Shown here: piece by piece, positions 1 through 50,338 of the stretch | How positions within the stretch are numbered: the first letter of the stretch is position 1 | Layout of the letters: every line of letters begins with the position of its first letter | Source: a virus | Reading direction: 5' to 3' (one strand) | IMG/VR virus record: IMGVR_UViG_2209111020_000005 | Location: 1 to 50,338 of that record | Length of the DNA stretch: 50,338 bases | The notes under the pieces: generated by a model | Told to the model about the DNA's origin: nothing | Database searches by the model: none | Seen by the model: only the letters and a program-made list of their open reading frames with translations | Translations under genes and position numbers: made by a program

Positions 1-330
1 ATGCGCTGGGAGTCTAGCCGAATGATGCTACCGGAGCATATTCAGGCACTCCGGCAACATGAAATCGACAAGCAGAAGATTGAGCGACCAGTGCTGAGTG
101 ATGATGAACTGGCAGATATCCAGAACACACTGCAAAAAGTCATTAAGACGCACGAATTTGTCGAGATCAATTACTATCGGGACGGATTTATCAGGAAACA
201 GATATGCACAGTGGCACGACTGGATCCGGACGATCGGACCATACATTTTTTTGATGGGTTCGGACTAAGTGGAAAAATACTCTTTGCAGATGTCGTGGCT
301 GTGTCTATTACTGTGCAAGATGGGGAATAA
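1..330 (+). CDS. YolD-like protein (5' end probably outside window)
   Basis: The encoded 109 residues resemble the YolD-like family: the N-terminal MRWESSRMMLPEH matches the typical 'MKWxxxxMLPEH' block, followed by a beta-rich C-terminal half with a YYRDGFI stretch. Members are small proteins often encoded beside Y-family polymerase (UvrX/DinB-like) genes in Bacillota and linked to the SOS response; the biochemical role is unknown. The reading frame starts at the first base of the window, and family members usually begin 10-20 residues further upstream, so the gene is probably 5' truncated by the window edge. It is followed by a terminator-like hairpin and is taken as chromosomal, not phage. 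Confidence 0.7.
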   Translation: MRWESSRMMLPEHIQALRQHEIDKQKIERPVLSDDELADIQNTLQKVIKTHEFVEINYYRDGFIRKQICTVARLDPDDRTIHFFDGFGLSGKILFADVVAVSITVQDGE

Positions 331-364
331 TGATCTATAGTCAATACCAATTTACCCTCCTCTA

Positions 365-390
365 CCCTGCTGAGAAGCGGGGATTTTTTT
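365..390 (+). terminator. Rho-independent terminator after the yolD-like gene
   Basis: CCCTGCT (365-371), loop GAGA, AGCGGGG (376-382) form a 7-bp stem with one G-U pair, followed by A and seven T (384-390). It lies 35 bp after the yolD-like stop codon and closes that plus-strand unit. Confidence 0.7.
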
Positions 391-391
391 C

Positions 392-1342
392 TTATGTATT
401 TTTTTCATCATCATTCTTTTGGTTATATACTTCTATAAAATGATAAACAAGAACTATTACCCAAATTACAGTTAAAAATGTGGGAATAATCGCTATCGAA
501 ATCATCGCAAATACATGACTGTCGAATATTTCTTGAAGAGCATCATTAACGCCATTGTAATTCAATGTTCCGCCAAGAATGAACAATGATAATAGCAATA
601 GCATAAACGATGAAAATACAACATTGTCCTTTAATAATTGAGGAAAACTCCTTTTGTCTGATGTTCTGCTAAAGTTTTGAGAAGCTATTACAGACACCCA
701 TTTCATTAGGAGAAATAGCATCGTAATTACACCGCCAGAGGTCAAACTAGAGAACATTAGTAACTTTCCAGTACTTACAGTATCAATATGTGAGAATACA
801 CTACTAATAGTTTGGAGACTACCCATTATTCCAACAATAATTCCTGTAAAAATACCTAATATAGAAACAAACTCAGTATATATTTTAACTTTGTTTTCAT
901 TTATTTTTTGTTTAATTACATCATTAGCTTCTACTTTAACAACCATCGTTGTTTTTCTTATATAATGTGATTGTACTATAGATAATTTTATATGGTCTCC
1001 AATTTTATTGATTGATTTTTGTAGCTTAATGTTAGGCTTAATCACGTTATCTAGTAAAATCTGAATATTCTCATCAACAACATCCATTTTTTCATCTACA
1101 GTATTATCCAGATCATCGTTGTTGATATCGTCATGAATATCATTACCATAGAACTTTTTATCGCTATAGATTAAATCTGAAATTAACGAGTATGGAATCC
1201 TTGTATCTTGATCAACAATATAATTTTGAAAAAAATTATTTATATTGTTTATTACTGTTTGAGAAGATTCGTTTAAATTACCCTTGTAAATTTCTTTGAT
1301 GATTTTTACAAATGGTTTAGCTGGAACTATTTTTCTTTCCAT
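392..1342 (-). CDS. Four-helix membrane protein, candidate Panacea-partner toxin
   Basis: The 316-residue protein has a charged, Asn/Asp-rich N-terminal half (about 1-150) and then four hydrophobic segments at roughly 160-185, 195-215, 240-260 and 275-300, ending in a charged tail. It has no motif I recognise. It is read from the same strand just after the Panacea-domain gene, overlapping it by 16 bp, so the two are probably translationally coupled. Panacea (DUF4065/SocA-like) proteins are established antitoxins paired with unrelated toxins, some of which act on the membrane; this protein is therefore inferred to be the toxin partner. The pair is clearly richer in A+T than the phage structural genes, consistent with separate acquisition. 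A plain lysogenic-conversion membrane protein is the alternative. Confidence 0.55.
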   Translation of the reverse strand: MERKIVPAKPFVKIIKEIYKGNLNESSQTVINNINNFFQNYIVDQDTRIPYSLISDLIYSDKKFYGNDIHDDINNDDLDNTVDEKMDVVDENIQILLDNVIKPNIKLQKSINKIGDHIKLSIVQSHYIRKTTMVVKVEANDVIKQKINENKVKIYTEFVSILGIFTGIIVGIMGSLQTISSVFSHIDTVSTGKLLMFSSLTSGGVITMLFLLMKWVSVIASQNFSRTSDKRSFPQLLKDNVVFSSFMLLLLSLFILGGTLNYNGVNDALQEIFDSHVFAMISIAIIPTFLTVIWVIVLVYHFIEVYNQKNDDEKNT

Positions 1343-1848
1343 ACTTGCTCATTCCTATTTTGAGTAAAATATTTTTCTATTTCGTTGTTGTCATATTGGA
1401 TATGACGAATACCATCATCTATTTTTGGCTTATCTTTACGCCACATAGGCTGCTTATGAGTCATCTTAACCAGGTCATATCCTTCAAATTTCAAAAGAGA
1501 TTCTATAATTGGGTTCAAATCATCTTTGGTTTGTTTTGAAATTGGGGATTTTTCAATACTAAAGTGAGATACGGTTAGACCCTTCTCAAAATCAAAGTCA
1601 ACCTTGTCTGGAACTGAATCAATATTTTTAGCCCCATATCCTTTATATTCTTGATATACTTTATCCACAACAGGACCAAGCTTCCATTTTTCAATCGAAT
1701 CCTCATATAAAATTTCTCCATGTTTAATCAAATTGTAAGCCTGCAAATAATACATAATTTTTTGTAACTGCAAATTGGTTATTTTTTTTCTAATAGCATT
1801 GGCATGCCAAACGACATAATCAGCGATGTCCTTAGCTTTGTATGCCAT
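1327..1848 (-). CDS. Panacea-domain (DUF4065/SocA-like) protein, candidate antitoxin
   Basis: The chosen ATG at 1848 follows AAGGTGATAATT; a longer frame exists to 1890 but lacks a ribosome binding site. The 173 residues show the Panacea pattern: an N-terminal 'AxDIADYVVWHAN' helix, the conserved segment ITNLQLQKIMYYLQA (about 23-37), and KWKLGPVVDKVYQEYKGYG (about 54-72), which is the hallmark 'WxxGPVxxxVYxxY' block. This family includes Caulobacter SocA and the broadly partnered PanA antitoxins, and also appears in phages (GepA-like). The gene overlaps the downstream membrane-protein gene, which fits an antitoxin-first toxin-antitoxin operon. Whether the pair belongs to the prophage or to the host flank is unresolved, because no attL was found. 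Confidence 0.75.
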   Translation of the reverse strand: MAYKAKDIADYVVWHANAIRKKITNLQLQKIMYYLQAYNLIKHGEILYEDSIEKWKLGPVVDKVYQEYKGYGAKNIDSVPDKVDFDFEKGLTVSHFSIEKSPISKQTKDDLNPIIESLLKFEGYDLVKMTHKQPMWRKDKPKIDDGIRHIQYDNNEIEKYFTQNRNEQVWKEK

Positions 1849-2074
1849 AATTATCACCTTTTCTGTATAAAAAAAGCACTCAATAACCAATCAGAAAAAT
1901 GTCTCCATAAATTTATCGGCAATAAGCGTTTCATTTTTAGTGTTTAATTGGTCAAATATTTATTACCCATTTCTATAATACATTATGTTGTCAATATACA
2001 TACAGTTATTTGATTCATTCTACAAGCCAGAAACGTGTATTATGTATCCCGGCATAGCCGGGTATTTCTTTATG
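1849..2074. other. AT-rich intergenic gap between lysis cassette and Panacea pair
   Basis: No gene was found here. A perfect hairpin CCCGGC-ATA-GCCGGG lies at 2048-2062, followed on the plus strand by TATTTCTTT; read leftward it lies just after the holin stop but lacks a T tract. This gap is one candidate for the left prophage junction; I found no convincing direct repeat with the region after the integrase gene. Confidence 0.4.
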
Positions 2075-2344
2075 TCATTTCTTAGGTTCTGTGTATCCCT
2101 GTTCTTGCTGACTATCGCTCAGTCCATTTGTCGTTGGATCCTGAACGATTCCAAGAGACGACAATGCAACCAGTACAGCTCCAACAAGCGCTTGAATCCA
2201 CTGATTGATGGCATCAGTCCAAGTAAATGACCAAAGACCAACAGCGTGGCCCCCCTGGACAATGATGGCTACAACAACAAGAACCTGAGAAATGAACGCA
2301 GTAACGAACAGCGGATTTTTAAAACGAATTTTCCAGTTAATCAT
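2075..2344 (-). CDS. Phage holin
   Basis: This 89-residue protein has two hydrophobic segments (about 10-35 and 50-68) joined by a short loop, and a polar C-terminal tail rich in Gln, Glu and Lys. The arrangement starting MINWKIRFKNPLFVTAFISQ matches phi-LC3 type holins. It would form the inner-membrane lesion that releases the endolysin. It lies 15 bp downstream of the endolysin gene and is the last gene of the leftward lysis cassette. Confidence 0.85.
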   Translation of the reverse strand: MINWKIRFKNPLFVTAFISQVLVVVAIIVQGGHAVGLWSFTWTDAINQWIQALVGAVLVALSSLGIVQDPTTNGLSDSQQEQGYTEPKK

Positions 2345-2359
2345 GTGAATCTCTCCCTT

Positions 2360-3502
2360 TTATTTAAGATATAATTTCTGTCCTGGGTAAATGGTGTCAT
2401 TGTGCAGATGATTAACATTTTTCAGCTGCTGAACGCTGACATGGTTTTTCTGGCCGATGCCCCACAGAGTATCACCGCTAACAACGGTATGGTAAGGACG
2501 GCTTACCAGATGCGGTGCTGATCCGGACAGCTTAAGAACCTGTCCCACACGGATCAGATTCGGATTTTTGATGCCGTTAATACTTGCCAGCTTTGCCACG
2601 GTCGCACCATGCTTTGTGGCGATAGCTGACAGCGTGTCTCCGGATCGAACAGTGTAAGTGCTCAATGGTGCCGGTTTAGCAGCAGGCTTACTTCCGGATT
2701 TCAACTTCAAAACCTGACCGACCTTGATCAGATTGACATTGTGGATACCGTTGATCGCCGCAAGTACCTGAACACTCGTCCCAAATCGCGCTGCAATAGT
2801 GCTCAATGTATCGCCGGACCGCACGGTATACGTTCCAGCTGCTGGTTTGCTTGCCGGCTTTACCACTGGTGCTGGTTTATTGACTGGTTTTGCTGCCGGA
2901 GCTCCCATGCTGACGACTTTGTCCGTGTAGGCAATATTCTCGTCCACCCGGCCATTAATTCCCGGTACACTGGCGTCTGAGCAGTGCTGCCAGATGTCCG
3001 CGGCACGATCGCAGTGATCGTTGTACTGAGCAATCCATTTCAGAAGACCTGGGCGTAGCTGTGATTCGACCAGATATTTCCCTATAAAATACAGCCCAGA
3101 GTAGATTCCGAGTTTCACATGTCCAGCTGCTGCCACGCGGTCCAGAAATGCGTTGACATAGCTTGTCAACGCCCCTGCGTTTGGTGCGCCGTTCTGCGTC
3201 TCGACATCGACAAACAAATACCCTTTCACATTGATACCGGAAAGATTTTTCAAAAACCAGTCTGCTTCAGCCTTTGCATCGCTCTCAGAAATGCCGCGAA
3301 AAAAATGATAAATATGGACGGCCAGACCAGCCGATTCAGCGTTTTTCACGCTTTCCCGAAAATACGGATTGACGTAGTGAGATCCGGCCTCACTGCCTTC
3401 AGTCGCCTTGATAATCGCAAACTGATACCCTGCCGCTTTGACCTTTCGAAAGTCCACTTTCCCCTGCATAGATGCAACATCAATGCCCTTGTGCTGTGCC
3501 AT
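2360..3502 (-). CDS. Endolysin: GH25 muramidase with three LysM repeats
   Basis: The 380-residue protein begins with a glycosyl hydrolase 25 (lysozyme) domain at about 5-195. It opens with [10 protein letters not shown] and carries acidic residues at the barrel mouth, including the D-V-E triad in LFVDVET. Three LysM peptidoglycan-binding modules follow at about 223-270, 280-327 and 335-380, each starting with a 'YTVRSGDTL'-like strand and joined by Ala/Pro/Lys-rich linkers. It would cleave the N-acetylmuramyl beta-1,4 bonds of the host wall. There is no signal peptide, so export depends on the holin. The start ATG overlaps the stop of the XhlA-like gene (TAATG). Confidence 0.95.
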
Positions 3503-3765
3503 TATTTATTCAGCCCCTTAAACAATGTAATAAGTCGTTCCTCGTGCTTGATATCGTGTTCTTCGAGCTTATCCACCCTGCCCTCAACTTTTCCCAGCCG
3601 TCGATCTGTATCCTCCCTGATCCCCTTGATCGTCTCGTTAAGTGCGTCGATACTCGACTTGAGTGGATCAATCGCCGCTTTTTTAAAGATCCACACAGCG
3701 CCGCCGGCCAGGGTGGCAATGATTCCAATCAGCGCCGCAATATCCTCAATCGATATTCCCACCAT
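3502..3765 (-). CDS. XhlA-like holin-associated membrane protein
   Basis: This 87-residue protein has one N-terminal transmembrane helix (about 8-28, [19 protein letters not shown]) followed by a long charged amphipathic helix ending near [12 protein letters not shown]. This is the plan of XhlA/haemolysin-type proteins found beside holins in Bacillus phages, where they assist lysis at the membrane. It is the first gene of the lysis cassette and is directly coupled to the endolysin gene. Confidence 0.75.
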
Positions 3766-3794
3766 CCCCCTGTCGCCCCCTAAAATTAAGTATT

Positions 3795-3823
3795 AAAAAA
3801 GGAGCTATAGCAGCTCCAAAAAA
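3795..3823. terminator. Bidirectional hairpin terminator
   Basis: GGAGCT (3801-3806), loop ATAGC, AGCTCC (3812-3817) form a 6-bp stem flanked by A6 on one side and A6 on the other, so that read leftward it ends in TTTTTT. It would stop leftward transcripts from the tail/DGR region before the lysis cassette, implying that lysis genes have their own promoter or are reached by read-through or antitermination. Confidence 0.6.
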
Positions 3824-3848
3824 GAGTAAAATATAACTGGTGATACCT

Positions 3849-4208
3849 ATGAGACATAAATCTCGATTAATTTTTGATATTGTACTTATATCCGCCGTCC
3901 TGCTCGGCCTTTTTTCATCGGCTTATTACGCTTTTGGAAAACCGCTATCCATGCGCCATGCGGTATACCGTGTCTTTAACGACAGGGTTGACCGCTATAG
4001 TGTTAGCAATAAAAAGCTAACCGTCGTTACCGACAATTTTGGCTGGGATGGATCCGGCTGGTCAAAAAAGCAGGCCATCCGAGATGGAAAGCGCCAGATT
4101 GAAAAGCTGACTTCCGTCCTCCCGGAATTTGGGCAGCAGATTGACCGGGTAGAAATAACGGTTACCTACCTGAAGCAGCCTGTAATGATGCAATCAATCG
4201 ATAATTAA
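3849..4208 (+). CDS. Membrane-anchored small protein, candidate moron
   Basis: Starting at ATG 3849 behind GGTGAT (a GTG three codons earlier is also possible), the 119 residues have an N-terminal signal-anchor (about 7-30, LIFDIVLISAVLLGLFSSAY) and then an extracytoplasmic domain. I recognise no family. The gene is the only plus-strand gene between the lysis and tail modules, so it opposes the transcription around it. It has a hairpin terminator just upstream and converges with the 69-residue gene, overlapping its stop by 4 bp. This is the setting of a moron expressed from the lysogen. TAAAAT at 3827-3832 could be its -10 box, but I see no good -35. Confidence 0.55.
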   Translation: MRHKSRLIFDIVLISAVLLGLFSSAYYAFGKPLSMRHAVYRVFNDRVDRYSVSNKKLTVVTDNFGWDGSGWSKKQAIRDGKRQIEKLTSVLPEFGQQIDRVEITVTYLKQPVMMQSIDN

Positions 4209-4414
4209 GGGCTGCCAGGCGGGCTGTCCGTTATCACTAATTCGCGCGTCTCAACCCCTATTAAAATTTTATCTCCTTGATCTATTGGCGCCGACTGCAT
4301 AATATACTGCGCCGCTTGATCAAAATCTGGAATATCCGCATATTCAATAGGTTTGTATCCGGCCAGCTTAGCTGAGTTTAGCTGTAAAATTCCGTTTTGG
4401 ATAATACCGTACAT
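4205..4414 (-). CDS. Small tail-region protein of unknown function
   Basis: The 69-residue protein begins MYGIIQNGILQLNS and contains 'GYKPIEYADIPDFDQ' and 'KILIGVETREL'. Similar short acidic proteins are common just after tail-fibre genes of Lactobacillales and Bacillales phages; their function is not known. The ATG follows AAAGGTGGTGAGCG and lies inside the 3' end of the reverse transcriptase gene (47-bp overlap), so it is co-expressed with the DGR. It lacks the basic, helix-bundle look of an Avd protein. Confidence 0.65.
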   Translation of the reverse strand: MYGIIQNGILQLNSAKLAGYKPIEYADIPDFDQAAQYIMQSAPIDQGDKILIGVETRELVITDSPPGSP

Positions 4415-5438
4415 TAACGCTCACCACCTTTCTTGCTATTTTAATTCGTGCCACCGGCTGGACGATGCAATGATAAAACTGATAGCTGTCCGTGCGTTTC
4501 AGCCATCCCCAGTGCGAGATCACCGCACAGGCGTCAGAATAATTGAGATAGCCTTTTTTCTGTATCTTGCTGACACGCCGCCGGATTCGCAATGAGTTAC
4601 GTTTTCGGAGCGTTGACTTATCCCGGTAAAAGCGGATGCCGAGAAAATCAATATCCCGACAGTCCAGGCGGAACACCTGCCAGTTACTCTTTATCTGCAG
4701 CTTAATGCCGGTGAGATACTCAGAGACTGCCTGCTGCGTCCGATGAAGTTTTTTCTTATTCGAACAAAGCATCACAAGGTCATCAACATATCGAACATAA
4801 TACTTAACCCCTAGTTGCTCCTTAATAAAATGATCGAGATCCTGCAAGAAAAAATTAGCGAACCACTGGCTGGTATAAAATCCAATTGGTTGGCCTTTGT
4901 TCTGGTCGATAATTTGATCAATAAGCCAGAGACAATCAGAATCTTTAATTAACTGACGGAACCGCTGTTTTAGTAGATCATTGTCAATTGACGGATAAAA
5001 TTTATGGATATCCATTTTTAGACAATATTTCGTATTTCGTCGGTCATTGTCTATCCACTTACGCAGCGATTTCTGCGCGTAACTTGTCCCTCGTTCGGGG
5101 ATGCTTCCGCAGCTGTACTCATACATGCCATGCATAATCATCGGCTCGAGTTGCAGCATAAGCGCCCAGTGGATGATTTGATCCGGATAAAAGTTCGGTT
5201 TATAAATCGTCCGCTCCTTTCCACTTGTGCCATCGTTGATAACCCTGATCTGCGGGGTGCTCGGTTGATACGTCTTAGCTTTAAGCATCTGCTGTAACTT
5301 GCCTGCGTAGCTGTCCGCGTTGTCTAATACTTTTTTAACCCGTTTCTGATTCCGCTTACCAAGCGATGCTTTCTGCATTGCGAGTTTAATATTCTCAGTG
5401 TCACAAACCTTTTCGTATATAAAGCCGTATCGTTTCAC
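4368..5438 (-). CDS. Reverse transcriptase of a diversity-generating retroelement
   Basis: The 356-residue RT copies the TR RNA into adenine-mutagenised cDNA that replaces VR. Motifs in order: KERTIYKPNFYPDQIIHW (about 75-92), DIHKFYPSID (about 143-152, first catalytic Asp), GQPIGFYTSQWFANFFL (about 182-198), which has the G-x3-SQ motif 4 typical of DGR RTs, and the YVDD catalytic box in YVRYVDDLVML (about 216-226). It has neither the maturase nor the endonuclease domains of group II intron proteins, and is the usual length for a DGR RT. The ATG follows AAGGTGATTCGCC. It lies about 120 bp after TR on the same strand, in the order target-VR-TR-RT seen in characterised elements. No Avd gene is recognisable next to it. 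Confidence 0.93.
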   Translation of the reverse strand: MKRYGFIYEKVCDTENIKLAMQKASLGKRNQKRVKKVLDNADSYAGKLQQMLKAKTYQPSTPQIRVINDGTSGKERTIYKPNFYPDQIIHWALMLQLEPMIMHGMYEYSCGSIPERGTSYAQKSLRKWIDNDRRNTKYCLKMDIHKFYPSIDNDLLKQRFRQLIKDSDCLWLIDQIIDQNKGQPIGFYTSQWFANFFLQDLDHFIKEQLGVKYYVRYVDDLVMLCSNKKKLHRTQQAVSEYLTGIKLQIKSNWQVFRLDCRDIDFLGIRFYRDKSTLRKRNSLRIRRRVSKIQKKGYLNYSDACAVISHWGWLKRTDSYQFYHCIVQPVARIKIARKVVSVNVRYYPKRNFTAKLS

Positions 5439-5560
5439 GGCGAATCACCTTCTTATTAGCCTCAAGGACTTTCGACAATACTACTTGTCCTTGCTCTTTA
5501 CGGCGAATTTTCACCAAGCGGTGCGGATGATAGGGTGCAATATATCTTTAAATTTCCTAA
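5439..5560 (-). other. DGR spacer between TR and RT
   Basis: This stretch of about 120 nt has no gene apart from the RT ribosome binding site. In the Bordetella phage DGR a similar-length spacer after TR is needed for cDNA priming; the position and size here suggest the same role, but I infer this from layout only. Confidence 0.45.
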
Positions 5561-5671
5561 TAAGAGTCTGCCTGCCGATATTGACATTCGAGTTCCACGA
5601 AGGATTGTTCAGATTCCAGTTAGACAATCCAGCGTTCAAACCATTGTTCCAGCCCGCGCCAACGCGGGCAA
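5561..5671 (-). repeat. DGR template repeat (TR)
   Basis: This 111-bp stretch is near-identical to the 3' end of the fibre gene (5761-5872), offset by exactly 200 bp at one end and 201 bp at the other. On the coding strand it is loaded with AAC/AAT codons (an Asn-rich virtual peptide GWNNGLNAGLSNWNLNN), which is typical of TRs because AAY codons diversify without creating stops. Over 5567-5671 all 18 substitutions relative to VR fall on TR adenines (18 of 25 adenines changed; about 80 other bases unchanged; counted by hand). One extra mismatch, C in TR versus T in VR on the coding strand, lies at the 3' edge (5566). TR has no ribosome binding site and is not itself a gene. Confidence 0.93.
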
Positions 5672-5719
5672 AGCACGCACCCCATAACCCGGTATTTATT
5701 TTTATACTCATCAAAGACC

Positions 5720-5741
5720 TTGGGGGACTTACGTCCCCCAA
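5720..5741 (-). other. DNA hairpin/cruciform downstream of VR
   Basis: TTGGGGGAC (5720-5728), a 4-nt loop (5729-5732) and GTCCCCCAA (5733-5741) make a perfect 9-bp GC-rich stem. It lies about 20-40 bp past the 3' end of VR on the coding strand and before TR. The Bordetella phage DGR needs a hairpin of nearly the same shape (8-bp stem, 4-nt loop) just after VR for efficient retrohoming. No T tract follows on the minus strand, so a terminator is less likely. Confidence 0.75.
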
Positions 5742-5759
5742 ACCCCCTAAAGAGCCTTC

Positions 5760-7502
5760 CTAAGAAGCCGCCCGCCGATAGCGACATACGAGTACCACGA
5801 AGGACCGGTTCAGAAGCCAGTCAGACAAGCCAGCGCCCAAACCATCGAACCAGCCCGCGCCAACGCGGGCAATAAACTGCCCAGAGGGATTTTGCCAGTG
5901 ATAGTCAGAGTAATAACTAGAATCGTTTCCGCCCAAGACAGTCGGCAACTGAACATAAGGATGATCTGGGTCAAAGCCCATGTCTTTAACAAATCCATTA
6001 GCATGTACATTTTCATAGCCGATGGATTCATAAGGACTGGCAAAAACGTTACTTGCATAGTCATCCGCATTTTTAGCAACCCATGACCTTCCATTGTTGA
6101 TATTTAATCCGTCAACAAACGTCCATGTACTACCAAACGGATTTTCAATTCCGCGATAGACGCATGGGTATTTCCCGTCGTTCGCTACTATTCCGCCGCT
6201 TTCTGCAAGGATATTTTTGCTAAATCCTGTTTTCCATCCGCCGTTGTAAACCACTTTCCCTGCCGATATATCTACCGGATCGCCATCAAAAATAAGGGCT
6301 TTGTTACTTGCGTCATAGTCCTCAATTGCCGTGATCGACCGGTCATAAAAAACCTGAACCCCGTTTACATCGTTTCCGATATTTATCGGCTGGCCTACTC
6401 GATAATTCTGCGCCCGACTACTTTCAATAATCGCCCGATTTGTCTGTGTTTCGCCAACTGTGATTACGTCACCATTATCTCGCCTGCCGCCCGTCCAACC
6501 AGCCAAAACCGACTGTGAGTTAAGCGTCGCAAATTCGGTATGGAAAAGTGTTGCTAAGATGTCATGTGCATGCAGGTCGTACTGCTGATAACCTTTTAAC
6601 CCGTTTATATTATTCGCGCGGGAATAATTTCGAAAATCAATGATATTTTTTTGCACAAGCGGGTACTTATCCGGTTTTGACTCCAGCTTGCCATCGGCGG
6701 ACAGCGAAGCTTTATGTTTCGCAAAATCAAAATAGTCAAGTTCCCTGCCATTTTCAAAATCCCAAAAACACCAGGGCAGATAAAAACCCGCATGCTTTGT
6801 CTCTGATACTTGTTCCTGCAAAAAGCCAGGTCCACTCTGCCGCCTGATATAAAATTTAGGTATCCGCCTAAACACGTTGCCATAACTATCCTTAGCGTCC
6901 TCAATCTCGCCCCAGATCGGTAGGTGGTCAAAATCGTTTTTCACCAGCTGACCATCTATGCCGACAGCCGACTGTAAGCCTACAGCAGAGTCCGTCCGCG
7001 TCATGGTCGGGCTTGCTGTTTTATCCCAGTAAGCTCCATAGATGGCCTCTTTATAGGTTAGTAGGTGGATACTATTAATCTTGTCGATCAGGTCGCTGAC
7101 ATACGCTGCAGACTCTGTATTGATGGTCGTTGCATCGCTTACTACCTTAAACGGAATATTAGGCGTAGACATGCGGGACGTTTTGCCAAACGTATCTGTT
7201 TTTTCAAACACAAAATAGGCTGTTCTGATATTGCCGAGCGTGGCAAAGGACTCCTTTACCAGCGTACACTCTACTTTCCCAGCAGCAGCATCTGTAATCG
7301 TCGCGCCTTGCCTGATATAGTACCAAGCTGGCGTGACGCACTCAAACAGGGGCGTGATCCCGGTCAGATCAACAGGAACGCCGTCCTGCATGATCTGAGC
7401 GCTAAATGTATTAGTATCAAAATCGTTTCTGCGGACCTCAATACGCGGAATATTGGCCCGACCGTTAAGGTCGAGCTTCATGCTGAAAACTTTATTAGCC
7501 AA
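5760..7502 (-). CDS. Receptor-binding tail fibre, DGR target (BppU-like N-terminus, lectin-fold C-terminus)
   Basis: I chose TTG 7502 (580 aa): GGAGG lies 9 nt upstream, while ATG 7481 is 28 nt away and the longer frame to 7583 overlaps the previous gene. The N-terminus (DLNGRANIPRIEVRRNDFDT onward, about 10-110) resembles the BppU/baseplate N-terminal domain that fixes the fibre to the tail tip. The last ~250 residues resemble the formylglycine-enzyme/C-type-lectin fold used by DGR targets, ending in the VR (IARVGAGWFDGLGAGLSDW). The protein would bind the host surface, and the DGR would vary its binding face. One extra base in VR shifts the last ~15 residues to SFVVLVCRYRRAAS; without it the frame reads PSWYSYVAIGGRLLRKAL and stops at 5747-5749, matching the conserved end of the fold. 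Confidence 0.85.
   Translation of the reverse strand: MANKVFSMKLDLNGRANIPRIEVRRNDFDTNTFSAQIMQDGVPVDLTGITPLFECVTPAWYYIRQGATITDAAAGKVECTLVKESFATLGNIRTAYFVFEKTDTFGKTSRMSTPNIPFKVVSDATTINTESAAYVSDLIDKINSIHLLTYKEAIYGAYWDKTASPTMTRTDSAVGLQSAVGIDGQLVKNDFDHLPIWGEIEDAKDSYGNVFRRIPKFYIRRQSGPGFLQEQVSETKHAGFYLPWCFWDFENGRELDYFDFAKHKASLSADGKLESKPDKYPLVQKNIIDFRNYSRANNINGLKGYQQYDLHAHDILATLFHTEFATLNSQSVLAGWTGGRRDNGDVITVGETQTNRAIIESSRAQNYRVGQPINIGNDVNGVQVFYDRSITAIEDYDASNKALIFDGDPVDISAGKVVYNGGWKTGFSKNILAESGGIVANDGKYPCVYRGIENPFGSTWTFVDGLNINNGRSWVAKNADDYASNVFASPYESIGYENVHANGFVKDMGFDPDHPYVQLPTVLGGNDSSYYSDYHWQNPSGQFIARVGAGWFDGLGAGLSDWLLNRSFVVLVCRYRRAAS
5761..5872 (-). repeat. DGR variable repeat (VR)
   Basis: This is the 3' end of the fibre gene and the partner of TR at 5561-5671. 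The 5' 23 bases on the coding strand are identical to TR; divergence is confined to template adenines, for example AAC to TTC, AAT to GAT, AAC to GGC and AAT to CTT. It is 112 bp against 111 in TR because of one inserted base near 5805-5808, where the coding strand reads AACCGGTCC and TR reads AACAATCC. The GC-rich block next to the stop codon is where an IMH (initiation of mutagenic homing) site would be expected. Confidence 0.93.
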
Positions 7503-7521
7503 TATTAAACACCTCCGATAC

Positions 7522-10500
7522 TTATGGCAATGAATCGATATTAACTTTCTTTTGGGCGGTTGCTGTATTTCCAATAAATCCATTTAGCGTGCCTGTACTT
7601 GTATCGATATAGCCCGCCGTGCCACGTGTCACATTGTTATTAAACGTCTGAATAGTCGGATCCGTGCCGGTAATCGAACAAGCGTAACCGCAATTATAAT
7701 CCGAAATAATATTATCGCTAAAAGTAATGCTTTTACATGTTGATTCGATAGCGCATGCCGCGTCTAGAGCAGGCGTCGGAGATTGAATGTTTGTAATGAT
7801 ATTTCTGGCCACAATCGTCTTTTCTACAAATCTCAACCACAGCGCGCCGAGCGATGATCCGTCTATAATATTTTCGGATATGATATTGTGACTCGTTAAA
7901 CCCGTATGTCTAATATCGGAAGGCGATTCCCACATAAAAATCGCTGTGGATTTTGACCATAAAAACTTATTATGTGTAATCGTGCCGTGCGACGAATAAC
8001 GAATGTCAAGAGAGTTTCTGTCCCACCGGAAAGCGTTCCCGCTGATATCATAACTTTCGCAGTATCTGATAATAAGAGAGATAGCCTGTGCATCTGATTC
8101 GCCACCGAACTGATTACCGCACACTCTAAAATTATAATTTTTATAGGCTACGTCGTTATAGGATATCCCTTGGATAGATACGGTGCCGTTGAAATACCCA
8201 AAACCATCAAAATAGTTGTCTAAAATACTGAAATTGTTTTGAAGATTAGGATCCCCGGGACCATAACCCGTACCATCAAATGTTGCAGCATAGGGATTGG
8301 AAAAAATATTAATGGCATAATTTTTTACACCAGAAAGAAACTTGTTATTTTTAATCACAAAATTAGAGCACCCGCGCAAATGGATAAAACCGCCCTGATA
8401 GTCATTATCACCCGGAGCATCGACGCCGTGAACATGTAGATTATTTTCAATATAAATATTGTAAAAAGGGCGATCACGTGTCTCCGCATGATTACCGATA
8501 ATATTGGGCGCCGGGTATTTTATGGATCCGTCGCTGTTATAGACTGGGTAGAATTCGCAGTTTTTGACCGTCACGTCATGGGTCGGTATGTTGTCCAGAC
8601 TGGCCGGATCGTTTGCCTGCGGATTGCCGGGCGATGGAGAATCGAGCTGAATGACCTCAGTAAAATAGCGGCCAGTTTGCGGTTTAAACCCATAAAATGA
8701 GCAATGGTCAACTACTACATGATCGCAGCCCATCAGGTCAAAGACATGTGCGTTAAACATGCATTGCTCAAAAATAACATTCCGACACGTGAGATGACTG
8801 ACGTGCGTAAAGGCCATTTTAACATCGACATTGTTGTCCAGGTTGCCCTTAAACCGGCCGCCCTCGATTAATACATCATAACCGCGATTTCCGTAACCAG
8901 TCTCCCCCTGACCGTTCATGTCGATGATATAACTAGCTGGCGCAAGAATAGTTGTTCCCGATGACAGTTTCAAGTGCATCCGGGAGCGTCCGATTAGCGT
9001 AGTAATCTTGTAAGTTCCATCCGGAATAAACGTTTCAAGGCCCTTTGCCGCGTTGTCATCAATGGCGGCCTGAATAGCCACCGTATCGTCCGTTACTCCA
9101 TCACCCTTTGCGCCATAATCGCGCGGCGTTGCTGCCACGTCTTGCGCGAAAAACGGAAGATAGGCATAAGTGCCCCGGCGTTTCCCATCAACCGGAACGC
9201 GCAGCGTCTCAAACATCGGCTTATAGGTCCCACTTCCGTTCGGTTCGTCAAAGGACAGAAAGTCCGCGCTGTTCAGATTAAGCGAGAGGCCCTTCTGCCG
9301 GTTGATGCCCGAATACAGCGGGGAAAGATTTCCCATGTCGACATTGTCTTTATAAAATTGTAGGTTTCCCTCACGTAAAATGGTTTTGTCCGTTCCATCC
9401 GCCGATCCCGTTATTTCAATTCTATCTGAATATACTTTAATATCTGTTCCGATAATACTGGCGTCATGAAATGTAATAGTGCCATCTTGAGCAATGCTCA
9501 TTTTCTCAACGCCGTTCTTTATCGCACGAACGCCGTTTCCGTCGATCCATACATCAAAGTCGCTTTTTTTCATGTGGAAACCGTTTCCATCAAGCCAGAT
9601 GTCCATACCGTTGCTACTGATGTGGATGGACGCACCCTCGATATCGCCGCCGCTGATCGACGCGCCAAAAGTATTGACGGCACCACTTTTATCCACCTGA
9701 AAAACTTTAGCGCCACTTTTAGTCATAACAAGACCGTCACTGTTCAAACGGGCATCAAAGCCTGTCAATTCGTTAAAGACATGAAAGTCCACGCCCTCGA
9801 CAAGGATGCCACGCAAGACGCCGGCAGTAATAAAGTCAGCAACAATCTCACCGTCGGATGTCATGGCAAGACCATAGGGTCCGTTGACACCCGTTGACGA
9901 ATAGCCAAGCCCGCTGAGGTTCCACCGCCATACTTTATGCGCTGTATCTACATCTTCTGTATCCATGATTAAAAATTCCTGTGGCTTGTCCTTTGGCCTG
10001 AAAACAACATGTCCGCCTAAATTTCCAGTAATCAAGTCTGTAGCATGGTCAATAGCTTCTTGTAAAAACGTTTTCTGATCGTCTACTTTTTGGCCAATTT
10101 CTTTATTGTTGTCAGCAATGCTTTTTGTAATGTCATATCGGGCATCACCGATATCAACAACCGGACTTTCGGCAGGATTAAACGGGTTATCCGTTTGAGC
10201 ACTGATACGGACAGATAGATCCAGATCCATGCCGTCCTTGTCATAGATGCACCAGATAAAATCTCCAACCTCATATTGATGCACCGGCAATCCGTTTTTA
10301 TAGAGCTCTTCCAATTCAACACGTGCGCTATAAGAGCCTTCGTTAAGCTGAGATTCTGCGTACGCCGTCAGAGAGTCTTCAACCGTGAAGCGTTCATCCT
10401 GCACAGAGGTTTTATAGATTCTCTCAAATTTGTCCCAGTTCGGCGATCTGACGGTTACTGAAACGATCGGGTTTCCATCATCATCATTTTTTCCTTTTGC

Positions 10501-11097
10501 TGTGCATTCTGTGCAAAGATTATCTGTATTGTATTCATCAGAGAATGTCTTGATATTATGGCCATGGCGAAACTGAGCATCACGCTGAATGCCAATTTGC
10601 TTCTGAATTCGGATAGTTAATCCTGTAACTTTATACTCAACTCCGAACCGGTCAATCAGATCTTTAAACATGTCCAGAGACTTTTTATCGCCAAAATTGT
10701 CAAACTGTTCAGATCCAAAAGTGCCATCAATCAAGGCAGTCAATCCCGTATCGGCGAGAACAATGTCCATCCAGTCTTTCAACGGCTTCTGTGCGGTATA
10801 TATTTCATCCACGTGATGTGCATAGAGACGGTCGAACATTTCATGCCGGGCAGTGACCTCTTTTGTGATGCCACCCTGTGGATCACGATCAACGTCATCA
10901 ATGATAAAAATGTCTTCGTCTAGCTCGATCTTGTTTTTGTTGACCAACTTGTCAAACTGATCGGAATTTCGTTCTGTCCGGTTGATCGTAAAGGAGATCA
11001 TATAATCTCCATTAACTTGCCGCGTCCGTTTGAAATCATAAAAATCTGTTAGAGGATCCGTCCCTCCGGACAGGGTATGCAAGATTAAAACGCTCAT
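7522..11097 (-). CDS. Tail-associated protein (Tal) with endopeptidase-like N-terminus and pectate-lyase-like beta-helix
   Basis: The 1191-residue protein starts with the prophage tail endopeptidase/minor structural protein region (about 1-360), including the early '[15 protein letters not shown]' hallmark. A repeat-like middle follows (about 400-640), with [20 protein letters not shown]. From about 655 onward it has a pectate lyase superfamily beta-helix: [20 protein letters not shown] is the standard opening, followed by many Asn-rich turns. Tal proteins sit at the tail tip and guide DNA through the wall; the beta-helix probably binds or cleaves surface polysaccharide. It lies between Dit and the DGR-target fibre in normal siphophage order. 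Confidence 0.85.
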
Positions 11098-11116
11098 CTA
11101 TTTCTCACCACTTTTC

Positions 11117-11941
11117 TCATTGAAAATAGTAAATTGGGAAATCAAAATCAATCGTAAAACTACCACTTGTTCCCGACAGTGAAATATCATTTTGGCCAGG
11201 TGCCAGCGTAATTAGGGCATGATTTGTGTCACCGAATACTGATTGCTCATTTTTTTTGCTCATCACGCCATCGAGCGACAGCATGTCCCCTGCCGCTGTG
11301 GTGCCAAGATAAGACCACATCTCGCCTGTTGCCGAATTGCTGATTGTCAGATGGTCAGACGCCCCATGATAATGAATCATGAGATCACTATTAACCCGTG
11401 GATCAATGGCAACGTGGCCCGGATTGTATACCGTGAATGCTTGTGTAGTAAACGATCGTTTCCAATCGTCCGGAATCGCCCCGATATATTTGCCATATGG
11501 ATAAAAAGAAACCATTGGGATTGTGATTCTCCCAATGGCCGGGCCGAGTCGTTCAAACGTCATTTTATCGGACAACTTCACATGTTCCCACATAATCAGT
11601 GGTCTATCCTCGTCAATAATCTGAAAAGGCTGCTTGCTGTCGAACTTTAGAATCAATTCCGAGAGCTTATCCACATAATCTCGCTTGTCCTCTGCTTTTA
11701 AAAGAAAACGGGCTGACATATTTCTCGGCCCATAAGTCGTTGATCCTTTGTCTCTCACGCCATCCATGCCCGGAATAGTTTCACTTGTTGACGTGATAGG
11801 CGTCGGTGGGTCGATATCGAAAGACAGACAGATTAAGTCTTTGTGCTCATCCAACCTTACCGGCTGTTTGCCCTCTCGTCCGATTAAAATAGTCGTGTCA
11901 TTAACACCTGTGAGGTCTTTAAAATCACTGAAAGATAGCAT
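11117..11941 (-). CDS. Distal tail protein (Dit)
   Basis: The start ATG 11941 (274 aa) follows GGAGGTCAATC and lies inside the 3' end of the tape-measure gene (17-bp overlap); a longer frame to 12016 lacks a ribosome binding site. The sequence matches Siphovirus-type Dit proteins: an N-terminal half with GREGKQPVRLDEHKD and the conserved 'GMDGVRD...TYGPRNMSARF' block, and a C-terminal galectin-like half ending FDFPIYYFQ. Dit forms the hexameric hub joining the tail tube to the Tal/fibre baseplate. Confidence 0.85.
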   Translation of the reverse strand: MLSFSDFKDLTGVNDTTILIGREGKQPVRLDEHKDLICLSFDIDPPTPITSTSETIPGMDGVRDKGSTTYGPRNMSARFLLKAEDKRDYVDKLSELILKFDSKQPFQIIDEDRPLIMWEHVKLSDKMTFERLGPAIGRITIPMVSFYPYGKYIGAIPDDWKRSFTTQAFTVYNPGHVAIDPRVNSDLMIHYHGASDHLTISNSATGEMWSYLGTTAAGDMLSLDGVMSKKNEQSVFGDTNHALITLAPGQNDISLSGTSGSFTIDFDFPIYYFQ

Positions 11942-14615
11942 GATTGACCTCCTGCTTGCCCTGAAGATTGTTGATATCATCGATGATCGCATTTGCAATC
12001 TTCTTCGATCCAACAATCAGATTGATTTCAGCCGGTTTCTTGCTCAATTCCATTTTGTCCATGTTCGCTGTAACTTCTTGCTGCAAACTGCCGAATCCAT
12101 TAGTTGACGCATCGCTTGCATAACTAAATGTCGTCTGTTGCGGTGCTATTTGTGCAGCTTGGGCCATGCCCTGCGATGCATAAGCAACTTTCTGCTGCAT
12201 ACCTGAAATCCCATTGACCAGGCCTTGCCCAGTCATCTGACCGACCCAAGCCATCACACGAGACGGAGAATGGATTCCGAGCATGCCCATAATCTTCGAC
12301 TTAATGCCGCCGGCAACACTCTTTACAGCATTCCATACGGCTCCTGCCATACTTCCGATCCCATTGACCAGGCCTTGAATCACGTTTTTTCCGATGCTGA
12401 ACAAGTTAATCGACTGCAAAGGATTCTTAATAAAACTGACGACCGCTTGAAAGGCAGCACTTGTTGAAGATTTAATTCCATTCCAGGCGCTGCTTATACC
12501 ATTTCTCATCCCATTAACAAGACCAATGACAGTACTTTTAATCCCGTTCCATATTCCTGATGTGATGCCTCTAATAGCGCCCCATACAGAGCTTGTAACT
12601 GACCTGATTCCGTTCCAAACAGCGGATATTCCGCTTCTTAATCCGTTTACGATGCCAATAATAGTTCCTTTTATTCCGTTCCAGACAGATGAAGCGGTTG
12701 ACCGAATCCCGTTCCACAGCCCGTATAAAAATGATCGGATACCATTCCATACGGAAGAAGTCACCGACCGGATAGCGTTCCACCCGGTCGAAATGGCCGA
12801 TTTTAACCCGTTCCATGCGGCAGATGCCAGAGACCTGATACCGTTCCATAATCCTGACAGAAAGCCTCTAATGGCATTCCACACAACCATTGTCACGGAT
12901 TTTATGGTGTTCCATACACCGGACATCATAGAGACAAATCCATTCCAGAGCGCCGCTCCGACGCTTACGATTGAGCTCCATAGCCCCTTTAAGAACGCCC
13001 AGATTGAGCTCCAATTATTAATAATAATGGCGACCAGGATAGCTGCGGCTGCGGCAATCAGTACCGGCCATGAAACCAGAAAAGCCAGGAATCCGCCCAA
13101 TGCTCCAGCAATCGCTCCGACAACCGGTATCAACGCACCGATGACAGTTGTCACGGCCATAATGGTCGGCGCCAGAGCGATGAACACGCCAATAACTGAT
13201 ACAACAATAGCAATGATGCTGGCAATAATCGGGTTGGCCTGAAGAAACGAGGCGATCATCTGCGTAAATGGCACCAGAAACTGAACCACAGCGGCGCCAA
13301 CTGGGGCAAATCCTACCGCCAAAGCACCAATGACTTGCACAAGATTACCGATCACGGCAATGACTGCCGGCGCGTTTGCTTGCGCGTAAGCGATAAACTG
13401 CTGGAACTGCTGATTCGATGCCAGCGTCTGGCCCCACACCTTAAACTGGTTGGTGAGTGACACTAAACTGGTCAGCATACTGCTGGCCGTCGGAGCAAAT
13501 CCGGAAAACATGCCAACCAGTCCCAGACCGATATTGCCGATAATCTGCAATAACTTCGGTCCATTGACTGTTACATAGCTGATAAAATTCCGGAAACCGG
13601 TTGACTGAGCAACCGTCTGCGACCATGTGCGGAAGCCATTCGTCATTGACAATAAACCGCCAAGCATTTTTTGACCTAAAGGGACAAACGCTGTAAACAG
13701 GTTCATGAGCCCTTCCATCACATTAATGGCAATCAGTCCGGCCGTTTCCAGAGACAGTCCCATCGTCTGACCGAGCACTTTAAAAAAGTTGACGACGCTG
13801 CTTTGTTTTAGTACGGCGTTCATGTATTGCGTCAGATTATTCATTGCCTGTGACGCTCCGGAAAAGGCCGGCTTAAGATAGCCTAAAACAATCGTCAGAC
13901 CTTGCAGCGCTTGCGTGAAGGTATTGACTGTCTGCGCTTCGAGCGGTTTTGTAATGCCTGTCCATGCCGCTTTTAAATTCTGTATAGCTGTATAGGCTTC
14001 ACGCTGCGGTCCTGCCATTGAAGCGAGTATTGCCTTTTCCTGTTGCAGATATTTATTTCTCTGCTTGATGTCGGTCGCCTGTGCAGCCTTGTTCTGCAGG
14101 TCTGTGATCTTCTTATTGGCATCGAACACACCTTTTAAATTGGTGATTGCGACCGCCGCAAAAGCTCCGACACCTGCACCAGCCAACGCAAAGGCAGTAC
14201 CTAGACCGGCAGCACCGCCGGCGGCAACCGCCAAAATAGGACCGAGTGAACCAATTCCGGCTATAAGAGATGCCACAGCAGGGATACCGGCCGAACTGAT
14301 GGTTGTTACGAGTCCGCTTATCGAGCTTTGACCAATCGTACCAAATGTCCGCATACGCGTGGCGAGCATGTCTAAATCCATGCCAAATGCATCCCACTTT
14401 TTATCAATTTTGGCATGGATTTCGACTGTCTTGTCCCGTATGGACGCCAGTCTCGCCTTAACTTCAGCAATCTTGGTGCTGATCGGACGGGTATTACCAT
14501 CTATCGGAATTTCAGAGCCCGTTGCCGTGCTGTGCATGATCTTGCTCACTTCAGCCATCTTCGCCTTAAACTCGCTGATCTTTGCGCCAACCCATGCAGA
14601 CAGATTCTTGTTCAT
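11925..14615 (-). CDS. Tail tape measure protein
   Basis: This 896-residue protein sets tail length and is ejected with the DNA. The N-terminal ~100 residues are helical and charged. From about 100 to 560 there are long hydrophobic, Ala/Gly-rich stretches that look membrane-active. Residues about 545-720 hold Trp repeats of the type WNGIRS with an 11-residue period, followed by the NPLQSINLFSIGKNVIQGLV segment and IHSPSRVM, common in tape measures. Roughly 1.5 angstrom per residue predicts a tail of about 130 nm (family rule, not measured). It lies directly after the chaperone pair and overlaps dit. Confidence 0.9.
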   Translation of the reverse strand: MNKNLSAWVGAKISEFKAKMAEVSKIMHSTATGSEIPIDGNTRPISTKIAEVKARLASIRDKTVEIHAKIDKKWDAFGMDLDMLATRMRTFGTIGQSSISGLVTTISSAGIPAVASLIAGIGSLGPILAVAAGGAAGLGTAFALAGAGVGAFAAVAITNLKGVFDANKKITDLQNKAAQATDIKQRNKYLQQEKAILASMAGPQREAYTAIQNLKAAWTGITKPLEAQTVNTFTQALQGLTIVLGYLKPAFSGASQAMNNLTQYMNAVLKQSSVVNFFKVLGQTMGLSLETAGLIAINVMEGLMNLFTAFVPLGQKMLGGLLSMTNGFRTWSQTVAQSTGFRNFISYVTVNGPKLLQIIGNIGLGLVGMFSGFAPTASSMLTSLVSLTNQFKVWGQTLASNQQFQQFIAYAQANAPAVIAVIGNLVQVIGALAVGFAPVGAAVVQFLVPFTQMIASFLQANPIIASIIAIVVSVIGVFIALAPTIMAVTTVIGALIPVVGAIAGALGGFLAFLVSWPVLIAAAAAILVAIIINNWSSIWAFLKGLWSSIVSVGAALWNGFVSMMSGVWNTIKSVTMVVWNAIRGFLSGLWNGIRSLASAAWNGLKSAISTGWNAIRSVTSSVWNGIRSFLYGLWNGIRSTASSVWNGIKGTIIGIVNGLRSGISAVWNGIRSVTSSVWGAIRGITSGIWNGIKSTVIGLVNGMRNGISSAWNGIKSSTSAAFQAVVSFIKNPLQSINLFSIGKNVIQGLVNGIGSMAGAVWNAVKSVAGGIKSKIMGMLGIHSPSRVMAWVGQMTGQGLVNGISGMQQKVAYASQGMAQAAQIAPQQTTFSYASDASTNGFGSLQQEVTANMDKMELSKKPAEINLIVGSKKIANAIIDDINNLQGKQEVNHAIFQ
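12440..12990 (-). repeat. Coding tandem repeats of the tape measure protein
   Basis: The region encodes about 14 imperfect 11-residue units centred on Trp-Asn-Gly-Ile-Arg/Lys-Ser, seen on the plus strand as a repeated CCATTCC-like word every 33 bp. An 11-residue Trp/Phe period is known for siphophage tape measures. Such repeats can change in number by recombination and so alter tail length. Confidence 0.7.
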
Positions 14616-14618
14616 GGC

Positions 14619-14969
14619 TTAACCTCCTTTCTGGAAAGTTCCGACAGCCTTACTCAATCCAGCTTTTAACCGCCGGTATTTATCTTTAGGCATGCCCGGA
14701 GACCGTGATTCTTTCCAGTTTCCTGATTCTTTATCTATTCTTCGATGCGCTTTTTCCGCGTCAAACATTCGTTTCAAACGGGCGTGCTTCGCATTTTGAG
14801 CATAGCGTGCGAACATTGCAGAGTTAGCCGCAAGCTCGTACTGGTCGATCTGTGCGTGCTGCGCTCCACGGCAAAAATCACGGAACTCATTCGGAGTCCA
14901 GGACAAGATCAGATCAGGATCATAGACATGTAACAGCCGAGCAGAATCAGAAAAAATCTGATCGTAATC
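14619..14969 (-). CDS. Tail assembly chaperone, downstream frameshift part (T-like)
   Basis: The frame is open from well upstream of 14972 to 14619, in the -1 frame relative to the upstream chaperone gene. It encodes DYDQIFSDSARLLHVYDPDL followed by a basic helical tail (MSWTPNEFRDFCRG, KAHRRIDKE). The only start codon in its own frame, TTG at 14906, has no ribosome binding site. It is therefore probably made as a -1 frameshift extension of the 148-residue protein, as in the G/GT chaperones of lambda-like and Gram-positive siphophages. I did not find a textbook slippery heptamer, so the slip point is unknown. Confidence 0.6.
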   Translation of the reverse strand, partial: DYDQIFSDSARLLHVYDPDLILSWTPNEFRDFCRGAQHAQIDQYELAANSAMFARYAQNAKHARLKRMFDAEKAHRRIDKESGNWKESRSPGMPKDKYRRLKAGLSKAVGTFQKGG

Positions 14970-14971
14970 AA

Positions 14972-15418
14972 TCAGGCGAGCAGTTCTTTCCTCTGCGCTG
15001 CCATGATTTCCTTGGCCAGATTGGCTTGTTTCTGGTCGCCTTCCCCTGCCAATTTGTCGATCATGTTCACGTTTTTCCAGAATTCTTTCAGCTGTAGTTT
15101 GAAAAAACCCGATTCGTCTAGTGCCTTGAATGCCTCTTTGAACAGGCGTTCTGCCCCTTCTTCTTCAATGACCGCTTCAAGACCATTATTAATGTCTTCA
15201 CAAATCGGCTGCTGGCCTTTTTTAAGATAAGCAAGCGCGCAATCCCAAAAAGCAGATAGACCACGGAGACGATAATTCAGCAAATCTTCATAAATCACTT
15301 CAAGGCCTGTGTTACCCTTCTTTTCATCCTTCGGAGCATACTTTTCATTTGCTCTACGATCGAACGCAAAGGCTATTTTGGCTTCATACTGCTTCTTGCT
15401 AATATTTAAAGTTGACAT
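14972..15418 (-). CDS. Tail assembly chaperone (G-like)
   Basis: This 148-residue acidic, mostly helical protein begins MSTLNISKKQYEAKIAF and contains GLEVIYEDLLNYRLRGL. It matches the tail assembly chaperone family of Gram-positive siphophages (phage_TAC type). It lies between the major tail protein and the tape measure, the invariant place for the chaperone that coats the tape measure before tube assembly. It ends in TGA at 14972, with the second chaperone frame overlapping. Confidence 0.75.
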   Translation of the reverse strand: MSTLNISKKQYEAKIAFAFDRRANEKYAPKDEKKGNTGLEVIYEDLLNYRLRGLSAFWDCALAYLKKGQQPICEDINNGLEAVIEEEGAERLFKEAFKALDESGFFKLQLKEFWKNVNMIDKLAGEGDQKQANLAKEIMAAQRKELLA

Positions 15419-15469
15419 GATTTAAACCCCCTAAAATATTAAAAAAATAGAGAGTGTTTCCACTCTCCA

Positions 15470-15988
15470 TTAAGGCGTAGCAGGTGATCCTGTTTCTCCA
15501 GGAGTTTCAAAAGCATACTGTGCTGCCTCGACAACCGCCGGGTCGAGATCAATTTCTCCATCCTGTGATTTTCCGATGACTTGGAAATTCACCGTCAGTT
15601 CGACAAATCCGTCAGATGCCTGCCCCTCTTCGTAGCTTTCAATAAGGATATAAGCAAATCGTGCCGGATACTTCTCATTAGCATTTTTAATCAGTTCGAC
15701 GTTCCAGCATTTAAGGATCTTCTGATTCGTCCGGGCGTCTTCAATCAGCTTCTGTCCATCGTCATCCGTTGCTAGAAATAGATCCACTTCGCCGCTCTCT
15801 GAATGTTGCGCATAAGCAAGCACGCGGCCATTCTTTGTCTGTTCGTCGGCCAGATCTCCTTCTTTTGTCCATGTCCCGTCTGTCTGAAATCCAGGGAACA
15901 GTGCATCTTCTCCGATTACGGCATCAGTAGACTGAAATAAAAAGATTTTCTGTTTACCACTGACCGGCTTTTTAACGTCAAGTGCCAT
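15470..15988 (-). CDS. Major tail (tube) protein
   Basis: The 172-residue protein starts MALDVKKPVSGKQKIFLFQS and has the beta-sandwich pattern of TP901-1-type major tail proteins, with GEVDLFLATDDDGQKLIEDA and a long beta hairpin around ARFAYILIESYEEG. The Gly/Pro-rich tail at the C-terminus is typical. It forms the stacked hexameric rings of the tail tube. It is preceded by the terminator protein gene and followed, after a 50-bp gap, by the chaperone gene. Confidence 0.85.
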   Translation of the reverse strand: MALDVKKPVSGKQKIFLFQSTDAVIGEDALFPGFQTDGTWTKEGDLADEQTKNGRVLAYAQHSESGEVDLFLATDDDGQKLIEDARTNQKILKCWNVELIKNANEKYPARFAYILIESYEEGQASDGFVELTVNFQVIGKSQDGEIDLDPAVVEAAQYAFETPGETGSPATP

Positions 15989-16003
15989 CTTTTCATTCCT
16001 CCT

Positions 16004-16432
16004 TTAGTTATTTATCCAAAATTGCAAATCAAGAATTCCATGCTTCGTCTTTCCGTCAATATCTGTAATGATCGTTGGTCTTCCTGGCACAAAACGGGCA
16101 ATAGAAAAGCCACTCTCAAGTGAGAGCGGCGATTTTAAGGCTTCATAGATTAAGTTCGTCAGATTGTATGTCTCAGCTTTACCTGGATAAGCACTCCATG
16201 TATGGATCGTAAACTGGATATTTTCGCCGAATGATGACTTCGTATCGAATTCATTATTTGATGAAATATCCAATGTCACATACGGAAACGCCGTCGGCCT
16301 TATCGTCCCTGTGTCATCGATCAGCGTCTGGGGAACGTCATCGTAAACGCCGGTGATCTTACTCATCAGCGGTTGATAGTTGGATAGCGCCTGATAGATC
16401 GCCTTTTGAAGCGATAGCAATGCTGTTCTCAT
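16004..16432 (-). CDS. Tail terminator / completion protein (DUF3168-like)
   Basis: The 142 residues include an N-terminal helix (LLSLQKAIYQALSNYQPLM), then VYDDVPQ and FPYVTLDISS, a pattern of DUF3168 / SPP1 gp17-like tail completion proteins, ending in a beta strand LDLQFWINN. Such proteins form the ring that caps the tail tube and joins it to the head. The gene lies between the HK97 gp10-like protein and the major tail protein, as expected. Confidence 0.8.
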   Translation of the reverse strand: MRTALLSLQKAIYQALSNYQPLMSKITGVYDDVPQTLIDDTGTIRPTAFPYVTLDISSNNEFDTKSSFGENIQFTIHTWSAYPGKAETYNLTNLIYEALKSPLSLESGFSIARFVPGRPTIITDIDGKTKHGILDLQFWINN

Positions 16433-16436
16433 TGAT

Positions 16437-16868
16437 TCACCCCAATCTGTTCAGAGCACGAGAGAAATGGTTGGATCCATCGGACACAGCGTCATCCCAG
16501 AAATGTGTCGCCCGAACGCCATGTGTCATGACCCACCGGCCTAAACTTTCACTGTAATAAACCCACGGTATTTTCTTTGCAGAAGAACCGCCTGGCCCTT
16601 CCGCGTAAATACCAGTACCGTAGTTCAAATAAACAGCATATGAAGCATCAACATGGACGACAGCAGTCAATCCGTCACCAGAATAGTCCACTTGAATTGA
16701 ATCTCTTAGATTACCCGTGTCAACTGGGGCGTTGGCTTTGGCGGATGACGCAATCAGCTCAGCGGTTTCGGCTACAATCTTCTTCACTTCATCGATATAG
16801 GATTTCTCGAACTGTTTAATCGCCAGTTCAAATCCTTTATCTCCGTAAATGATACGTGCCTTAGGCAT
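16437..16868 (-). CDS. HK97 gp10-like head-tail protein
   Basis: The 143-residue protein has the family signature APVDTGNLRDSIQV (about 48-61) and 'YAVYLNYGTGIYAEGPGG' (about 80-97), which define HK97 gp10-like/minor capsid proteins. These act in joining tail to connector. It overlaps the head-closure gene by 8 bp and is followed 4 bp later by the terminator gene. Confidence 0.85.
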   Translation of the reverse strand: MPKARIIYGDKGFELAIKQFEKSYIDEVKKIVAETAELIASSAKANAPVDTGNLRDSIQVDYSGDGLTAVVHVDASYAVYLNYGTGIYAEGPGGSSAKKIPWVYYSESLGRWVMTHGVRATHFWDDAVSDGSNHFSRALNRLG

Positions 16869-17226
16869 TGTTTAGCTCATCTCCCGTGACCTGGATCATC
16901 ATGATTTCGTGTTGACCGCCCTGGTCAATGGGTCGTGTCTTTATCTCGACAGCGGACCCGTCCTCGAGCAAGACGCGCATATCAGGTAAAATATCCGTAC
17001 GGTAAGGGAAATAGACTTCCTTCTCAATCGGATTAACCGTTCCCCCAGCTTGTCCATATTCACGGCTTGATATGTCAGTGACAAGTGCCGGATAAGTTCC
17101 AGGATCCGGATCAACATTTTCCCAGCCCTTATCGACCCATCCACCCGTACCGTCTGATTCCAGCAGATGCCGTTGAAACTTGATCCGGTGTGGAAACTCA
17201 TCATAAGGGCTGTAGTTCATAAGCAT
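16861..17226 (-). CDS. Head closure (stopper) protein
   Basis: The 121 residues contain FPHRIKFQRHLLESDGTGGW and end with a beta-barrel-like region (MRVLLEDGSAVEIKTRPIDQ), a pattern of SPP1 gp16/phage head-tail joining proteins. They close the capsid after DNA packaging. The start may be ATG 17226 or ATG 17220; it overlaps the upstream connector gene by 10 or 4 bp. Confidence 0.8.
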   Translation of the reverse strand: MLMNYSPYDEFPHRIKFQRHLLESDGTGGWVDKGWENVDPDPGTYPALVTDISSREYGQAGGTVNPIEKEVYFPYRTDILPDMRVLLEDGSAVEIKTRPIDQGGQHEIMMIQVTGDELNNA

Positions 17227-17546
17227 CGGAACCGCATCCTCTTGTAAGGCCGCAGTAAGATCGTCACGCTAACCGGGAATTCCGTATTAAATGTATACGA
17301 GACATTACCCATGCTGCGTGATTTTAAGCGCACGTCGCTCATATTAAACTCGACAGCCTTTTCGAGATAAAGAACCATGCCGGACGGCAGATCGTTGATG
17401 TCGAACGAATTATTGCACTGTTCCCCTACCTGATCGATCAACAATGGAATCATGATTTTCAACCAGTCATCTTTCGCACTATCCGTGATCCCGGCCATCG
17501 TTTTAATTTTCGTCAATAGTTCATCGGGTACCGTCTGATCGACCAT
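17217..17546 (-). CDS. Head-tail connector (gp6/gp15-like adaptor)
   Basis: Taking ATG 17546 (behind GAGGTGATCGGC; a GTG lies at 17555), the 109 residues form an all-helical adaptor: MVDQTVPDELLTKIKTMAGI, then AKDDWLKIMIPLLIDQVGE, CNNSFDINDLPSGMVLYLEK and FNMSDVRLKSRSMGNVSYTF. This is the SPP1 gp15/HK97 gp6-like connector pattern. It would bind the portal from below. The C-terminus ends in a basic KRMRFRCL tail. Confidence 0.8.
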   Translation of the reverse strand: MVDQTVPDELLTKIKTMAGITDSAKDDWLKIMIPLLIDQVGEQCNNSFDINDLPSGMVLYLEKAVEFNMSDVRLKSRSMGNVSYTFNTEFPVSVTILLRPYKRMRFRCL

Positions 17547-17560
17547 GCCGATCACCTCAC

Positions 17561-17749
17561 TTATTCAGCAATACCGGCTTTGACATATGCGTCGGCAGTC
17601 ACCGCATCTAAAATCTTGCATTCACCTTTTTTATACCGTTTGTCCAGACCTGCTTTGACATTGACCTTGAAGGTCACTTTCCTCCGCTTGCTGTCGTCCG
17701 TCTTTGTTTCAGCGGCTGGGTCCGCCTGAGTATTTACCTGTTCAGCCAT
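17561..17749 (-). CDS. Small head-region protein
   Basis: This 62-residue protein has a polar N-terminus (AEQVNTQADPAAETKTDDSK) and a C-terminal VTFKVNVKAG...YKKGECKILDAVTADAYVKAG segment. Such small proteins between the capsid and connector genes are common in siphophages; no function is established. It is spaced normally, 14 bp after the capsid gene and 15 bp before the connector. Confidence 0.65.
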   Translation of the reverse strand: MAEQVNTQADPAAETKTDDSKRRKVTFKVNVKAGLDKRYKKGECKILDAVTADAYVKAGIAE

Positions 17750-17762
17750 TTAGAAAACCTCC

Positions 17763-18806
17763 TTATGAATTTACCGTAGCAATGAAAACCTGATCGATTG
17801 TTTCGAATGAAGGAAGCACAATTTCCGATGCCTTTGTCACAACGTTTACTGGATCGTTTTCTTTGAACGTCGTAATTGCCACACCAGTATTGACGATCCG
17901 CACCTGTGCATCCGTTGCACCGCTCATGAGGTCAGCCTCTTCTGGTGTACTGCCATAGAAAGTGCTGCCAAGGTTTCCAGCAGGGAGCAGAGAGATCACG
18001 TCGTCCGGGAAGAAGTTCTTTTTCGCGCCTGATTCATCAATAAATTTGTTGTTGTACACTGCAAAGGTCATATTAACTTTGTTTGAGAGATACTGCTGCA
18101 GCATGCTGTTGGTCATGATGATGTTCTGGCCACCGAGCGGGTTGAGATCGAGACGGATGCTCTTGTTTGTGAGTAGATAGCCCCATGTTTTACGAGTAAC
18201 GATCGCACGAGCCGGACGAACACCAGTGTCATCTTCAACCTTATCCTGCCATGCGATGATGTCCTGGATCGGCGTAGAGTTATCGGTATCACTCCATCTT
18301 GCGGTGTCAGCCAGCGTTTCTTTGTGCTCATCAGGCATTTTGTAGTCATAATCCAGCGCTTGCCCGTTTGCAGCAATAGCAATCTTACCGGCAGACAGCA
18401 GCTGCATGATCATGCGCTCCGGCTGAACGTTGGCACCTTTGACCAGATTGCTTACGTCATCAAAAATCTGAGTAACCAGTGACTGCACAGCTGGGCTGTT
18501 CTGGTTCTGCGCGAACTTCAGCAGTTCCTGGCGCAGACGTTCTTTTACGGTCATAGATTCTTTGAAAAATGGCATCTCCGTCTGAATTTCAGAGAGACCG
18601 ATTCGATCACGGACAGTCGCCTTTGCGTCAAAGGCAGACGGTTTTAGCGCGATTGGCAGGCCAGACGATCCTTTGATCCAGCTGAGATCCAGTCCAAGCT
18701 GTTTTTTTGCCGGGAACAGTGTTGCGCCAAGGTACGGTACCTGTGGCTGTGCCTCAACATAAGCGCCGATGTCATTGGCGTTAATTAAATCAAAAATACT
18801 TGCCAT
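17763..18806 (-). CDS. Major capsid protein (phage E family)
   Basis: The 347 residues match the major capsid protein E family: an N-terminal IFDLINANDIGAYVEAQ helix, GATLFPAKKQLGLDLSW (about 27-43), an A-domain region with RPARAIVTRKTWGYLLTN, and the late block DVISLLPAGNLGSTFYGSTP. It forms the HK97-fold shell. It has no protease-cleaved delta domain; scaffolding is supplied by the separate gene two positions upstream. Confidence 0.9.
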   Translation of the reverse strand: MASIFDLINANDIGAYVEAQPQVPYLGATLFPAKKQLGLDLSWIKGSSGLPIALKPSAFDAKATVRDRIGLSEIQTEMPFFKESMTVKERLRQELLKFAQNQNSPAVQSLVTQIFDDVSNLVKGANVQPERMIMQLLSAGKIAIAANGQALDYDYKMPDEHKETLADTARWSDTDNSTPIQDIIAWQDKVEDDTGVRPARAIVTRKTWGYLLTNKSIRLDLNPLGGQNIIMTNSMLQQYLSNKVNMTFAVYNNKFIDESGAKKNFFPDDVISLLPAGNLGSTFYGSTPEEADLMSGATDAQVRIVNTGVAITTFKENDPVNVVTKASEIVLPSFETIDQVFIATVNS

Positions 18807-18820
18807 GTGTTATTTCCCCC

Positions 18821-19198
18821 TTATGCGATAAATGCAATTTGTTTGAGTGCGGTAACTTCTTCAGCGGTCGGTGCGACAGGCAGTTTAGCTTTGTCGATAA
18901 AACCATGAATGACGGCTGCACCCGATGCCGGACCATATGTCACGTCAACATCGGTCAGCAGGACGCCTTCAGCGTTGGACACAAGGGGTGCACCAGTTGA
19001 TGTTGCCTTCACTGCCTTTGCTGCGGAATCTTCCAGGAAACCGCCGCCAATAATCGTTCCGGCCGGGACAATCTTCTTGCCGTCCGCATTTGCTACGATG
19101 CCTGCGTCGTCAACCGTTACCGACAGAGTCGCATAATGATCTGCAAACTTAAGAATTTCTTTCGTGTTCGTGTAGTCTGTTTGAACAAATTTGCTCAT
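18821..19198 (-). CDS. Head decoration protein
   Basis: The 125-residue protein begins MSKFVQTDYTNTKEILKFAD, has VPAGTIIGGGFLED and GPASGAAVIHGFIDKAKLP, and ends ALKQIAFIA. The Gly/Ala-rich beta pattern and the place between scaffold and capsid genes fit lambda gpD-like/head-fibre decoration proteins found in Gram-positive phages. The assignment rests on position and on general sequence character. Confidence 0.65.
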   Translation of the reverse strand: MSKFVQTDYTNTKEILKFADHYATLSVTVDDAGIVANADGKKIVPAGTIIGGGFLEDSAAKAVKATSTGAPLVSNAEGVLLTDVDVTYGPASGAAVIHGFIDKAKLPVAPTAEEVTALKQIAFIA

Positions 19199-19211
19199 TA
19201 TTTAATCCTCC

Positions 19212-19829
19212 TTAGTTTTCACCGAAATAGTTTTTCTGTGCTTGCTGCATCGCTGTGTTATTCTGCTGGTTCTGTTCAGCCAGTTTCTTGCCGAACTCTC
19301 CGGCCTTGTCATCGCTGCCACCAGAATGAACCTGCCGGCCACCAGCCTTGAATTTTGCGTCCACACCCGCCTGAACAGCCTTGCTAAATGTTTCTTCAAG
19401 TTTGCCAAGGTTCGCCGTTGTCGTTTCCTCATCTTGACCAATGAAGAAATTCAGCACGTCCTTTGGAAGGTGCTTTTCATCAGCAACTTTCAGTGCCTTG
19501 TTGACGAGAGATTCATGATTACGTGCTTTCCGCTCGTCCTCGATTTCTTTCCGGAGCTTTTCAACTTCGAGTTCTGCCGGTGACTTTTGCGGGTTCCGCT
19601 TTTTGACCTCTTCCTCAATCAGCGATGACAGGTTATTTGATTTCCAAGTCTCAAGGCCTTTTGTAAAATGCTGATCAAGCCGTGGCTGAATGACCTTTTT
19701 CCCTTCATCCGTATCCAAGAAGGCCTGTGCCTTGGTTGCGTCCACGGCAGACAGTTCTCCGAGATATGCCGATACATCAGAATCTGTTTTATGTTCATTC
19801 AGCCATGTTTTGATTTCATTTAAATCCAT
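19212..19829 (-). CDS. Capsid scaffolding protein (DUF4355/gp20-like)
   Basis: The 205 residues are charged and strongly helical, with a coiled-coil core (SPAELEVEKLRKEIEDERKA) and a C-terminal Gly/Gln-rich tail (GSDDKAGEFGKKLAEQNQQ). This is the profile of DUF4355/GP20 scaffolding proteins, which template the procapsid and then leave. It lies just upstream of the decoration and capsid genes. Confidence 0.85.
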   Translation of the reverse strand: MDLNEIKTWLNEHKTDSDVSAYLGELSAVDATKAQAFLDTDEGKKVIQPRLDQHFTKGLETWKSNNLSSLIEEEVKKRNPQKSPAELEVEKLRKEIEDERKARNHESLVNKALKVADEKHLPKDVLNFFIGQDEETTTANLGKLEETFSKAVQAGVDAKFKAGGRQVHSGGSDDKAGEFGKKLAEQNQQNNTAMQQAQKNYFGEN

Positions 19830-19914
19830 TGTTCAATTCCTCCTAGCCTTGTAGTACTCGCCTACAAGTCTGCGATTTTCCGTCTTTTAATGACTTCCGG
19901 AAGGTCAAGAAAGC

Positions 19915-19940
19915 ATAAAAAATAAGCCTTAACGCGGCTC
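19915..19940 (-). terminator. Weak leftward terminator before the scaffold gene
   Basis: On the minus strand AGCC-GCGTTAA-GGCT is followed by TATTTTTTATG. The stem is only 4-5 bp, so it may attenuate rather than stop transcription between the packaging genes and the capsid genes, which need more product. Confidence 0.4.
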
Positions 19941-19967
19941 AGGCGAGATAAAGGGGATCACTTCCTC

Positions 19968-20225
19968 TCATTCATCTACATATTCGACGAGTTCATCCAT
20001 TTTTCCAGCAATTGTGTCATAAGTAACATCAGCTTGAAGATGAGAAATAAGATATTGTCTATCAATCAAATCGCAATTTTTATATGCCGTTAGAACATAA
20101 TCATCTTTCTGTTTGGCAGCAATCACAATTTGCTCAAGTTGGCCACGGTGGACGCGCTCCAATATGTCCTTAATCATTGTTTCCATGTCCATATTGTCAT
20201 TTTGGAAGTGGATGATTTTAGCCAT
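19968..20225 (-). CDS. Small phage protein of unknown function
   Basis: Starting at ATG 20225 behind AAGGAGCG, the 85 residues begin MAKIIHFQNDNMDMETMIKD and include GQLEQIVIAAKQKDDYVLTA, a short alpha/beta pattern. It resembles small accessory proteins found after MuF-type genes in Lactobacillales phages, but I cannot name a family. It overlaps the preceding 48-residue gene by 8 bp. Confidence 0.6.
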   Translation of the reverse strand: MAKIIHFQNDNMDMETMIKDILERVHRGQLEQIVIAAKQKDDYVLTAYKNCDLIDRQYLISHLQADVTYDTIAGKMDELVEYVDE

Positions 20226-20364
20226 CACCATCGCTCCTTTTTATCCCCCGCGTCTCCTTCACCATTTTTCCATTTTTGTAAAATCGTCGGATCACATAAT
20301 AGCCTTGATCTTCCGTAACAACAGTTTTTCCATCGACTGAAAGATAAATCGTTTCAATCCTCAA
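20218..20364 (-). CDS. Very small phage protein (48 aa)
   Basis: A TTG at 20364 lies 8-9 nt after GGAAGG within the 3' end of the MuF gene, and opens a 48-codon frame (MRIETIYLSVDGKTVVTEDQ at the start, basic C-terminus) ending at 20218. Overlaps at both ends (11 bp with MuF, 8 bp with the next gene) show the packed arrangement of real phage genes. The function is unknown. Confidence 0.6.
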   Translation of the reverse strand: MRIETIYLSVDGKTVVTEDQGYYVIRRFYKNGKMVKETRGIKRSDGDG

Positions 20365-21973
20365 TGTTATGGCCTTCCTTCACACCGTATTTTTCGAGTA
20401 CAGCATAACGCTCTGGGAAGAAGAATTGAACGGTACGTCTTTCAATTGAGTCCGGACTCCAGAAATACATGATCGTTTCGGCGATATCTTCATAGATATC
20501 TGTTTTTGCATAATCGGTGATGTTGCCAACATCTTTCTTCTCAGCCTTTTTCCAATCTTTAACGAACTGATCGCCAAGTGACTCTTGAAGGGCATGAGCT
20601 GTTTCATGTCGGATAGTCCCGGCAAGCATTTTATTTCTGGTGTCCTTATTCAGCCAATCATTACGATAAATTTCAATATTTTTTGATTTAAGATCAAATC
20701 CCCCAACAGCACTGTCGAATACCTGATCACCTTCTTGATCATACGCATCAAGTAAATGAATTTCCTTGATGACACCTTGATGCTCTTTTGGTATCTGATT
20801 GATAAAGCCCTTCACATCATCAATAGACAGTGTTTGAAGACCAGTGTCCATGTCCTGCGGCTGAATGATTGGAATTCCGGATGACTGATCGACTACAGCC
20901 GCACGCTCGGATCCATCAGGCATCTTGATTGTCGGGCCATCTTCTTTCTTTGGTGTTGCTTTCTTCTTTCCGGTCAACCACTCATCATAGCTTTGAAAGG
21001 GTATGGCCTTATTCGGTGGGACGATATCCTTCTTGGCTTGCTTCTCAGCCTGCTTCTGCGTCATGCCTTCATCGGCCATCAGCTTGTCCATTCGATCGGC
21101 CAGTTTCTGCTGATATCCGGCGTCCTGATAGTCCCGTGCGTTACGCGTATCCGGAAGCTGCCCATTCACCTTCATAATAAATGTGCAGCGGCAGTTACAA
21201 TCTTCCTTGGCCACTCCGAACAGATGCGGGCCTTTCGCCTGAAACTCGTGAATATGAAAGTTACCGTCTTTGTCCGCTTCCTGACCGTCCAGATTACGGT
21301 GATCCGGCCTTGTCCGCATGTCCAGCGTACTCATCCATACCTTCTGCAGATCAGCGTGCTTGGCTGCTTGTTCTGCACTGTCCAGACGAGCCAGCGTTTG
21401 CACCCGGCCGGCTTCTGTCCGCGCTACGTTCCGCGCTTTTGCCTGGCTGAATCCGACAGCATTTTGGACCCGGCGTGCCATCTGAGTATAACCTTCTCCG
21501 GACATCAGGCTTTGTGAGATCAGGATATGCAGCTTATTGATAATCTCAGTCCGATGCGACTGCATCAGTGCCGGAAGGGTCAGCTTATCAATTGGATTCT
21601 GCACGACCTTTTGAATCGTTTCAGGAGACGGAACAGACACGCCAAGCGCCGTTTGCGCGGCCAGTTCATATAAATATGAGGATCGCATGAAGTTCTCCAG
21701 ATAGACGTTCTGCGTGAGACTCTGCAGAGATTTCAGCACGCCCTGATACTGCGTCGAGATCGAACCAGAGATAGCGGCCATTTCCTGCTGAAGCCGGTTG
21801 AATTTATTCATGTCGGTCCAGGTCAGTGTTCCGTCTCCACTGGCGTATTTCTCGTACATTCGGGCAATCTCGTTCAGGATTTCTTTCAGTGTCGCGGCGA
21901 ATGAGCGGTCAATGCCTTGCTCAGCAGTCGATGTAATGTTGTCGAGATATTTATCAATGTCCTGCTGGTTCAC
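20354..21973 (-). CDS. MuF-like minor head protein fused to a zincin metallopeptidase domain
   Basis: The 539-residue protein has an SPP1 gp7/Mu F-like half (about 1-290). It carries the hallmark FSQAKARNVARTEAGRVQT (about 175-193), a D-x-RTRPDHRNLDGQ stretch and a Cys pair in KEDCNCRCTF. After a Lys-rich linker (about 300-350) comes a separate domain with IRHETAHALQES (about 457-468), an HExxH zinc-protease motif, and a likely third ligand in YEDIAETIMYFW. MuF proteins are inside the capsid and can be ejected with DNA, and C-terminal toxin or enzyme fusions are known in this family. The protease is therefore predicted to travel into the new host or act in head maturation; the substrate is unknown. 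Confidence 0.85.
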   Translation of the reverse strand: MNQQDIDKYLDNITSTAEQGIDRSFAATLKEILNEIARMYEKYASGDGTLTWTDMNKFNRLQQEMAAISGSISTQYQGVLKSLQSLTQNVYLENFMRSSYLYELAAQTALGVSVPSPETIQKVVQNPIDKLTLPALMQSHRTEIINKLHILISQSLMSGEGYTQMARRVQNAVGFSQAKARNVARTEAGRVQTLARLDSAEQAAKHADLQKVWMSTLDMRTRPDHRNLDGQEADKDGNFHIHEFQAKGPHLFGVAKEDCNCRCTFIMKVNGQLPDTRNARDYQDAGYQQKLADRMDKLMADEGMTQKQAEKQAKKDIVPPNKAIPFQSYDEWLTGKKKATPKKEDGPTIKMPDGSERAAVVDQSSGIPIIQPQDMDTGLQTLSIDDVKGFINQIPKEHQGVIKEIHLLDAYDQEGDQVFDSAVGGFDLKSKNIEIYRNDWLNKDTRNKMLAGTIRHETAHALQESLGDQFVKDWKKAEKKDVGNITDYAKTDIYEDIAETIMYFWSPDSIERRTVQFFFPERYAVLEKYGVKEGHNIED

Positions 21974-21987
21974 GACCGCTCATCTCC

Positions 21988-23430
21988 TTAACCTGTCTGG
22001 TTCCCTTGTAGACCGGCTTGTACTTGCTGATTCTCCTGCCCATTGCCTTGCTGCTGATTCGGATCAATGGTCAGTGCTGGCAAGTTCGCCGCGTATTCGT
22101 CCTTCTCTTTCTGCATTTCTTCCATTTCCTTGTCTACGTCTGGGACAAAAGACAGCTGAGACAGCCTTGTCCGTTCGCTGACACGTCCTTGCAGCTGTGC
22201 TGTCGTCGTCGCTTCCGCCGCGATGTCTGCCGGCAGGTTGCGCGTAAACGTGAAGGAAAGTTCCAGATAATCATCCGGTTTGCATAGTCCTTTCTTAGCC
22301 CATGCAGAACAGAGCACTTTGAATTGATAGCGCAACGCTGAGGTGAACTTGCGTTCCATGGAGATGCACTTGTTTTCCAAGCCAAGCAATTTAAATCGCA
22401 TGGCCACACCGCTCTGATTGCCGGCAAATGCCTGATCTCCAAAGTTGACTGATTTGGCAAAGCGAAGAATGTTTTGCTCCAGCCGGTCTAGGTGGTGTTC
22501 AATCAGCGCATCGTTGACATCCTTGTTGAGATACTTGATGTCCTCACTGTCGTCCAGCAATTCAAACATTCCGGTCTCTTTCAGTTTCTTCATGTCTTCT
22601 TCATCTAGCGAGGCACCCTTGAGTACCAGGTAGGCCAGCCGGTACTGCTCTATCTCGTTGCTGGCATCACTCAGTGTCCGGTCGTAGGCGTCAATCAGAC
22701 TCAAAACCTTCTCCGCGTCACCTTTCTGTTCACGATTATTCGGCACACCAAAAAGCGGATTGAAGTCAAACAGGTGCGACTGTTGATCCACCAGTTGGAA
22801 GGCTCCGGACTCGTCATTAAACGAGTAGGTATCTGAGCCATCGTAGAACTCAGCATATAGGTGATCGCCTTTGTCGGCGTCATCCAGTTTGTAATAATAG
22901 AGCGAGTAATCCGGACGGGTGATGTCTTTTCCGATCAGAACTACATGCCACGGCTCCAGGTCTTCAATATTCGGGTCTCCATCCGGATCGATATAAACGA
23001 GCCGTGCGCCATATCCGCAGATCGCCGCAAACTTTCCACATTCGGCATCCTGATCCTCAGCATTGCTCCGGAGCAGGAAGCTCTGTATTTCCTGCTTCCA
23101 TGAATCGTTTGCCTGATCAGCCCGGTAAGTGATCGGATGGCCGAACATGTAGCCAATCTTCGTATCGACAATGTCTGAATCAAAGCTGTTGTTCAGCATA
23201 TTGTTGACTTTATCGTCCAAGCGGAAGACGTTTTTTGACGCTCCGGTTCCGTAATTGATCGGCTTGCGATCAAAGATTTTCGGACCTTCTTTAATGCTCG
23301 CAATATAGCGTTGATAAAGATGTTTCATATGCCTGTGCTCGCGCTGATGATCATTGATGATCGCGTTGACTGTGTCCACCGTGATCCCCTCTGTCTGGAT
23401 CTTCTTGATGTATTTAATAAACCGGTTCAT
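21988..23430 (-). CDS. Portal protein
   Basis: The 480 residues match SPP1 gp6-like portals. Features are the N-terminal helical part with INDHQREHRHMKHLYQRYIA, the DTKIGYMFGHPITYRADQ block (about 89-106), LDRLEQNILRFAKSVNFGDQ and AMRFKLLGLENKCISMERKF near the tunnel helix, and a Gln-rich C-terminus. It forms the dodecameric packaging and ejection channel. It overlaps the terminase gene by 17 bp, and the MuF gene follows 14 bp downstream. Confidence 0.92.
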   Translation of the reverse strand: MNRFIKYIKKIQTEGITVDTVNAIINDHQREHRHMKHLYQRYIASIKEGPKIFDRKPINYGTGASKNVFRLDDKVNNMLNNSFDSDIVDTKIGYMFGHPITYRADQANDSWKQEIQSFLLRSNAEDQDAECGKFAAICGYGARLVYIDPDGDPNIEDLEPWHVVLIGKDITRPDYSLYYYKLDDADKGDHLYAEFYDGSDTYSFNDESGAFQLVDQQSHLFDFNPLFGVPNNREQKGDAEKVLSLIDAYDRTLSDASNEIEQYRLAYLVLKGASLDEEDMKKLKETGMFELLDDSEDIKYLNKDVNDALIEHHLDRLEQNILRFAKSVNFGDQAFAGNQSGVAMRFKLLGLENKCISMERKFTSALRYQFKVLCSAWAKKGLCKPDDYLELSFTFTRNLPADIAAEATTTAQLQGRVSERTRLSQLSFVPDVDKEMEEMQKEKDEYAANLPALTIDPNQQQGNGQENQQVQAGLQGNQTG

Positions 23431-24652
23431 GTGTTTCCCTCCTTCCTGTCCGGCGCCGTTCCGGCCGGTTATTCGTGTAGATCGCGTACCTGATGGCGTC
23501 CAAAACGTCGTCCCACTGTTTCACCGGTTCACCGGTCGTTTCATTCCAGACATACATGTAAATCTCTTTCTTAAACCGCTGTACGCGCTCTTTCACGATG
23601 AACAGCTTCCTGCGCTTAAATAGCCGGGCCACTTCCTCAATGCCCGCGATGACAGCCTTGTCTGCGTTAATCGCCCGGATATGCTCCCGGCGTAACCGCT
23701 TGACATGCTCAGGCCGCGCGGAATCACAAAAAAAGTTGATATTGCCGTATCGATTCTTAATTCCGATAGCTACATCAACCCAGTAATCAATCTCTTCAAA
23801 TTGTTTCGCATGTTCTTCAATCAGATAAAAATTGTCCTGATCATCTTGTCCGATCACGACTATGGCCCCGAAGTGCTCATAACCAAAATCGACTCCGGCA
23901 AAGTACTTCACAAGGTTGATGTCCTTCAACTTAGATTCACTGATATAGTGAATATCCCGATTGAAATCCTTGTAAACAACGCCTGCTGCGGCACACCACA
24001 ACCCATTGATGTCTCGGTCATAGAACATGCCGCTCGGTGTCGTCGCCTTGATATTCTCGCGATAGCGCTCATTCAAAAACGTATTATCGTCCAGGACAAA
24101 GTGAAAATCGACAATGCTTTTATCTGGATTGTCAATGTAATCACGCTTCAGCCAATGCTCCGGCTGATCCGGGTTGGTATCAATCAGGATCCGCGCGCCC
24201 GTTGCTGAACAGCGTGACTTGATTTCGTTGAATACTTCCTCGTTCGCCAGTGATGCTTCATTGACGTAGGCACCGTACGACGTCATGCCTCGGATCCGGC
24301 TCAGATCATTAATCTTGCTGTGTCCGGTGCACACAACCAGCACTCCGAACAGCTTGAACCGATTGTACTTGTCCATGTGAAAATGAATGCCGTACTTGTT
24401 TGTCAGTTCAATCAGCACGTTCTTTGCCAGGTTGCCGAGATTGGCGCCGGCTAGAATATACTGTGGATTCTCGACGCCCTCATTCAGAGCGATTCGGTGA
24501 ACTCGCTTCAGCTCATATAAGAATAGGTCGTTATCAATCACTGTCTTTCCGGTTCGCTTCGCCCCGTGATTGATCAACATGAAGTAGTCATGATTGAACG
24601 CATACCGGAGGACTTCCTGCTGTTTTTGCGTATAGAGATCATTCAGGCTCAT
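23414..24652 (-). CDS. terL: Terminase large subunit
   Basis: The ATG at 24652 follows GGAGGCGTTCCGGG; the longer frame to 24694 lies inside terS. The 412 residues have the adenine-binding/Walker A region INHGAKRTGKTVIDND (about 27-42), the Walker B-like GAYVNEASL, and the motif C/coupling segment RILIDTNPD. The C-terminal nuclease region has acidic residues in FAGVDFGYEHFGAIVV and FFCDSARPEH. It drives DNA packaging and cuts the concatemer. It is of the SPP1-like/pac type by resemblance. Confidence 0.92.
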   Translation of the reverse strand: MSLNDLYTQKQQEVLRYAFNHDYFMLINHGAKRTGKTVIDNDLFLYELKRVHRIALNEGVENPQYILAGANLGNLAKNVLIELTNKYGIHFHMDKYNRFKLFGVLVVCTGHSKINDLSRIRGMTSYGAYVNEASLANEEVFNEIKSRCSATGARILIDTNPDQPEHWLKRDYIDNPDKSIVDFHFVLDDNTFLNERYRENIKATTPSGMFYDRDINGLWCAAAGVVYKDFNRDIHYISESKLKDINLVKYFAGVDFGYEHFGAIVVIGQDDQDNFYLIEEHAKQFEEIDYWVDVAIGIKNRYGNINFFCDSARPEHVKRLRREHIRAINADKAVIAGIEEVARLFKRRKLFIVKERVQRFKKEIYMYVWNETTGEPVKQWDDVLDAIRYAIYTNNRPERRRTGRRETHEPVY

Positions 24653-25391
24653 CCCGGAACGCCTCCTCCAGCTTGTCCAGCAGGCTTCCAACATTGTCCT
24701 CTGTATTTATTCCAGTATCGGTTGAAGCGCGAATCTGATCAATACGAGCCTGCATCAGTTCCAGCTTCTTGCGGCGCTCGTCCTGCTCATCTGCAATGGA
24801 CACGAACTGCTTAATTAGATTACGTAGTTCAGCCATCGCTTTAGTTTGAGCCATTAAAAAGTTCGCCTGTTTATCCCAAGCGAACTGTAATTCGTATTCT
24901 CGTTCTTCAGTTGTGTCGGAGTCTTTCTTGCGCTTCAATTCTTTGGTGAGGTCGTCGTGATCTTGTACAAGCATGATCTTCTGCGCCCGGATAATGGCTG
25001 TATACTGAATCATGATTTGATCCCATATCATATCCTCTGGGGAACGATCCTGAATATTCTGCATGATCTCCACGGATTCAGCCGGAAGGTACTTGGAGAA
25101 GAAACCGAACTTGGTGGCGTTCTGATTCGCCAGCGGAGCGCCATGACCAGAAGCATTCTTGTTGCCCAGTTGTCCTCCTGGCTGACCTCTGGAACGTTTA
25201 GGAGCGCTCCTTTTCGATTTAGGAGCGCTCCCTTTTAATTCATTATCCCATTTGTCTTGTGCTTTCCACTTGCGGATGGTGCTTGGCGTGACTTTCATCT
25301 GGCTGGCAATGTCTACTAATTTAATGTCATCTTTATTTTTCAGCCATATAGCTTTTGCTTGATCACGTCTTGGATCTCTTGGTCGCGGCAC
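24639..25391 (-). CDS. terS: Terminase small subunit
   Basis: The 250-residue protein begins MPRPRDPRRDQAKAIWL with a helix-turn-helix (VDIASQMKVTPSTIRKWKAQ, about 25-44), then a basic Gly/Asn-rich linker (GQPGGQLGNKNASGHGAP) and a long coiled region. This is the phBC6A51/PBSX-like small terminase plan. It binds the packaging site and loads TerL. The linker DNA contains two exact palindromes at 25200-25231. Confidence 0.88.
   Translation of the reverse strand: MPRPRDPRRDQAKAIWLKNKDDIKLVDIASQMKVTPSTIRKWKAQDKWDNELKGSAPKSKRSAPKRSRGQPGGQLGNKNASGHGAPLANQNATKFGFFSKYLPAESVEIMQNIQDRSPEDMIWDQIMIQYTAIIRAQKIMLVQDHDDLTKELKRKKDSDTTEEREYELQFAWDKQANFLMAQTKAMAELRNLIKQFVSIADEQDERRKKLELMQARIDQIRASTDTGINTEDNVGSLLDKLEEAFRDEPE
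25200..25231. repeat. Duplicated palindrome inside terS, candidate pac site
   Basis: AGGAGCGCTCC occurs exactly at 25200-25210 and 25221-25231, 21 bp (two helical turns) apart; GGAGCGCTCC is a perfect 10-bp palindrome. It encodes a repeated Ser-Ala-Pro-Lys stretch. Packaging sites of pac phages often lie in terS, so this is a candidate binding site for TerS or another dimeric protein. Confidence 0.5.
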
Positions 25392-25476
25392 TACATTTCA
25401 CCCACCCCCGGATTACCTTCGTTTGTTTTGAAGCAAAAGAAAAAGCACCGCGGTGGGTGCTTCTCATTCTAAGTAA

Positions 25477-25890
25477 TTATTTGTTCAACTTATTATAAAT
25501 TGCTTTTATTGCTTCGTTATAATCTGAAACGGTATCATCCATAGAATCTGCCAAGGCATCTAAAGTCAATTCAAATCCAGTTTCTGATTTTATGTCTAAC
25601 CGTGTAGGCTGAAGATCATTTGGCTGAATCTTTAATTCAAGATGGATATTGGCTAAAATATCGCTATCAAAAACCAGCGTTCCATCGTCAGAAGAAATTG
25701 ATTCAATCTTTCCCCGAGAGAAGAAGTATAATACAAATTTTTTCTTGTTAAATATATTCGCAGGATAAAATACCTTCTCTTCAGCGTTTTCAATAAACGT
25801 CGGTAAGACGCTTAGTATCTTTTTATGAGTTTTCCAATAATCAATGTCCCTTTTATTGGCCATTTCTTTTAAATCATCAATGCTGAACAT
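25477..25890 (-). CDS. Hypothetical protein, AT-rich
   Basis: The ATG 25890 behind AGAGGAGATTAATA gives 137 residues; the longer frame to 26088 lacks a ribosome binding site. The protein begins MFSIDDLKEMANKRDIDYWK and has a beta-rich middle (KKFVLYFFSRGKIESISSDD) and a helical end. I recognise no family. It lies upstream of terS on the same strand in a more AT-rich tract that also holds the small toxin-like peptide, so it may be an accessory gene. Confidence 0.6.
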   Translation of the reverse strand: MFSIDDLKEMANKRDIDYWKTHKKILSVLPTFIENAEEKVFYPANIFNKKKFVLYFFSRGKIESISSDDGTLVFDSDILANIHLELKIQPNDLQPTRLDIKSETGFELTLDALADSMDDTVSDYNEAIKAIYNKLNK

Positions 25891-25961
25891 TATTAATCTC
25901 CTCTTTTCTGCAGAATACCAATCTATTCCACAAAACAGGACAATGTTCCTGCTTTTTTTGC

Positions 25962-25989
25962 AATAAAAAATAAGCCCGCATAAAGCGGA
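25962..25989 (-). terminator. Candidate short leftward terminator
   Basis: On the minus strand CCGC-TTTAT-GCGGG is followed by CTTATTTTTTATT. The stem is short (4-5 bp). It would end a leftward RNA antisense to the 5' part of the toxin-like gene at 26051. Confidence 0.35.
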
Positions 25990-26050
25990 ACTCATAATCA
26001 AAAACATTAATTCATATAATCCCCATATCTCGAATTGAGGAGATGATATA

Positions 26051-26125
26051 GTGAACAATAGCCAGTTGTTCACCATCGTCATACTCATGATTACTGTTGC
26101 CTACATTTCACTGATCATGAGATGA
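26051..26125 (+). CDS. 24-residue hydrophobic peptide, candidate type I toxin
   Basis: GTG 26051 lies just after TTGAGGAGATGATATA, a strong ribosome binding site. It opens a 24-residue frame, MNNSQLFTIVILMITVAYIS and then LIMR, consisting of one transmembrane helix with a short polar start. TATAAT at 26015-26020 could be its -10 box and a strong terminator follows at 26128. It runs against all neighbouring phage genes. Small single-helix peptides with their own promoter and terminator are the usual toxins of type I systems, where an antisense RNA from the other strand blocks translation. I cannot match the peptide to a named family. Confidence 0.5.
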   Translation: MNNSQLFTIVILMITVAYISLIMR

Positions 26126-26127
26126 CC

Positions 26128-26166
26128 ATCAAAAGAGCTGGTTTTCCCGGCTCTTTTGATTTTCTA
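26128..26166 (+). terminator. Strong terminator after the toxin-like peptide
   Basis: ATCAAAAGAGC (26128-26138) and GCTCTTTTGAT (26150-26160) form a perfect 11-bp stem with an 11-nt loop, followed by TTTCTATAT. It begins 2 bp after the stop codon and closes the little plus-strand unit; read leftward it also has T-rich flanks. Confidence 0.75.
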
Positions 26167-26348
26167 TATTTAATTTATTATTTATCGTCAAGAAATATGA
26201 ACTATTATATTTAATATATTTTAATCATATCCTAAACAGCATCAATACATATAAATCAATTACTTTTTTATTTTTTTAAGCACCAACGGTGCGCCATATT
26301 CATGCTCTCGACCGGAGTGCTCCTCTACTCCCCGCCCTGCCTTTGAGT

Positions 26349-26792
26349 TTAGCATGCAGTCTGACCATCTGGCAATTTCTGTGACAAGTGGGACATCTGG
26401 GACATTTTGTCCACTATGTCGTCCCTTAGGCGTTGCACATGACGTCTGGACAATCCCATGTGGTAAGAAATCTGTATGATCGACATTCCATCAAGCAAAC
26501 ATTCCAGCACCGCTTTCTCACGTTCATCCGTAATCAGATGGATCCTCCGCTGTATGTAAAGCACTTGCCGCTCTAACCTCTCAATCCACTTTGATTTTTT
26601 CTCTCTCCGTATGACTTCTTGGGCGACGGGATCACTTGTTTCTCCCTTTCCGTGCGGCATGCTGCCATCTATCCCATATTGGCCGGTAATTGACTGATTG
26701 ACTTCGAGCATCATTTTCCGCTGTCGGGCGATTTCGTTTATCATCCAGTGATAATCGCGCAGGATCTTTGCGATTTCCTTCTTGTTCATCAT
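26349..26792 (-). CDS. ArpU/RinA-like late transcription regulator
   Basis: The 147-residue protein is helical and charged, with a sigma-70 region 4-like helix-turn-helix at about 95-125 (EREKAVLECLLDGMSIIQIS then MGLSRRHVQRLRDD). That layout, and the position just upstream of the packaging and head genes, fit the ArpU/RinA/LtrC class of late operon activators in Gram-positive phages. It starts one base inside the stop of the upstream 47-residue gene (TAATG). Confidence 0.75.
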   Translation of the reverse strand: MMNKKEIAKILRDYHWMINEIARQRKMMLEVNQSITGQYGIDGSMPHGKGETSDPVAQEVIRREKKSKWIERLERQVLYIQRRIHLITDEREKAVLECLLDGMSIIQISYHMGLSRRHVQRLRDDIVDKMSQMSHLSQKLPDGQTAC

Positions 26793-26935
26793 TACAGCCC
26801 CTTCCTTCGCAGCGCACCATGCCGTCGCTCCAACGTCTGGTCAAACTGCCCCATCAGCTCGCGAAGATCATGCTTCGATAATTCCGGTTTCTGGTTCTGA
26901 CGTTGCTTTTGCTTCTTCTCATCCTTCCTGCGCAT
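26792..26935 (-). CDS. Very basic 47-residue phage protein
   Basis: The frame from ATG 26935 to TAA 26792 encodes MRRKDEKKQKQRQNQKPELS followed by a helical, Arg-rich second half (KHDLRELMGQFDQTLERRHG). It overlaps the upstream frame by 17 bp and the downstream regulator by 1 bp, typical of translational coupling. It probably binds nucleic acid, judging only from charge. Confidence 0.6.
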   Translation of the reverse strand: MRRKDEKKQKQRQNQKPELSKHDLRELMGQFDQTLERRHGALRRKGL

Positions 26936-27290
26936 CTACATCACCATCCTCCGGCACTCGGATCCGCCCAGACATCAATTCGGGGAGAAGGTAATCCCTA
27001 AGTTCAGCAAGATATTCATTTTCAGTGTTATTGAAATAATGGATCATCTGGACATACATCATAAGAATCATTGGGAACATGTCAGCGGTGGATTCCTTGC
27101 TCTTGTTTTCAAACTTGATTTCATTTTTGTTTTTGGACAGCTGCAAATAGTTGTCTTTTTCAAAGTGAATCCCTAGAAACGCCAGCTTTTTGTTCTGTTC
27201 ATCAGTTATTCCGTTCTTTTTTTTCATCAGTTGATAATCTTCATCAAGCTTATATTTCTTAGCGATAGTTTCATTTATTGTGAGCTTCAA
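26919..27290 (-). pseudogene. C-terminal part of the HsdM-like methyltransferase, split off by a stop codon
   Basis: This 123-residue frame (apparent TTG start without a good ribosome binding site) is in the same frame as the methyltransferase gene upstream, separated only by its TAA stop and 17 further sense codons. Those codons read KDIANDINRIVKNRNVLKLT into this frame, which looks like the usual helical tail of HsdM subunits. The last 30 residues (LAELRDYLLPELMSGRIRV) resemble the C-terminus of HsdS specificity subunits. The simplest reading is one ancestral gene of ~520 codons interrupted by a nonsense mutation; a sequencing error or read-through is possible. Confidence 0.6.
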
Positions 27291-27341
27291 AACGTTTCTA
27301 TTTTTTACGATTCGATTAATGTCATTGGCGATGTCTTTAAA

Positions 27342-28484
27342 TTACCGGTGCTCTGGCTCCTCATCTGGCATCTCGATGTACCGTGAAGGAGTCAAAATAA
27401 AATCGTTTTCCTTTATTTCTTCAGCTGTTGCTGATGCTGAGAAACCCAATTCATCAGTTGGCCTAGAAACAGCATCCATAATCTTCTGGATGTGCTCTTC
27501 TGCCAGGACATTGATTTCTTTTTTATAAATCCGTGCTCTATGAGCGATATCTTCATCCGTCAATCCGCCGCGCTGTTCCCTAATCTCTTGATTGCAGGTT
27601 TTTCTGGCATCGATCAGTTTCACCTTACTATTCTCTTTTTGTGTTATCGTCAGGATGCAGACAGGAATACTTGTTGATTCAAACATCCGATCAGGAAGCA
27701 TGATAACAGATTCAAGCTTCCCAGCTAATACCAGGTATTCTCTGATTGTTTTTTCTGGTTTTGATGATAAAATTCCGCATGGCAGAATCATGGCCATTCT
27801 TCCGCTGTTTTGCAGCTTGCTAAGGACATGGAGAACAAACGCATAATTGGCGTTGCTTTCCGGAGGCAGGCCGCTTTCCGTGAACCGCGGATCCAATTCT
27901 CCTAATTGCGGATGCTTCCACCTGATGTTATATGGCGGATTTGATATGCCCGAGTCTGCCATTATTTCCGTTTTTTCAATCCTGCCGACCGTTCCATATT
28001 TATCGCCTGGCAGCACTTGATAAGTGGATGAAACCCGTTCAGATAGCACATTTCCATTAATTACAACAGCATATATATTTCTAACTGAAAGATTAAACAG
28101 TAGCAGCGGAACCACATTTTCATCTAATTCCTCGCACACAAATTTTAAATCGTGATTCGTGTTCCACTTCTGGATTGTGAGTGCCCCGGATCCAGCACAA
28201 CAATCATAAATGACGCTTTCTCCTGCGTGTTCCGTCAACTTGGCAAGCAATTCAGCCAGACTTGCCGGCGTAAAGTCCTGCTTCTTTCCCTCCCGATCAG
28301 CCAGATAAAACTGCCAGATCTGCTGCATCCAGTCCACCGTGAGGTCAGGACATAGTTTCAGATAATCCTCGTATACTTTTTCCTCTCTATCCATGACCGC
28401 CTGCATGATCCGTTCTGGAAGCTCTGAGAAGGTATTACAACCAAGTACCAACAAAAACTTATCTGCTGTTTCTTTAAGTTCCAT
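27342..28484 (-). CDS. HsdM-like N6-adenine DNA methyltransferase (C-terminally truncated)
   Basis: From ATG 28484 (behind GGAGGGATACAG) the 380 residues have the SAM-binding motif I in VIYDCCAGSGALT (about 97-109), the catalytic NPPY in GISNPPYNIRW (about 180-190), and a QDFTPASLAELLAKL segment typical of type I modification subunits. The end FILTPSRYIEMPDEE is the normal HsdM 'SRYIE' block, after which family members usually continue; here TAA 27342 stops the frame and the rest lies at 26919-27341. It probably protects phage DNA from host restriction, if still active. It has a terminator just upstream and so seems to be a separate cassette. Confidence 0.8.
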   Translation of the reverse strand: MELKETADKFLLVLGCNTFSELPERIMQAVMDREEKVYEDYLKLCPDLTVDWMQQIWQFYLADREGKKQDFTPASLAELLAKLTEHAGESVIYDCCAGSGALTIQKWNTNHDLKFVCEELDENVVPLLLFNLSVRNIYAVVINGNVLSERVSSTYQVLPGDKYGTVGRIEKTEIMADSGISNPPYNIRWKHPQLGELDPRFTESGLPPESNANYAFVLHVLSKLQNSGRMAMILPCGILSSKPEKTIREYLVLAGKLESVIMLPDRMFESTSIPVCILTITQKENSKVKLIDARKTCNQEIREQRGGLTDEDIAHRARIYKKEINVLAEEHIQKIMDAVSRPTDELGFSASATAEEIKENDFILTPSRYIEMPDEEPEHR

Positions 28485-28528
28485 CTGTATCCCTCCATTT
28501 ATTGTCTGAGTCAATATTCATGGCAAAT

Positions 28529-28578
28529 AAAAAGAGGACGCAGAAACAACGGCGTTTAACCGTCATTTCAACGTCCTC
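28529..28578 (-). terminator. Leftward terminator upstream of the methyltransferase
   Basis: On the minus strand GAGGACG (28578-28572) pairs with CGTCCTC (28540-28534), with an inner ACGG/CCGT stem, and TTTTTATTT follows. It separates the small early genes from the methyltransferase, which would then need its own promoter or antitermination. Confidence 0.6.
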
Positions 28579-28607
28579 CAGATGACTGGTAGAACAGAAA
28601 GTGATAA

Positions 28608-28961
28608 TTATTTTATCGTATGATAAATGGTATAACTTTCAACATCATAAAGAAAAGATGAAGCGTCTCTTTTCGAAAACGTTCCTACCGTGTGAAGCAA
28701 TGCATCATCAATGTATGCTGAATAGTTTATATAATTTTGATCGGTGCGGATTGCCTTTCCTACTCTTTGCAAATGATAATGATGATACTCTTCCCTGAGC
28801 AATTTGCGTAAGTAATTTGCCACTTTCAATTGTTCACTTGGCGAAACATTTTGACCTGTTGCTTCTGATGCTGTTGTTTTGTAAAAGTTAATATGTTCTT
28901 TCAGTTCATCAGCAGAGATCCTTTCATTTTCAAACGGAAGAACAACTCTTTTCAATTCCAT
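28608..28961 (-). CDS. Hypothetical phage protein
   Basis: The 117-residue protein begins MELKRVVLPFENERISADEL and is mainly helical, with YLRKLLREEYHHYHLQRVG in the middle. I recognise no family. It is followed by a terminator and preceded 1 bp away by the DUF3954-like gene, so both belong to one leftward unit. Confidence 0.6.
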   Translation of the reverse strand: MELKRVVLPFENERISADELKEHINFYKTTASEATGQNVSPSEQLKVANYLRKLLREEYHHYHLQRVGKAIRTDQNYINYSAYIDDALLHTVGTFSKRDASSFLYDVESYTIYHTIK

Positions 28962-28962
28962 T

Positions 28963-29160
28963 TCAAAACTCCTCCCCCTCGTCCCACTTCACGCGTTTCA
29001 CTTTTCCCTGGTGCGTCACAATGCTTGTCTCTCCGAACTCCGGCAGGTCGGCCATCTTCGCCTTCCCATCTCCGATTACAATCACCTTGTTATTTAATTC
29101 CATTATATCAAGTTGCAGCCTCATTGTGTCCGGATCTATCTTCATTTCTTTTAATCGCAC
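28963..29160 (-). CDS. DUF3954/XtrA-like small protein
   Basis: Read from GTG 29160 behind AAGGGGCGATAACC, the 65 residues include NKVIVIGDGKAKMADLPEFG and ETSIVTHQGKVKRVKWDEGE. This is the short beta-rich pattern 'YVVxxGKAxxxxLPExGxxxIxTHxGK' of DUF3954 (XtrA-like) proteins, common in Bacillus-type phages near the late regulator. The function is unknown. Confidence 0.65.
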   Translation of the reverse strand: MRLKEMKIDPDTMRLQLDIMELNNKVIVIGDGKAKMADLPEFGETSIVTHQGKVKRVKWDEGEEF

Positions 29161-29175
29161 GGTTATCGCCCCTTA

Positions 29176-29228
29176 TGTTAAAATATAGGCATCGGATTGT
29201 CGGGGCGACCCGGCTTTTTTTATTGCGT
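29176..29228 (+). ncRNA. Short plus-strand promoter-terminator unit 1
   Basis: An extended -10 box TGTTAAAAT (29176-29184) is followed about 20 nt later by CGGG-GCGA-CCCG and a seven-T tract (29215-29221). This would give an RNA of about 35 nt antisense to the leader of the DUF3954-like gene. No good -35 was seen. The same design recurs at 40672 and 41438. Confidence 0.35.
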
Positions 29229-29247
29229 ATCAGTGTCGTACTGCGAA

Positions 29248-29580
29248 TTAATCGATACCGTTTATTTTCTTGAGTAAAGCGTAATTTCTATCATTCTCTG
29301 AGTCGAAGTTATGGCCTAGCAGTTGTCTCCTTACTGGTGCTAGCTTTCGGTCATCGTTATACTTCCCACCACCGATCATAAATGTAGCTGCCCATGGTGT
29401 AGCATTTGGACTGAAATAAAGATATAACGGCCACCATCTGCTAAAGCAGAGAAATGGCAAGCGAAAGCAAATGTATCCGTACTTTTTCGTGTGAATGTTA
29501 ACGCCCCAATGCATCGCATTTCTCCCAAAAACAGTGATATTTTTTCCAATATGGAAATGACCACCCAACCAGTCTTTCAT
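29248..29580 (-). CDS. Hypothetical phage protein, Trp/aromatic rich
   Basis: This 110-residue protein begins MKDWLGGHFHIGKNITVFGR and is unusually rich in aromatic residues (FRLPFLCFSRWWPLYLYFSP). It ends in a charged helical tail. It contains no clear transmembrane helix of standard length and no motif I know. It is conserved in layout with phage early-region accessory genes and lies just after the C5 methyltransferase gene. Confidence 0.6.
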   Translation of the reverse strand: MKDWLGGHFHIGKNITVFGRNAMHWGVNIHTKKYGYICFRLPFLCFSRWWPLYLYFSPNATPWAATFMIGGGKYNDDRKLAPVRRQLLGHNFDSENDRNYALLKKINGID

Positions 29581-29613
29581 TAGATATATCTCCTTTTATT
29601 TCGTAATAGCTGT

Positions 29614-30987
29614 CTACTCCGCCACAGCCCACTTGTATTTCTTAACGCACAGCTCTGGCATGTTCGCTCTCACCAGCGCTTCGACAAATTGCGGTGGAAC
29701 CGCATTGCCGCAGCGCGCAACCTGCTTACTTTTTGGGTATGTCTTTCCCTCAAAGTCGTGATCGATAATGTAGTTGTGCGGAAATCCCTGCGCATCGAAT
29801 AATTCCCGTGGCTGAAGCATCCGCATGCCGATGTCTACGATCCGGTATGGCTGACCGTACACCTTTACCAGTCCGAATCGGTCATGCGATGTCACTGTAC
29901 TAAGCGGATCAGTCACTGACTGTCCAATTCCTTGCCCATAGTATTTCAGTAGAAAAGCCTCTACCGTCCCGATATGCTGACCATTTGCCGTGATTGTCGG
30001 TAACGGATCCTTGACGCTTGATCCGATGCTTGTCCCATAAAACTTAGTTAAAAACGCGCAGGTCAATGCGTATCTGTTTGACGTATCCACTGTTAGCAAT
30101 GGGCGGTCCATTGTCTGACCACGTGCATCGCTGTCATAGCTGTGATATTGAGAGATAAACGATGCAGCCACTTTTCCATCTTTGACGATGTACGGATCTG
30201 GATTTTCGATAATGAATTTCTCAATCCCCTTGGCTATCCGCACCATCGTCTTTTCGACTAGCGGCTTCCTACGACTGAAAATACTTTTGCATGGAACCGA
30301 CCAGTCAATGATTTCTGCTGCTGTTCTCCACGGCTTTTTCAAGCCTAACCGCACCGTCAATTCATTCGGATCTCCGTGTGTTGTCTCCGGCCAGGCTATC
30401 GGCCGTCCATCTCTCCGGGCCACCATGAAGAATCGTTTTCGGCTTGTAGGCGCGCCATAATCACAGGCACGCAGTTCGCTGAATTTGACCTGATATCCTT
30501 CTTTTTTCAGCGCCCGGATAAATGCCCTGAACGTTTGTCCTTTCTTTTCTGGATCCGGCCGGCTATCTTTGAGCAGCGGACCCCAAGTCTGGAACTCCTC
30601 AACGTTTTCTAACATGATGACTCTCGGATGCACTGCTTTAGCCCACCGCACGGCTACCCAAGCAAGTCCCCTGATGTGCTTGTCAACCGGCTTACCACCT
30701 TTTGCTTTAGAAAAGTGTTTGCAATCCGGAGACAGCCAGCATAGTCCCACCGGCCGGCCATTGCATGCCTTGACCGGATCCACGTCCCACACATTCTCGC
30801 AATAGTGTTCCGTCTCCGGATGATTGGCCTTGTGCATTGCTATGGCATCCGGATCGTGGTTGATAGCTATGTCTACATTAAGCCCGGTCGCCAACTCTAT
30901 ACCGGTGCTTGCTCCACCTCCACCAGCGAAGTTATCGACTATAATTTCTCTGAACATATCAAGCTGCTTAACTGGCAATTCCTTCAC
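29614..30987 (-). CDS. C5-cytosine DNA methyltransferase
   Basis: The 457-residue enzyme has motif I IVDNFAGGGGASTGIE (about 16-31). The catalytic loop is LSPDCKHFSKAKGG, where the Cys lies in 'PDC' rather than the usual 'PC', as in a known phage subgroup. Motif VI is ENVEEF and motif VIII-like is GAPTSRKRFF. The target-recognition region has two similar blocks (FLTKFYGTSIG, FLLKYYGQGIG). It methylates cytosine C5, probably to evade host restriction. It overlaps the upstream 127-residue gene by 4 bp. Confidence 0.9.
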   Translation of the reverse strand: MKELPVKQLDMFREIIVDNFAGGGGASTGIELATGLNVDIAINHDPDAIAMHKANHPETEHYCENVWDVDPVKACNGRPVGLCWLSPDCKHFSKAKGGKPVDKHIRGLAWVAVRWAKAVHPRVIMLENVEEFQTWGPLLKDSRPDPEKKGQTFRAFIRALKKEGYQVKFSELRACDYGAPTSRKRFFMVARRDGRPIAWPETTHGDPNELTVRLGLKKPWRTAAEIIDWSVPCKSIFSRRKPLVEKTMVRIAKGIEKFIIENPDPYIVKDGKVAASFISQYHSYDSDARGQTMDRPLLTVDTSNRYALTCAFLTKFYGTSIGSSVKDPLPTITANGQHIGTVEAFLLKYYGQGIGQSVTDPLSTVTSHDRFGLVKVYGQPYRIVDIGMRMLQPRELFDAQGFPHNYIIDHDFEGKTYPKSKQVARCGNAVPPQFVEALVRANMPELCVKKYKWAVAE

Positions 30988-31367
30988 CTCTTCAACTGCT
31001 CAATAATCTCAACGTCGTCCTTATCGATCGATAGTGAACCAGGGGAATCGTAATCTCCGGCATCCCAATCTTTTTCAAACTGATCTCTATCGTCTACGTA
31101 TGTTCCGACAACTGGATCCTGCTCAAAGGCATAAATCAATTCCTTTATCCTTTCTTCATCTTTCTTGTTCCATCCAGCTAGCAAATATCCATCATCTGTA
31201 AAATTATCCATCACTGCAACCCCAAGACCATCAATCAGGTCATAGGCCTTGATGATACCTTGGATAACCTCATCACTAGGTTTAGGACCAAAAGTAAAGT
31301 CCTTTAAAATTTGTTCTGCAGTTTTCCCGGCTGTTTTAAATTTTGCTTTATACGCTATAACTTTCAT
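30984..31367 (-). CDS. Hypothetical phage protein
   Basis: The 127-residue acidic protein begins MKVIAYKAKFKTAGKTAEQI and contains a GYLLAGWNKKDEERIKELIY segment. There is no family I can name. The TAA/ATG overlap with the C5 methyltransferase gene suggests co-expression and perhaps a linked role in modification. Confidence 0.55.
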   Translation of the reverse strand: MKVIAYKAKFKTAGKTAEQILKDFTFGPKPSDEVIQGIIKAYDLIDGLGVAVMDNFTDDGYLLAGWNKKDEERIKELIYAFEQDPVVGTYVDDRDQFEKDWDAGDYDSPGSLSIDKDDVEIIEQLKR

Positions 31368-31383
31368 TTCTGATTCCCCCTCA

Positions 31384-31518
31384 CTATTTCTTCACCTTCA
31401 CCGGTTTCCATCCATCCCTTATTCGTGCTCTGAGATCATGACGCTGAAGCTGTTCGTATAACCAGACTTTATGCTGCTCCTCCATCCGAAAGAGTAGGAT
31501 CCATCGGCGGCGACTCAT
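31384..31518 (-). CDS. Small basic phage protein (44 aa)
   Basis: The ATG at 31518 overlaps the stop of the upstream gene (ATGA). The frame encodes MSRRRWILLFRMEEQHKVWL then YEQLQRHDLRARIRDGWKPV and ends KVKK at 31384. The basic helical pattern and tight overlap support a real gene of unknown function. Confidence 0.55.
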   Translation of the reverse strand: MSRRRWILLFRMEEQHKVWLYEQLQRHDLRARIRDGWKPVKVKK

Positions 31519-31736
31519 GTCGCTGCCTCTGGTTCAGGAAAAAATTCCATTTCTCGATATGCTGTGTAAACTTCTTTAATCGTCTTGCACTCATTTACCA
31601 GGTCAACATTTTCCTTGTCCAAAACAAATTTGTCGCTGAATTCTATGCTTCCGTCAAGTTTTTCACAGGTCATGTCGATATTTATTTTGCCTTCCATCTG
31701 TATAAATGCCTTTACTAAATCAACTTGAGCACTCAT
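31515..31736 (-). CDS. Hypothetical phage protein (73 aa)
   Basis: The protein begins MSAQVDLVKAFIQMEGKINI and has a short helical centre (DLVNECKTIKEVYTAYREME) and an acidic end. It overlaps recU by 4 bp and the next small gene by 4 bp. No family was recognised. Confidence 0.55.
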   Translation of the reverse strand: MSAQVDLVKAFIQMEGKINIDMTCEKLDGSIEFSDKFVLDKENVDLVNECKTIKEVYTAYREMEFFPEPEAAT

Positions 31737-32254
31737 GCTGTCACCCTCCCGGTAAGCAGCGGCCGCAGGTAATCCACAACGATCCCATTCCGGCTCTTCA
31801 CCTGCTCACAGTTTTCAGTAAACCATCCATAAGGTATACTCTTCCGACCTCCGAATGCCGCCTCTTTCCACCACTGTGAGAGTTGAACGGACGATAGGAT
31901 GAACGTCTCATTGTGCTTCACAAACCGCACCAGGAGGAACGCATGTCCGCCACAATTGCGGTATTTCTCAAGGAACCGCAGCTGGTGCTCCTTAACGTTT
32001 GCAAGCGGAAAGCTCGTCCTCTCCTTGGTCTCCTTCGCATCGAAGGCAAGCCCCCGACCGTTTAGGCAGCCGATAAAATCAACGGTTGATTTTTTCTCCG
32101 GGATCAGAGCCTTCATCTTCCCTTCATGGTCTCTGATGGGTTTGAATGGCGTAGCTACCTTCTGGATGACGGCAATGTTCTTGAGCCAGTACGAAAGATT
32201 GCTAGATTCAACTTCATGTTCCAGCTGCATGCCTCGGTTAGCGTATCTAACCAT
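31733..32254 (-). CDS. recU: RecU-type Holliday junction resolvase
   Basis: The 173 residues match RecU. The catalytic core is KSTVDFIGCLNGRGLAFDAK followed by ET (about 55-76), with the Asp and Glu metal ligands. The domain continues with HQLRFLEKYRNCGGHAFLLV, and the C-terminus has SIPYGWFTEN. The enzyme cuts Holliday junctions and would resolve recombination or replication intermediates of phage DNA, together with RecT and the RecF-like ATPase encoded further right. Confidence 0.9.
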   Translation of the reverse strand: MVRYANRGMQLEHEVESSNLSYWLKNIAVIQKVATPFKPIRDHEGKMKALIPEKKSTVDFIGCLNGRGLAFDAKETKERTSFPLANVKEHQLRFLEKYRNCGGHAFLLVRFVKHNETFILSSVQLSQWWKEAAFGGRKSIPYGWFTENCEQVKSRNGIVVDYLRPLLTGRVTA

Positions 32255-32407
32255 TCACTCACCTGATTTCTTTTCTCTGATTGACAATGGTTCAGCGTGT
32301 GACGGATATCGAAGCCACACTTCATCCAATTTATCGATGCAGTCTTGCAATGCTCCTGAGAAAACAATTCTTCCTGAGTTCTTGTTATAAAGCTCGTATT
32401 CTTCCAT
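32255..32407 (-). CDS. Small phage protein (50 aa)
   Basis: The frame from ATG 32407 to TGA 32255 ends exactly where recU starts. It encodes MEEYELYNKNSGRIVFSGAL then QDCIDKLDEVWLRYPSHAEP and a charged end. The pattern resembles short 'YELxNxxxGxxxxxGxxxEC' phage proteins of unknown function. Confidence 0.6.
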   Translation of the reverse strand: MEEYELYNKNSGRIVFSGALQDCIDKLDEVWLRYPSHAEPLSIREKKSGE

Positions 32408-32411
32408 GCCT

Positions 32412-32729
32412 TCACCCCCAGTGCGAGTTGTTTTTCAGCCGTTCAGGATACATTACTTTTCCTGGTTCCCCATACTTCTTCACAATCTCTTCCCGGCTCA
32501 TGTGATAGGTGATCAGTCCACCATCCAGTTTGTTTACCGGTATGAAATCTCCGTGATTTTCCTGCTTATGTCTTCCGCCTCTGAAAGGCGGCTTGCGTGT
32601 TAGATCGTGGATACTCATGCTTTTGCGGTTAATCCTTTTCTGGATTGTTTCCTTTGTCAGACCAATGCTTTCGGCATAATCAGCGTCTTCCTGCGAGATG
32701 ACGACATCATGATATTTGAATGCTTTCAT
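32412..32729 (-). CDS. Phage DNA-binding-like protein
   Basis: The 105-residue protein has a helix-turn-helix-like N-terminal part (DADYAESIGLTKETIQKRIN, about 16-35) and a second conserved piece (MSREEIVKKYGEPGKVMYPE). Related small proteins occur in early regions of Lactobacillales phages. A regulatory role is inferred only from the HTH look. Confidence 0.55.
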   Translation of the reverse strand: MKAFKYHDVVISQEDADYAESIGLTKETIQKRINRKSMSIHDLTRKPPFRGGRHKQENHGDFIPVNKLDGGLITYHMSREEIVKKYGEPGKVMYPERLKNNSHWG

Positions 32730-33073
32730 CAGCTATCACCTTCTGTCACATCCACGCGCTTGATGCTATCCGATCTGTTAAATCCATGCGGATATCTCTT
32801 TCTCAACTTCGCTATATTTGTTTCTGCTACTTCGTCCATTGCGATTCCACAAACTCTTGCGATCATTGACAGGTACCAGAGCACATCGCCCATTTCTTTA
32901 ATCAGATCATCACGGTCAAGATCATGACCATGAAATCGTACTTTCTTAATGATATCGGTGACTTCCCCTGATTCAGAGGAAATCCCCATTGCGTAATTTG
33001 CCATTTTATCCTTAACTGATAGTTTGCTATTATCTGTTTCAGCTGCATGATTTTGATATTCATTTAAATTCAT
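32729..33073 (-). CDS. MazG-like nucleotide pyrophosphohydrolase
   Basis: The 114 residues show the all-alpha NTP-PPase pattern: GISSESGEVTDIIKKVRFHG (about 30-49), with the ExxE pair, and EMGDVLWYLSMIAR (about 60-73), with the ExxD metal site. Such enzymes hydrolyse non-canonical or alarmone nucleotides; phage copies are thought to alter host nucleotide pools. It overlaps the downstream and upstream genes by 1-4 bp. Confidence 0.85.
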   Translation of the reverse strand: MNLNEYQNHAAETDNSKLSVKDKMANYAMGISSESGEVTDIIKKVRFHGHDLDRDDLIKEMGDVLWYLSMIARVCGIAMDEVAETNIAKLRKRYPHGFNRSDSIKRVDVTEGDS

Positions 33074-33324
33074 TTATTTTCTCCTCTCAACAGCTTGTCC
33101 TCTTTCAACGCGAAACTAATTCTGTCTCCGATTTCATAAGGCTGTATTGCTCTTTCGTCTGCATCACATAAATTCACAAATATATCCAAGTCTTTAAATT
33201 CTTTAATGAGTCGTTCGTTCTTCGCTCTCAGCCGTTCCACTTCGGATATGAGCCAATCATCTTCATCATGTGAAAGACCGCCTACAACTTGGTGGATCTT
33301 AATTGATTTCAGCCGATCACTCAT
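33070..33324 (-). CDS. Small coiled-coil phage protein, paralogue 1
   Basis: The 84 residues start MSDRLKSIKIHQVVGG, then DDWLISEVERLRAKNERLIK, a predicted coiled coil. The two upstream neighbours share the 'M(S/T/I)DRLKSLK ... DDxW...EIERLR' plan, so this is one of three tandem paralogues. The function is unknown. Confidence 0.6.
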   Translation of the reverse strand: MSDRLKSIKIHQVVGGLSHDEDDWLISEVERLRAKNERLIKEFKDLDIFVNLCDADERAIQPYEIGDRISFALKEDKLLRGENK

Positions 33325-33499
33325 GCTCTCTCACCTCAAATTTTCCTTGTTTTAACAGCATGTCCTCTTCCAACGATTCTTTTCTCAATCTCTCAATCTC
33401 CGCTACCATCCAATCACCGTCATTCCGACGCATCCAGATAAACTGCCGGTCTTTTTGCATTTTTATGTGATCTTTCAAACTTTTCAGGCGATCAATCAT
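33317..33499 (-). CDS. Small coiled-coil phage protein, paralogue 2
   Basis: Starting at ATG 33499 behind AGGTGATTGTCTTG, the 60 residues begin MIDRLKSLKDHIKMQKDRQF and have NDGDWMVAEIERLRKESLEE. They align with both neighbours, sharing the MxDRLKSLK start and the D-x-W-x4-EIERLR motif. It overlaps the next gene by 8 bp. Confidence 0.6.
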   Translation of the reverse strand: MIDRLKSLKDHIKMQKDRQFIWMRRNDGDWMVAEIERLRKESLEEDMLLKQGKFEVREHE

Positions 33500-33728
33500 C
33501 AAGACAATCACCTGCTATGGCGTCATCTTCTATGGCTCCGCATATTTTGTCAGCCAAAATCGCCGGATGATCGTATTTCCTATAAGCATCAACGACCTTA
33601 TTCTTAAACGATCTCTGCCACTCGATTTCTTTAACAGCCCACTTTAAATCATCTTTCCGGATTACAGCGACTGTATTGTTTTTATTCAGTTCGAGTTGAT
33701 GCTTCAGGTAGGGTATCCGATCAGTCAT
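33492..33728 (-). CDS. Small coiled-coil phage protein, paralogue 3
   Basis: The start at ATG 33728 is chosen by alignment to the paralogues (another ATG lies at 33737). The 78 residues begin MTDRIPYLKHQLELNKNNTV and have KDDLKWAVKEIEWQRSFKNK, then an acidic tail. It is the most diverged of the three tandem copies. Confidence 0.55.
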   Translation of the reverse strand: MTDRIPYLKHQLELNKNNTVAVIRKDDLKWAVKEIEWQRSFKNKVVDAYRKYDHPAILADKICGAIEDDAIAGDCLDD

Positions 33729-34110
33729 AGTCATCATCCCGAATCTTTTCTAGCTTAGTTCTTCTATCCACTTTGTCATCATCTTGTTCTAACCAGTCCT
33801 TCACGTCTGGATGCTCTTTGGCAATGATCTCTGCTGTTTGAAAAGCTATCTCGTATCTCGTAATCCCATGTTTTTTACCGTGTAGAATATCTTCAAGATA
33901 CATTCTCAGTTCTTTCCTCGGGCTGAGCGGATTGACGATATTCTTTCCGGACTTGATAGCGGCGATCCAATCCTCCAATTCATCCATATCTGGATAGGCA
34001 TTAAATTCATCAACTGCTAAAAATATATTTTGAGCAGTCGGTCCAAAATTTACGTTAAGTTTTCTTAATACTTCATCTGGAACTGCATCTTTCAGCATAT
34101 ATTCACTCAT
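33721..34110 (-). CDS. Hypothetical acidic phage protein
   Basis: From ATG 34110 (behind GAAGGGAGCAAGAACG) the 129 residues begin MSEYMLKDAVPDEVLRKLNV, with KELRMYLEDILHGKKHGITR in the middle and an acidic, charged end. No family was recognised. It is part of the packed leftward early operon. Confidence 0.55.
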   Translation of the reverse strand: MSEYMLKDAVPDEVLRKLNVNFGPTAQNIFLAVDEFNAYPDMDELEDWIAAIKSGKNIVNPLSPRKELRMYLEDILHGKKHGITRYEIAFQTAEIIAKEHPDVKDWLEQDDDKVDRRTKLEKIRDDDYD

Positions 34111-34185
34111 CGTTCTTGCTCCCTTCCTCATCATCAACAATGCTCTGGTGCAATCTCTCAATCTCGATTTTTGAAATAATGATCG

Positions 34186-34365
34186 TTACCTTCCGCCGTC
34201 AATATATTCATTGCTCCATTCCTGCCATTGGTTTTCAAGAAACTTATCAATATCGGTATCAACTTCCGGGTCATATCCAAGTTCTTCAAGCGTTAATGTT
34301 TCATCTTGGTCTGACCCAACAAGGCCAATTGATAGGGAAAACCTAACTTTGGTTTGTGGATTCAT
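34186..34365 (-). CDS. Small acidic phage protein (59 aa)
   Basis: The frame from ATG 34365 to TAA 34186 encodes MNPQTKVRFSLSIGLVGSDQ, then DETLTLEELGYDPEVDTDID and an acidic tail. It is like the short 'RFxLSTGYVGxxxEExxxLEELG' proteins widespread in Firmicutes phages (DUF7167-like by resemblance). It overlaps the upstream stop by 4 bp. Confidence 0.6.
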   Translation of the reverse strand: MNPQTKVRFSLSIGLVGSDQDETLTLEELGYDPEVDTDIDKFLENQWQEWSNEYIDGGR

Positions 34366-34547
34366 TTCTCCGCCTCCTCAATCAGCTTCTTGATCTCGTC
34401 ATATGATTCAGAAACACTATAGGGCGGATATTCTTCTGTACAACTTGGAGTGACCACAGTATTTTCTGATATGCTCTCGATAAGATTGATATTTATTGAG
34501 AATGGATCGCCGCCATCTTTTACATGAAGTTCAATAAACCCTTTCAT
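34362..34547 (-). CDS. FlbD-like small phage protein
   Basis: The 61 residues begin MKGFIELHVKDGGDPFSINI and end SVSESYDEIKKLIEEAEK. This is the 'FIxLxxxxGxxxxINxxxIxxIxxxxxxxTxVxxxxxxYxVxESxxEIxxLI' plan shared by FlbD-like phage proteins, which have no established role in phages. It follows the 50-residue gene by 13 bp. Confidence 0.6.
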   Translation of the reverse strand: MKGFIELHVKDGGDPFSININLIESISENTVVTPSCTEEYPPYSVSESYDEIKKLIEEAEK

Positions 34548-34560
34548 TTAGCTCCGCCTT

Positions 34561-34713
34561 CTATCTCCGGTATTCCACACAGGCTTCTCGTATCTGATGC
34601 TCTAGCCGTTCCAGTGAGCAAAACGGATAATCAGTCCGCTGTAGGATCCTTTGGCAGGTTGATTCATCCGCACCCGGAAGCTCATTCCGTACAATGTCGT
34701 ATGTGGCTTTCAT
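34561..34713 (-). CDS. Small phage protein (50 aa)
   Basis: The frame from ATG 34713 to TAG 34561 encodes MKATYDIVRNELPGADESTC, then QRILQRTDYPFCSLERLEHQ and a short charged end. It overlaps the upstream 54-residue gene by 32 bp. No family was recognised. Confidence 0.5.
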   Translation of the reverse strand: MKATYDIVRNELPGADESTCQRILQRTDYPFCSLERLEHQIREACVEYRR

Positions 34714-34846
34714 GAGGGATTGCCTCCGCTATCTCTGCCATGTACTCCTGATACCACCGATCATTTTCTTCATCCGTCGGCAATGGTTTGCTGTAATCCG
34801 GCTGGATCCGGAAAACTCCGGGCATGATCTCCTGTACTTGGTTCAT
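34682..34846 (-). CDS. Small phage protein (54 aa)
   Basis: The frame from ATG 34846 (behind GAGGGTGATCAA) to TGA 34682 encodes MNQVQEIMPGVFRIQPDYSK, then PLPTDEENDRWYQEYMAEIA. It lies 12 bp after the helicase-loader gene and is probably co-expressed with it. The function is unknown. Confidence 0.5.
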   Translation of the reverse strand: MNQVQEIMPGVFRIQPDYSKPLPTDEENDRWYQEYMAEIAEAIPHESHIRHCTE

Positions 34847-34858
34847 TTGATCACCCTC

Positions 34859-35671
34859 TCAAAACCGCTTTTTACGATAATCCGGACCGTCCATGATGAT
34901 GATCTCCGTGTCCTCCATCATCCGGGAAAAGTTCCGGGAATTGATTTTCTTTTCCAAATCCGCACTGTTCAGGTTCGTCGTGTAGATCGTATGTCGTCCG
35001 CTTCGGCTGTCCATGAGTTCAAACAGTTTGCTCTGCGTCCAGTTGTCCTGATCGCTTCTCAGGTTCGTGTATTCCGTCCCTACGTCGTCCAGGACAAGCA
35101 GATCGACGCGCTGGATAATATCCATCAGGTCTTCCTCATTCCAGCGTGATTCGCGGTTGTATGTTGCCTTGATCTTGGTCAACAGCTTTGGTGTGCTTAA
35201 AAACAGACAGGTACGTCCTGATGCCAGCAAAAGCTTCACCGCCGCGACAGACAGGTGACTTTTTCCGGTTCCGTATGATCCTTTCAGCAACAGATTTTTG
35301 GACTCTTGCGGATCGAAGTTCTGCACGAATTGATAGATTTTGTTTCTTGCAAACTTCAATTCCGGTGTCGGAGGCTGATAGTTTTCAAACGTCGCTTTTT
35401 GTAAGGACCGGTTGATTAGCGAGTTGCTGTCGAACATATCCTGTGCTTTGCGGTCCATCATCGCCTGATGGGTTTTTACCGCCTGGTTGGCAAGCTCAAT
35501 GTCCTCGCACCGGCAGCCGACGTTTTTGATAAATGTCTCGCCTTTATGCGGCCCGAACGGGATCACAAACTCGGTCTGCTGGACTGTCTCGCCGCAGCCT
35601 GGACACTGAAACTCTTTCAGAACCCTGCTTCTCGGTGTTCGGAACCCTGTTACTTCTGCTGCCGTTTCCAT
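34859..35671 (-). CDS. DnaC-like helicase loader ATPase
   Basis: The 270-residue protein has an N-terminal zinc-binding-like segment (FQCPGCGET ... GCRCEDIE), a linker, and a AAA+ core. The core contains Walker A LKGSYGTGKSHLSVAAVKLL (about 127-146), Walker B LLVLDDVGTE, and a sensor region YTTNLNS. It would load the replicative helicase at the phage origin together with the initiator genes next to it. It follows the 111-residue gene by 11 bp. Confidence 0.88.
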   Translation of the reverse strand: METAAEVTGFRTPRSRVLKEFQCPGCGETVQQTEFVIPFGPHKGETFIKNVGCRCEDIELANQAVKTHQAMMDRKAQDMFDSNSLINRSLQKATFENYQPPTPELKFARNKIYQFVQNFDPQESKNLLLKGSYGTGKSHLSVAAVKLLLASGRTCLFLSTPKLLTKIKATYNRESRWNEEDLMDIIQRVDLLVLDDVGTEYTNLRSDQDNWTQSKLFELMDSRSGRHTIYTTNLNSADLEKKINSRNFSRMMEDTEIIIMDGPDYRKKRF

Positions 35672-35682
35672 CGGTCAACCCC

Positions 35683-36018
35683 CTAAAAGCCGTATTTCTG
35701 CTTGCTTTTTTCCCGTTCCTCGAGGGAAACAATATTGTCTCCCCTTGGCTGCCTTGGATTACCACGATCCATCTGCTGCTGTTCGATCTGGCTGGCTTGC
35801 TGAACGGTATGAGCTCCTAGCTTTCGCCAGTATTCAAGGCGGTTGTAAACAAACCTCCAGGTGTGTCCGTTACCGCGAACAGCAACTTTAATTCCATATT
35901 CGATCACGGCCTTTGGATCATCAAAACCAAACTTGGAAAAAATGTCGTTGATGTCCTCGTTCAATGTCTCAGTGATCCCATTGACGCCAATCAGTTTATT
36001 TTTTATGAGCTTGTCCAC
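35683..36018 (-). CDS. Replication-associated protein, C-terminal half of a split initiator?
   Basis: GTG 36018 follows GAGAGGA. The 111 residues begin MDKLIKNKLIGVNGITETLN and have KFGFDDPKAVIEYGIKVAVR and WRFVYNRLEYWRKLGAHTV, a DnaD/DnaB_2-like helical pattern. The gene overlaps the initiator gene by 16 bp in another frame. In many phages these two parts are one protein, so this may be a natural split or an old frameshift. Confidence 0.6.
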   Translation of the reverse strand: MDKLIKNKLIGVNGITETLNEDINDIFSKFGFDDPKAVIEYGIKVAVRGNGHTWRFVYNRLEYWRKLGAHTVQQASQIEQQQMDRGNPRQPRGDNIVSLEEREKSKQKYGF

Positions 36019-36545
36019 GATGGAATCCTCTCGCGCGCCCTCATCCTCATTTCTTTTAATCTTTTCTTTTCTTTACTTTCCTTTACTTTCCTTTCCTTTA
36101 ATGCATTGCGTTCGCTATCCATTTGCATTGCGTCTGCATTGCATTCGCTATGCGGTTGCATCGAACCCGCGTCAGTACTGGGTTTGTTCCAACGCTTACG
36201 AGCCGCTTTGCGTGCCTTTTCGGACTTTTTATCCTTGTTTTCCATGCGTTTTATTAGCGAATCTGACCAGATAAAATCATCATCTTCATGGAGCAACCCG
36301 AACTCGTTTATGCATGCATCTACAAAGTCATGCGCCGCATTGCATTCGCATTGCATCTGCATTGCTAACGCATCATAAAGATGCTTTGTCTTTTCTAGCT
36401 TGTATCCGTCTTCGTCTCGGAGAATCTCGATCAGGCACCAATACCGTCCATATCCTTCCATACCGTAAGCAGCACGCATTGCTAAAATCTTAGGATCATA
36501 TCGGGCATTGCTGTCATGGCTGAAATAATAAGCATCTTTAGCCAC
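36003..36545 (-). CDS. Replication initiator with Lin1244/DUF4373 domain
   Basis: The 180-residue protein opens with AYYFSHDSNARYDPKILAMR and RAAYGMEGYGRYWCLIEILR (about 4-43), the hallmark of the Lin1244/Lin1753 (DUF4373) domain of Gram-positive phage initiators. The middle is a Cys/Met/Gln/Asn-rich stretch (AMQMQCECNA, ECNADAMQMD), followed by a Lys/Arg-rich tail. It probably binds the phage origin. Its repeated GCATTGC/GCATTCGC words on the plus strand could double as origin iterons. Confidence 0.75.
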   Translation of the reverse strand: MAKDAYYFSHDSNARYDPKILAMRAAYGMEGYGRYWCLIEILRDEDGYKLEKTKHLYDALAMQMQCECNAAHDFVDACINEFGLLHEDDDFIWSDSLIKRMENKDKKSEKARKAARKRWNKPSTDAGSMQPHSECNADAMQMDSERNALKERKVKESKEKKRLKEMRMRARERIPSWTSS

Positions 36546-36560
36546 TCTAACCCCTCCTTT

Positions 36561-37259
36561 CTACGCGATAAAAACCATCTTTCCAGTCAGTTCTTCAATC
36601 TCTCGCTTAAAACGTTCTGCGTCGCTGTTATTGTCACTCAGATGCAGCAGCCAGATCTCTTTGACTGCTGATAAGTCATTAGCCTGCAAAAACTCTTTCA
36701 CATGTTCCAGGCTGAAATGAGATTTCAGAAGCCGATTCTTCAGGACTCCTGGCACCCGTCCTGCCTCAATATTCTGGTTCAGGATATCTACTGAGTAATT
36801 GCACTCAAGCATGATGTGTGTGAGTCTCTGAAACTTGTATTTGATGTAGTACGTGTCGGTAGCAAATAAAAGCTTATCTCCCGACTGGTCCGTGATTAGA
36901 AATCCCAAGGGCTCAGCGGCATCGTGTTCCGTGTCAAAAGGTAGAATGATAAGATCACCGATTTTAAACTGCTGCTTAGCTTTCATGATCTTCACGTGAT
37001 GCCCTGCCAGCCCCAGTGCGGCTGCTGTTCCCTCACTGGTATAAATATCAATCCCGGACTTTAAAACGTCCTGAGCGGCCCTGCTGTGATCTCCATGTTC
37101 ATGGGAAATGAGGCAACCATCAATATCTGTCAAATGATAATCCAGCGCCTTATGGATCAGCTTTATGGGTATCCCACATTCCAGAAGCAGGGACGTTGTG
37201 CCGTCCCGTATGCGGTAGGCGTTGCCTTTGCTCCCTGAAGCGATGACTTTTATATCCAT
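36561..37259 (-). CDS. MBL-fold metallohydrolase
   Basis: The 232 residues have the metallo-beta-lactamase fold signature: SGSKGNAYRI near the start, ISHEHGDHSRAA (about 51-62) with the HxHxDH zinc motif, then LLFATDTYY and LLHLSDNNSD. Such proteins are common in Firmicutes phage recombination modules beside RecT, probably as nucleases or phosphodiesterases. It overlaps recT by 1 bp. Confidence 0.85.
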   Translation of the reverse strand: MDIKVIASGSKGNAYRIRDGTTSLLLECGIPIKLIHKALDYHLTDIDGCLISHEHGDHSRAAQDVLKSGIDIYTSEGTAAALGLAGHHVKIMKAKQQFKIGDLIILPFDTEHDAAEPLGFLITDQSGDKLLFATDTYYIKYKFQRLTHIMLECNYSVDILNQNIEAGRVPGVLKNRLLKSHFSLEHVKEFLQANDLSAVKEIWLLHLSDNNSDAERFKREIEELTGKMVFIA

Positions 37260-38017
37260 CAGAACGGCGCCTTCATTTGTTCATCCTTGTCGAATTCAGC
37301 AGCAGGATCATCTTGCTCTGCCTTTGTGGATGGAACAGGGTGAGATTTTTCTTTAGACTGCTCACGTTCTGGCTCCGGTTTGATGTCGATGATTTCCTGA
37401 TTAGCCTTTTGACGGACTTCTTGATCCACCTCATGAGTGATGTCTTTTCTACCGGCATCTGGCGCTTCTTCATCGGTGTACATATTGCCAAGATTGCCTG
37501 GAAAGGCTTCTCTCATGGCGTTCACAATCGCAGTCTTACGGATCATGTTCATTGGCATTTGTTTCCAGGTAGCCTGTCCCTTAGAAAACTCAGAAAAACT
37601 GATTTGCACCTTAATTGGCACCTTCCGGTCATTCCGGAAGACACGGGCCCAGCCACCAAGAAGTGTGTCCGTTGGAAGCATCACAGCGCCTTCGATATTC
37701 TCAATCTTTCCGTCGCGTTCAACGACAATTCCGGCTTCCAGTCCGGTGTAGTGATCATTGGCCTCAGCACGCTTCATAAATGCTTCCTTGCTTGTGATGA
37801 TCTGTGCTGGTGCCCCTTTAAACTTGACCAGGTAAGCTTCATTGAGAAATGGATTCAGCTGCTGATACTTGCACAGGTTCAGAAACATTACGATTTCCTG
37901 ATTAGTTACCTCTGCATTACCACGCACCAGGTACTGAGCAACCATCTGACCGGATAGTTTGACTTGCTGTCCGTTGGCCTCATATTCAATGGAATGGTTC
38001 ATCAGATCGTTTGCCAT
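37259..38017 (-). CDS. recT: RecT-type single-strand annealing protein
   Basis: The 252-residue protein matches RecT/Bet: EIVMFLNLCKYQQLNPFLNE (about 41-60), AYLVKFKGAPAQIITSKEAF, and MPMNMIRKTAIVNAMREAFP (about 153-172). The C-terminus is acidic and Gln/Glu-rich. It anneals complementary strands in phage recombination. It is immediately followed by the MBL gene and preceded by the SMC-like ATPase gene, forming one module. Confidence 0.92.
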   Translation of the reverse strand: MANDLMNHSIEYEANGQQVKLSGQMVAQYLVRGNAEVTNQEIVMFLNLCKYQQLNPFLNEAYLVKFKGAPAQIITSKEAFMKRAEANDHYTGLEAGIVVERDGKIENIEGAVMLPTDTLLGGWARVFRNDRKVPIKVQISFSEFSKGQATWKQMPMNMIRKTAIVNAMREAFPGNLGNMYTDEEAPDAGRKDITHEVDQEVRQKANQEIIDIKPEPEREQSKEKSHPVPSTKAEQDDPAAEFDKDEQMKAPF

Positions 38018-40006
38018 TTAAATAACCTCCTCGATCGGTTCTGCTTCTTTTTCTACTCTCAGCTGCTTGTCCGGCTCTGAGACAATCAAGCTGATGATCT
38101 GTGCGTCAGTGTCGATCAGCTTTGTGACTGCCTCACGGTTATCGATAAATATTGGCGCCGATAGTCCGTAGAAATTGCTCAGCGTTTGGATGATGTCGAG
38201 CCCGACATTGATCTTGGCCGCGTTGTTCAGTGCGTTGTATGGCACACCCTGATAGGTCGTCTCGCACACTTCCTGCAGCCCACCGTTGATCTGCTCGCTG
38301 AATAATTTGAAACGGGCCATCTTGAACTTGGCATTGATCCGAGTTTCGAGCAGGTTGACTTTGAACTTGATGAATTCTTCTGTCAGGTTCATTTCTTTCT
38401 CGGACTGCTCGAATTCCTTAGCCAGCTGCTTCTCTTCTGCTTCAAGTTCGGCGATCCGTTTGTCAATTCGGCGTACCGCGTCAAACTTCAGAAGATCGGT
38501 TTCAACTTCAGAAAGTTGTTTCTTGAGTGCCTGTTTCTTGTCACTCTGTTCCATCAGCGAGTCATCAACGCTGGCCTGTAAAGATTTGATTCCCTTTTCA
38601 AGGTCTGCAATCTGTTTCTGTTTTCCTTGGAATTCCGGATCATCCATGATGCTTTTGGTTCCAGCACTCAACTTATCAATTTGCTCCTGTAGCTTATCCA
38701 TGTTTTGCTTCACAAGATTAGCCAGTTCACTGAGTTCAGCTATATCAACTGCATTTCCCTCGTTGTCTTTTCTAAGTCGCTCGACTTCATCAACAAGTTC
38801 CTTGCCTTGACACTGAATTTCTTCTAGTTTCTGAGCCTTAATCCGGTTGAATTCAGCTTCTGCGTGTGTCTTCGCATCTTCTACACGGTCTGCAGGAAGT
38901 TCTTGCCCGCAAGCTGCACAGACAGTTTCACCATTAAATTCAAATTGCTTTGCGCTTTCTCTCGCCCAGCTTAATCGAAGTTCTTCGGCTTTTTCTTCAT
39001 TCTTTTTAATGCGTTGCTCATTCGAAGTGACATTTTCTTTTCGATCCGCGATAGTACGGATGTGTTTATCGCGATCACTCTTTTTTGCGTAGTATTTGGA
39101 ACGCTTTTCATCGATTTCTTCATGAATACCTTTTTGAAAACTATTCCGCATTTCCAGCTGCTGTCCTTCGATCTTCCGGATCTCGTTCCGTTTCAAATCA
39201 GCCTCACCACCGGACCGAATCGTACTGATCTTCTCATCAATGGCGTCGATCTTTTTCTGCAGGCTTTCAGCAGATTTTTTCAGATCAGCTTCGCTCTGAC
39301 CGTCAAGATCCGGTTTTGACTTGGTTGCTTCATCAATTCGGATCGGGATCCGTTCGAGTTCCTGATTGATCTCTTTGCGCTTTGCTGCAAGGATCTTCCG
39401 GTAATCATCGATGCTATGGTTGCCGAGGATATCAGGGAGCTCTTTCAGATGACTGTTCGCCGCGATGACATCTTCATCTGAGAAATTACCGCAGACATTC
39501 AGCAGAACCTTCCGACGCTGCTTCCAGTTCAGCTGCTCGTTGAAATAAACTGGAGAAGTCAGAAGCTTGAACAAGTCCTCATTCCCAGACACCAGATTGG
39601 AAACCGTATCATCAAATTCCTTTTTCTTGGCCGGGACGCCGTCTACAAAATAATCAACCGTGTGGCCCGTGAACTCCGCTGTCGCGGATCCACGCTTTTT
39701 TGTCCATTTCTCGTAGTAAACTTTCTTCAACTCAACCGGCCGGTCATCAACAAGAAAAGCGCCGTTAACGCTGTGATCCAGATGGTGCTGCTCTTTACCA
39801 GCGGCATCCACTGTTTTCAACTGGAAGTCTTTCTTGTCCTGGCTGTCCTTGTCGAACAGCATCCAGGTGAACGCGTCGAACAGGGTTGTCTTGTAAGTAC
39901 CGTTATCACCATACACATTCACGTTTGCCCTATTTGTTTCCAACGTGAACGAACGGCACCCTTTGAAGTTTTCAAGAGACAGTGATTTTAAAATAATATC
40001 AGCCAT
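38018..40006 (-). CDS. RecF/SbcC-like SMC-type ATPase
   Basis: The 662-residue protein has the Walker A VYGDNGTYKTTLFDAFTWML (about 31-50) and long coiled coils (about 170-340 and 400-540). A zinc-hook-like CAACGQEL (about 355) lies at the turn, and there is a C-terminal signature region (INVGLDIIQTLSNFYGLSAP) with a Walker B-like IFIDNRE. This is the Rad50/SbcC type, used in phages to process DNA ends alongside RecT. No separate SbcD nuclease is seen; the MBL protein may supply it. Its start is overlapped by the homing-endonuclease gene. Confidence 0.85.
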   Translation of the reverse strand: MADIILKSLSLENFKGCRSFTLETNRANVNVYGDNGTYKTTLFDAFTWMLFDKDSQDKKDFQLKTVDAAGKEQHHLDHSVNGAFLVDDRPVELKKVYYEKWTKKRGSATAEFTGHTVDYFVDGVPAKKKEFDDTVSNLVSGNEDLFKLLTSPVYFNEQLNWKQRRKVLLNVCGNFSDEDVIAANSHLKELPDILGNHSIDDYRKILAAKRKEINQELERIPIRIDEATKSKPDLDGQSEADLKKSAESLQKKIDAIDEKISTIRSGGEADLKRNEIRKIEGQQLEMRNSFQKGIHEEIDEKRSKYYAKKSDRDKHIRTIADRKENVTSNEQRIKKNEEKAEELRLSWARESAKQFEFNGETVCAACGQELPADRVEDAKTHAEAEFNRIKAQKLEEIQCQGKELVDEVERLRKDNEGNAVDIAELSELANLVKQNMDKLQEQIDKLSAGTKSIMDDPEFQGKQKQIADLEKGIKSLQASVDDSLMEQSDKKQALKKQLSEVETDLLKFDAVRRIDKRIAELEAEEKQLAKEFEQSEKEMNLTEEFIKFKVNLLETRINAKFKMARFKLFSEQINGGLQEVCETTYQGVPYNALNNAAKINVGLDIIQTLSNFYGLSAPIFIDNREAVTKLIDTDAQIISLIVSEPDKQLRVEKEAEPIEEVI

Positions 40007-40652
40007 TTGCTCTCCTCCTAACTTTGGTTGTCAATGCCTTTTCTGGCGTCCATCCAAGGTTTAACCTTTGGCGGATGGTACTTGATTCTATTCCGGTAAT
40101 TTCTCCCCATTCGGCTAGTGTCTTCCTTGACTTACCAAATGTAATGAAATGGTTATTTCTCTTATTTCGTGCTTGTTCTTCCATGGTTATCCATTTGCAA
40201 TTGGATGGCTCGTAATTGCCATTAACATTTTTTCTTTCAATGGTCAAACCATCCTGATAGTCACTCGTAACTGCCCAATCATAAAATGATTTGTATTTTA
40301 ACCAGTCAGAACAAACTGTTATTCCCCGGCCTCCATACCTGTCATAATCACTGGAAGATTTATCAAAGCACCTTTGCTTCATCCGCACCCATTTGTTATA
40401 CAAACGAGTTTTTTTACCGTCTCTGCCTTTAGATAAGGCATGCGTTACATTCCGCTTAATGATTATTTCTCTCTTTATGCACCCACAGCTTTTAGTGTTT
40501 CCTGTCCGTAAATCATTGGTTGTTGCGAGTGTTCGATTACCACAATCACATCTGCATTCCCACAAAACTTGGCCGCACTTATTTCTCCCGGCCTCCTTAA
40601 CGCAAGTGAGTCTTCCATACTTTTGACCAGTCAAGTCAAGGTGTTTTCCCAT
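39999..40652 (-). CDS. AP2/HNH-type homing endonuclease-like protein
   Basis: The 217 residues begin MGKHLDLTGQKYGRLTCVKE, followed by zinc-finger-like ECRCDCG and SCGCIK (about 32-60), then the endonuclease-like RYGGRGITVCSDWLKYKSFY (about 104-123) and LTIERKNVNGNYEPSNCKWI, and an AP2-like DNA-binding end. It is a free-standing mobile endonuclease of the kind that invades phage genomes. It overlaps the ATPase gene start by 8 bp, and the neighbouring genes look intact. Confidence 0.8.
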   Translation of the reverse strand: MGKHLDLTGQKYGRLTCVKEAGRNKCGQVLWECRCDCGNRTLATTNDLRTGNTKSCGCIKREIIIKRNVTHALSKGRDGKKTRLYNKWVRMKQRCFDKSSSDYDRYGGRGITVCSDWLKYKSFYDWAVTSDYQDGLTIERKNVNGNYEPSNCKWITMEEQARNKRNNHFITFGKSRKTLAEWGEITGIESSTIRQRLNLGWTPEKALTTKVRRRANG

Positions 40653-40671
40653 GTCTCTCCCCTCCTGTGAT

Positions 40672-40763
40672 TTGATTTCTTGCCGCTCCCCCTGTTAAAA
40701 TAAGGGGGAAGATAAATTTCCTAGTGATATTACCCGAGAGCGCCCTGCAACGGCGCTCTTTTT
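40672..40763 (+). ncRNA. Short plus-strand promoter-terminator unit 2
   Basis: TTGATT (40672-40677), 18 bp, then TGTTAAAAT (40693-40701) make an extended -10 promoter pointing right. AGAGCGCC (40737-40744), loop CTGCAAC, GGCGCTCT (40752-40759) and TTTTG form a terminator about 35 nt after the likely start point. The RNA of about 55 nt would run antisense to the leftward operon and through the 3' end of the 69-residue gene. There is no open frame with a ribosome binding site in it. Confidence 0.45.
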
Positions 40764-40939
40764 GTCGCTTTGATCTGGAGTTGAACTTTATCGATCTGGT
40801 GGTCAATCATGCAGTAGGTCCCCCACCAAAAACCAAGTTCATAGCTCCGGTTCTTTTGCTTCGACATTTCTACCTCTGCGTTCTGCTTCTGGATCTCCAG
40901 TGAATTCAGCTCTTGGTACAGATCATTTAGGCCTGTCAT
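40730..40939 (-). CDS. Small phage protein (69 aa)
   Basis: The protein begins MTGLNDLYQELNSLEIQKQN, is helical and charged, and has YELGFWWGTYCMIDHQIDKV in the middle. It overlaps the upstream 72-residue frame by 4 bp. Its last codons lie in the terminator hairpin of the plus-strand unit. No family was recognised. Confidence 0.55.
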   Translation of the reverse strand: MTGLNDLYQELNSLEIQKQNAEVEMSKQKNRSYELGFWWGTYCMIDHQIDKVQLQIKATKRAPLQGALG

Positions 40940-41154
40940 GTCTTTACCTCCCCGTCCAACCGTTTGTTGTGTTCCCTGACGCTGCGTTTCAGAGCGTCTG
41001 TCAGTGCATCAATGCTCACTTGCAATGCCCATCGCTTAAATGGGTCTGCCTCCAATTTCTGGCGATGCTGCAGTTCATTGAGCCTGTCCACTATCTGGTT
41101 CCTATCGATTGTTCTCACTTCCTTTCTGGCGCTTGCGCTCCGAACCGGCAACAA
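40936..41154 (-). CDS. Small phage protein (start uncertain)
   Basis: The frame is open from ATG 41154, but the conserved-looking part begins near IDRNQIVDRLNELQHRQKLE; a GTG at 41118 sits just after AAAGGAA. The C-terminal part is helical (ALQVSIDALTDALKRSVREH). A perfect inverted repeat begins inside its 5' end. The function is unknown. Confidence 0.5.
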   Translation of the reverse strand: MLPVRSASARKEVRTIDRNQIVDRLNELQHRQKLEADPFKRWALQVSIDALTDALKRSVREHNKRLDGEVKT

Positions 41155-41185
41155 TCGGAGGGGTCAAGAAATCATTGCCGGTTCG
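41141..41185. repeat. 11-bp perfect inverted repeat
   Basis: CGAACCGGCAA (41141-41151) and TTGCCGGTTCG (41175-41185) are exact complements around a 23-nt loop. On the leftward transcript it would form a hairpin just ahead of the small gene at 40936. It has no T tract; it may be an RNA regulatory structure or a protein-binding site. Confidence 0.5.
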
Positions 41186-41306
41186 CAACGCAGCGTGCGA
41201 CTGCGTGCGAATGAGTTTGAAAACTTGGTAAGTATGCAAATCGCTTCAATGTGTTCGTAACCTTAAAAAGTATCCATAATGTCAAAAAACTAGGGGGTTC
41301 CTCCCT

Positions 41307-41456
41307 TCATGATTTAGTTTTGACATGCCCGGTTATCTCAACAAATTGGAAGTGGTGACCTCTCAACTCCTTGTTTTTAATTACCGGACGGCCTGTCATC
41401 TTCAAAGCCCGGTAGGCTGTATCCGGACGACGCCGGATTGCCCGGCGTTTCGACAA
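41307..41456 (-). CDS. Small phage protein (about 49 aa, start uncertain)
   Basis: The frame from TTG 41456 (no ribosome binding site) or ATG 41399 to TGA 41307 encodes a basic start (SKRRAIRRRPDTAYRALK), then MTGRPVIKNKELRGHHFQFV and EITGHVKTKS. It looks protein-like, and similar short early-phage proteins exist, but the start is not convincing. The rest of the 41155-41563 gap holds the inverted repeat and the plus-strand unit 3. Confidence 0.4.
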   Translation of the reverse strand: MSKRRAIRRRPDTAYRALKMTGRPVIKNKELRGHHFQFVEITGHVKTKS

Positions 41457-41531
41457 GTGGTAAAATAAATATATCGATTGTTAATGCTTGTTACGGATCT
41501 GCTCACTGCTATGGGCGGACCTTATTTTTTT
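41438..41531 (+). ncRNA. Short plus-strand promoter-terminator unit 3
   Basis: TTGCCC (41438-41443), 17 bp, TAAAAT (41461-41466) with TG at 41458-41459 form a good extended promoter. About 25-60 nt later an imperfect 9-bp stem (about 41495-41519, with one bulge and two G-U pairs) is followed by TTATTTTTTT. The RNA of about 55 nt would lie antisense between two leftward early genes. Confidence 0.4.
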
Positions 41532-41563
41532 CTCGACAGAGTCATAAATGTAAACAGCAGCGA

Positions 41564-41728
41564 TCATCCAAAAACCGATAACATAGAAGAGCATTGATAA
41601 TCCACCTCGTTCATGTCCTTGTAATGGTTGTAAGTCTTCAAAAACCGCTCGTAGTCTTCTGGTTCCAGCCGCCCTGCAAGATCTGTCATCAGGTCAATCA
41701 CCGTGTCCAGTTCGTCAGCCTTGTTCAT
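41564..41728 (-). CDS. Small acidic phage protein (54 aa)
   Basis: From ATG 41728 behind GGAGGCGGAATCAA, the frame encodes MNKADELDTVIDLMTDLAGR, then LEPEDYERFLKTYNHYKDMN and a short end. It overlaps the upstream gene by 14 bp. A longer frame to 41806 has no ribosome binding site. The function is unknown. Confidence 0.55.
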   Translation of the reverse strand: MNKADELDTVIDLMTDLAGRLEPEDYERFLKTYNHYKDMNEVDYQCSSMLSVFG

Positions 41729-41897
41729 TTGATTCCGCCTCCCTGAGCGCTCGGTAGGCTTTCGCCAGGGCCAGCATCTGTTCCGGTTCGGAATGCCCGT
41801 CTGCAATCTGTCTCAGGCACTCCTGCTTGGCATCTTTGAGCATGTTTTCCTCACTTCCGATCGGATACATGGCATACACGATCTGTCCGACTCTCAT
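41715..41897 (-). CDS. Small phage protein (60 aa)
   Basis: The protein begins MRVGQIVYAMYPIGSEENML and continues in a helical charged pattern (KQECLRQIADGHSEPEQMLA). It starts 1 bp after the stop of the XRE-like gene, so it is co-translated. No family was recognised. Confidence 0.55.
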   Translation of the reverse strand: MRVGQIVYAMYPIGSEENMLKDAKQECLRQIADGHSEPEQMLALAKAYRALREAESNEQG

Positions 41898-41898
41898 G

Positions 41899-42462
41899 TC
41901 AAATCACCACCGATCGTCTAGGCTTGTATGTCATGGCCACGCCTTTTACTCTGGCTTTGTTCGTCCAGCGATCGGTAATCAAGTGAATGTCTAGCCCATA
42001 CTCTCTGATTCCGGCGTAGAGAAAGCTTTGAAGTGCCCGGTACACGTCGTAGACCTGCTGCCAGTCATCGGTTTGTGCCATCTGGATTTTGTTTGGCCGC
42101 AGATTGCTGAGCCACAACTGGATTGCTTTCATGCGTTCCTCTGCTTGGTCAATCTGGATCTGTAGATTAATCAAGGCGTCGCCGGCATCGTCGTTAAGCT
42201 CCGGAGTGACCGGCGCCGCGGCCAGCGGATGAAGATCATACATGTACTGAATCAAATCAACATGCTCATAAGCTCCTGTTTCTGTAAACCATCTGATCAT
42301 CGTTTCAATGGATGGATTGATTATTCCGTTCTCAATGTCGCTCATCTGATGCTGTGTCTTATGGATCATCATTCCGAGTGCTTCCTGTTTCAGCCCCGCA
42401 TGGATCCGGTCTTCTCTCATCAAGCCTGTTAAAATGTAACGGGGATACGCTTTGTTTGACAT
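41899..42462 (-). CDS. XRE-family HTH protein with C-terminal extension
   Basis: The 187 residues have an N-terminal helix-turn-helix (MREDRIHAGLKQEALGMMIH then KTQHQMSDIENGIINPSIET, about 15-54), typical of XRE regulators, followed by a helical C-terminal domain of unknown role. It is one of the first early genes of the leftward operon and may regulate it. Confidence 0.7.
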   Translation of the reverse strand: MSNKAYPRYILTGLMREDRIHAGLKQEALGMMIHKTQHQMSDIENGIINPSIETMIRWFTETGAYEHVDLIQYMYDLHPLAAAPVTPELNDDAGDALINLQIQIDQAEERMKAIQLWLSNLRPNKIQMAQTDDWQQVYDVYRALQSFLYAGIREYGLDIHLITDRWTNKARVKGVAMTYKPRRSVVI

Positions 42463-42516
42463 GATTTCGCCTCCTGCGATACTTCCATAATTTTCATAAA
42501 ATATTAGATGAAGAGA

Positions 42517-42831
42517 TTAGATAACCTTTTCTGAATACTTTGGGTACATCTCTGCCATGTAATTTGAATGGTGTTCCACCCAATTAATCAATGACCAGAT
42601 CGGAACTTTCTTCAGCCCGACGCCGGGAACCCTGGGAAAATCAGCGATGTTCATGATCTGGTTGGCCTTAGTAATGCTGCACCGGAAGAATTTTGAAATG
42701 TCTTTGTAGTCAAGCATTTCCGGCCACTGTGCAGCGACCGCGTACTTTGCGGACATTTGTTCCGTGACCTGCTGACTGATTTGCTTAGCAAGATCAGAAC
42801 CGAATTCTGGATCGGGCTCTAGTTTAAACAT
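42517..42831 (-). CDS. DUF771-like phage HTH protein
   Basis: From ATG 42831 (behind AAAGGAGATATCTCCA) the 104 residues have a wHTH segment YKDISKFFRCSITKANQIMN (about 52-71), then FPRVPGVGLKKVPIWSLINW. This is the helix plus 'FPxxxxGxxxxxPxxxxxxW' plan of excisionase-like and DUF771 proteins. It may act in excision or early regulation. It overlaps the upstream gene by 8 bp. Confidence 0.65.
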   Translation of the reverse strand: MFKLEPDPEFGSDLAKQISQQVTEQMSAKYAVAAQWPEMLDYKDISKFFRCSITKANQIMNIADFPRVPGVGLKKVPIWSLINWVEHHSNYMAEMYPKYSEKVI

Positions 42832-43072
42832 TGGAGATATCTCCTTTCTGCTGGTCGCTGATAAAGTCGAGAAGCCTGTCCATGTCTTGCAATGAGTCAT
42901 CAATAGCAAGTTCCAGGTATTCACTTCGGCCCATGATTCTCGTTGTTTTCGGACCGTTATTTATTCTTTCAGTCACAAGATGACGATCTTCATCATCTTC
43001 TCGTGCGTTCTGCAGACACATAATGATTGAAAACAGTTCTGATCCAATGTATTTGGCATCTTCTTTTGTCAT
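42824..43072 (-). CDS. Small acidic phage protein (82 aa)
   Basis: The 82 residues begin MTKEDAKYIGSELFSIIMCL and are acidic and helical. The gene overlaps the antirepressor gene by 4 bp and the DUF771-like gene by 8 bp. No family was recognised. Confidence 0.55.
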   Translation of the reverse strand: MTKEDAKYIGSELFSIIMCLQNAREDDEDRHLVTERINNGPKTTRIMGRSEYLELAIDDSLQDMDRLLDFISDQQKGDISNV

Positions 43073-43854
43073 TCAGCGACACTTTCTTGAAACCTGAATA
43101 CCTGAGGATGGATGTTTCTTTTTTTCAGAGTCTCATGGATGAACTTGCGTCCTCTCTGCGTCCATTTGGTATTCATGCGAACCGATTCATGACCGTCTCT
43201 GTGGATGATTGGTAGCGTGTAAGAATCAACATACTTTTTGTCTTTGTACTTGCTGTAAAGGATCCACTGGCCACCTACTTTGTACTGAACGCCTTCCTCA
43301 CTAAGGATTTTGTTCAGCCGATAAGCAGTAAGCCCATAGTCCTGAGCAATCTGTGTTGTCGTCACCGTACTTGGAGATTGCATGATGTGGTCGTAATAAT
43401 CAATTACTGGAGCTTGAATTTTTAACTGGTGCTGTGCTTTCTCTTTGGCAATTCGTTCAGCTTCTTTTTGCTCTTGAATATTGGCAGCGAGACGCAAGGC
43501 GTCAGGATACGTTTTTGGAATGTTAAATCGCTCAATTGCTTTTGTTTTTGAAAGCTGTTCTTCCATTTTGTTAAAGGCATCAATGTACTTTAACTTGAAC
43601 TGGATCGCCTTGTGGCCGGTGAAACCCATCGCAAGGATTGTGAACCCATCACGGTTCATGTAGAAAACTTTGTGAGGGCGACCGTAGCTGTCTGGTTCAG
43701 TGCCTTCACGGAACATCTCCTCAAAATTGAGGACATCTTTCCTTAAATCTTGAATGTCACGGAGAACGTTATCGTGACGTTTTTCAAAACTTTCAGCGAT
43801 ATTAGTTGAGGTGGTGACAGCTCGACGATTTCTTAAAACAACAAGTTCTTTCAC
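43069..43854 (-). CDS. Rha-type antirepressor with KilAC domain
   Basis: The 261-residue protein starts with a Rha domain (about 10-100: TTSTNIAESFEKRHDNVLRD and YMNRDGFTILAMGFTGHKAI). A coiled linker (about 105-145) follows, then a C-terminal ANT/KilAC domain (APVIDYYDHIMQSPSTVTTT, then DYGLTAYRLNKILSEEGVQY). Such proteins interfere with the lysogeny repressor and promote lytic growth. It lies first but for Cro in the leftward early region. Confidence 0.88.
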   Translation of the reverse strand: MKELVVLRNRRAVTTSTNIAESFEKRHDNVLRDIQDLRKDVLNFEEMFREGTEPDSYGRPHKVFYMNRDGFTILAMGFTGHKAIQFKLKYIDAFNKMEEQLSKTKAIERFNIPKTYPDALRLAANIQEQKEAERIAKEKAQHQLKIQAPVIDYYDHIMQSPSTVTTTQIAQDYGLTAYRLNKILSEEGVQYKVGGQWILYSKYKDKKYVDSYTLPIIHRDGHESVRMNTKWTQRGRKFIHETLKKRNIHPQVFRFQESVAE

Positions 43855-43888
43855 TTTTTATGCTCCTTTCGATCTTTGAAAATTAAAT

Positions 43889-43921
43889 GTTGATATAATC
43901 ATCTCGAAGGAGGTGATTATG
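43889..43921 (+). promoter_or_regulatory. Extended -10 promoter and ribosome binding site of the DUF2188 gene
   Basis: TGATATAAT (43891-43899) is an extended -10 box; GGAGG at 43909-43913 lies 8 nt before ATG 43922. I see no strong -35. The promoter points right, against the early operon. Confidence 0.5.
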
Positions 43922-44149
43922 ATGGGTACAAATCAATGGATTACTCCACATGGTGATGGCTGGGCTGTCAAAGGTGCTGGAAACTCAAAAGCTACAAAAA
44001 TATTTGATAATAAATCTGACGCCATTGCGTACGGTAAGCAGATAGCGAAAAACCAGCACTCAGAATTGATTGGGCAAAAGAAAAACGGTCAGATCAATTT
44101 GAAGAACAGCTACGGTAATGATCCGAATCCCCCACAAGACAAAGATTAA
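43922..44149 (+). CDS. DUF2188-domain protein
   Basis: From ATG 43922 the 75 residues begin MGTNQWITPHGDGWAVKGAG and have ATKIFDNKSDAIAYGKQIAK and HSELIGQKKNGQINLKNSYG. This is the classic DUF2188 plan, found in phages and chromosomes; the function is unknown. It runs rightward inside the leftward early region, with its own promoter, and converges on the 50-residue gene with a 4-bp overlap. Confidence 0.8.
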   Translation: MGTNQWITPHGDGWAVKGAGNSKATKIFDNKSDAIAYGKQIAKNQHSELIGQKKNGQINLKNSYGNDPNPPQDKD

Positions 44150-44298
44150 TCATCATATTTAGGAGTTAATCGAATCCTGTACCCATCGGCTATTTCAAAG
44201 TTATTTGCGGTAACTTCAGCGATGGTTACGGGATTCTTTTCTTCTGTTTCGATCACGATCTTTGTGTAGTCTTGAAGCGATTCAGCTTTTGCTGACAT
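44146..44298 (-). CDS. Small early phage protein (50 aa)
   Basis: The frame from ATG 44298 (behind GGAGGCCATCTAA) to TAA 44146 encodes MSAKAESLQDYTKIVIETEE and KNPVTIAEVTANNFEIADGY. The start lies 1 bp after the cro-like stop, so it is co-translated with it. The function is unknown. Confidence 0.6.
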   Translation of the reverse strand: MSAKAESLQDYTKIVIETEEKNPVTIAEVTANNFEIADGYRIRLTPKYDD

Positions 44299-44550
44299 TT
44301 AGATGGCCTCCTTTTCTTTGCTAGGCAACCTTTCGTTGCCTTGCGTTTCAAAAAAAATAGTCCAGTCAATATCCAGAACACTTCCCAGTGCTTTGGCAAT
44401 TTCTACTGAAGGGCGGCGATCACCATTTTCAATCATTGAGTAAAACTGGCGAGTAATACCTGTTTGAGAAAGATCAACAACCGCTTCTTGCGACAGGCCT
44501 TTTTCTTTTCTTCTGCCAGTGAGGATTAATGCAAGGTCCTGCTTTTTCAA
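44299..44550 (-). CDS. Cro-like XRE repressor
   Basis: The 83-residue protein has an XRE helix-turn-helix (ILTGRRKEKGLSQEAVVDLS then TRQFYSMIENGDRRPSVEIA, about 9-53) and little else, the size of a Cro. It is divergent from the CI-like gene, with the operator cluster between them. Its 3' end contains a further operator-like sequence at 44325-44339. Confidence 0.85.
   Translation of the reverse strand: MKKQDLALILTGRRKEKGLSQEAVVDLSQTGITRQFYSMIENGDRRPSVEIAKALGSVLDIDWTIFFETQGNERLPSKEKEAI
44325..44339. promoter_or_regulatory. Remote operator inside the cro-like gene
   Basis: GCAACCTTTCGTTGC fits the GCAAC-N5-GTTGC pattern of the intergenic operators exactly. It lies about 240 bp away from them, inside the 3' end of the cro-like coding region. 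Confidence 0.5.
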
Positions 44551-44570
44551 TTCTTCTCATCTCCTTTTTA

Positions 44571-44677
44571 GCAACCTTATGTTGCTTTCTATATTTATAT
44601 AATAATGCAACGCAAGGTTGCCGTCAATAGTATTTGCTACTTTTTGTTGCTTATATTTAATTGCAACAAATTGTTGC
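44571..44677. promoter_or_regulatory. Operator cluster of the genetic switch (GCAAC-N5-GTTGC)
   Basis: Three exact 15-bp palindromic sites, GCAACCTTATGTTGC (44571-44585), GCAACGCAAGGTTGC (44607-44621) and GCAACAAATTGTTGC (44663-44677), and one degenerate site GCTACTTTTTGTTGC (44636-44650) lie between the divergent cro- and ci-like genes. Centres are 36, 29 and 27 bp apart. They are probably bound by the CI-like and Cro-like proteins. Confidence 0.8.
44599..44627 (-). promoter_or_regulatory. Leftward early promoter (cro-like side)
   Basis: On the minus strand TTGACG (44627-44622), a 17-bp spacer and TATTAT (44604-44599) make a strong sigma-A promoter. The second operator fills the spacer, so repressor binding would block RNA polymerase directly. 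Confidence 0.7.
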
Positions 44678-44715
44678 TATATAATTAAAGAAATTAGTTA
44701 GCAAGGGGTTTTGAT

Positions 44716-45054
44716 ATGCTATCAGATCGTTTAAAATCTTTGAGAGCTGAGAAAAAACGAACTCAGAAAGATATTGCTGATTTTCTTGGCATTTCAAGGC
44801 AGGCTTACACTAAATATGAAAACGATCAAACCGAACCAGATAACAAGACATTAAGCAAGCTTGCTGAATATTTCGATGTAACGACTGACTATTTGCTTGG
44901 AAGATCTGACATAAGAAACAATGAACAGAAGCCTGAGGGCCGCTTTTTTCACGACCTAGATCATGCATCACCGGATGATCTGGACGAACTGGAGAATTAT
45001 TTTAAGTTCATGCAGGAGCGGAAAAAGAAAAGAGAAAACAAAGACAACAAATAA
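44716..45054 (+). CDS. CI-like XRE repressor
   Basis: The 112-residue protein has an N-terminal helix-turn-helix (RAEKKRTQKDIADFLGISRQ then AYTKYENDQTEPDNKTLSKL, about 10-49) and a YFDVTTDYLLGR segment typical of XRE phage repressors (ImmR-like), then a charged helical tail. It has no peptidase domain, so inactivation is likely to need the separate ImmA-like protease. AAGGGG lies 8 nt before ATG 44716. TATAAT at 44680-44685, overlapping the last operator, is the probable -10 box. A strong terminator follows. Confidence 0.85.
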   Translation: MLSDRLKSLRAEKKRTQKDIADFLGISRQAYTKYENDQTEPDNKTLSKLAEYFDVTTDYLLGRSDIRNNEQKPEGRFFHDLDHASPDDLDELENYFKFMQERKKKRENKDNK

Positions 45055-45106
45055 AACCCACACCTTAGATCGAATTTTATGATTCCGTCTTGGTGTGGGT
45101 TTTTTA
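45055..45106 (+). terminator. Rho-independent terminator after the repressor gene
   Basis: AACCCACACC (45055-45064) pairs perfectly with GGTGTGGGTT (45092-45101) over 10 bp, followed by TTTTT. It begins directly after the stop codon. Confidence 0.85.
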
Positions 45107-45156
45107 TAATTTATAGATTGAAAAATAATACATTTTTTCCATAGGGGCGATAAATT

Positions 45157-45678
45157 ATGGACTATCAAGAAATTCTCGATCGTTTTAAAGAAGTACATGT
45201 TCTTGATTTATTTGGAACAAAAAAAGAAGTTAAGGAACTTCCACTTATCCTGAAGGACAATGAAACGATCATGTATGCAACCAGTGGAATGATGGATAAC
45301 AATACTTGGCTGATTGTTTGCACTGACCAACGTGTACTGTTTTTGGATAAAGGCATGATCTTTGGCCTAAAGCAGACTGAGATTCCAATGGAAAAAGTGA
45401 ATTCGATTGCTTATAAAACCGGCCTCATGTTCGGACAAATACAAATTTATCACGGTTCAGCGCAAATGAAGATTGAAAGCATTTCTAAGAAGACAGTTAA
45501 ACCGATGGTCGATGCCATTAATCGAGAAATAGAGAAGTTAAAGCAACCAGATAAACAAGAAGCTGCTACAACATTAAGTCCAGCTGATGAAATACTGAAA
45601 TACAAACATCTGCTTGATGCCGACGCAATTACTCAGGAAGAATTCGACGCAAAGAAAAAACAGTTACTGGGGTTATAA
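45157..45678 (+). CDS. PH-domain protein with C-terminal SHOCT
   Basis: The 173 residues have a bacterial PH-like domain at about 30-125 (MMDNNTWLIVCTDQRVLFLD, VNSIAYKTGLMFGQIQIYHG) and a short SHOCT motif at about 143-172 (SPADEILKYKHLLDADAITQ followed by EEFDAKKKQLL). Both are common in lysogeny regions of Gram-positive prophages; SHOCT is an oligomerisation motif. The role in the lysogen is unknown. Confidence 0.75.
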   Translation: MDYQEILDRFKEVHVLDLFGTKKEVKELPLILKDNETIMYATSGMMDNNTWLIVCTDQRVLFLDKGMIFGLKQTEIPMEKVNSIAYKTGLMFGQIQIYHGSAQMKIESISKKTVKPMVDAINREIEKLKQPDKQEAATTLSPADEILKYKHLLDADAITQEEFDAKKKQLLGL

Positions 45679-45680
45679 AG

Positions 45681-45806
45681 ATGGTCAAAGAGAAATCAGG
45701 TTGTTTGGGGTGCTTTACGGCAATCATGTCAATTCCCCTTCTAATTATCCCTGTGCTGATCGTTTTGGCAATTTTATGGGGGATATGGCACTGGATGTTC
45801 GGGTAA
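45681..45806 (+). CDS. Small single-helix membrane peptide (41 aa)
   Basis: The frame from ATG 45681 (2 bp after the PH-SHOCT stop) to TAA 45804-45806 encodes MVKEKSGCLGCFTAIMSIPL then LIIPVLIVLAILWGIWHWMF and G. It has a CLGC pair near the start and one transmembrane helix. Close spacing suggests co-expression with the PH-SHOCT protein. The function is unknown. Confidence 0.5.
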   Translation: MVKEKSGCLGCFTAIMSIPLLIIPVLIVLAILWGIWHWMFG

Positions 45807-45870
45807 CAAATCTTACACATATCAATAAAGTTCTAATGTCCCGATAAGGCGTACATAAGGGGTGAGGTAA

Positions 45871-46989
45871 GTGGGGTTCTTCCGTTTCCGTAAAAGCTTC
45901 AAGATTGCTCCAGGTGTCAGGTTCAATGTGAACAAAAAGAGTGTGGGAATGACATTCGGTGGAAAAGGTGCACATTATACGATTAATTCTAAGGGAACTC
46001 GAACAAAGAGCGTCGGGATTCCAGGTACCGGTCTATCTTATGTCGATGTTAAAAATCCGGAAAGAAGAAGTTCTACTCCACAAGGCGAAGGACAAGGACC
46101 AACAAGAACGGGCAATGGCCAGAGAAACGGATTTGGATGCTTAAGTTTTGTTCTTATAATTCTGGTCATCACTGCCATTGTCACTTTATTCTCGGGTCAT
46201 TCTAATGTGGTCTTCGGATCATTACTGTTTATTTCAGCTATTCTAGCCATTGTTTCCCTGTTTAAGCCTAAACTCGCTTTTTGGACGAAAAAGAAAACAA
46301 AAGCCAGGGCATTTGTAGGCTATGCTATTCTTTCGATTATCTTATTTATCGCATTTGGAGCAACTTCACCTGCCAGTCAGCCATCATCGAGCAGTACGGA
46401 CAACCAGACAGCGGCTGTGACGGACTCGTCATCAAGTTCGGACAGCGGATCTTCTCAGGATGACTCATCGATATGGTCGAATGCCAGTGATTCAACTGAT
46501 TCATCAGTAAGCGATGGCACAGCGAGTAGTTCGGATTCTTCTTCATCAAGCGTTACGTCTCAGCCAGCGACTGCCGTAACGCCATCAGCAGGTGAATCTA
46601 GTGGGTCTCATGCAGTTGTAAGTAAGCCGGCAAGCCAAGCTCAAAAGTCAACCACGAGTGCCCCGAAAAAGGCATCTGCTCCGGCCTCTTCCACTGCTCC
46701 TAAGTCTGCTCCAGCTCCTACGCTCGCTGTCACAGGTGGTGGACTAAATGTATCTCCAGGGCAGATAGCTTCCGTCTCAACAAAGGGATCGCCAAACGCT
46801 CCTGCTTCTATTCAGGTCATTTATAGTTCTGGACCGAGTAAAGCGGCCGGATTGATAAGCAAAACCACAGATGGCAGCGGCAATGTTTCTTGGTCATGGA
46901 AGGTCGGGACCAGAACTAAACCAGGAAGCTATGATGTAAATATTACGATTGGTACGCAAACAATCACAAAGACACTAAATGTTGATTAA
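45871..46989 (+). CDS. DUF4236 membrane protein with Ser-rich extracytoplasmic region
   Basis: From GTG 45871 the 372 residues begin with a DUF4236 domain (MGFFRFRKSFKIAPGVRFNV, VGMTFGGKGAHYTIN, SVGIPGTGLSY, about 1-57). Three hydrophobic helices follow (about 90-108, 113-130, 145-160), then a long Ser/Thr/Asp-rich stretch (about 165-285) and a terminal beta domain (about 288-372). The Ser-rich part and end domain are predicted outside the cell. Being in the lysogeny region, it may change the lysogen's surface, for example in phage exclusion; this is inference. Confidence 0.7.
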   Translation: MGFFRFRKSFKIAPGVRFNVNKKSVGMTFGGKGAHYTINSKGTRTKSVGIPGTGLSYVDVKNPERRSSTPQGEGQGPTRTGNGQRNGFGCLSFVLIILVITAIVTLFSGHSNVVFGSLLFISAILAIVSLFKPKLAFWTKKKTKARAFVGYAILSIILFIAFGATSPASQPSSSSTDNQTAAVTDSSSSSDSGSSQDDSSIWSNASDSTDSSVSDGTASSSDSSSSSVTSQPATAVTPSAGESSGSHAVVSKPASQAQKSTTSAPKKASAPASSTAPKSAPAPTLAVTGGGLNVSPGQIASVSTKGSPNAPASIQVIYSSGPSKAAGLISKTTDGSGNVSWSWKVGTRTKPGSYDVNITIGTQTITKTLNVD

Positions 46990-46998
46990 AAACTTATT

Positions 46999-47020
46999 GG
47001 CCCTTTACGGGCTTTTCTTT
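46999..47020 (+). terminator. Short terminator after the DUF4236 gene
   Basis: GCCC-TTTAC-GGGC (47000-47012) followed by TTTTCTTTT forms a short stem-loop with a T tract just after the stop codon. It overlaps the -35 element of the next promoter. Confidence 0.45.
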
Positions 47021-47046
47021 TGGCCTTAAAATAGAACATATGTTCT
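47004..47046 (+). promoter_or_regulatory. Promoter with LexA-type SOS box for the ImmA-like gene
   Basis: TTTACG (47004-47009), 17 bp, TAAAAT (47027-47032) could be a promoter. Directly after it lies AGAACATATGTTCT (47033-47046), a perfect 14-bp palindrome that contains GAAC-N4-GTTC, the LexA-binding core of Bacillus-type SOS boxes. Placed over the transcription start, LexA would repress the protease gene until DNA damage. Confidence 0.6.
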
Positions 47047-47068
47047 TTTTAATCATGGAGATGATCAC

Positions 47069-47647
47069 GTGATTCAGCCCTATAGTCCTCCGCTTGTCGA
47101 GCAATGGGTATCGGATGCTTTGATACATGCTGGCATCCTCTGCCCTGCTGACATTTACGCTGATAACCTGTGCGCTGCATTCGGCATTGAGTATGGAAAC
47201 CACTTCGGAGTGTCCGGATCAGCAATAATCACCGGTGTCCCCTATATCGCTGTAGACTGCCGGCTATCTGTGCCAAAGCGTCATGAACAGTTTCTCCACG
47301 AGCTTGGACACGTTCTCAGACACTATGGAGATCAATACGACATGCCACAGACTCTCCGCGAATACCAGGAATGGGATGCTGACCTGTTTGCCATGTACGC
47401 TGCCATTCCCTTTCACATGATCGATTTTGATAAGGGATATTCGCTTGTCACACTTATGGATGACTTTTGCGTGACAAAAAGTCTTGCCGCAAAGCGGATG
47501 GATGACATCAGGCAAAAAGCGTTCTTCGCCGAAAAAGATCGACCAATAAGTCCTGCTTACCGCCCTTTCTCTCTCAGCAGATGCTCTGATGAAACAAAAC
47601 GGATCATGCACAAGCTATCACGCCAGACAGGAGTCAAACAGTTATGA
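47069..47647 (+). CDS. ImmA/IrrE-family metallopeptidase
   Basis: From GTG 47069 (behind GGAGATGATCAC) the 192 residues include the zinc-protease motif in FLHELGHVLRHYG (about 73-85, HExxH) and a third ligand in QEWDADLFAMY (about 96-106). ImmA-type proteases cleave ImmR-like repressors to start induction. The expected target is the CI-like repressor at 44716, although the genes are 2 kb apart instead of adjacent. It is coupled to the next gene by a 4-bp overlap. Confidence 0.88.
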   Translation: MIQPYSPPLVEQWVSDALIHAGILCPADIYADNLCAAFGIEYGNHFGVSGSAIITGVPYIAVDCRLSVPKRHEQFLHELGHVLRHYGDQYDMPQTLREYQEWDADLFAMYAAIPFHMIDFDKGYSLVTLMDDFCVTKSLAAKRMDDIRQKAFFAEKDRPISPAYRPFSLSRCSDETKRIMHKLSRQTGVKQL

Positions 47648-47979
47648 TCAACACTCTTTATTATGACTACGAACCAGACGGCTCAAAACGCCCCGTATGG
47701 CTTTGTGTACCGTTCGATTACAATTTAGTAACGGATGATTATATTCCCTTCCATATCGACTGTGATAAATTTTCGCGTGATTTTGTTGGCGACTTTGATG
47801 ATTCGGTTTCTGGATGTTCGGTACATCTTCAGGAGATCACCTTAGGAATGCGGCATAACGAGATCGGTGTGAAAATCAACGATATTAAGAACCGTATAGG
47901 ACAAGAGATATATACCATTGAAAGACTAATTTTGCAGGTCTGTGATGTCGTTGAAGTATTGTCAGCAGAGGATTATTAA
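47644..47979 (+). CDS. Hypothetical protein downstream of immA-like gene
   Basis: The 111 residues begin MINTLYYDYEPDGSKRPVWL, are acidic and beta-rich early, and end in a helix with IYTIERLILQVCDVVEVLSA. The ATG overlaps the protease stop by 4 bp, so it is co-expressed and may modulate the protease or repressor. No family was recognised. Confidence 0.55.
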   Translation: MINTLYYDYEPDGSKRPVWLCVPFDYNLVTDDYIPFHIDCDKFSRDFVGDFDDSVSGCSVHLQEITLGMRHNEIGVKINDIKNRIGQEIYTIERLILQVCDVVEVLSAEDY

Positions 47980-48019
47980 GCCATTAATAAATTGATGATC
48001 TAGAAATGGAGATGAAATC

Positions 48020-49195
48020 ATGCCATCGTACCAGAAATATGATACAAAACAGGGTAAGCGGTGGATGTTCAAGGTTGACCTGGGACCAGATCCCAAAACC
48101 GGCCGACGCCGGACAACGACGAAGCGCGGATTTTTGCACAAACCGGATGCAGAAATGGCGTGCCGTAAATATCTTGAGATGGTTCAAAATGGTATCAAAG
48201 TAAACAGCAACATTGTTGTTAAAGAACTGATTGAAAAATGGATTGATATCTATGGAAAATCTGACAAGCGCCGACCCCAAACTGTGACCGTGATGAAAAA
48301 TCGTGCCAAACATATTAGTAAAGCATTGGGGTACATTAAAGTCAAAGATCTTTCTCATTATGAATATCAAAAATTATTTTACCAGCTTAAAGATAATGGA
48401 TTAAGTAAAAATACACTTGAGGGCATTCGTACAGCAGGAAATATGGTTTTCATGTTTGCCGTTAAGGAAAAAATAATCGAACGGGACAAGAACCCAGCAT
48501 TGGATATTGAACTTCCCGCCTTCCCTGTTGACGTTGCCGATCAAGAAGAAAAGATTAAAAACAGCTACTTTGAGCGTTTCGAAGTTGATGAATTTCTGCG
48601 GGCTGCCAAACAGTCGAAAAGAGAAGACATGTACCAGATTTTTTTCACACTCATTTGGACGGGCATACGTCTAGGCGAGCTAGTTGCCTTAAGGTGGGAT
48701 GATGTGGACTTTGAAAACCATGAAATCCATATCAGGAGAACTTACGTCGAATCTACCAGAAAAGAGAATGCGCCAAAAACAGCTTCGTCGATCCGCACCA
48801 TTAACATAGAGCCGGAATTAGAGTCTGTGTTGCACAGTCAGCACGCTAAAATCAAAGAACTGAGCATCACTTACCCAATTCTAAAAAATAATATATTCGT
48901 TTTTCCACAACTTAAAAAAGACTTTATTGGAAAGCAATATACCGAAAATGCCATTTACCATGAAATGCTTCATGCAAATGACAGATGTTCTTTTAAAAAG
49001 CGGCTGACACCTCATAAATTGCGTCATACGTTTACGTCCTTAGCTGCTGAGGCTGAAGTCCCGCTTGATGATATCCGGGCGATGCTTGGACACCACGACG
49101 ACGAAATAACGAGAAAAGTTTATGAGCATGTAACTAAAAATCGAAGGAAAAAAATGTCGCACAAATTCGGCGAATTCATGCGACAAGATCAGTAA
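48020..49195 (+). CDS. int: Tyrosine-recombinase integrase
   Basis: The 391-residue integrase has an N-terminal arm-binding AP2-like domain (about 1-60: KRWMFKVDLGPDPKTGRRRT). A SAM-like core-binding domain follows (about 65-165), and then a catalytic domain with the R in WTGIRLGELVALRWDD (about 212-227), HKLRHTFTSLAAEAEV (about 331-346), GHHDDEIT (about 354-361) and the Tyr in VYEHVT (about 367). It integrates and excises the prophage. As the last phage gene it places the right junction within the next 150 bp. Confidence 0.95.
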   Translation: MPSYQKYDTKQGKRWMFKVDLGPDPKTGRRRTTTKRGFLHKPDAEMACRKYLEMVQNGIKVNSNIVVKELIEKWIDIYGKSDKRRPQTVTVMKNRAKHISKALGYIKVKDLSHYEYQKLFYQLKDNGLSKNTLEGIRTAGNMVFMFAVKEKIIERDKNPALDIELPAFPVDVADQEEKIKNSYFERFEVDEFLRAAKQSKREDMYQIFFTLIWTGIRLGELVALRWDDVDFENHEIHIRRTYVESTRKENAPKTASSIRTINIEPELESVLHSQHAKIKELSITYPILKNNIFVFPQLKKDFIGKQYTENAIYHEMLHANDRCSFKKRLTPHKLRHTFTSLAAEAEVPLDDIRAMLGHHDDEITRKVYEHVTKNRRKKMSHKFGEFMRQDQ

Positions 49196-49348
49196 TTTTT
49201 TATAATGTGGTCAATACGTGGTCATAAGACATTCTTAATAACAAAATATCCTTATATATCAACGATTATTTGACCCATTAGTAAATTTACTAGATTTATT
49301 GAAATCAGTTAATTGATGAACTGATCAACATATTTTTATAAAAATGTT
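49196..49348. other. Right prophage junction region (attR expected)
   Basis: This gap holds GTGGTCA twice 11 bp apart (49208-49214, 49219-49225), possible arm-type integrase sites. It also has a perfect AT palindrome TAGTAAATTTACTA (49279-49292) and an inverted repeat ATCAGTT/AACTGAT (49304-49325). The attachment core should lie here, but I could not match it to a direct repeat on the left. Confidence 0.45.
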
Positions 49349-50338
49349 TCAGAGCCCGTTCACAATATTCGCTGGTCGTTTCCCTTCGGCAATTCTCCGG
49401 ATATTGTGCCAGACGAACCGGTGCATCTGGATGAACGCCTGTTCAGTGACGCCGCCGATGTGTGGCGAGAAAGTGATTTTATTTTGGATCGCCGCAGGTA
49501 AATGAAGAAGGCTGTTATCGGGCTGCACGGGTTCCGGCGAAATGGTGTCGAGGCCCGCCCCGGCAATCAGGCCCTCTTTCAGAGCCAGGATCAGATCATG
49601 CTGATTGACCACTTCGCCGCGCGCCGTATTGATCAGGATCGCCGCTCTTTTCATCAATCGAAAGCGGTCCAGATTCATGAAGTTTCTTGTTTCAGAATTC
49701 GAAGGGATATGTAAACTGATGATATCGCAGTGCCGCAGCAGTGCCTCAAGCGGCAGATAATCTGCATGCAATTTATCCTCCAGGTCCGCCGGCAGCTTGT
49801 TCCTGCTGAAGTAACTGACCCTGGATTCAAAACCATGAAGCCGTTTCGCCGTCTCCCGCCCAATCGCACCCATGCCGATAATGCCAACGTGACTGTGCCC
49901 TAATTCCGGAATGCCTTCCAGGCTCCAATTGCTTTTGGCCTCAATCTGCCGGGCATTGCGTACCATCCGGTCACCTTCCACCAGACGCCGCTGCACGGCG
50001 AGCATCAGCATAATTGCCTGCTCAGCCACCGCTTTACTATTGGCTGCCGCATTATTACAGACGAACACGCCTTTTTTCGTCGCGGCCTCGACATCAATCC
50101 AGTCAAACCCGACGCCTTCAGAATGGATCATCTTCAGATTGGGCATCGCGTCGATCAGACCTTTGCGGACCGGCTGCATCGCATCGGCAAAAATAACATC
50201 AGCGTCCCTGCCCATCTCCAGAAGTCTGTCCGTGTCGGATTCATAGCCGGCAAAAACCAGTTTCCAGTCAGCGGGGAGTGTGGTGAGATCAAAGAACCGT
50301 TCCACCCGCTGCTTCAGAGTCATCAGCAAAACTTTCAT
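49349..50338 (-). CDS. D-2-hydroxyacid dehydrogenase (chromosomal)
   Basis: The 329 residues match the D-isomer-specific 2-hydroxyacid dehydrogenase family: the NAD-binding GIIGMGAIGRETAKRLHG (about 153-170), the catalytic Arg in INTARGEVVN, a Glu in LDTISPEPV and the catalytic His in FSPHIGGVTEQAF (about 290-302). It oxidises or reduces 2-hydroxy/2-keto acids with NAD(H); the exact substrate cannot be read from sequence. It begins with ATG at the window edge and is complete. It is taken as the right host flank. Confidence 0.88.
   Translation of the reverse strand: MKVLLMTLKQRVERFFDLTTLPADWKLVFAGYESDTDRLLEMGRDADVIFADAMQPVRKGLIDAMPNLKMIHSEGVGFDWIDVEAATKKGVFVCNNAAANSKAVAEQAIMLMLAVQRRLVEGDRMVRNARQIEAKSNWSLEGIPELGHSHVGIIGMGAIGRETAKRLHGFESRVSYFSRNKLPADLEDKLHADYLPLEALLRHCDIISLHIPSNSETRNFMNLDRFRLMKRAAILINTARGEVVNQHDLILALKEGLIAGAGLDTISPEPVQPDNSLLHLPAAIQNKITFSPHIGGVTEQAFIQMHRFVWHNIRRIAEGKRPANIVNGL

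Follow-up and report, generated by a model that had tools for sequence, protein, structure and literature searches.

The 50.3-kb virus record that we analysed as a whole (the window) contains, on its minus strand, a genuine and well-preserved diversity-generating retroelement (DGR) aimed at a tail-fibre-type protein. We make this assignment because the phylogeny of the reverse transcriptase (RT), the pattern of differences between template repeat (TR) and variable repeat (VR), the IMH, the hairpin and the relatives of the locus all agree. It is very probable that this is a phage DGR working by mutagenic retrohoming, with the tip of the fibre as the part that is varied. In the order of transcription the fibre gene (7502-5760), ending in the VR, is followed by the hairpin, a short gap, the TR, a spacer and the RT gene (5438-4368). 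A preliminary description made from the letters of the DNA had called the element complete. The RT, TR, VR, IMH and hairpin are indeed all present, but no homologue of the accessory protein Avd was found, and the VR allele as recorded is out of frame.

The phage and its reverse transcriptase

The record carries genes for an integrase, a terminase, a portal, a tape measure protein, a holin and a GH25 lysin, and is therefore the genome of a temperate siphophage. No relatives at the DNA level were found in the phage collection. Elsewhere in the window an antitoxin-like gene with a SocA/Panacea domain (1327-1890) adjoins a membrane protein gene (392-1342), and the two are a possible toxin-antitoxin or defence pair.

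The RT gene (4368-5438, minus strand) has a GTG start and encodes 356 amino acids, including the YVDD motif and the sequence PIGFYTSQ, so that an RT with YVDD and a DGR-type SQ motif, as previously noted, is borne out. It has an RVT_1 domain and falls in the reverse transcriptase PHROG category. Its best solved relative is 8ub7 (E 8e-23), the printed sequence of which matches that of bRT from BPP-1. Besides the RTs of the window and BPP-1, our tree includes 20 others of DGR type taken from related loci, together with four of the group II class and two that are unassigned. The DGR RTs lie on one side of a branch with support of 100/99, and the window RT lies in the DGR clade with BPP-1, closest to three RTs of related loci (L002, L003 and L007) with which it is 65-70% identical. 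The deep part of this tree is soft, with long-branch outgroups, but the placement of the window RT is firm. A phylogeny against group II intron RTs had been proposed as a check on the preliminary description, and the RT is separate from them.

It is exceedingly improbable that the RT belongs to a different class (group II intron, retron or Abi/DRT) and that the repeat beside it is due to chance. Generic RT profiles do match it, but where group II RTs have the motif PQGGxxSP the window RT carries PIGFYTSQ, and it scores far below the cut-offs of the NCBIfam group II and retron models (including TIGR04416). We reject a group II, retron or DRT identity on the tree together with these scores, and the adenine bias described below and the repetition of the same architecture in the relatives argue further against a chance association.

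A small open reading frame of 69 amino acids (4205-4414, minus strand) overlaps the end of the RT gene and is kept in more than 10 relatives. We considered it as a substitute for Avd and judged this unlikely; a homologue also adjoins a related fibre at locus L079, where no RT was detected in 5.1 kb. It is probably a tail gene, and is not clearly part of the DGR.

Adenine-specific variation at the end of a tail fibre gene

The TR (5561-5671, minus strand, 111 nt) lies between the target gene and the RT gene, and the VR (5761-5872, minus strand, 112 nt) forms the last part of the fibre gene. Each is found once in the window, and a search across the window for a second VR found none. This is as the preliminary description had it, with a 111-bp TR and a near-identical VR at the 3' end of the fibre gene, except that its hand count had overlooked one extra base in the VR. 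Within the 95-nt core upstream of the IMH, 15 of the 22 template adenines are substituted in the VR by G, T or C, while none of the 73 other bases is changed (hypergeometric P = 1.5e-12). The last 16 nt are GGCAGGCAGACTCTTA in the TR (the IMH*; 5561-5576, minus strand; a pattern that occurs once in the window) and GGCGGGCGGCTTCTTA in the VR (the IMH; 5761-5776, minus strand), and they differ by three adenine changes and one C/T change. The same differences recur in the relatives, and these are therefore IMH*/IMH differences rather than new mutations. Thus the adenine-only substitution claimed earlier stands, as 15 of 22 in the core, whereas three of the 18 changes then counted among 25 adenines belong to the IMH*/IMH pair.

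The same TR/VR pattern is present at about 40 related loci. At one of these, a metagenome contig (L009, 3419-3529), every N in the assembled VR stands opposite a template adenine, which is what a population with many VR alleles should give on assembly.

The target gene (5760-7502, minus strand) has a TTG start and encodes 580 amino acids as recorded. The protein has a BppU_N domain at its N-terminus, it matches tail-protein PHROGs, and its 3' coding end is the VR. A C-type lectin fold did not emerge from AlphaFold models, which are poor both for this fibre (pLDDT 50) and for that of the closest relative (pLDDT 42), and the fibre alignment, searched as a profile against the PDB, gave no match. 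A C-terminal pattern of glycine and arginine is common to 15 DGR targets, and the target of one distant relative matches the second domain of Mtd. The fibre presumably binds the host, and the prophage may currently be switching receptors, our comparison covering one VR allele of this phage. In one of the nearest relatives (L007, 5246-5677) the fibre frame through the VR is open for 143 amino acids only; the upstream part of that fibre may lie in another frame or be broken.

A covarying helix around the template, and the absence of Avd

The RNA between the TR and the RT gene corresponds to the Rfam family RT-18 (RF03021; 5449-5523, minus strand), with a full-length match of 67.9 bits (gathering score 41.3). 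All ten relatives searched have the same match. In addition, the sequences just before and just after the TR can be joined by a helix of 14 bp. Its 5' strand (5676-5691, minus strand) reads CGGGT and then TGGGGTGCG, and its 3' strand lies at 5524-5539 (minus strand), both being placed by alignment and pair counts. In an alignment of 18 loci 97.6% of cells are paired, and at eight of the 14 base pairs both partners have changed. Over all three helices of the structure the paired share is 98.6% of cells, compared with 38-47% when the partners are slid. This structure was derived from the alignment's own consensus, and the count is biased towards it to that extent, but the compensatory changes at eight pairs are still strong. 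Comparable pairings of the TR flanks occur in some of the loci that are more distantly related (L013, L018, L020 and L026). Judged from sequence, the helix would likely serve to bring both ends of the TR to the RT.

A hairpin or cruciform lies 19 nt past the VR (5720-5741, minus strand). It has the sequence TTGGGGGAC-GTAA-GTCCCCCAA, with a perfect stem of 9 bp (0/300 shuffles). Similar stems are present in most relatives, with loops that vary. The hairpins of phage DGRs have been placed 4-34 bp from the VR, with stems of 7-10 bp and a loop consensus of GRNA (PMC3240598). The distance and stem of the window hairpin are within these ranges, but the GTAA loop does not fit GRNA, a consensus that summarises the phage DGRs of that study and is not required of a DGR.

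We found no bAvd (PF22296) in the window or in ten relatives, including the LBR48 record, some of these contigs being fragments; the same search finds PF22296 in BPP-1. PF05635 was also not found. Avd is present in the majority of DGRs but not in all, and DGRs lacking it have been noted before in phages of Firmicutes (PMC5883640). The Avd-less type is thus already known from these phages, and the window locus is one more case. We infer that this DGR needs no separate Avd. A more elaborate proposal, which we regard as unlikely, is that of an Avd-less class in which the TR helix and the RT-18 spacer do the job of Avd, while +1 slips of the RT at AAC switch the fibre off and rewriting restores it.

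Two rumen phage contigs (L027 and L028, 5410-5834 in each) have a TR that is split by an identical insert of 285 nt (5486-5770). The insert is absent from both VRs, which lie at 5053-5192. Once it is removed, the only differences between TR and VR are at adenines (21/32 in one contig and 18/32 in the other, with 0/108 other bases). The two TRs also differ from each other by a C/T change, and each VR carries the base of the TR in its own contig. These two observations suggest that, after the insert arrived, a spliced template was used for retrohoming. The insert is intron-like. It folds strongly (z -4.2), as in group I introns it is preceded by T and has G as its last base, and P3/P7-like pairings can be drawn by hand; there is no Rfam match and none to RF00028. 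The 24-nt core that we searched for occurs in these two contigs only. Within the open-access literature, a body that leaves most subscription journals uncovered, we found no description of a TR-bracketing helix or of an intron within a template repeat. Another record, filed as a 42.7-kb plasmid of Apilactobacillus apisilvae (L062), has an RT 50% identical to that of the window adjoining a lysozyme gene, and it looks like a phage-plasmid or an extrachromosomal prophage.

The extra base, the proposed mechanism and known systems

The extra base of the VR lies within 5805-5808 (minus strand), its exact position being ambiguous; the TR reads CTGAACAATCC and the VR reads CTGAACCGGTCC. It shifts the frame of the fibre, so that the recorded protein ends with LLNRSFVVLVCRYRRAAS before the stop codon while the alternative frame of the same DNA ends with GPSWYSYVAIGGRLLRKAL. 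In all 12 of the closest relatives the fibre C-terminus is GGRLL(K/R)K(A/P)L or a near match to it, and this ending is lost from the fibre as recorded in the window. The related fibre at L079, which has no RT detected next to it, likewise terminates in GGRLVRKAL, and the ending therefore looks to be required by the fold, not by the DGR. With the recorded VR allele out of frame, the conserved last strand should be missing from the fibre as recorded. Unless the extra base is a sequencing error, this copy of the fibre thus probably does not function before it is rewritten.

Two origins of the extra base are the simplest, and both are compatible with the DGR explanation. The chances are about even that it is an error of sequencing or assembly and that the real fibre is in frame. 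The base falls in CC/GG doublets and has no unique position, the alternative frame restores the ending GPSWYSYVAIGGRLLRKAL of the intact relatives, and there is no indel in any of about 40 ungapped TR/VR pairs of relatives; yet accurate reads do not typically go wrong at doublets, and the remainder of the locus is open. It is less likely, though quite conceivable, that the base is real and arose when the DGR RT used the template cytosine of an AAC a second time and did not regain register, in which case later retrohoming can overwrite the out-of-frame VR. A slippage model proposed for bRT of BPP-1 has the RT re-use the template cytosine at AC/ACC, leaving an insertion if register is not regained (PMC12875486), and both the site and the added base (C after AAC) fit this model. 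Moreover, the TR is undamaged, and the insertion, with substituted adenines beside it, falls within the tract that is rewritten. Against this, there is one allele only, and the same study proposes that register is normally restored, the AAC-repeat indels cited there having been explained by slippage in multiples of three.

The out-of-frame target and the lack of Avd might instead indicate a decayed DGR in a defective prophage, with the repeats as relics. We consider this improbable. The RT open reading frame, the TR, the RT-18 RNA, the bracketing helix, the IMH and the hairpin are all kept, the VR core has accumulated no non-adenine substitutions, and Avd is missing from the relatives as well.

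For the mechanism of mutagenic retrohoming that we favour, we observe the anatomy, the kinship of the RT, the adenine-only substitution, the shared IMH/IMH* differences, the covarying helix and the hairpin. The RT is presumably active. The RT-18 spacer and the helix that closes both flanks of the TR would keep the TR RNA bound to the RT. The RT would then copy the TR RNA into cDNA, placing random bases opposite adenines, and this cDNA would replace the VR at the IMH and hairpin, varying the tip of the fibre. Further retrohoming from the intact TR could overwrite the out-of-frame VR allele.

DGRs are a natural route to varying a binding protein while keeping its scaffold. The window adds a well-anatomised case that lacks Avd and has a covarying helix around the template, and its VR allele may show how the DGR process fails. 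The general picture of DGRs is unchanged.

The Rfam RT-18 match begins just after the TR-bracketing helix, which is not included in the family. Among named phages, Lactobacillus phage LBR48 has an RT 55% identical to that of the window and in the same RT clade, with RT-18 RNA found and Avd not found. Faecalibacterium phage FP_Epona has an RT of 31% identity, also in the same clade, and Avd was not found there according to PMC5883640. Both differ from the window in having other target genes, and the one-base VR insertion is the window's. Compared with the DGR of Bordetella phage BPP-1 (bRT, Avd and Mtd), the window has no Avd gene, its target has BppU_N at the N-terminus, its hairpin loop is GTAA rather than GRNA, and its TR is 111 nt rather than 134; the TR-bracketing helix of the window is not evident in BPP-1. 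Yet the two are alike in the kinship of their RTs, in a TR that lies between the target and the RT, all on one strand, in adenine-only substitution, in the IMH/IMH* difference, in the hairpin after the VR and in a fibre-type target.

Follow-up and report, generated by a model that had tools for sequence, protein, structure and literature searches.

Which signal leads a diversity-generating retroelement (DGR) to its target in phages other than Bordetella phage BPP-1? Little is known about DGR target finding beyond this model. The virus contig studied here, whose complete stretch of 50,338 nucleotides is referred to as the window, raises the question by a GC-rich hairpin next to VR. An earlier interpretation of this DNA (the sequence-only reading) had suggested for the hairpin the same function as in the Bordetella phage and had seen in it support for an active element.

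The DGR and its neighbourhood

The element is a DGR, because all 18 substitutions between TR and VR in the gapped alignment fall on TR adenines; gaps of 1 and 3 nt complete the differences. On the minus strand, a BppU_N baseplate gene ending in VR is followed by 15 nt, the hairpin, TR, the RT-18 RNA, and the reverse transcriptase. The components are:

5760-7583, minus strand: target gene, an open frame for a BppU_N baseplate protein (Pfam PF10651, E 1.1e-18); the upstream start is uncertain
5757-5872, minus strand: VR, the 3' end of the target gene, from the gapped alignment to TR
5720-5741, minus strand: hairpin, stem 5733-5741 with 5720-5728, loop GTAA 5729-5732; conserved in relatives
5554-5671, minus strand: TR (template repeat), from the TR/VR alignment; no hairpin after TR
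5449-5523, minus strand: RT-18 RNA (Rfam RF03021, 67.9 bits, gathering threshold 41.3)
4368-5438, minus strand: reverse transcriptase with IGFYTSQ and YVDD (Pfam RVT_1, E 3.6e-17); 38 viral relatives

The reverse transcriptase adjoining TR is of the DGR type, as indicated by the RVT_1 match, by relatives with TR/VR pairs, and by IGFYTSQ, which we take to be the motif marking such enzymes. Relatives of the enzyme occur in genomes of Salirhabdus, Alkalihalobacillus, and Levilactobacillus, in phage LBR48, and in Butyrivibrio phage Arawn (MN882550). The RT-18 RNA presumably forms the structured 3' portion of the template RNA, and its Rfam family may be a marker for template RNAs in this DGR clade. 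The accessory gene Avd is common in DGRs but not universal. A profile search with PF22296 did not find it in the window; the same holds for 11 of 13 records, the other two being BPP-1 and Vibrio phage 1F273_PE002, and among 29 relatives from the clade none exceeded the Avd cut-off.

In the assembled window, VR is out of frame relative to the relatives. Between 5747 and 5808 (minus strand), VR is 1 nt longer than TR at one place and 3 nt shorter at another, and at their ends, where IMH and IMH* would be expected, VR and TR differ by a 3-nt gap. Via a shift inside VR, the target frame stops early at 5760; the target proteins of relatives end with ..GGRLLKKPL or KKAL, and their stop codon touches a purine run, named run1 below. 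The shift is either a real indel or an assembly error. That the element is active is plausible in view of the adenine-specific substitutions, but, with the frame of VR as assembled, no more than plausible.

The hairpin is linked to VR

The hairpin between VR and TR, with its perfect, GC-rich 9-bp stem and 4-nt loop, was confirmed in the sequence. It reads TTGGGGGAC TTAC GTCCCCCAA on the plus strand (5720-5741) and TTGGGGGAC-GTAA-GTCCCCCAA on the minus strand, which is the sense strand of the element. It was said to lie just after VR; the distance is 15 nt if counted from where the gapped TR/VR match ends and 19 nt if the ungapped match is used. No other perfect stem of at least 9 bp with a 4-nt loop exists in the 50338 bases, and the number expected by base composition is about 0.19 per window or 0.0002 per 60 nt. 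DNA folding of a 71-nt stretch containing the hairpin gave -14.4 kcal/mol, which corresponds to a z-score of -4.8 with respect to shuffled sequences.

For a comparison, relatives of the reverse transcriptase or of the target were gathered by scans of viral contigs and one scan of genomes. Of 332 loci, 269 contained a TR/VR pair, and the other 63 were dropped; further drops concerned loci without a readable reverse transcriptase frame (16 of 269), loci in which a lenient score detected no G-arm hairpin (34 of 253), and near-identical regions. GC-rich perfect hairpins with loops of 3-6 nt were counted in 187 distinct regions of at least 90 nt. Such a hairpin was present after VR in 116 of the 187 regions (missing by this rule in 71), compared with 3 of 187 after TR and 57 of 3740 after random sites. 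A chance hairpin was rejected on the basis of uniqueness in the window and enrichment after VR in the relatives.

The quartiles of the distance between hairpin and VR are 20 and 35 nt; the distance to TR ranges from -3426 to 375 nt. One locus (L184) possesses a single TR and two VRs (7006 and 8853), which lie 3-5 kb beyond TR and the reverse transcriptase, and the same hairpin element follows both; in another locus (L311), one of two VRs lacks it. Among 27 relatives sharing the window's geometry, the window itself excluded, 6 of 9 stem pairs were altered on both sides, and the stem covariation score was 0.314, compared to 0.152 after shuffling and at most 0.119 after sliding. The compensatory changes, which the sequence-only reading had suggested looking for, therefore exist, in a hairpin kept beside VR and not TR. 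Based on this placement, the distant VRs of L184, and the stem covariation, the comparative data indicate that the hairpin belongs to VR and is under selection; its role as a target-site mark is well supported by the same kind of data.

The G-rich arm is the 5' arm in 108 of the 116 hairpins, with the opposite polarity in 4 and 4 undecided cases. The loops (3-6 nt) vary freely in the clade, and a GRNA loop occurs once among the 116. Compared with near relatives, the deposited genome of phage LBR48 (GU967410) appears to be missing the end of VR and the hairpin's G-arm; the respective stretch (500-560 of locus L061) contains undetermined bases. TR and VR of the window also contain a 7-bp hairpin in their 5' part, which was discarded as not conserved (10/182, shuffles 236/3640).

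A purine run mirrors the G-arm of the hairpin

A feature absent from the sequence-only reading is a purine run located 3 nt upstream of the hairpin, which is the mirror image of its G-arm (AGGGGG-TTT-GGGGGA):

5743-5748, minus strand: run1, AGGGGG, mirror of the G-arm GGGGGA (5739-5734); putative third strand, based on covariation on the reverse transcriptase tree and a class I triplex motif
5740-5742, minus strand: spacer TTT between run1 and G-arm; its second and third T additionally form pairs with AA at the base of the stem

Of 149 distinct loci, 98 have a run1 that ends at most 5 nt from the arm, and the spacer is exactly 3 nt long in 89 of these 98. The other 51 loci have no near run1, some of them through insertion of another hairpin. 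Sequences of run1 and arm are, for example, AGGGAGG/GGAGGGA (L003), AGAGGG/GGGAGA (L007 and L074), AGGGGAGG/GGAGGGGA (L104), and AAAGAGG/GGAGAAA (L105).

In an initial coarse test of 58 comparisons, the mirror image fitted better in 33 and the direct copy in 5, with 20 ties. A subsequent sister-pair test, which removes shared descent, was based on 42 independent pairs with differing arms from non-overlapping branches of the reverse transcriptase tree. Within the underlying set of 149 loci, which were selected for a G-rich 5' arm and contain some arms that are misplaced as judged by eye (L111, L187, L246, L282, L332), mirror matching gave 29 concordant and 2 discordant pairs with 11 ties (sign test, p 2e-7). 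The corresponding numbers of concordant pairs, discordant pairs, and ties were 17, 9, and 16 for direct matching, 4, 9, and 29 for complement matching, 11, 9, and 22 for reverse complement matching, and 13, 7, and 22 for mirror matching downstream of the hairpin. In a head-to-head comparison, the mirror was better in 26 pairs, the direct copy in 4, and 12 were equal. With permuted arms (60 runs), the difference between concordant and discordant pairs did not exceed 12, as opposed to the observed value of 27. The A at position 6 of run1 can derive from the stop codon touching it; with the first five bases only, which leaves out most stop-codon effects, the values were 20, 0, and 8 for the mirror and 15, 1, and 12 for direct matching.

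Two scans of all viral contigs for any purine run, made without regard to mirror symmetry, found an exact mirror in 13 of 13 DGR-associated hits and in 11 of 126 others; as the 13 hits stem from few lineages and were all already in the set, this is a check of specificity and adds no new cases. The rule is broken by several loci (L043, L091, L111, L166, L264, L322, L332), and many loci with a plain GGGGG are uninformative. Taken across relatives, the comparisons show that run1 mirrors the G-arm and covaries with it. A direct repeat that would let the C-arm slip onto run1 was rejected, as the direct copy fits worse than the mirror.

Some loci deviate in their architecture. A second tandem element (GGGAGG-TTC-GGAGGG, loop, CCCTCC) directly follows the first in L104, L122, L208, and L209. 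In L110, L147, L177, L189, and others, run1 is followed by TGAAT, a separate hairpin, and then the G-arm; a simple pattern finds 22 such cases, in which run1 is still often a mirror (AAAGGG with GGGGAAA). A mini-hairpin of the type CCx..x'GG before run1 was set aside as weak (34/81, compared to 26 by shuffling, p 0.02).

A putative intrastrand triplex

Watson-Crick pairing gives rise to inverted repeats, slippage or copying to direct repeats, and protein dimers to one or the other. An antiparallel purine third strand requires a mirror image next to a complementary C-arm. Because the mirror symmetry adjoins such a C-arm, we propose an intrastrand purine-motif triplex, which would be the simplest structure needing both features: run1 would fold back and lie antiparallel on the G-arm of the hairpin, forming G.GC and A.AT triads. 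Consistent with such triads, G occupies the third position above 403 of 416 G-C pairs, and A does so above 46 of 53 A-T pairs. At position 6, however, C mirrors C in 14 of 18 cases, which gives no purine triad. Moreover, the last base of the spacer pairs with the 3' flank in 83 of 98 loci and the last two in 64 of 98; this pairing would leave a turn of 0-2 nt in most cases, so that a full outer stem and a full triplex can hardly coexist.

The rules for class I triplexes from Holder et al. (PMC4666352) were re-implemented, allowing the second loop to reach 8 nt. The motif was found after VR in 52 of 187 regions, after TR in none of 187, and at 1 of 3740 random sites. When the bases upstream were shuffled and the hairpin was kept, it appeared in 239 of 5800 sequences, compared to 48 of 116 real ones. 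The window contains AGGGGG-ttt-GGGGGA-cgtaag-TCCCCC, i.e. 6 triads without mismatch, with segments of at least 6, A.AT and G.GC triads, and short loops; some relatives (L154, L190) reach 9 or 10 triads. The bacterial PIT/TM motifs are likewise intrastrand triplexes, having reverse-Hoogsteen, purine, and pyrimidine segments on one strand and a 3-nt turn between the purine segments (PMC4666352). The 3-nt spacer of the relatives equals in length the TTA/CCG second loop of an E. coli triplex that was verified by NMR (Holder et al. 2015, PMC4666352). In contrast to the class I motif of the window, the E. coli TM belongs to class II, with the pyrimidine segment first, and the passages of Holder et al. 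(PMC4666352) dealing with it link it to genome instability and not to a retroelement.

The mirror covariation is strong evidence, and a triplex would be its most likely cause. That this Avd-less phage DGR clade has its target recognised as a foldback DNA triplex, with a purine third strand on the hairpin, has in our estimate even chances. A search of the open-access literature found no paper joining DGR and triplex: of two papers containing both words, the one on the hankyphage uses "triplex" as a PCR term, and the other, a group II intron review, was set aside, judged by its title.

Comparison with BPP-1 and alternative explanations

In BPP-1, a hairpin or cruciform is required whose GRNA loop matters and whose stem is important by structure but not by sequence (Guo et al. 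2011, PMC3240598). Hairpins of this type have a GC-rich stem of 7-10 bp and a 4-nt loop and are located on the sense strand, within 4-34 bp downstream of VR (PMC3240598). The hairpin of the window, with 9 bp, a 4-nt loop, high GC content, and a position 15-19 nt after VR on the sense strand, falls within this description. Hence, it could be a plain hairpin or cruciform of the BPP-1 type, with run1 being a gene-end leftover without a role. Place, stem, and loop length agree with the data of Guo et al. (PMC3240598), the stem covaries, and the stop codon overlaps the first bases of run1 in many relatives. We nevertheless consider this explanation unlikely, given the single GRNA loop among 116 and the mirror covariation of run1 and arm, which persists with the first five bases.

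BPP-1 and its relatives follow the GRNA rule, from which the loop GTAA departs; the clade preserves stem sequence and polarity and leaves the loop free, whereas in BPP-1 the stem sequence is free; Avd, present in BPP-1, was not found in the window or its clade; and the purine run before the hairpin, missing in BPP-1, is present here as the mirror run. Of the proposed functional identity with the Bordetella hairpin, place, stem, loop length, GC content, VR-linked conservation, and compensatory changes stand, and loop, kept stem sequence, Avd, and mirror run do not fit. The hairpin is thus real and functional-looking, and its class was named rightly; the close Bordetella match was less well founded. 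What the window carries appears to be a clade-specific hairpin variant with a third strand. Nanoarchaeal DGR hairpins (PMC4372165) are likewise a clade-specific variant of the VR hairpin, but have GRA 3-nt loops inside the target gene, and the passages describing them mention no mirror run.

A simple link between GRNA loop and Avd was rejected. Among 94 Avd-positive loci, 63 were without TR/VR in the stretch examined; the 31 distinct loci included 24 with a hairpin and 10 with a GRNA loop, all of the latter from BPP-1, the Vibrio phage, and the Bacillota set. In the Avd-positive Bacillota DGRs L465-L475, repeated AATCTG-like motifs lie between VR and the GRNA-loop hairpin; Avd-positive loci of the cyanobacterial phylum of L047 have CCCTTTT-like repeats in their place.

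The two G runs could alternatively form a G-quadruplex or G-hairpin, as antiparallel G strands also predict a mirror. GGGGG-TTT-GGGGG would suit this arrangement, mirrored A would face A, and triplex and quadruplex can compete (Holder et al., PMC4666352); yet there are two G runs only, and the C-arm stays complementary, A-T changes included, which is needless for a quadruplex, making this option improbable. An intrinsic transcription terminator between target gene and TR has a very small probability. A scan labels the hairpin as terminator-like, and TTTT within 12 nt follows 23 of 116 hairpins, compared to 406 of 9350 random 12-mers, so that some hairpins may also terminate transcription; the window and 93 of 116 hairpins, however, have no T run, and run1, the mirror rule, and the link to VR would be left without a reason. 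Equally remote is an element acting as RNA within the template transcript or the target mRNA: it sits between VR and the structured RT-18 RNA and would share a transcript with both, but the hairpin follows VR and not TR (116 versus 3 of 187), also where VR is kilobases from TR, and the purine-motif triplex is, to our knowledge, a DNA fold which RNA third strands do not join.

We favour a triplex-bearing hairpin, acting as a DNA element. With good confidence, the comparative analysis argues for a cis-acting mark of the DGR target site, which in the Avd-less clade would be half of a composite of hairpin and third-strand element. This role is derived from the conservation found here and the published tests with BPP-1 (PMC3240598). 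A DNA structure just downstream of VR would indicate the 3' boundary of the target to the retrohoming machinery. Speculatively, extrusion of hairpin and third strand from one strand might leave the other strand unpaired beside the VR end, and this might be where the cDNA must be joined or primed.

Implications

Separate parts of one strand that covary as mirror images are a rare kind of evidence and point to three-stranded DNA. If the triplex reading is true, phages would possess a conserved DNA triplex with a defined job, which would give intrastrand triplexes a biological role, and DGR targets would be marked in two ways, by this element or by the GRNA-loop hairpin. The Bordetella loop rule would then be unusable for finding target sites in this large phage clade, and the element could serve to redirect DGR targeting to other genes in the absence of Avd.

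Follow-up and report, generated by a model that had tools for sequence, protein, structure and literature searches.

An extra base in the variable repeat of a prophage DGR and its probable effect on the receptor-binding fibre

Described DGRs and the DGR of the window

The diversity-generating retroelement (DGR) of Bordetella phage BPP-1 (mtd/avd/TR/brt) diversifies a phage tail receptor-binding protein. Its variable repeat (VR) lies at the 3' end of the target gene and carries A-specific changes, the template repeat (TR) and VR show IMH-like terminal differences, a hairpin is located downstream, and TR is followed by the reverse transcriptase (RT). Published DGR hairpins have a GC-rich stem of 7-10 bp and a 4-nt GRNA loop, and homing has been used to regenerate KanR (PMC3240598). 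The RTs of the DGR clade are defined by the motif (I/V/L)GxxxSQ, and the accessory protein is not known to be required by every DGR (PMC3521204). In BPP-1-based assays homing from an intact TR restored gapped reporter VRs, including an 18-nt restoration (PMC12875486). The same study, published in 2026 on a reconstituted BPP-1 DGR, proposed that in AC contexts RT uses the preceding template cytosine a second time; according to this slippage model the register must be restored afterwards, otherwise insertions arise (PMC12875486).

We analyzed a virus record from IMG/VR, 50,338 bases long and referred to below as the window. It contains a standard DGR at 4368-7583 on the minus strand, composed of a BppU-type fibre gene, VR, TR and an intact RT. 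The fibre (receptor-binding protein) gene, which is the DGR target, occupies 5760-7583 (minus strand) and encodes 607 aa as it is now read. Its N-terminal domain belongs to the BppU family (Pfam PF10651, 1.2e-18) and the protein matches the tail protein family phrog_5302 (5e-44). The VR (5761-5872, minus strand, 112 nt) covers the 3' end of this gene and exceeds TR by one base in length, while the TR (5561-5671, minus strand, 111 nt) has no indel against the register of its relatives. We looked for a second copy of VR or TR across the record and found none, so it holds one TR/VR pair.

The RT gene (4368-5438, minus strand) encodes 356 aa with an RVT_1 domain and a YVDD active site, and it aligns in one frame to DGR relatives. 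The clade-defining motif is present as IGFYTSQ. Downstream of VR, at 5720-5741 (minus strand), there is a hairpin or cruciform with a 9-bp GC-rich stem and the 4-nt loop GTAA (z -3.9). Stem and loop length fit the consensus, but GTAA differs from GRNA at the second base; loops also vary among close relatives. No Avd-like (Avd/HRDC-type) accessory gene was recognised among the ORFs neighbouring the DGR, and its activity is therefore not assured. A 69-aa ORF (4205-4414, minus strand), for which no Pfam match was found, lies directly 3' of RT.

The locus resembles the BPP-1 DGR in its tail receptor-binding target, the position of VR, the A-specific changes, the IMH-like terminal differences, the downstream hairpin and the order of TR and RT. 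It differs in the BppU N-terminal domain, the lack of a recognised Avd-like gene, the GTAA loop and the net +1 of its VR. Closer relatives were found in an IMG/VR prophage (2579778851_000002, loci L003/L008) and in Salirhabdus/Alkalihalobacillus (L046/L047). Their RTs are about 65-70% identical to that of the window and their fibres about 50-71%, the gene order is kept, and TR and VR are 111 nt long. In contrast to the window, their VRs are in frame and their proteins end in GGRLLKK(A/P)L, with the stop codon 11 nt past VR. The RT of the Lactobacillus phage LBR48 DGR is about 55% identical to that of the window. In the fetched LBR48 locus (L021) the ungapped A-tolerant scan gave no TR/VR pair, and the related Levilactobacillus targets have ends of the KKALG/RRALV type, unlike the window.

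Judged by its gene content, the record reads as an integrated prophage, and the phage is temperate and probably of Bacilli. It contains a structural module, a holin and a GH25/LysM lysin. We take the ORF at 48020-49195 to be integrase-like and the ORF at the right end to be a host-like hydroxyacid dehydrogenase, both named from sequence and general knowledge. Beside the lysis genes, at 392-1890 (minus strand), there are two low-GC (0.33) ORFs, one for a SocA/Panacea-domain protein and the other for a membrane-like protein; together they may form a moron pair of the antitoxin type. A near-identical phage or host whose VR is intact was looked for. Megablast against phages gave no match, and the closest relative has approximately 70% DNA identity. 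There was no strong match in 398 Bacilli genomes except an already known relative (G002), and none among the 34 genomes of the family to which the best host-gene match belongs. Therefore a direct comparison with a sister phage or host was impossible.

The extra base and the reading frame of the fibre

The alignment of TR with VR requires one additional base in VR, where TR reads AACAATCC and VR reads AACCGGTCC, and the TR-VR offset goes from 200 to 201 within it. A preliminary description of this DNA had reported the longer VR and the change of offset; the alignment confirmed both, and every coordinate given there was correct. The extra base lies at 5805-5808 (minus strand), where VR has CCGG and TR has CAA. 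Its exact placement within CCGG is ambiguous, as four placements tie by substitution count. Nineteen substitutions separate the repeats, 18 of them at TR adenines and one, a C>T, near the 3' end of VR. Adenines were thus changed at 18 of 26 positions and other bases at 1 of 85 (Fisher p about 1e-13), a bias which indicates that TR, VR and their mutagenic history are real. As VR has no non-adenine substitution apart from the terminal C>T, it appears freshly homed.

In the present frame (7583-5760) the fibre ends with SFVVLVCRYRRAAS, and the frame is altered in the last codons, 3' of the extra base. This ending, FVVLVCRYRRAAS, falls inside VR, and its stop codon (5760-5762, minus strand) is placed at the VR end. 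The neighbouring frame reads PSWYSYVAIGGRLLRKAL and closes with IGGRLLRKAL and a stop codon at 5747-5749 (minus strand), 11 nt past the VR end. Translation confirmed both the present ending and the neighbouring-frame stop, as had been proposed. The proteins of close relatives end in GGRLL(K/R)K(A/P)L, in most cases with the stop 11 nt beyond VR. The neighbouring-frame stop of the window is at exactly the same distance as in most of them. Downstream of the lesion the TR adenines occupy codon positions 1 and 2 when read in the relatives' frame, which is the TR-matching one, and positions 2 and 3 when read in the present frame; the AAY codons of TR sit in the relatives' frame, not in the present one. 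The relatives' ending, the distance to the stop codon and the codon positions of the adenines together identify the present frame as the departure. We keep the placement of VR at the 3' end of the target; the +1 alters the frame of this one allele, marks it as broken and is not evidence against DGR membership.

Related DGRs were fetched via fibre and RT, and their TR/VR pairs were located by the ungapped A-tolerant scan. After removal of duplicates there were 98 distinct VRs. Two loci (L033 and L034) with a 285-nt interruption of TR were left out, and so was a genome survey with phrog_1423, which mostly matched other RTs, probably those of group II introns. The targets of the related DGRs stay open to the VR end. 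We did not observe a small TR-VR indel or offset change in any of the 98 distinct related DGRs. Fibres that naturally end in the present frame, which the preliminary description had named as evidence against a lesion, were looked for and not found (0/98), and this candidate was rejected.

Several relatives had peculiarities of their own. In IMGVR 2773857802_000001 (L013, 3300-4700) the fibre gene has a frameshift between SPWG and DLWQF, upstream of its VR, which ends in VGRLLKKRS; this is a second broken DGR target, with its lesion beyond the reach of homing. An uncultured Clostridia bin (L057, 6001-7021) has a DGR RT region that cannot be translated in a single frame (17 stops), although the TR/VR pair is clean. 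Three TR/VR-like pairs were found in one locus (L107, 2964-3374), apparently tandem copies of VR or TR.

In the two loci left out (L033, IMGVR 3300028832_001274, insert at 4486-4770; L034, IMGVR 3300028048_001397) an identical, structured insert of 285 nt interrupts TR at the same place (fold z -3.7). Both VRs are contiguous across the insert junction. They carry 20 and 17 substitutions, respectively, all A-specific and with no other change, and differ from each other at 23 positions. The sole difference between the two TRs is located 7 nt upstream of the insert, and there the VR of each locus agrees with the TR of that locus. Another locus (L182, about 7475-7729) carries a homologous insert in an unrelated position, and an Rfam search with the insert gave no credible match. 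The arrangement suggests an intron-like RNA that may be removed (spliced) from the TR RNA before reverse transcription.

Predicted structure of the fibre tip

In the Thermus aquaticus variable protein TaqVP (PDB 5vf4), as in the fibre family of the window, VR forms the C terminus of a C-type-lectin (FGE-type) fold; the protein context of TaqVP differs from that of our fibre. AlphaFold models were made of native translations only. For the intact relative L003, which is 71% identical to the fibre of the window, mean pLDDT was 80, and the last strand of the model spans residues 435-438 in a block with pLDDT of about 81. It matched TaqVP with Z 20.3 over 268 residues at 3.3 A (VIA-align) at only about 18% identity, PvdO with Z 9.6 and Mtd (1yu3) with Z 7.5. 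All three matches run up to residue 439 or 440, the last residues of the relative. By the modelled fold of this relative at 71% identity, the fibre tip is a C-type-lectin-fold DGR variable protein.

The tail of the window's own fibre is not confidently folded in the model. There, pLDDT was 26-35 over the last 40 residues and no strand was predicted in the last 35. The hypervariable loops of the L003 model were also of low confidence, so the low pLDDT of the window's fibre is supporting evidence and not proof. Based on these models we infer that the window allele has lost the final conserved beta-strand of its lectin-type fold, a strand which TaqVP has. The earlier suggestion that the fibre is probably defective is thus well supported: a frame conserved by relatives is broken, none of the 98 ends in the present frame, and the model has no C-terminal strand. 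Function is probably lost at adsorption.

Origin of the extra base and its possible repair

We give a probability of roughly 0.58 to the following account as a whole: homing by the RT produced the +1 VR, the fibre tip was lost with it, and TR and RT are able to reset the lesion. An ordinary DGR would act on a BppU-type tail fibre and diversify its lectin-type tip. In the latest mutagenic homing the RT would have mutated a pair of adjacent adenines of the template and read a neighbouring base twice, most simply the C of AAC, without regaining register, and a +1 frameshifted VR would be the outcome. Through the frameshift the receptor-binding fold would lose its final conserved beta-strand, and the allele would probably be dead for adsorption. 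It could persist because a lysogen has no need of the fibre, and the next homing event would overwrite it, since TR, IMH, hairpin and RT are intact.

The DGR's own RT probably made the error; it is the likeliest source of the lesion, and one which the preliminary description had not considered. In the order of cDNA synthesis, RT first meets the adenine pair of AAT, next the C, and after it the adenine pair of AAC. VR is explained with the fewest steps if RT changed both AAT adenines, copied C twice and then copied the next adenines faithfully. With moderate confidence, VR looks like the published slippage event with the register left unrestored. The location of the insertion is weak evidence for an RT origin, since about a quarter of the VR positions adjoin a mutated adenine (estimated from the site list). 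Against slippage, there is no second +1 among the 98 relatives and the placement of the insertion is not unique. That VR is a natural footprint of slippage by the DGR RT, in which a single base of the template was read twice next to mutated adenines, is put forward tentatively, as a possibility that we somewhat doubt.

The main rival explanation attributes the extra base to an error in sequencing or assembly; the real VR would then be in frame. We regard it as a serious possibility, although not the probable one. VRs are polymorphic in populations, and the join of a consensus or a bubble can add a spurious base; the lesion sits in the one segment expected to differ between molecules, the source is a single IMG/VR record without reads, and the 98 related DGRs have no small TR-VR indel. 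On the other side, no other frameshift was seen when the structural-module genes were aligned to a 45-kb relative, the site of the extra base is not a long homopolymer, and VR otherwise departs from TR at adenines and at a single terminal base, nowhere else. If the base is an artefact, the case calls for caution in reading VRs from assemblies.

The +1 could also be younger than the homing event and independent of the RT, if replication of the idle prophage introduced it by a common error or by slippage. An unselected locus in a lysogen gathers lesions, and the fibre of L013 is frameshifted outside VR. This origin is nevertheless unlikely: VR has no random substitution beyond the terminal C>T and no other gene is broken in comparison with the relative, so there is little neutral decay, and the lesion adjoins two mutated adenines. 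Hardly credible at all is that programmed +1 frameshifting restores the frame, or that the altered C-terminus serves as a second, functional state of the fibre: the neighbouring frame still encodes the relatives' ending, but no recognised shift-prone motif was seen by eye at AAC CGG TCC, no relative uses the shifted frame (0/98), the alternative tail is predicted to be disordered, and programmed ribosomal frameshifting was rejected for lack of conserved use.

Homing overwrites VR with a copy of TR, and TR, RT, IMH and hairpin look intact, which makes a repair of the lesion by this route plausible. The preliminary description had suggested such a repair route. In our analysis the suggestion appears sound but is not new, as homing has already been shown to restore missing VR bases in other DGRs.

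If the base is real, it represents a natural cost of targeted hypermutation: the AAY design spares the frame, and loss of register still destroys the product. It would give the slippage hypothesis, which comes from a reconstituted system, a counterpart in nature, and how often lysogens contain frameshifted alleles open to re-homing would be simple to measure. If it is in addition a footprint of slippage, DGR RTs would intrinsically make frameshifts as well as substitutions, a certain share of the receptor alleles in lysogens would be dead at any time, and re-homing from TR would routinely reset them.
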